DNA from: a virus
Virus record (IMG/VR): IMGVR_UViG_3300012920_000286
Location: 1-23,063 of that record
DNA: 23,063 bases
Reading direction: 5' to 3' (one strand)
Shown: piece by piece, positions 1-23,063 of the stretch
Numbering within the stretch: the stretch's first letter is position 1
Layout: each line of letters opens with the position of its first letter
Program-made: the position numbers and the translations under genes
Notes under the pieces: generated by a model
The model's database searches: none
What the model was told of the DNA's origin: nothing
Seen by the model: only the letters and a program-made list of their open reading frames with translations

Positions 1-50
1 ACCTGCTCCCCTGTTTTGGTGTCGCCGGGGAATACTAATTTAGCATACAT
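1..50 (-). CDS. 5' fragment of a further phage structural-region gene (partial)
   Basis: Only the first 16 codons lie in the window. They read MYAKLVFPGDTKTGEQ and run off the left edge without a stop. The ATG at 50 is preceded by a strong ribosome binding site, AAGGAG at 63 to 58, with a 7-base spacer. This site overlaps the stop codon of the 1020-residue fibre gene upstream, so the two genes are probably translated from one message. The next ATG, at 46, hits a stop after three codons, which supports the start at 50. The product cannot be identified from 16 residues. Position suggests another tail-fibre or structural protein, but that is inference only. Confidence 0.7.
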   Translation of the reverse strand, partial: MYAKLVFPGDTKTGEQ

Positions 51-57
51 ATATTTT

Positions 58-63
58 CTCCTT
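58..63 (-). promoter_or_regulatory. Ribosome binding site of the partial left-edge gene
   Basis: AAGGAG on the minus strand, 7 bases before the ATG at 50. It overlaps the TAA stop of the upstream fibre gene. It fixes the start of the partial gene and suggests reinitiation by ribosomes finishing the fibre gene. Confidence 0.7.
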
Positions 64-3000
64 AGTTAAATGTAAACACTAGGTATAAATTTTCGCCCGC
101 TGTTGAAGAGCCTACCTGAGTTATATCAATAGTTAAATAATCATTTGCAGCAATCGAATGCGATAAGGAAGTTACATTTCCTGTTGTTGCACCATTAGCT
201 ATACTTACAACTTGTAAGTTTGATCCGTTTTTCTTTACTTGAACAGTTACTGCTGATCCAGCAGGTGCAGTATCTACATAAGCATGAATACTTTTTAGAG
301 TATATGCTTTTTGCAGATAAAGTCGTTTTGTACCGGTATTTGTTGATAAAGTATCATCAAATCTATAGGCTTTTATAAATTCTTGTACTGGCTGAGCAAC
401 CCAATCATAATCACTACCATTATAACTTAGTACTTCACCCGTGGCTGCAGTGCTAGTATTTAGGTGCGTATCAACACTTGCATCATTATAACTACCTGCT
501 GCGGTTACTTCCTGCTGAACAAACGCCGTAGTTGCTAACTGGGTTGTATTTGTTCCATTGCTCGCGGTTGGGGCAGTTGGAGTACCTGTAAATATTGGTG
601 AAGATAAAGAGGCTCCATCAGTAATACCATAGCCTGCTAAAGTAGTTGGCTTACCTGACAAACTACTAAAAGCACCGTCAAATCCACTAGGATCTACAGA
701 ACTCGGATTTGTTTGAACCCACTGATTAGAGCTGCCGTCCGCATAATAAACATAAAGTACTAAAGCATCATCATCAAACCACAAATCTCCTGCAGAAGGA
801 CTGCTGGGGGCAGAACTTGATACTGAAACATTTGCACCTGAACTAGCACCGGATACTGCTGATTGAACAAATGCTGTAGTAGCTATTTGAGTTGTATTAG
901 TGCTATAACTTGCAGTTGGTGCTGTTGGCGTCCCTGTAAGTGCAGGACTTGCTAAAGGAGCCGCATCTGTAATACCATACCCTGTAAGTGTAGTAGGAGT
1001 GCCTGTAAGAGCACTAAATGCTCCACTAAATATTTCTGATTGATTTGCTAATCTAACCCAGTTTCCTGCATGGGCAAAATAAGCTGCTCCTGTTGCATGA
1101 ACATGGGCAAACATACCATGGTATGTGCTTGCATTTGGCAGGTTAGACGTTTGAGAAAATACGTTTGAAAAATATGCCTTACCTGTTGTAATAAAATCAT
1201 TGCTACCAATATCAGCATCTGCTCCAGTAGTTAGAGCATCTGTAATACCATACCCTGATACAGTTGTAGGTTTGCCTGTTAAAGAGCTAAAAGATACTGA
1301 AGTTAAAAAACTACTAAGATCAGGAGGTGTATAACTAAATACGCCGCTAGAATTATTATAACTAAGTGCCCCTCCTCCAGAAGCACTATTAGAAGTAACA
1401 CTAAAGTCTGTAAGATTTACTGTTCCTGCTACCGCTGTTTGCACAAATGCAGTAGTTGCTATCTGAGTGGTATTATTACTTGATGCTGCAGTGGGAGCTG
1501 TCGGGGTACCAGAGAGAGCTGGACTAGCCAAAGGCGCTTTTGTACCTAAACTATTTGTTACTGTTGTTGAAAAGTTTGCATCATCACCAAGAGCAGCTGC
1601 TAACTCATTTAGTGTATCTAAAGCTCCTGGAGCTGAATCAATAACTGCATCTACTTTTGCTTGAACATCAGAGTCTTGTAACGCCCACACGGGATGTGCG
1701 GAAACTGTCAATGTAATATGAGAATTACTAGAATTTGAGGTACCTGGTGATGTAAAAGTAAAACTCTTAATTTTAGTATCTAGAGCATTTCCTGTTGATC
1801 TAGTAATAGAGTTTGAGTTTACTGTTGCTTGCGTATTATCTGCGTAAGTTACTACCCCGAGAGTAGGGGTATTAGACCCTGTACTCGAAAAAGACTCTAT
1901 AAAAATAGCAGTATTAAAAGATACTGTACCAGTTGGTAGTCCTGTTCCTAGTACTAGTCTAGTATCTGAAGCTCCTGCAGCAGGGATAGTTATAGTGGCA
2001 GAACTACTTGCTACCATACTGCTATCTAATGGCACTGTTGACGCAGAGGCCGCCATCTTATACAGGCCCCCTGCATTAGTATCTATCCAGATTTCATCAA
2101 ATGCTGAAAAAGTAGGGGCATTGTCTTGAAAATATACAGTATTATTTGTTTCAATAGAATCTTCTACAGTTGTATTTACAAATGCAGTTGTAGCTATCTG
2201 AGTGGTGTTTGTATTTAATGCAGCAGTGGGGGCTGTGGGTGTACCAGTAAGTCCCGGGCTTGCTAGTGGAGCTGCATCAGTGATACCATACCCTGATAAA
2301 GTTGTTGGTTTACCTGTTAAAGAACTAAAAGCACCATCAAATGCATCAGTAATCCCATACCCAGATATAGTAGTAGGCCTACCTGTTAATGAGCTGTATG
2401 CTCCATCAAATGCATCAGTAATTCCATATCCAGCTATAGTAGTAGGTTTACCTGTTAGACTTGCAAATGAAAACGTGGTATTTCCTGCAAGTGCAGTTGT
2501 GGCTGACGTTCCTAGCTGTAGTGCGTCAGTAATTCCATATCCAGCTATAGTTGTTGGTTTTCCTGTTAAAGAACTAAAAACACCATCAAATGCATCTGTT
2601 ATACCATAGCCCGCTATAGTATTAGGCTTACCTGTTAAAGAACTAAAAACACCATCGAATGCATCTGTTATGCCATAACCTGCAATCGTTGTGGGAGTAG
2701 AAGTAAGATCAGAAAAAACTAAAGAGTGGTTTACAAAATTTGTTCCATTATACTTTATAAATCCCTTATTTACTGTTAAGTTGGAAATAGAAACATTTGA
2801 AAGGTCTCCTAGCCCTGCGGTTGTTGCTAGGGCATCCGTGATACCATATCCCGCTAAGGTAGTAGGTTTACCTGTTAAAGAGCTAAAAGCCCCATCAAAT
2901 GCATCTGTTATACCATAACCTGCAATAGTAGTAGGTTTATTCAATAAGTCAGAGAATGAAAGCGGATAAATAATATACGCCAAAGAACTCCAAGCCGTAG

Positions 3001-3124
3001 AACCGTCTCCAACTTTTATTTTATTTGTATTAGTTTCTAATCCTAATTCTCCTGAATTAAGAGTAGGATTAGCAGAAGCCCAGTTACTGGAAGTATCTCT
3101 TCTTATCTGTATTCTTGCCGCCAT
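62..3124 (-). CDS. Repeat-rich tail fibre with Mtd-type N-terminal domain (1020 residues)
   Basis: Probable receptor-binding tail fibre. Residues 1 to about 52 match the N-terminal domain of the Bordetella phage major tropism determinant and related fibres (RIQIRRDT, GELGLETNTNKIKVGDGSTAW), a module that usually attaches the fibre to the tail. Residues about 55 to 285 hold eight of the eleven GYGITD repeats, many in a 23-residue unit of the form FSSLTGKPTTIAGYGITDAF, as in lambda Stf-type fibres. Four copies of a TGTPTAPTA...TTQIATTAFV module and one PGALDTLNELAAA module follow. The last ~105 residues look like a compact beta domain and could form the tip. The ATG directly abuts the TAA of the upstream 625-residue fibre gene, so translation is probably coupled. 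No fibre chaperone gene is visible next to it. The fibre class is clear; the receptor is unknown. Confidence 0.9.
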   Translation of the reverse strand: MAARIQIRRDTSSNWASANPTLNSGELGLETNTNKIKVGDGSTAWSSLAYIIYPLSFSDLLNKPTTIAGYGITDAFDGAFSSLTGKPTTLAGYGITDALATTAGLGDLSNVSISNLTVNKGFIKYNGTNFVNHSLVFSDLTSTPTTIAGYGITDAFDGVFSSLTGKPNTIAGYGITDAFDGVFSSLTGKPTTIAGYGITDALQLGTSATTALAGNTTFSFASLTGKPTTIAGYGITDAFDGAYSSLTGRPTTISGYGITDAFDGAFSSLTGKPTTLSGYGITDAAPLASPGLTGTPTAPTAALNTNTTQIATTAFVNTTVEDSIETNNTVYFQDNAPTFSAFDEIWIDTNAGGLYKMAASASTVPLDSSMVASSSATITIPAAGASDTRLVLGTGLPTGTVSFNTAIFIESFSSTGSNTPTLGVVTYADNTQATVNSNSITRSTGNALDTKIKSFTFTSPGTSNSSNSHITLTVSAHPVWALQDSDVQAKVDAVIDSAPGALDTLNELAAALGDDANFSTTVTNSLGTKAPLASPALSGTPTAPTAASSNNTTQIATTAFVQTAVAGTVNLTDFSVTSNSASGGGALSYNNSSGVFSYTPPDLSSFLTSVSFSSLTGKPTTVSGYGITDALTTGADADIGSNDFITTGKAYFSNVFSQTSNLPNASTYHGMFAHVHATGAAYFAHAGNWVRLANQSEIFSGAFSALTGTPTTLTGYGITDAAPLASPALTGTPTAPTASYSTNTTQIATTAFVQSAVSGASSGANVSVSSSAPSSPSAGDLWFDDDALVLYVYYADGSSNQWVQTNPSSVDPSGFDGAFSSLSGKPTTLAGYGITDGASLSSPIFTGTPTAPTASNGTNTTQLATTAFVQQEVTAAGSYNDASVDTHLNTSTAATGEVLSYNGSDYDWVAQPVQEFIKAYRFDDTLSTNTGTKRLYLQKAYTLKSIHAYVDTAPAGSAVTVQVKKNGSNLQVVSIANGATTGNVTSLSHSIAANDYLTIDITQVGSSTAGENLYLVFTFN
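1440..1646 (-). repeat. Fibre module shared with the neighbouring gene (copy 1)
   Basis: This segment encodes a 68-residue module running from IDSAPGALDTLNELAAALGD to QIATTAFVQ. A second copy lies at about 3354 to 3560 in the adjacent 625-residue fibre gene. By hand alignment 59 of 68 residues agree, while the DNA differs at many third positions. It is therefore a diverged duplicated or exchanged module, not a recent copy. Confidence 0.8.
2271..2937 (-). repeat. 69-base coding repeat array in the 1020-residue fibre gene
   Basis: Eight copies of a unit encoding GYGITDA occur here, beginning near 2898, 2829, 2658, 2589, 2520, 2409, 2340 and 2271. Several neighbours are exactly 69 bases (23 codons) apart; others are separated by unrelated inserts of whole codons. 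Three further single copies lie near 1228, 959 and 615. The copies differ mainly at third codon positions, so the repeats are old or selected at protein level. Such arrays can gain or lose units by recombination while staying in frame. Confidence 0.85.
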
Positions 3125-5002
3125 TTACGCGCTACCTCCATCCAGAAAAATTATTATATCGTTGGATACTGTTGTAGCAGTTCCCCCATCTACAATAAAG
3201 TTAACTGTGCCTCCTGTGCCTGAGCCTATACCTGATTGATTTTGATTTACAAATTTTTGAGAAGAAATACTATATGCTAAAACTTGACCATCCTGTATAT
3301 TATTAATGTCTACATCAGACAAATCCCCAATTTCTTGTGCTCCTGCTAAACTCTGGACAAAAGCTGTAGTTGCAATCTGTGTATTATTAGTTGTAGAACT
3401 GGCAGTAGGAGCTGTAGGGGTGCCTGTAAAAGCAGGATCTGCTAAAGGTGCTTTTGTTGCTAGGCTATTGGTAACAGTTGTTGAAAAATTTGCGTCATCA
3501 CCAATAGCCGCAGCTAGTTCATTTAAAGTGTCAAGAGCTCCAGGAGCTGAATCAATTAGTCCTGCTACTTGTTGATTTACATATTGCGTAGTCGCATAAG
3601 GACTCAAGTCTGGAGGAGTAAAACTAAAAGTACCTGTACTATTATTATAGGAAAAATTACCACTTCCACTAGCGGGGGACACAACTGAAGCTGATAGATC
3701 GTCTAAGTCTATCTTTGATCTGCCAAGCACATAAGTATCTAAATTAGAGATAGAGAATAAAAATATCTCTGTTGTAGATACTGCTACACCTATTTTTTGA
3801 GTAGTAGTTGTTTTAGTTTGAGTAATTGTACCATTTTGCTCTACATGAACGGTAGTTCCTGACGTTAGTCCCGAGAATCCTCCAACAACACCATGTACAG
3901 CTACTTTTATATCTAAATTAGCATTTTTTGTTTCTAGTGCTATACCTATAAAAGCATCGCTTGATGTAGTGCTTGTTACTGTTACTACCTTTCCATTTGA
4001 TAGTATTTTTACAGGATCATTAGCAGAAATACTTGCTGATGTTAAAAATGTTCCAACTAATCGCTCTGAGGCCTGCCCAGTTGTTGCAAATCTTTCATCA
4101 ATTAAAGTATTAGCAAAAGAAGAAGGAATTTCATTTGCTTCTGTGCCAATAGAACTATTATTTGGTATTAGTAAGCCACCCGAAGTAGTTTCGGAAAGTG
4201 ATGCATCTCCAATATTTACTGTGCCGCCAAAGAAGTTACCACTATGGGCATATAAATCTCTAAAGCGATTTGTAAAAGAGCCAATATCTACATCTCTGTA
4301 GCGTACTGTTACTTGCTGACTTGGATTACTAGGGTCTGTTCTTGTTTCAGTTGCATGTATGTTAGCAGATGAATCTGGTAAGATACTTTGCTGAACATAA
4401 ATGTCTCTCCAACCATTGGAAGAGCTACCCAAGTCAAGATTAGTAGCTAATTGACTGGGTATTAGACTTCTGTTTAAAGTTCCAAACTCTCTTTGTAGAT
4501 ACTGAGTAGTGACTAGATCCGAGTTATTTTGATTAGAAGATGTAGGAGTAGAGGCAGATACAATCCCTCCAAAAGTGCCCCCAGTAGTTCTAGGAACAAA
4601 ATTTACTTGATTATTTGAATCAAATAAAGTAGTATTTATAGTATTAATTCTGGCTGTTTCTTCTTCTATTTCATGAGTCCAGTAAGTAAGTTCTCTTTCT
4701 AGACTTGCGATACCTTGCTTTAATTGTATAAAATTAGTATCTACCTCAATTACTGTTAGTAGCTCTTCATTTGGCTTATGCGCAGCAAATTGGCCCTCTT
4801 TAGATGCAAGAGGGCTACTAAAAGAAGAGAGGGGTATTACATAGTTGGCATCCGTATCTTTAGTAACAATATTAATATTCTTACTAATTTGTGTTTCCCA
4901 ACGACCTGTAACAGTATTCCAGACATAAGTAATGCCATCGACTGTTACAGGACTGCCCACCCCATTAGCGGGTAGGCTTGAGGAAGTTCTAGGATGCGAC
5001 AT
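3125..5002 (-). CDS. Mosaic tail fibre / fibre-attachment protein (625 residues)
   Basis: Probable tail fibre or fibre-connecting protein built from several common phage modules. The N-terminus has a short VTVDGITYVWNTVTGRWE motif. Residues about 78 to 130 look like a coiled coil (LKQGIASLERELTYWTHEIE), which fits a trimeric shaft. A DLGSSSNGWRDIYVQ motif follows, of the kind found in fibres with S74-type regions, then a beta module around GVVGGFSGLTSGTTVHVEQ. The C-terminal third holds a YNN...FTPPDLS module, the PGALDTLNELAAA and TGTPTAPTA...IATTAFVQ modules, and one DLSDVDINNIQDGQVLAY module. The last two kinds recur in neighbouring fibre genes. The start is the ATG at 5002 with only a weak upstream AAGAAG. 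The stop abuts the start of the next fibre. No catalytic residues were recognised. Confidence 0.83.
   Translation of the reverse strand: MSHPRTSSSLPANGVGSPVTVDGITYVWNTVTGRWETQISKNINIVTKDTDANYVIPLSSFSSPLASKEGQFAAHKPNEELLTVIEVDTNFIQLKQGIASLERELTYWTHEIEEETARINTINTTLFDSNNQVNFVPRTTGGTFGGIVSASTPTSSNQNNSDLVTTQYLQREFGTLNRSLIPSQLATNLDLGSSSNGWRDIYVQQSILPDSSANIHATETRTDPSNPSQQVTVRYRDVDIGSFTNRFRDLYAHSGNFFGGTVNIGDASLSETTSGGLLIPNNSSIGTEANEIPSSFANTLIDERFATTGQASERLVGTFLTSASISANDPVKILSNGKVVTVTSTTSSDAFIGIALETKNANLDIKVAVHGVVGGFSGLTSGTTVHVEQNGTITQTKTTTTQKIGVAVSTTEIFLFSISNLDTYVLGRSKIDLDDLSASVVSPASGSGNFSYNNSTGTFSFTPPDLSPYATTQYVNQQVAGLIDSAPGALDTLNELAAAIGDDANFSTTVTNSLATKAPLADPAFTGTPTAPTASSTTNNTQIATTAFVQSLAGAQEIGDLSDVDINNIQDGQVLAYSISSQKFVNQNQSGIGSGTGGTVNFIVDGGTATTVSNDIIIFLDGGSA
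3354..3560 (-). repeat. Fibre module shared with the neighbouring gene (copy 2)
   Basis: Second copy of the 68-residue module described at 1440 to 1646, here in the 625-residue fibre gene. In this gene it follows a YNN...FTPPDLS module, whereas in the 1020-residue gene it precedes the equivalent YNN...YTPPDLS module. The order of modules therefore differs between the two neighbours. Confidence 0.8.
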
Positions 5003-5018
5003 TAAACGTCTTCTTTAC

Positions 5019-6992
5019 TTATGTCAAATCTTGAAGTTGAACTGACCAAGTAATTTGCAGAGTATCTGCGGTTGCCTTATTAACTGGATCGAAAGTTGTA
5101 CGACACAGCATTGTCTGAGTCAGAGGTCCTTTAGTAAAACCAAAAGCCGCCGCAGTTATTGTCTTGCCGTCTTGAGTTAGAACCCCTTCAACAGGATTAT
5201 GGTCAGTACCACTAGTAAGAGTGTAATCAATAGTAGTTCCTGTTGCTGTATTTGCTCTTTGGTCAATGTGTGCAAGAGTTGTAGCATCTCCATCAGTGCT
5301 TGTATAAGCACGGTCACCAACATCAAAAACTCCAATATCAGGAATATGCTTGTTAAAAATACCAGCTTCTGTAATTGGGTAAATACGATTCAAAGGAGCC
5401 CTAAGGGTGCCTGCAGTTGAAGAAAAACGATCATAGTCTTGCTCTGGACGGGGATTATTCTCTTTAAATGTAGCAACATATACAATGCGATCACCATTTT
5501 TCTTTGCGCCTGCTACAGCATTTGGAGCATAAGTGCTCCCTCCAAAGTCATAGTTCAAAAATGCATTAAATGTGTTTGCTATGGCATCTACGCCTGTTCC
5601 GGTGATATTCAAACCTCCGGCAACTCCATAGTTATTTTCTTCAGGTGGGTAACCTTCTGCAGTACCGTCTGCATTATTTGCAACAATACTTGAACCTACA
5701 AGGGCTCCTTGGAAGATACCATCAACTGCTGTACCAAACTGAATAAATTCTGTACCACGAGTACCCGCAGTATTAGTACCTGCAGTTGCTGAGGCTCCTA
5801 CAGTTGCAGTTCCGGAGGGCTTATCCTCTTCAGCACCCACAAAGGGGAACCTAGCGACACTTCCTGTATCAAGAATTGCAAAGCCGGCTTCGTCAACTAT
5901 AGTAGCAACATTTGTGTTACCCGACTGGTTTGTACTTAAATCAATAGGAAGTCCGTCTTGATCAGTGTGAGTAAGCCGAATATTGTACTCTAGCTCTCGC
6001 TCATAAAAAGCTCCGATCTGGCCACGAGTAATTCCTAGTAATCCTTTACCATTTTCATGATAATTAGCAGCCGTGTATCCGGGGAGGGCAGAAAGTCTTG
6101 CGGTAGCCGCAGCAAAAGGTCCAGTAGCTGCAGGTGCGCCGCTCGGGGGTTCAAATACTGAACGCACGCCCGTATGAGTAGGATGTGCCGGATTAATGTT
6201 ATAGCTTGTTAAGGGAATTGCATCAACGTACTCTACGTCTATGTGTACATCAGTTACCGATCCTCCAGGAGGTGAACTCAAAGTTCCGTCCAGAGTTATG
6301 CGTGAAGCAGTTGAATTAGGAACTCCAGACTCAATCTTGGCAATTTTTATAGTTTGAGCATTTTTAACATTATCCGCACTGCCGCCAATAGGGCCACTAT
6401 TTGATTGTGAACCTGTAAGGCCAGTTATTTGAAGACCCTTTCTTAGGCGCTTCAAAGTGTTTCCACCATCACTGCCTGTGGTAAAGATAAGTTGACTATT
6501 TCCAGCACTATCAGTGGCATGCATCGCAGTTGAGCCATCTTGTTCGAGATGCACATTTACCAAGGGAGCATAGTCACCTAAAAGAGTGGTATCTTTCATA
6601 AGCTGAACACGGAAGCCGCGCTCATCTTGAAGCATACGGTCATATGCTTTCGGAATAGCTGCTTGCTTTCTCGCAATTTTTAGGTTTGCTTGTGTACCGC
6701 TACCATCATTGATACCCAGCACTTTTGGAAGGTTATCAAAATCAGTGTGGTTGTATCTATCTTTATCCGAGCGAGCAGCTGCTCCGATTCCGATTGCCAT
6801 ATGGCTCATCATTCGGGGCATCTTATGCTTGCCTGCACGATCTTGTCCATCGTCAATCATACGACCGATAATGTGAGCGATACCATCTTTCGTAACTTTA
6901 TTACGAATTGTTTTATGTTGCTTTACCTTTCCATCTTTATCACGAAGGACTAGGTTTACAACACCTTTTAAGCGACAATCGTCTATATACAT
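5019..6992 (-). CDS. Virion structural protein with C-terminal ITEAGIF / TLQITW motifs (657 residues)
   Basis: Probable tail-associated structural protein. The N-terminal ~45 residues have the pattern of a small beta domain (GVVNLVLRDKDGKVKQHKTI) followed by an IGRMIDD helix. Near the C-terminus lie ITEAGIFN (about residues 538 to 545), MLCRTTFDPVNK and the final DTLQITWSVQLQ. This trio is characteristic of a family of phage tail and fibre proteins of unknown detailed role. The long middle is Gly-, Ala- and Thr-rich, with no catalytic motif I can name. The ATG at 6992 follows a strong AAAGGAG with a 7-base spacer that overlaps the stop of the upstream gene. Its place among fibre genes suggests a tail-tip or fibre-base part, which is inference. 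Confidence 0.78.
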   Translation of the reverse strand: MYIDDCRLKGVVNLVLRDKDGKVKQHKTIRNKVTKDGIAHIIGRMIDDGQDRAGKHKMPRMMSHMAIGIGAAARSDKDRYNHTDFDNLPKVLGINDGSGTQANLKIARKQAAIPKAYDRMLQDERGFRVQLMKDTTLLGDYAPLVNVHLEQDGSTAMHATDSAGNSQLIFTTGSDGGNTLKRLRKGLQITGLTGSQSNSGPIGGSADNVKNAQTIKIAKIESGVPNSTASRITLDGTLSSPPGGSVTDVHIDVEYVDAIPLTSYNINPAHPTHTGVRSVFEPPSGAPAATGPFAAATARLSALPGYTAANYHENGKGLLGITRGQIGAFYERELEYNIRLTHTDQDGLPIDLSTNQSGNTNVATIVDEAGFAILDTGSVARFPFVGAEEDKPSGTATVGASATAGTNTAGTRGTEFIQFGTAVDGIFQGALVGSSIVANNADGTAEGYPPEENNYGVAGGLNITGTGVDAIANTFNAFLNYDFGGSTYAPNAVAGAKKNGDRIVYVATFKENNPRPEQDYDRFSSTAGTLRAPLNRIYPITEAGIFNKHIPDIGVFDVGDRAYTSTDGDATTLAHIDQRANTATGTTIDYTLTSGTDHNPVEGVLTQDGKTITAAAFGFTKGPLTQTMLCRTTFDPVNKATADTLQITWSVQLQDLT

Positions 6993-7004
6993 TTAGGTTC
7001 TCCT

Positions 7005-9059
7005 TTAAAATTGGCGTGATCTGCCAGGGGGTATTGTAGCAACATATGGCTGTAAAAAATATGCTCCTTTCGTATACTCTTCATCCCTCATCCAAGCGTA
7101 GCCTTTTTCTGAAGAAGAGAGTGTGTCTCTAATACCGTCAGTTTTTTCTTGAAGTTTTTTCAGTGTTGTATCTTTTAGTCCAATTCTAAACTCTTTTACT
7201 TTATTAAGTAAATAAGGATTGAAACTATCATTCACTAAAAATCTTTCTGTTATTTGTTCTGCAAGTGCAGGTGTTACTATAAAACTTTGCGCTTTTAGTT
7301 TATCAGACCTAACCTTTCCTAGAGAGTTTGCATATCTATTATCTTCGATGCCAACTGTAAAGGGTATAAGAGCTTTTCCTACTAAAGTTCCGCGCTTATC
7401 ATCATCTGCAAAAATTCTTGATGAAATTAATTTAGATCGTCCCTCTAAAACTAGATTCGTTATTTTTAACGTTTCTTTTTGAGGTGTTCTAAACTCTTTT
7501 TTTATTCTATCAACAACATTTACTAAATCTATTATCTTTCGTCCGAAAGTAAAAAATATATCTCCAATACCTCCATGATCTCTATCTTTTGTTTTTAGCC
7601 CTGCTTGAGTGCTAAAAACCAAACTTTTAGCTTGTATTAAATTATCGGAAGTTTCTGCTACTTCTGGAAATACTATTTGCTTATTAAAAAACTTAGCTAT
7701 CTCTACATCTATTACATCAAACACTTCAAAAAGTCTAAATGGAAACTCAAGCTTAATAAACTCACTAGTTTGTAGTCTTTCTGTGCTAAGTTTTGCTTTT
7801 GGTGTAAGTATAGAGTTTAGAATCTGTATTTGCTCTTTCTCTGCTAAGTTTGGATTTAAGGATATTTTTATAATCAAATCCGCTACATCTTCCAAGGATC
7901 TATCAAACTTTTTTGAAACTCTGCTAAACGATGCAAGATTATCCACAGTTTGTTTAAATCTTGCAGGTTTAATTATTGCATCTCTAATATTATACCTTTC
8001 AAATAAAACTCTGTTTACTTTAAAAAATCTATCAATGGATGCAGTTACTAAATCACTTTTTTCTGTAATAGTTTTTAGCTTATGTCTAGATTTTGTAGCT
8101 GCAGTGTCTCTATTTAATAAGAATCTTGATACTAATTCATTTGTTCGTGCAGAAAAAGTAGAGCGTCTTACAATGCTAACATCTTTTGTTACTCTTTTAA
8201 ATAACTGCATCTGATCTAGCGCATCAAAAGAAATCTTTAACTTAGTTTTAGATTTTGCGCTAACTCTATCATTGCGAGTAAGTGCCTTAGGATTCAGAGT
8301 AAAGCTTTTTGCTGTTATATCTTCCTCTAAAACTTTTGTAGGTCTTATATCTTTAAATACTGCATTTAAGGTTGCTACATCTTCTCTACTAGTACTCGTT
8401 TTAAATGCAGGAGTAAAATCTTGTATTACTAATCTATCTATCTGAATTTTTGCTTTTGGAACTTTAATTACATCTATGAGACTAATTTTATCCCGGGGGT
8501 TTATTCTTGCTGTTTTCTTTAGAGTTAGCTCATCAAGTAAGTTTACAAGTTCTGATTTTTTAATTGATGTTTTTTTACTTAAAACATCTAAAGCTTTTAA
8601 GGTTGTTACCAGACTCTTAGTACTTTTTAAAGTTTCTGAGTCCCCTATAGAAAAAGAATCTGCTAATGTAAATTTTCGTAAAAACTTTATGAATTGATCT
8701 ATTTCTACTATGCTTTCTAAAGGCTTTGCTACACCTTTTCTAACGTCCTCTGTTCCTACTAAAATGTTTCTGAACGCTTTATCTTGAGAGATTGAAAGAA
8801 CATCAATTAGTTTTAAACGACTTACAAGCTGTTCTTTTAGTAGGATAAATAGATCCAACTCTACATTGAACAAGTTGGGATCATTTATCAAGGAAGCTGC
8901 CCCCAGCATAGTGGGCATGTTTCCTGTTATTCCTGCAAATAAAGGCTCATTAGGGACTGAAACTTCGTCTAGCCTGGCTGCAGTTGTATTTTTATTTAGT
9001 AGCTCTGGATTATTTTTCAACTGAGATAGTAAAATTGAAATCTTGCTATCTAGTGACAT
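7005..9059 (-). CDS. Lysine/arginine-rich degenerate-repeat structural protein (684 residues)
   Basis: Function unknown, probably a virion component by position. The protein is strongly enriched in Lys, Arg, Asp, Leu, Ile and Val and poor in Gly over most of its length. It shows a degenerate repeat of roughly 20 to 35 residues with alternating hydrophobic and Asp positions, for example LIDVLSISQDKAF (84-96), LADSFSIGDS (132-141) and NPRDKISLIDVIKV (187-200). The end, EEYTKGAYFLQPYVATIPPG, resembles the tyrosine-rich tails of phage proteins built from serine/aspartate SDS-type repeats. I infer it is a diverged, basic member of that loose group. No signal peptide, membrane segment or catalytic motif is seen. 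The ATG at 9059 has a GAGGA site 6 bases upstream, inside the end of the preceding 61-residue gene. Confidence 0.7.
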   Translation of the reverse strand: MSLDSKISILLSQLKNNPELLNKNTTAARLDEVSVPNEPLFAGITGNMPTMLGAASLINDPNLFNVELDLFILLKEQLVSRLKLIDVLSISQDKAFRNILVGTEDVRKGVAKPLESIVEIDQFIKFLRKFTLADSFSIGDSETLKSTKSLVTTLKALDVLSKKTSIKKSELVNLLDELTLKKTARINPRDKISLIDVIKVPKAKIQIDRLVIQDFTPAFKTSTSREDVATLNAVFKDIRPTKVLEEDITAKSFTLNPKALTRNDRVSAKSKTKLKISFDALDQMQLFKRVTKDVSIVRRSTFSARTNELVSRFLLNRDTAATKSRHKLKTITEKSDLVTASIDRFFKVNRVLFERYNIRDAIIKPARFKQTVDNLASFSRVSKKFDRSLEDVADLIIKISLNPNLAEKEQIQILNSILTPKAKLSTERLQTSEFIKLEFPFRLFEVFDVIDVEIAKFFNKQIVFPEVAETSDNLIQAKSLVFSTQAGLKTKDRDHGGIGDIFFTFGRKIIDLVNVVDRIKKEFRTPQKETLKITNLVLEGRSKLISSRIFADDDKRGTLVGKALIPFTVGIEDNRYANSLGKVRSDKLKAQSFIVTPALAEQITERFLVNDSFNPYLLNKVKEFRIGLKDTTLKKLQEKTDGIRDTLSSSEKGYAWMRDEEYTKGAYFLQPYVATIPPGRSRQF

Positions 9060-9060
9060 T

Positions 9061-9246
9061 TTAAATCCTCACACTTGGGCGTACTACCTCCGAGCTTTTT
9101 AATAAAGGAACATTCCTAAGTATATTTATAGAACTTGGAGTATCCAGTGTTACAAATTTTGCATGAGGAGTGTTCGCTTTAGCCGATTTTAACTCAGGAA
9201 AATTTCCTAAGTTGGGCTTCATTGTATAAATAAAACTTTTTTTCAT
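9061..9246 (-). CDS. Small basic protein of unknown function (61 residues)
   Basis: A short basic protein beginning MKKSFIYTMKPNLGN, with no recognised domain. It fits tightly between its neighbours: the start is 3 bases after the end of the upstream Ig-like gene, and one base separates its stop from the next ATG. This packing, and the ribosome binding site for the following gene lying in its last codons, favour real translation. Its own ribosome binding site is weak, so it may depend on coupling to the upstream gene. Lys and Arg are frequent and there is no membrane segment or cysteine. It may be a small structural or assembly protein, but nothing in the sequence shows that. Confidence 0.6.
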   Translation of the reverse strand: MKKSFIYTMKPNLGNFPELKSAKANTPHAKFVTLDTPSSINILRNVPLLKSSEVVRPSVRI

Positions 9247-9248
9247 AA

Positions 9249-9581
9249 TTAAAAGTCATCTCTAACCTTAATGTCAATTAGCTCGAATACGCTCATAATT
9301 TGACCATCTGAAAGAGTAAACTCTATTTCTGCTTCATAAAAGCCATCCGTTGTTGCGGAGTTTGTTAAAAAGCTGCTTAATGGAAATACTAAACTTCCTG
9401 CAGAAAGAGATGATTCTACAGTATCTAAAGGAATAGTTGAAATTATGGTAGAAGTTCCCTTCTTGCGAATACGTAAATTTGTATTTGTTGAACCTACAAA
9501 GGCGGCTCCCGTATCTGAACGAGTTACAGTTGCTCTAAGCTGGGGTCCTGTATCGCCCTTTACTACTTGAATTATATCCAT
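9249..9581 (-). CDS. Small Ig-like baseplate protein, BppU N-terminal-domain type (110 residues)
   Basis: The whole protein resembles the immunoglobulin-like N-terminal domain of phage baseplate upper proteins (BppU_N type). It opens with a KGDTGPQLRATVTRSDTGAAF pattern, has a central strand series with SLVFPLSSF, and ends with a DGFYEAEIEFTLSDGQ strand pair. In lactococcal phages this domain fixes receptor-binding proteins to the baseplate; here it stands alone, so it could be an adaptor. It is the first gene after the consensus promoter. The ATG at 9581 is the only usable start because an in-frame TGA lies three codons upstream. Its AAGGAG is 14 bases away, an unusually long spacer. Family assignment is moderate, as the fold is common and the match is by pattern only. 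Confidence 0.68.
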   Translation of the reverse strand: MDIIQVVKGDTGPQLRATVTRSDTGAAFVGSTNTNLRIRKKGTSTIISTIPLDTVESSLSAGSLVFPLSSFLTNSATTDGFYEAEIEFTLSDGQIMSVFELIDIKVRDDF

Positions 9582-9595
9582 TAGATTTCAACGTA

Positions 9596-9601
9596 CTCCT
9601 T
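9596..9601 (-). promoter_or_regulatory. Ribosome binding site of the Ig-like protein gene, unusually distant
   Basis: AAGGAG on the minus strand lies 14 bases before the ATG at 9581, against 6 or 7 for most other genes here. Its GGAG can also pair with an upstream CTCC across a CCAA loop (9607 to 9596), giving a weak 4-base-pair hairpin. Reduced or regulated initiation is possible but not shown. Confidence 0.5.
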
Positions 9602-9630
9602 GGGGAGGCTTTTAATATTTAATTAGAATG

Positions 9631-9659
9631 ATTATACCAACACCGACATAAAATGTCAA
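9631..9659 (-). promoter_or_regulatory. Perfect sigma-70 consensus promoter for the fibre cassette
   Basis: On the minus strand TTGACA (9659-9654) and TATAAT (9636-9631) are both exact consensus hexamers and are separated by exactly 17 bases. The -10 is also of the extended type, preceded by TGG. Counting seven bases beyond the -10 puts the expected start at A9624, giving a leader of about 43 bases before the ATG at 9581. The element lies in the only real intergenic gap of the window, just ahead of the baseplate and fibre genes. It should be read by the host housekeeping RNA polymerase without a phage activator. A chance match this good in a 104-base gap is very unlikely. Confidence 0.9.
9645..9657. 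promoter_or_regulatory. Dyad overlapping the -35 region, possible operator
   Basis: The 13 bases GACATAAAATGTC are a perfect inverted repeat with 5-base arms and a 3-base centre. They cover five of the six -35 bases and the adjacent spacer. A repressor bound here would block the promoter. The arms are short and the dyad could be chance, so this is only a candidate. Confidence 0.35.
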
Positions 9660-9685
9660 GATCTTTTTTTCTTAGGGGTGGTAGC

Positions 9686-9913
9686 TTAGGATGGCCACGC
9701 CGCCTCACAGACTGCACGAACTTGCGTTGTTTCGCCTGTGTAATCGTCACCTTGTGTTATTGTGTATCGGTGAAAGTTAGTACTGATTATTGCTCCGCCT
9801 TCTGATATTTCTATTTTTTCTCGTACATGAACATTTACAACTGCGTTACCGTCTACATCTTGAGTGTGTACAATTTCTATTTTATCTTTTGTTGTCGTTT
9901 TTGTAAGCGACAT
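9686..9913 (-). CDS. Conserved-type small phage protein (75 residues)
   Basis: A short protein of unknown function. The visible pattern is an N-terminal pair of strands (KIEIVHTQDVDGNAVVNVHV) and a C-terminal part HRYTITQGDDYTGETTQVRA ending CEAAWPS. The last part resembles small phage proteins with a P/QGDD...V.A.C.A.W pattern that sit near tail-fibre genes in many phages; no function is established that I know of. It has a strong AAAGGAG 6 bases before the ATG at 9913 and follows the 713-residue fibre gene by 11 bases, so it is probably the last gene of the upstream operon. The intergenic promoter lies directly after it. There is no signal peptide or membrane segment. Confidence 0.72.
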   Translation of the reverse strand: MSLTKTTTKDKIEIVHTQDVDGNAVVNVHVREKIEISEGGAIISTNFHRYTITQGDDYTGETTQVRAVCEAAWPS

Positions 9914-9924
9914 GCTATTCTCCT

Positions 9925-12066
9925 TTATGCTGTTTTATAGGTAATATTAAATCTTATACCTGTGTATGCCCCGCCTGTTGTAGTGGTTCTTAGAACATTT
10001 CCTACTGTTTGTGTATTCTCACCCCCAGTTGAACTAGAAGGAAGAATAATAAATCCGTGAGTGCTTCCTGGAGTTGCGAAAAAATATGCTCCGAGCATCA
10101 CCGACGCGGCTCTACCAGTAAAGTTAACGCTAGTGCAAGGAGTTTGAAGATTAGCACTTGATATTGTAAAGGGAAAATTTCTAATGTATAATATATTGCT
10201 AGAGTTTAGGCCGCTTGGATTTATATTTTGTGCTGGACAAGATACATGTACTATATCTCCTATTTTTGTAAAAGAACCGGTAGACTGAGTGCCTGCTGTT
10301 ACATGGTTTCCTCCAGATGCTGCATCTGCAAAATGTGGGGTCCAAGTACCTTCTTCGTAGTCATCAAGAGTATGCTGATCTGTGACAGCTCCAGTAAATC
10401 GTGCACCTCCATACAACTGCAAACTTTGGTCGTTGTTTATACGCATGGCCTCCGTAGCGTTAGTAAAAAAACGAAAACGATCGCTGCTATGCTGATAACC
10501 TATCTGCCCAACATTTGAATCATTTGCATCGCCAAAATACATCCAGTTATCTGCGTTCGTGCCACCAATTTGCATTCGCAAGAAAGTGTCATCTGAACTT
10601 CCGGCTCCCAATGTTTTAAGTCTAAGTATGGCGTCACCACTATCCTCCTCGATATCTAGGTTGTAGTTGAGCTGAGGACTGCGGCCAATGCCTACATCAC
10701 CATTGCTACTAATAACCATTCTTTCACTGCCGGCTGTATCGAATCTAATTGTATCTTCGTCTGAGGCTTCTTCTACTTGTATTTTTGTGTCGCCATCCGC
10801 ATCTTGTACTACAGTAGAAGAACTCCCGGATCCTGATGATGCTATTGTGATAATATCATTAGTAGCATCTGTAGTAAGTGTAATCCCAGTACCTGCTGCA
10901 AATGTCAATATGTCCGTAGGAGAATCTGCTACTACATTATTCTGGCCAGAAACAGCAATAGTACTAAACATGCTTCGTGATGTTGCTACCCAGTTTGTGC
11001 CGTTGTATTGTAGAAATGAATCTACAGCCGGAGTAGCTGCGCTAACATTTTGTAGGTCATTCAAACTTAGAAGATCAGTACGGTCTTTAATATCCCAGTG
11101 CGGATCTGTTGCTCCTCCGGGCACACTATATACTAAAACTTTTCCATCACCTAATGTCCCCTCAATATTAGCAAATACATCTGGGCCCAGCAAATTAGTT
11201 CTCGCTATCCAGTTCTGTCCGCTACCCCCTGGATACCAAAGAACTTTTGGTTTTGTGCTATTCAAACCTGTTATAGATACATCAGTATGATCGCCTAAAC
11301 CTTGATTTGCGATTGCAGAAGACATGCTTACATTTTCCCAGCGCGCAGTAGCAGTGTTATATTGTAGTACTTGATTGTCTGCGATTGAAGTTATATTTAC
11401 ATCTGATAAATTACCTATGCTTATATCTGCTCCCACATCGGCAGCAGTTTGGTATGCCCAAACCTGTGTACTGCTATTATATCGTAGAAGGAGTCCGTTT
11501 GAGGTAGGAGCAGTATTCGTTACATTGCTTAAATCTTGTAAACGGACATAAGAGCTTGTAACACTTCGTAAATCTTCAAATCCAAAAACATTTCCGCTTT
11601 TTGGTATAAGAACTTTAAAAATTGATGCATTATGAGTAGTTCCAGTAACATCTGCTAGATCATCTAAGTTTTGTACATGAGTTCCAAACTCTACTGTTCC
11701 ATTAGAAGCTACTTTAAGAACTTGTCCAGTGCTACCGCCATTTATAGATAAATTAGTACCATCAATATCAATAACAAGATCATTACCATCCCAAGTTACT
11801 TTTTGATTTGCAGGATCTCCTATTGCAACTTTATAATCTTCGTCTTGATAACCTAACCAGAAGCCTATACCTACATCCCAGTCAGTTTTTCCGCCCTTTA
11901 TACTACCTGCGTTACTAAAAGTTATTCCGCCCCCTAACTGATCCACGACAATACCAGAATTTAAGCCAAGGTCTGTTGCATCAGCGGGGCTTAAGTCCGT
12001 AGAAGTATCTTGATCAGAGGTACTGTCTATATAGAATTCAAATTTTATATCAGTTGTAGTACTCAT
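9925..12066 (-). CDS. Tail fibre-like protein with LSDV repeats and EEGTWTP head domain (713 residues)
   Basis: Probable side or tip fibre. Residues about 130 to 360 carry repeated modules of the form L.DLSDV...DNQVLQYN....W, for example IGNLSDVNITSIADNQVLQY, a repeat common in phage structural proteins. A region around SNGDVGIGRSPQLNYNLDIE follows, typical of fibre shafts next to knob domains. Residues ~565 onward begin TLDDYEEGTWTPHF and include GSFTKIGDIVHVSC, which mark a frequent C-terminal receptor-binding head in phage fibres. The ATG overlaps the J-like stop codon in a TAATG junction, and the upstream ribosome binding site is weak, so translation is probably coupled to J. This links the fibre physically and in expression to the tail-tip protein. 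No depolymerase active site was recognised. Confidence 0.85.
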   Translation of the reverse strand: MSTTTDIKFEFYIDSTSDQDTSTDLSPADATDLGLNSGIVVDQLGGGITFSNAGSIKGGKTDWDVGIGFWLGYQDEDYKVAIGDPANQKVTWDGNDLVIDIDGTNLSINGGSTGQVLKVASNGTVEFGTHVQNLDDLADVTGTTHNASIFKVLIPKSGNVFGFEDLRSVTSSYVRLQDLSNVTNTAPTSNGLLLRYNSSTQVWAYQTAADVGADISIGNLSDVNITSIADNQVLQYNTATARWENVSMSSAIANQGLGDHTDVSITGLNSTKPKVLWYPGGSGQNWIARTNLLGPDVFANIEGTLGDGKVLVYSVPGGATDPHWDIKDRTDLLSLNDLQNVSAATPAVDSFLQYNGTNWVATSRSMFSTIAVSGQNNVVADSPTDILTFAAGTGITLTTDATNDIITIASSGSGSSSTVVQDADGDTKIQVEEASDEDTIRFDTAGSERMVISSNGDVGIGRSPQLNYNLDIEEDSGDAILRLKTLGAGSSDDTFLRMQIGGTNADNWMYFGDANDSNVGQIGYQHSSDRFRFFTNATEAMRINNDQSLQLYGGARFTGAVTDQHTLDDYEEGTWTPHFADAASGGNHVTAGTQSTGSFTKIGDIVHVSCPAQNINPSGLNSSNILYIRNFPFTISSANLQTPCTSVNFTGRAASVMLGAYFFATPGSTHGFIILPSSSTGGENTQTVGNVLRTTTTGGAYTGIRFNITYKTA

Positions 12067-15000
12067 TATGTTGGTCTCGAAATATCAGCAGCAATTGCAT
12101 CATGGTTTACATCGGGCCTATACGTAGGAATATATAAATTAGATAAACTTTTTGCTGTAGTAAATGTTCTATCTAAGCTAAGTTCTGTATTTGAGAGTAC
12201 AGTTGTAACGATTGCTGCATCTCCTAAAGTTTCAGTTTGAGTAGATAAATTTGCTAAACTAATAATATCTCCTACTTGAACCTCTGACTCGAAAGATGTT
12301 CCAACTCCAACTAACTTGTTAGAGTTTGCTGCTAGTGTTGCTGAAGTCATTGTAAGAGCAGTCCAAGCATTTGCCATAGTTTCATTAGCATCTCTCCAAA
12401 AAGCGGGACCGTCTCCATTAGCACTTGTATCCCACTCTCCTAAAAATAGTTTAGGTACACTATAATCGAATACAATGTACAACTCTCGTGTATCATCATC
12501 AACAACGCTAGATAAGTCTACATTGCCATTCGGGGATTCTGTTGTAATAGTTACAAAATCATCGGGCGTCTCTCTTTGTGCAATTTGAACTGGGTATTTT
12601 TTAAATCTAAATACCTCTCCCCCGTAAGCATGCTCAGATCGATTTGATTTAATCTTATATAACTTATGCACTTGTCCATTACTACCGTGCCTTGACCCAT
12701 TGGCTACAAAAGCACCTGCTCTATACTCATATACTTTATTTGTAGCAGGATCTTCTGCTCTAACTACCTCGGTTGCTAGTGCGGCGGCGGAAACATTTCG
12801 AGTTGCAATAGCGTTCTCCCCGCCATTAGGAAGTCCAGTAGTAGCATTGTTAGTGGTTAGTAATAGATTTCCTGTTGTATTCCAATGATAATAGGCATAC
12901 TCAGGGGCAGTAGCATTTTTTTGATAAAATTCTACAATAAAATATGGAGAAGTAGTGCTATACTTTTCATTAGTACTAGTTTCTATATCCCTTACTATTT
13001 CTGGCTCTTCAGATGCTGTAATCCATTGTTTTAGTCCATGAATATTTTCACCTGACTCTGTTCCAATGCCGGGACTAGTTGCTGAGTATTCAGTTTCTAC
13101 CCACTCAGATACTGCTCCTTTGGGGGACATTGTTCTTACTTTAAAAGAATACTTGTTAGCAATTATTCCTTTAAATTCTTTATGGGTTTCAGTCTGTGTA
13201 AACATTCCAACATCGTCAATATTTGTCTGAATTTGAAATGCAGCTACAAAATTGGTCTCAGGGGGAGTAAATGTAAGCAATAAGCTAGTATCTGGAAAAG
13301 CGGTCGGCCCGGAGGGAGATACAAGTAAATTTGTAGGAGGAGGTATCTCCTCAGGTTCTTGTTCTGGTGCATCAGGGTTTTCAGGTACTACACCCAAGTC
13401 ATATCTATCTTCAATAGAAGTAAATTTTTCATTAAAGTGTTCTGTAGCAGAAACGTTGTATATATTTTTGTCCGATCTTTCTATATTTAGTATTCTGTAC
13501 TCTTTTGCGGTCCCTCTTTCGCCTATCTCTTTTAAAGTCCAGACTGCTCCGGCTGTAGGAGTACTAGTAAAAACATTCGAGCCTACTAAATTAACTGTTG
13601 AAACGCTTCCTGATGTTTCAGTAATTTGATGCCCTTCTGCTGTAATATAGGGCTTCCATTCTACAGAGATGGGGTTGCCATTAGCATCGAAAGCATTTGA
13701 TGCTAAAAATTCATCAGATAACGCTGTAAGAGTTAATGTATCTCGAACTCCATTACCATTAGTATCTGTATAAATAAAAGCTTCAGGCAACAAGTCTCCC
13801 CTAGAGTAAGAAACGCTATTTATAGTTAAAGTTAGAGATCCAGTATATACAGCTCCTGGCTCTGTAGACACAACAAAAATTTCGTAAGTGCCTCCTGTTA
13901 GCGTTACAGCTCTATCAAAAGTAACTGAGTTAGTTGTAGAACTTTGAATTCTACCACTAAATTGCACTCCTTTTCTATCTGCATCTTGTACACTTATTAC
14001 ATCACCAGGTCTTAAATAATTAGCCTCTAGTGAGGTACCAAAATATACTATTTCTTTTTGATTTTGAGCCGTCCAAAGCTTCCATTTTCCATAACGAATT
14101 GCCTGTGACTCAGACGTGCAGCCGTATGCAACACATTCTTCTGTAATAACTCGACCTCGATTAACTATATCACCACTATCCTCTACAATAAGAGGGGTAA
14201 GCTCATAATCAATTGTAGGATCGTTCCAATTTACAATTATTTGATTTGGTCTAGTTTTTAGAGAGGAGCTTTCATAAGTAAATCGACCATCTATAACATT
14301 TGCCTTTCCAAAAACCGCTATAGGATCTTGAGGAGTATCTTGAACAAGAGTAAGTTGGCCATCCATCCAGTATAGCATAGAAGTAAAGGCACTTGCCATA
14401 TCCTTTAAAACTTTATATACCGGTAAAGCTTTGGTTAAAAGAATATTCATTCTAAACCTTGGCTCCATTAGAGTTATTTCACCTGTTCCTGTAGGAGTAA
14501 CCTTTACACGAATTATATTGTCTACTGCATAAGTTGCCCCCGATGTTCCCGCTACAGTATTCCAGTCTGTATCTCCAAGAGTTACAATTTTGTAGTACTC
14601 GCCTCTTATAGCCCTTGTAGCAGGTATAGTATCATTACTATCAACTAATTCATCACAAAACTTAGAAATACGATAAAGAGAGTACTTGTCTATATCTGCA
14701 TCTTTTATCCATTTTCCAGCACCATACCTATTATTTGTAAGAATATCGTAAAAAATCCATGCAGGATTATCTGTATACTGTAGTTCTGACTTAAAACTGC
14801 CATCCCAGAAATTACCGTAAAGAGCTTTTCCAGTGGGAGAAGAATCTCTAGGAGTATATGCACTAGGAACCTTTACAAGCTTTCCTTTAATGTCATAGCT
14901 TCTTTTGGGCGGATCTTTAAAGTTACGAGAAGAAAAAGTAGAATTAACTATAGCAGAGTAAGGATAGCTAAATTTATCTTCATTAATTGCTTGTAAGTTA

Positions 15001-16499
15001 TCTACCTGCGATTTAAGTAAGACAGTATATCTTTGTTTATTTGTATTAAATCTACTTCTATCGATTCCTCCCATTGAAACTACAGGGAGACCAACATGTC
15101 TAGTAACTCTTATTATTTTTACTCTAAAATTTGTAAAGTTTAAATATCTATAAACTTCTAAATCAATCTGGTGCTGAAAATTTAACGCGGACTGTCTTTT
15201 ACCTTTATGCTTTACAAGACCTCCAAAGGGTTCTTGGGCATCTTGATATGTTGTTCCTCCATTAATTTGAAATTCTATTTTTATATCATAGAATGCATAA
15301 TTTGTATGACGATCCCCTTTCTCTTGATCTATACTTAGTATTCCTTGAGGATAAGTAATATCAAACCTAACTTTATCAGCTTCAGCAATCTTTGCAGCAG
15401 TATCTAAACCAAAATCACTTGCATTAAGTATAGTAGGAGAGTTATTAGTATCACTAAAATCAGGCGTCCCGGGATAGTCCCCATTGTCGGCAGTATTCGG
15501 CATACCATTTTGATCGAATAAAGTTACGCCATTTGCAGCCGCTTGAGATGGGTTTAAAAATTTTAAGTTAGGTAAGTTAACACCGCTTGTAGAACCTTGT
15601 ATTACAACAGAGCCTCCTACCCCTCCAACGTCTCTTATAGGCTCTTGGTCTAGCCACCCAGTATTTTCTTGAACATAAAGATTGTCAACTTTTCCGGTCA
15701 CTGTGTCAGGATTAAAGGTACCTGACCCTGTTGTGCCTTCGGTAGCATTATGATGGGGGCTCTGGGTAAGAGCAAATCCATAAGTTCCATTAAAAGATTG
15801 AGATTGGCCCGCATAATTAGTAGCAGCAACAGTAATTGTACCCGCAGTAGGATTTATAGCTGTGACTATTGCAACATGAACAATTTTTAGTTTTCCAGTC
15901 GAGCTAGCTGCAATAAACTCAGGAATAGGCCCAGCTTTGCTCCAAATAAACTGTCCACTAGTGGAATTAGTAACATTAAAATACCCAAAAATTACTGTAT
16001 CAGAAACACATAAATAAAGTTGTTTAATGCCATACTGAGATTGATGATCCGCTACAGAAAATCCCGAACCTGTAAGGGATAGAGTGTTATAATTTCCTGT
16101 TGAAGTGTGAGCACCTATATTAACACTAAGCTCTGTAGGGTCAGTTAAACGAATGATACGAGGAGTATTTGTATTATTGATTAACTCTAAAGGTATAAAA
16201 GTGTTATCATCTACAGTGCCTACCACTCCATTCGAAAAAGTAATAGTTCCAGATCTGTCACTTCCTTCCTCGTTTCTACTTGGAGAAAAAGACTTTAATT
16301 TTGCTTGTAACGCAGGATTATTGTCTAAATAAAGGGATGCGGCTCCCTCTACTAAACCGTGAATAGGGCCTTCGCACAAAACATCTGTAGCAGAAATATT
16401 TTGACCGATTGATCCTGAGTACACAGCACTATTAGTTTGGTTTCTTCCACCTCTGCGTGCGCCCATTATTAAAGCTAATGCATTACTATTAAACCCCAT
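12066..16499 (-). CDS. J: Central tail-tip / host specificity protein, lambda J-like (1477 residues)
   Basis: The tail-tip protein that trimerises at the end of the tail, contacts the receptor and helps open the envelope. The N-terminal region has the J signature GQNISATDVLCEGPIHGLVEG (about 32-52). The central region has EPRFRMNILL and a downstream WMDGQLTLVQDTP, as expected for J. A fibronectin type III-like domain follows a proline hinge near 1051, about residues 1051 to 1140. The protein is clearly longer than lambda J (about 1130). Extras include a GDTDWN-type insert around 620-678, a DTNGNGVRD loop near 910 that looks like a calcium-binding site, and a C-terminal beta-rich tail containing NKLVGVGTSFESEVQVGDI. 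A strong AAGGAGG lies 6 bases before the ATG, which overlaps the I-like stop as TAATG. Confidence 0.95.
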   Translation of the reverse strand: MGFNSNALALIMGARRGGRNQTNSAVYSGSIGQNISATDVLCEGPIHGLVEGAASLYLDNNPALQAKLKSFSPSRNEEGSDRSGTITFSNGVVGTVDDNTFIPLELINNTNTPRIIRLTDPTELSVNIGAHTSTGNYNTLSLTGSGFSVADHQSQYGIKQLYLCVSDTVIFGYFNVTNSTSGQFIWSKAGPIPEFIAASSTGKLKIVHVAIVTAINPTAGTITVAATNYAGQSQSFNGTYGFALTQSPHHNATEGTTGSGTFNPDTVTGKVDNLYVQENTGWLDQEPIRDVGGVGGSVVIQGSTSGVNLPNLKFLNPSQAAANGVTLFDQNGMPNTADNGDYPGTPDFSDTNNSPTILNASDFGLDTAAKIAEADKVRFDITYPQGILSIDQEKGDRHTNYAFYDIKIEFQINGGTTYQDAQEPFGGLVKHKGKRQSALNFQHQIDLEVYRYLNFTNFRVKIIRVTRHVGLPVVSMGGIDRSRFNTNKQRYTVLLKSQVDNLQAINEDKFSYPYSAIVNSTFSSRNFKDPPKRSYDIKGKLVKVPSAYTPRDSSPTGKALYGNFWDGSFKSELQYTDNPAWIFYDILTNNRYGAGKWIKDADIDKYSLYRISKFCDELVDSNDTIPATRAIRGEYYKIVTLGDTDWNTVAGTSGATYAVDNIIRVKVTPTGTGEITLMEPRFRMNILLTKALPVYKVLKDMASAFTSMLYWMDGQLTLVQDTPQDPIAVFGKANVIDGRFTYESSSLKTRPNQIIVNWNDPTIDYELTPLIVEDSGDIVNRGRVITEECVAYGCTSESQAIRYGKWKLWTAQNQKEIVYFGTSLEANYLRPGDVISVQDADRKGVQFSGRIQSSTTNSVTFDRAVTLTGGTYEIFVVSTEPGAVYTGSLTLTINSVSYSRGDLLPEAFIYTDTNGNGVRDTLTLTALSDEFLASNAFDANGNPISVEWKPYITAEGHQITETSGSVSTVNLVGSNVFTSTPTAGAVWTLKEIGERGTAKEYRILNIERSDKNIYNVSATEHFNEKFTSIEDRYDLGVVPENPDAPEQEPEEIPPPTNLLVSPSGPTAFPDTSLLLTFTPPETNFVAAFQIQTNIDDVGMFTQTETHKEFKGIIANKYSFKVRTMSPKGAVSEWVETEYSATSPGIGTESGENIHGLKQWITASEEPEIVRDIETSTNEKYSTTSPYFIVEFYQKNATAPEYAYYHWNTTGNLLLTTNNATTGLPNGGENAIATRNVSAAALATEVVRAEDPATNKVYEYRAGAFVANGSRHGSNGQVHKLYKIKSNRSEHAYGGEVFRFKKYPVQIAQRETPDDFVTITTESPNGNVDLSSVVDDDTRELYIVFDYSVPKLFLGEWDTSANGDGPAFWRDANETMANAWTALTMTSATLAANSNKLVGVGTSFESEVQVGDIISLANLSTQTETLGDAAIVTTVLSNTELSLDRTFTTAKSLSNLYIPTYRPDVNHDAIAADISRPT

Positions 16500-17146
16500 T
16501 AGTAGCCTCCTTGGTTAGGGATTGCTCTTCTTGCACTTTCGCTTGAGGTTCTCCTTGCATTATTGCCCGTTACACTTGAAATAAAACCATCTTCATTACG
16601 AATTTCAAAACTTATTGGTCTGCCCGGGATTCTCAGCCTTCCATAACATACGGGAATAGGATCGTCCGAACTAATATTTTGCTCTGATCCTGAAAATAGA
16701 TAAGAAAGATCTTCGTCATCCGTAGTAGGATCCTCAGATAAAAGCTCATACATACCTTGAGAGAATAAATATTGACCTGCTATATAAGCAAGACTTCCGT
16801 AAAGCGTGGAGCCCGCCATCAAAAGTGCTCCTCCTACCATTATAAGAGCAAATCCTGCAATAGCTTTAAAAGCACTTTTTAGAAATGCGCCTGCAGGGAC
16901 CGGCGTAATTACCATATCACCTTCAGGATACTCCAATAGTAACTCATCTGGACATGTCAGTTCTTGATTATTTATTTTCCAAATAAAATAAATTTCTTTT
17001 TCATAGCAATCTGCCAAGTAAGCTTTAAAATCTTCAAAGTTTGCTTGTAGACAAAGAAGCACATCTTTAAAAGAGTTAGCCTCAATTTGTCTCTCAAAGC
17101 CAAACTTTTCTCCAAGCTCTCCGTGTAAGTGTATTGTTCGTAGCAT
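16499..17146 (-). CDS. I: Tail-tip assembly protein, lambda I-like (215 residues)
   Basis: Homologue of lambda tail assembly protein I, which is needed to build the tail-tip complex with K, L and J. Residues 1 to about 85 look like a small ubiquitin-like beta-grasp domain (RTIHLHGELGEKFG ... GDMVITPVPAGA). A strongly hydrophobic Ala/Gly-rich stretch spans about 93 to 127 (GFALIMVGGALLMAG). Residues 148-182 hold the family motif SYLFSGSEQN...PIPVCYGRLRIPG. The hydrophobic segment could insert into a membrane, consistent with a role at infection, but that is inference. AAAGGAG lies 7 bases before the ATG, one base after the K-like stop. The K, I, J order and tight spacing match lambda-type tails, which makes the identification firm. 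Confidence 0.93.
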   Translation of the reverse strand: MLRTIHLHGELGEKFGFERQIEANSFKDVLLCLQANFEDFKAYLADCYEKEIYFIWKINNQELTCPDELLLEYPEGDMVITPVPAGAFLKSAFKAIAGFALIMVGGALLMAGSTLYGSLAYIAGQYLFSQGMYELLSEDPTTDDEDLSYLFSGSEQNISSDDPIPVCYGRLRIPGRPISFEIRNEDGFISSVTGNNARRTSSESARRAIPNQGGY

Positions 17147-17147
17147 T

Positions 17148-17459
17148 TTAAAGCTCCTTTGGGTCTACTATGTTCAATGACATATCCGGATATGTAAAAA
17201 TATAATATGGCAAGTTCAATGCCTTACAGTTATCTAAATCTGTTTGAGATGGCGTGTTGGGGGCCTCTACATGATCATGTACTATTGCTTTAATTTTATA
17301 TCTCATTACTAAATTTATATATTCGTCTGGACAAAATTTAAAGGTATAATTATCTTCTGCAATATTTTTACAAGGAATAAATTTATCTCCTTCAATGATT
17401 ACTCCACAACCCTCTCGTGGGTACTCATTCTCAAAGTGTTTATATATTTCATCTATCAT
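17148..17459 (-). CDS. K: JAMM-only tail-tip peptidase, lambda K-like (103 residues)
   Basis: Zinc metallopeptidase of the Mov34/MPN/JAMM type, equivalent to the first domain of lambda tail protein K. The full motif is visible: Glu16 in PREGCG, then H61-D-H63, seven residues, S71, two residues, D74 (HDHVEAPNTPSQTD). These are the usual zinc ligands and catalytic residues. Lambda-type K proteins normally carry a second NlpC/P60 peptidoglycan-hydrolase domain, which is absent here: the gene stops after 103 codons and the next gene begins at once. There is no sign of a broken remnant. The ATG overlaps the L-like stop as ATGA. The protein may process tail-tip parts during assembly or cut the cell wall during entry; the substrate is unknown. 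Confidence 0.93.
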   Translation of the reverse strand: MIDEIYKHFENEYPREGCGVIIEGDKFIPCKNIAEDNYTFKFCPDEYINLVMRYKIKAIVHDHVEAPNTPSQTDLDNCKALNLPYYIFTYPDMSLNIVDPKEL

Positions 17460-19375
17460 TTAAATTTCTTTGACCCCGGAAAGCCTCCAAAAGGTAAAGA
17501 CTTACTACTATTAAAATAAGTTGCATCAAGAAGTGTTCCGGCTAAACTCGGATCTCCACTTATAGCACTAACTACAGTATGAAATCTCATTTTACAGGAT
17601 CTAATTCTTTTACCGCATACATCTAGTCTTTTCCAATATATAGAATTTGTTTCAGGATCTTTTCCTGCTGGAGTTGCTATTAGTGCTTCATATATTCTCC
17701 AACCTCCCGCGCCTCCGGAGAATAATTTTTTTACTTTTGTTCCTGCACTGTATGATCCCCCCGAAGCCCACGTTTGAATAGAGTAAGCTCCTGAGGTAGC
17801 AGTTATATCTGCTGTAATAAGTTTGTCATCTTCATCAAAAAATGCTCCAAATACATTTGCAGGAACAGTACAGCCTCCTCGCTTATATAAAGCTCCTTGG
17901 TACTCCCATGCACAATATTTTCCTACTGCTCTTCTATTTGGAAGTGTAATATTATCTAAATCTGCGGGAGTTGCTAGTTCAAACTGAATAATTGCACTCT
18001 CTTCTCTGGAAACTCTATCTAGGTTATACACATGAGAAGGGTATTCAATAGGTAAAGAGCCTGCAGATGCTGTTGAAGAGTTAAAAGTATATTTTAATAA
18101 AGTGCTTCTATAGGTTATAGTTCCTCCTAAAAAAGATTCAGCACTGGACATTCCTTCATCAATAAAAATTTGCTCAAGATTTGTCTCATCATCAGTACCA
18201 TCAGTATTATTTGTAAGAGTTCTACTTAAAACAGGAACATTTGCCATCGCCAAAGTAGGCTTATTGGATCCTCCTCCCATTTTTGTCTCTATTCCATCTA
18301 TGGAAATAGGAAATGCTATATATTCATTTACTGCAGTGCCATCTTTGGATGGAAAGTATATATTTTTTCCTGTACCCGAGTCAAAGTTCAGACCATCATG
18401 CATGTATAAAGTGGTAGATCGAGGTTCTGGTAATTTCAGCTCAAAAAGATGAACAAGAGCATCTCCAGTTTCTTGTATTTGAGTATTTTCTATCAGCTCT
18501 GCGGGAGACTGGGATACGGTTCCAGATATAGTTATAGTTGTTTTTTTGTTGCCATTTGCATCATGAGCAATGAAGTCCCCCCATGAGCTTGTTCCCGTAC
18601 GAGTACCTGTTTGACTTGCAAATGCATATACTCCTGAAGCAACAACTACTCTATAAGTTCCATTTGCGGGTGCTTTAATAGCGTTTGCATGGGATACCGA
18701 GTCAGACTGAGTCATTTCAGTATATGTATCAGTAGTTTGATTATACATCCAAGCTCTGGAATTATTATCATTTCCGCCTTTACGAGTTGTTCTTACATAC
18801 TCTCCTTGAGCTAAAGTAAAAGTGGCTGAATAAGCTACTATATTTATAACTCTTTTTACTTGATTAACAAAAGTAGGAATAAATACACTAGAATTAAATT
18901 GAAGAAGGCCAGAAGTAGTTTTAACAACTTGAGATGTATTAGATACACCAGTATTTGCAAAGCTTCCTCCAGTATTAGTAACTAAAGGCAAGCCCCCATT
19001 GGAGTCCCAAGGCATAGCAGTGCCTGATCCAATTTTTTCATAGTTTACACCATTTACTGTCTCTCTTACTACTCCCCATTGAGGGCCTATTGCATTTGCT
19101 ACATTTGTATTCGGTATATCTGCAAGAATACCGTGAGGCACCTCAGGGCCTGTATTCGCTAGTGTAAACGAATATGCTCCTGTGAAATCATTTGCAAATG
19201 TGGCTGTAAACTGATTATCTGTATTCGCAATCGTAGTTGGAGTTACAGTACAGCCTGTTATGTTTGTAGCAGTTAAAGGGTAAATAACAGGCGCGAAGGT
19301 TACCTTAAGAGAGTCTCTATTAGTAAGATTAACGGTTGCGTCAGAGTCTGTTACTGTTATTGTTTTTATGCTCAC
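17456..19375 (-). CDS. L: Tail-tip protein, lambda L-like, with large N-terminal extension (639 residues)
   Basis: Homologue of lambda minor tail protein L, part of the tail-tip ring. The L-like part begins near residue 285 (ALVHLFELKLP) and includes a SNKPTLAMANVPV strand. Four C-terminal cysteines, C488 and C502 (KYCAWEYQ, KRGGCTVP) and C587 and C594 (VCGKRIRSC), precede KMRFH and LPFGGFPG. In lambda L four such cysteines bind an iron-sulfur cluster, so the same is likely here. Residues 1 to ~283 are an extra region absent from lambda L (232 residues in all). It starts with an Ig-like Thr-rich part and contains AWMYNQTTDTYTEMTQSD and a SSWGDFIAHD stretch. The start is a GTG at 19375 overlapping the M-like stop as GTGA. 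Confidence 0.92.
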   Translation of the reverse strand: MSIKTITVTDSDATVNLTNRDSLKVTFAPVIYPLTATNITGCTVTPTTIANTDNQFTATFANDFTGAYSFTLANTGPEVPHGILADIPNTNVANAIGPQWGVVRETVNGVNYEKIGSGTAMPWDSNGGLPLVTNTGGSFANTGVSNTSQVVKTTSGLLQFNSSVFIPTFVNQVKRVINIVAYSATFTLAQGEYVRTTRKGGNDNNSRAWMYNQTTDTYTEMTQSDSVSHANAIKAPANGTYRVVVASGVYAFASQTGTRTGTSSWGDFIAHDANGNKKTTITISGTVSQSPAELIENTQIQETGDALVHLFELKLPEPRSTTLYMHDGLNFDSGTGKNIYFPSKDGTAVNEYIAFPISIDGIETKMGGGSNKPTLAMANVPVLSRTLTNNTDGTDDETNLEQIFIDEGMSSAESFLGGTITYRSTLLKYTFNSSTASAGSLPIEYPSHVYNLDRVSREESAIIQFELATPADLDNITLPNRRAVGKYCAWEYQGALYKRGGCTVPANVFGAFFDEDDKLITADITATSGAYSIQTWASGGSYSAGTKVKKLFSGGAGGWRIYEALIATPAGKDPETNSIYWKRLDVCGKRIRSCKMRFHTVVSAISGDPSLAGTLLDATYFNSSKSLPFGGFPGSKKFK

Positions 19376-19758
19376 GGTTCGTATACTCTTCGTAAATTTG
19401 CAGTTATAGAATGAAAGTTTTCAGAGATGTAAGTAATATTATAGTCCTCACAAACTACTTTTTGTGCTGTATTTCCTGCCTTATCTGCGACGGTAAATGT
19501 AAATGCTTTTCCTATATTCTCATTAAAAAACTTTTCAATATTGTAAATATCTGCTGCTGCTCTATTATTAAAAGTAATCATAAACGTTTGATCTTTAGCA
19601 TTTACTCCATCAGCAACTCTTTGTTCATACCCATCACCAAATTTAGCTACAAGAACTCTGGGTATAGTATTTCTTGAAAGCCCTCTATCTGCTGTAACTA
19701 CTTGATCGGATGCGCCTGTTATTGCGGCTGGGATTGTAAATTGAAATTGAGCGGACAT
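19372..19758 (-). CDS. M: Minor tail protein, lambda M-like (128 residues)
   Basis: Homologue of lambda minor tail protein M, a small tail-tip part that sits between the last tail-tube ring and the L ring. The family motif FGDGYEQRVADGVN is at residues 40-53, followed by the expected TFMITFNN strand. Its length is near that of lambda M (about 109). Position between the tape measure and L genes is the lambda order. The ATG overlaps the tape measure stop in a TAATG junction. GGAG lies 7 bases upstream of the ATG inside the end of the tape measure gene, so both direct initiation and coupling are possible. The stop overlaps the GTG start of L. Nothing appears truncated. Confidence 0.95.
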   Translation of the reverse strand: MSAQFQFTIPAAITGASDQVVTADRGLSRNTIPRVLVAKFGDGYEQRVADGVNAKDQTFMITFNNRAAADIYNIEKFFNENIGKAFTFTVADKAGNTAQKVVCEDYNITYISENFHSITANLRRVYEP

Positions 19759-22700
19759 TATCGTGCTCCATACGGGCTAAGTAGCCCTCCAGGCCGTCTT
19801 TGAGTTTGTATTTCTCGCTGTACGGCTGCTGCGATTGCCTTGCCCATCTCTCTAGAGTCTCCTTCCGTTGTTGTATCTGCTCTTCCATCATTTTGAACAT
19901 TTACATTTACACTTACATTATTTGTTTGAGCACCTGCGCCGGACATTTCCACAGGTATTGAACGACCGTTTGGAAGAGGTACTACAGCTTCTGTACCATG
20001 AAGGGTTGCCAAGTAGCCTGCATCTGAACCTCTAGCAATTCCTCCTGTGGAGTATTTATCAAATACTCCTCCATGTCTAGCCTGAGGTGCTTTCATTACT
20101 CCACCGTAACGGCCATCAGCACCTCCTAAAAGTGACGATATAGGCCCAACTCCTGGGGCTCCGAACATGCCCATGGCTTTAGTAATAGCTTCCATTACTA
20201 AAAGTTTTGCAATTGCACGAGATGCTTCTTGTATCATCATTTCAGCAAATGCTCTAAAAGCATCTTTTGCTTTCATACTTCCGGCAATAACCTGTCCAAA
20301 AGCATCTACCATACCTTCTTCAAAGGACATTGCAAGATTTTCATATTCAATAAATAATTGATTTGTAAATATAACTTCTGCTTCTAGCTGCTCGAGCCTT
20401 TCGTCTGCTGCTGCTTTTGCATTGTCTGCTGCCGCAGATGCTGCGGCCTGCTGTGCCTGCTCAGCGTTATTTAACTGCCCTTGTAAACGTCCATAAGCTT
20501 CACTTTGGCCTTCAGTTAATCCGTCTCCAGAAATGTCAGCTTCCATTCGGGCTGTATTAATTTTTGCTCTAAGAAGTGCATACTCTGCGGAAATCATTTG
20601 AGACTTTACTTGATACTCTCGCTCAATTTGTTCTTTTTCCAGCTTAATTAAAGATCTAGCGGAGTCTCTTTCCATTCTAGCTCTTGTATTATCTGCTGTA
20701 AGATAGCCAAAGGGGTTACGAAGTCTGTCATCCCTAAGGGTTTTATCAATAGCTCTTGCATCAAACTGCTTAATAATTTCTAAAATTTCTCTTTGTGCTT
20801 GAACTTCTTTTTGCTTTTCTTGAACTATTTGTCTTTGAATTTCTAATTCTTTTTCTTTTTCTTTTGCTGTATTTACTGCTGCTTTTTCCGCTGCTACTCC
20901 TTGCTGCTGTAGATTTCGGCCTAAATCTTTTCCTAATTGCGCTAGATCGAGCCCAAGCTGTTTAAGAGCTGCCATTGCGTCTTTTCCAGTCTGACTATCT
21001 AAAAATTGCGTTCTCCCCTCTGGAGTAGTAAATCCATCAACTCTACCGTCGGAGACGAAATCTATCATAACTTCCATTTCAACTTTTTTAGTTTCTATTT
21101 CATCAACTAAATTTGCAATATTTGTTCTAATTTGTAATTCTTCATTTGCAAGCCTTACTTGCTCTTGCCTTTCATCTGTTTCATTTCCTATGATATCTGT
21201 CATCTGCAGAGCTGCTTGACTTTCTCTTTCTTTCTGTCTTCGCTGTAGTTCGGCGGTTCTTTTCAAAGTCTCTACTTGCCGAGCAAGCCCAGAAACTACT
21301 GTAGATTGTGTTTGCATTGCTTCGGAAGAGGTATTTGGAGACGACGCCATATCTTTAAGTATCTTACGTTGCTGCTCAAGCTGGACTTCAAAGCTAGCCA
21401 TTAACTGCGAGGCCTCAGATATCTCAAACATACTATTCATAAAACTTCTAAATTTATTCTGAAGCTGGCTCATTTCTTTAGCGGCTGCTGCCAATTCTTC
21501 TGTTAATTTAGATACAGCCCGAGTGCCGTTATCAAAATTTTCACCAAGCGCGTCGCCTATGGGACCTTCTTTAGCAATTATTTCATCAAGTGTCTCTAAA
21601 AGTCTATCTACTTCTGGGAAAGAGATTTTCGAGGTTTCTTGAGAAGTCCGTAGAACATCTCTCATTGCTACTGCTCTTTCTTTTATTGCGGCATTTCGTT
21701 TTTCATTTGCAAGAAATTCCTTTCTTTCTTCAGAAAAGTGGCCCGCATCTTTTGCATCTTCTATAAAGTCATCCGCGGCAAAGTAACCTCCCAGAGCTCC
21801 GGCCCCAATCGCAAGAGCTTTACTCCCTAATTTTACAAGAGGATGCGGGACTGCAGCAGCTACGAAGTTTAAAGCGTTTCGTAACATAAAGGCGCCTGTA
21901 GCCATAGCAGCAAACCCAGCATACATCTTTTTGCTGCTCTCTTCTGAAGTCTCTGCCATTTCTTTCTGCGTTAGTCCCGTCTCCTGCATTATCTCACGCA
22001 TGGTTTTAAACTCTGCCGCAGTGTTGGCGCCAAAGAAAGAAGACATATTTTCATAAAATTTTAGGCTACCTGCACTGCTCAATTCCTTTTGAATCTCTGC
22101 AAATTGAGAAAACTCTTTGTTAATACTTACAAGTCGATCTAAAAATACTTGAGCATCTCTTGCTTGCTTTTCAAGCTTTAAATCTTCTTCAGTCATAGGG
22201 CCTGCAGTAAGCTCTTTATACATTTGATAGCCTGTAAATGCCAAGGCTGCATAAGATACAAGGCTGAGTGCAGAAGAAAAAGCAGAAGCAATACCGGCAG
22301 CTGCAGCTTTTGCTACAGCTGAAATACCAGCAAAGTAACCCTTCATTCTAAGGCTAAAAAGTTGAGTCTTTTTAAGAGTAGTAGATTGTGCTGCATTCAT
22401 TGCTGTATATGCTTCGCTCATCTCACGAACCATATGAATTTTCATGCCTGTGAAGGCCCCTTTTACAACTACTCCTGAACTATTTACATGATTTTCTGCT
22501 GCCGTTACTGCTGCTTTAAATCTTGCTACTTCTGTACCACTTAAATCTTTTCCCCTACTAAGAGTGGTTAAAAAGCCTCCTTTTGCTCCATCCGCTATTC
22601 CTACTCTCGCAAGGGACTGTAGATCTTGTTTAAAATCTTCCGTGTTTTTAGAGGCTATTTTTACCTCATCACTTACATTTCTATAAAACTCCAACTGTTC

Positions 22701-23063
22701 TGCCGCTGACTCTTTAGCGGCGTCAGCGATACCTGTAAAGCTTAGTCCTAGGGCTCTTAAGGGGCCCGACAGTAAAACGCCTAAAGAAGCTACTGCAATT
22801 GCCGGAGTGTCTTGGAGAACTTTTGCTAAGGGGCCTGCTATCTCATCGACAACTTCTTTTACTTTCATGATTATATCATCAAAAGCTTTTTGAAGTTGAG
22901 CATATTGATTAGGGGTTCGTCCTATTATATCCAGTATTTTTCCGTACTTACCTTCTGCCTGTGCTAGTATTTCGGTAGTTACGGCTTGGCCTTTTTGAAA
23001 TGTAGTTAACGAATTTTGATTAATATTTAAAGCTTCTGCATATTTTCTCGACGCATCGTCTAG
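19758..23063 (-). CDS. H: Tape measure protein, lambda H-like (partial, 5' end outside window)
   Basis: The tape measure protein sets tail length and is ejected with the DNA. The reading frame stays open through the right edge: the 65 codons before the internal ATG at 22868 also look coding (QAEGKYGKILDIIGRTPNQY), so that ATG is not the start and at least 1101 codons are visible. Features include hydrophobic Ala/Gly-rich segments (VASLGVLLSGPLRALGLSF; AAAAGIASAFSSALSLVSY; ALAIGAGALGGYFAA) that may form membrane helices at infection. Long Gln/Glu/Lys/Arg-rich coiled-coil stretches fill the middle. A typical tape-measure C-terminus has HGGVFDKYSTGGIARG and HGTEAVVPLPNGRSIPVEM. The stop overlaps the M-like start. 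The tail chaperone genes expected upstream are outside the window. Confidence 0.93.
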   Translation of the reverse strand, partial: LDDASRKYAEALNINQNSLTTFQKGQAVTTEILAQAEGKYGKILDIIGRTPNQYAQLQKAFDDIIMKVKEVVDEIAGPLAKVLQDTPAIAVASLGVLLSGPLRALGLSFTGIADAAKESAAEQLEFYRNVSDEVKIASKNTEDFKQDLQSLARVGIADGAKGGFLTTLSRGKDLSGTEVARFKAAVTAAENHVNSSGVVVKGAFTGMKIHMVREMSEAYTAMNAAQSTTLKKTQLFSLRMKGYFAGISAVAKAAAAGIASAFSSALSLVSYAALAFTGYQMYKELTAGPMTEEDLKLEKQARDAQVFLDRLVSINKEFSQFAEIQKELSSAGSLKFYENMSSFFGANTAAEFKTMREIMQETGLTQKEMAETSEESSKKMYAGFAAMATGAFMLRNALNFVAAAVPHPLVKLGSKALAIGAGALGGYFAADDFIEDAKDAGHFSEERKEFLANEKRNAAIKERAVAMRDVLRTSQETSKISFPEVDRLLETLDEIIAKEGPIGDALGENFDNGTRAVSKLTEELAAAAKEMSQLQNKFRSFMNSMFEISEASQLMASFEVQLEQQRKILKDMASSPNTSSEAMQTQSTVVSGLARQVETLKRTAELQRRQKERESQAALQMTDIIGNETDERQEQVRLANEELQIRTNIANLVDEIETKKVEMEVMIDFVSDGRVDGFTTPEGRTQFLDSQTGKDAMAALKQLGLDLAQLGKDLGRNLQQQGVAAEKAAVNTAKEKEKELEIQRQIVQEKQKEVQAQREILEIIKQFDARAIDKTLRDDRLRNPFGYLTADNTRARMERDSARSLIKLEKEQIEREYQVKSQMISAEYALLRAKINTARMEADISGDGLTEGQSEAYGRLQGQLNNAEQAQQAAASAAADNAKAAADERLEQLEAEVIFTNQLFIEYENLAMSFEEGMVDAFGQVIAGSMKAKDAFRAFAEMMIQEASRAIAKLLVMEAITKAMGMFGAPGVGPISSLLGGADGRYGGVMKAPQARHGGVFDKYSTGGIARGSDAGYLATLHGTEAVVPLPNGRSIPVEMSGAGAQTNNVSVNVNVQNDGRADTTTEGDSREMGKAIAAAVQREIQTQRRPGGLLSPYGAR

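Follow-up and report, generated by a model that had tools for sequence, protein, structure and literature searches.

The window, i.e., the whole 23,063-nucleotide stretch of virus record IMGVR_UViG_3300012920_000286 that was analysed, carries a lambda-like row of tail genes on its minus strand, in which Pfam and PHROG matches reveal the order L-K-I-J known from lambda. The J-like protein of this row matches PHROG 31 ("central tail fiber J") with an E-value of 8e-126 and Pfam PF13550 with 8.1e-20, and its predicted fold, taken from a model with a mean pLDDT of only 72.5, could be superimposed on lambda J in the open tip (8xcg_F) with a Z of 26.2 and an rmsd of 8.6 over 566 residues. On these family matches, the hub fold and the gene order, the protein is a member of the lambda gpJ family. 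The features of the row and of the segment under study are the following:

12066..16499, minus strand: J-like tail tip or hub protein, 1477 aa (PHROG 31 and PF13550)
14454..14465, minus strand: EPRF, conserved strand start past the loop, J residues 679-682 (from the sequence)
14469..14642, minus strand: whole insert, J residues 620-677 (from the CDELV and EPRF positions and the loop comparison)
14469..14603, minus strand: module core, J residues 633-677, GEYYKIVTLGDTDWN...PTGTGEITL (from the module profile and the AlphaFold2 model)
14604..14642, minus strand: lead-in linker of the insert, J residues 620-632, DSNDTIPATRAIR (from the sequence)
14643..14657, minus strand: CDELV, conserved end of a hub helix ahead of the loop, J residues 615-619 (from the sequence)
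16499..17146, minus strand: gpI-like tail assembly protein (PHROG 32, 7.9e-25)
17148..17459, minus strand: gpK-like JAB-domain protein (PF14464, 3.2e-10; PHROG 30, 7.2e-24)
17456..19375, minus strand: gpL-like protein, 639 aa, module-free in the window (PF05100, 1.3e-15)
in the tail row of the window, minus strand: gpM-like protein (PF05939)
19758-23063, minus strand: long open frame, putative tape measure, taken as such from the tail gene row

In the gpL-like protein about 380 residues precede the best PF05100 stretch, and a segment near its end (WASGGSYSAGTKV...GKDP) may resemble a chitin-binding type module. Positions 62-3124 encode a tail fibre whose N-terminal domain is of the Mtd type (PF18454) and which has many SLTGKPTT-GYGITDA repeats.

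In J, 59 residues separate CDELV from EPRF, and both flanks are strongly conserved: C615, D616 and L618, as well as E679-F682, are invariant in alignment A4 of the J fold (46 rows, the window plus 45 of 63 other distinct J). The sequence-only reading had placed an insert at 14465-14640, a few bases from the 14469-14642 measured here, and had held that CDELV is normally followed closely by EPRF. Both statements were borne out, as only 5-6 residues lie between CD..V and the EPR-type strand in all five solved J-like tail tip sequences (lambda J twice, the F2 pyocin fibre, gp24 of 23gd and the putative tail fibre 9l9p). Among 94 distinct IMG/VR J proteins the gap between the last residue of CDELV and the first of EPRF was 7 residues in 62 proteins and in L079 (where a value of 46 was an artefact of the pattern), 13 in seven and 58-62 in 24. 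Hence 70 of the 94 have a short loop of 7 or 13 residues, plain J having only a DGxGG-type turn at this site, and all 24 long loops hold the module described below. The segment is found in a minority of the J proteins aligned and in none of the five solved ones, so that the condition named as refuting the sequence-only reading, its presence in most J proteins, does not hold; the 24/94 is no frequency, since the 94 sequences were fetched with queries near the window and form a non-random sample enriched for its relatives (80/195 and 80/508 relatives were kept, and four J open frames lacking the site pattern were left out).

The record of the window contains a single copy of the module, and J relatives of 48-86% whole-protein identity keep the insert. 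This retention, together with a dN/dS well below 1 in the close relatives, argues that the insert is not a product of chance. The window is a 23 kb virus record and likely a fragment, which might raise the thought that the metagenomic contig was misassembled or misread; the probability of such an error is negligible, given an open frame free of stops, ten other distinct J of the same clade that share the insert, and an independently predicted J of an uncultured phage (A0A6J5LKF8) that holds the same fold.

The module comprises about 45 residues and is marked by a Y-x-I strand followed by G-x-T-(D/N)-(W/F), G-D-x-F and G-x-G-T-G; it exists in a long (AGTSGVTYAVGD) and a short (IGASSNTVG) subtype. 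In the window YYKIV... begins at J residue 635 and PTGTGEITL spans residues 669-677, and part of the lead-in linker is covered by a strand that the J model predicts at 618-626. A sequence profile derived from the J inserts together with their matches recognised the window's own copy (L076) with an E-value of 4.4e-15. From 97 sequences (96 modules, most of the 141 listed, plus the window, with the boundaries of L005 set by hand), AlphaFold2 predicted the window's module core to be a compact alpha/beta domain with a pLDDT of 95.2, composed of strands 635-640, 662-664 and 674-677 and a helix at 646-650 (J numbering), and the same elements recur in the J model with a block pLDDT of 82-89. The fold is common to predicted viral proteins in BFVD, with 11 matches at a probability of at least 0.97; in this database A0A6J5KXS1 reached a TM of 0.91, and A0A6J5LKF8, annotated as "Tip attachment protein J", a TM of 0.83 with an rmsd of 1.1.

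Pfam, NCBIfam and PHROG contain no family for the module, the 97 modules gave no consistent Pfam match and none to an Ig or fn3 family, and the window's insert reached phrog_11281 with an E-value of 0.1-0.2 only. The carbohydrate-binding domain of BppA (PF22637) was considered and set aside: against a cut-off of 27 bits it scored 17 with the window's insert and 16.9 in one of the 97 modules. The PDB yielded no chain by sequence (best E-value 1.4) and no significant relative by Foldseek; the best of 27 chains compared, the SH3-like FeoA 3e19_A, was a weak match (Z 3.5, rmsd 2.4, 45 residues). An Ig-like or FNIII domain is a seven-strand beta-sandwich of about 80-100 residues, and this identity was rejected for the module, whose 57-residue model shows one helix and three to four strands.

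The history of the insertion was followed on trees of the J core from which the insert had been removed. A tree of 64 rows required two changes between carrier and plain J, and a tree of 93 rows, from which the long branch of L079 was excluded, required four, at least three of them forced by starred branches; a tree with all carriers in one clade was rejected, its lnL being 246 lower (p-AU 3.3e-38). Carriers form clades A and B (together 16 rows including the window), which are deeply split from each other, clade C (L225, L039, L227 and L408), and the pairs L377/L378 and L384/L388. Eight rows, four of them plain J and four carriers, form the group that contains clade C, with a support of 100/99. 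The changes on the tree do not by themselves distinguish gain from loss, and they are read as gains because of the nesting of the carriers, the module subtypes and the closeness of the J copies to modules outside J. That the carriers sit among module-free J supports the earlier suggestion that the module has moved into J.

The 13-residue loop found at the same J site in L024, L246, L244, L241, L247, L038 and L376 (e.g., PSGNKDANGDDIL) is rich in D and N, arises at several places on the tree, and may be a metal-binding turn.

When partners from the same clade were disregarded, each of the 19 distinct J-site modules in clades A, B and C scored best against a non-J module. The non-J pool is the larger one, and the comparison was repeated with non-J samples cut to equal size; it covers the three clades, with the pairs L377/L378 and L384/L388 outside it. 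With equal pools, clade C modules were nearer to non-J modules than to those of A or B (in 0.9995 and 1.0 of the samples), the value for A versus C was 0.913, and A and B were not separated (0.88 and 0.12). Judged by these sequence distances, A and B may go back to one capture and C to another.

These results also bear on the alternative that an early J already had the module and that most lineages lost it cleanly, by which one could explain why all carriers use the same loop, and which a tree that counts changes without direction would accommodate. Such an ancestral insert is very improbable: a single gain among the nested carriers would need about ten losses (counted by hand on the printed tree), the modules fall into two subtypes, with AGTSGVTYAVGD in A and B and ASNTVG in C, clade C modules are closer to non-J modules, and 5/5 solved relatives are plain. 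By contrast, comparison of the sequences makes it highly probable that the same short hub loop of J captured the module at least three separate times.

The J loop is one of several sites in the tail tip at which the module occurs. In L230, L231 and L232, which have a plain J and are sisters of clade C, the gpL homolog carries the module between the cysteines of its C-terminal (Fe-S) part. Among the clade C phages gpL is visible in three and is free of the module in each; in L229, the remaining plain-J sister, the visible part of gpL is just 176 residues long. This distribution has prompted the explanation that the module stabilises the contact between gpL and gpJ and may occupy either partner, as would be suggested by three of the four plain-J sisters having it in gpL while three clade C gpL are without it. 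Over the whole sample, however, the module was found in gpL in 0/16 phages with a carrier J and in 3/39 with a plain J, numbers that are far too few to show an exchange or to claim an exclusive use of J or gpL, and most plain-J phages have the module in neither protein, so that an exchange within the tip is quite unlikely. In two distant hub proteins that are plain at the J site (L191:2894-5776 and L162:2174-5581), the module sits in a later hub loop, shortly past the part alignable with the J hub, and in L225, L227 and L247 the C-terminal half of J has an additional copy.

The statement of the sequence-only reading that the insert resembles a module of other phage structural proteins was supported by the profile, which matched many virion proteins. 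It gave 346 matches, 231 of them distinct, in loci L001-L299, and the module was present singly or in tandem, with up to seven copies per protein. A scan of 33 of the 77 non-redundant non-J carriers revealed, among others, PHROG families of tail sheath, baseplate wedge, tail fibre, tail spike, distal tail, minor tail and virion structural proteins. PHROG 31 was matched by one of the 33, a J relative missed by the J query. The gene directly after the plain and very divergent J of L079 (L079:3206-6970) has five module copies, and two of these are, for some J-site copies, the closest matches outside J. A tblastn search of 50,697 phage records with the window's own copy gave no match; other copies matched one to three records each, and a fourth query matched none, perhaps owing to the low-complexity filter. 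The named matches were cyanophage S-TIM54 and two Manatee Spring phages, with none annotated as J.

Bacterial genome contigs contributed 34 loci with the short subtype, none of them in a J, and seven pattern matches but no relative of the long subtype; nearly all of the 34 contigs come from MAGs, and phage DNA may be among them. A Pfam scan of 11 of the 34 loci identified three PilY1 proteins and three proteins without a family. The PilY1 carriers (L318:4648-9102, L310:5440-9747 and L301:5062-9192, from MAGs of Rhodoferax, a beta proteobacterium and Polaromonas) have two to four modules ahead of the propeller, and L327 is a giant autotransporter-type protein with autotransporter repeats and YDG and MBG domains that likewise carries the module.

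Taken together, we lean slightly toward the explanation that the module, about 45 residues long, is extracellular and portable, that phages move it from one virion protein to another, and that the J loop has captured it repeatedly. What it does there is more tentative. Many of the phage and bacterial carriers are surface proteins, and for this reason weak surface contact (adhesion) is our best guess at its role, though one held with less than even confidence; it rests on where the module occurs, as no ligand, partner or aromatic groove was identified, and it is weakened by carriers such as distal tail and sheath proteins, for which contact with the host is not required. Just behind ranks a neutral or structural decoration, in which the loop accepts any small, fast-folding domain and a common module spreads because it does no harm, or else makes the tip stiffer, with no binding involved. 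Such a decoration is possible, somewhat doubtful, and finds support in carriers as diverse as sheath, baseplate and minor tail proteins, in the absence of the module from 70/94 J, and in the faster evolution of the insert relative to the hub: for L004-L006, dN was 0.26 in the insert versus 0.07 in the hub, with a similar dS (0.76-0.80 versus 0.92-0.96). It is opposed by the observation that each of the 24 long loops is occupied by this module, no other domain occurring there, by an insert dN/dS that stays well below 1, and by the retention of the module across the deeply split clades A and B. An insert under purifying selection that yet changes faster than the hub fits an exposed but constrained domain.

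Ig-like domains were reportedly described on phage virions by Fraser in 2006, and they offer a comparison for a mobile domain of this type. Like the module, phage Ig-like domains such as those of Hoc are portable, surface-displayed and found in unrelated virion proteins, and they are thought to aid adhesion (PMC10385173); they are beta-sandwiches, whereas the module, at about 45 residues, is built of one helix and three to four short strands. Lambda gpJ (PDB 8iyk, 8k35, 8xcg and 9e7m) shares with the window J the hub fold, the L-K-I-J order and the flanks of the insert, but differs in having a 5-6 residue turn at the insert site, and lambda's own inserts, HDII-ins, FNIII-A (72-215) and 483-569, lie elsewhere (PMC10721106, PMC11101478). 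In Salmonella phage Jersey, gp32 likewise has a small domain, HDII-ins3, added to a lambda-like hub; this domain is Ig-like and located in the N-terminal finger, in contrast to the smaller alpha/beta module in another loop, and its authors, who also treat C-terminal variation of gpL, describe the region as a hypervariable focus that presumably lies near the cell wall (PMC13243795). Fragments common to otherwise unrelated phage proteins, as the module is, are also known from the mosaicism of receptor-binding proteins (PMC10684548), and the excerpt of that source mentions neither the module nor the J loop. Siphophage hubs with added domains (lambda FNIII-A, Jersey HDII-ins3) and phage domain shuffling are already known; in the open-licence literature searched, no description was found of the module or of this insert, or of a single J loop that captured the same unnamed module repeatedly.

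The lumen of the lambda tip, which tapers from about 3 nm to 2 nm, contains gpI and gpH (PMC11101478, PMC10721106). By analogy, three additional domains inside such a narrow, occupied lumen are unlikely, and an outer position is likely. The loop would then tolerate a domain by pointing away from the hub core and the lumen, three module copies per tip would be displayed outside, and, as is thought for Ig-like domains, they might touch the host surface weakly close to the membrane. A more specific proposal, which is unlikely, holds the module to be a mobile domain that binds a ligand, with the CDELV-EPRF loop serving as its docking slot in the siphophage hub: plugged into J, gpL or another hub loop, the module would provide three extra binding sites next to the membrane, which would act at DNA ejection as a second layer of contact besides the tail fibre.

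The module constitutes a domain shared by phage and adhesin surfaces and unnamed in the databases searched, and its presence marks a natural insertion site in the J of uncultured phage lineages. The tail-tip hub is usually viewed as a conserved core, with variation located at the fibre end, and it is this hub that the module appears to have entered repeatedly, each time by one and the same loop.
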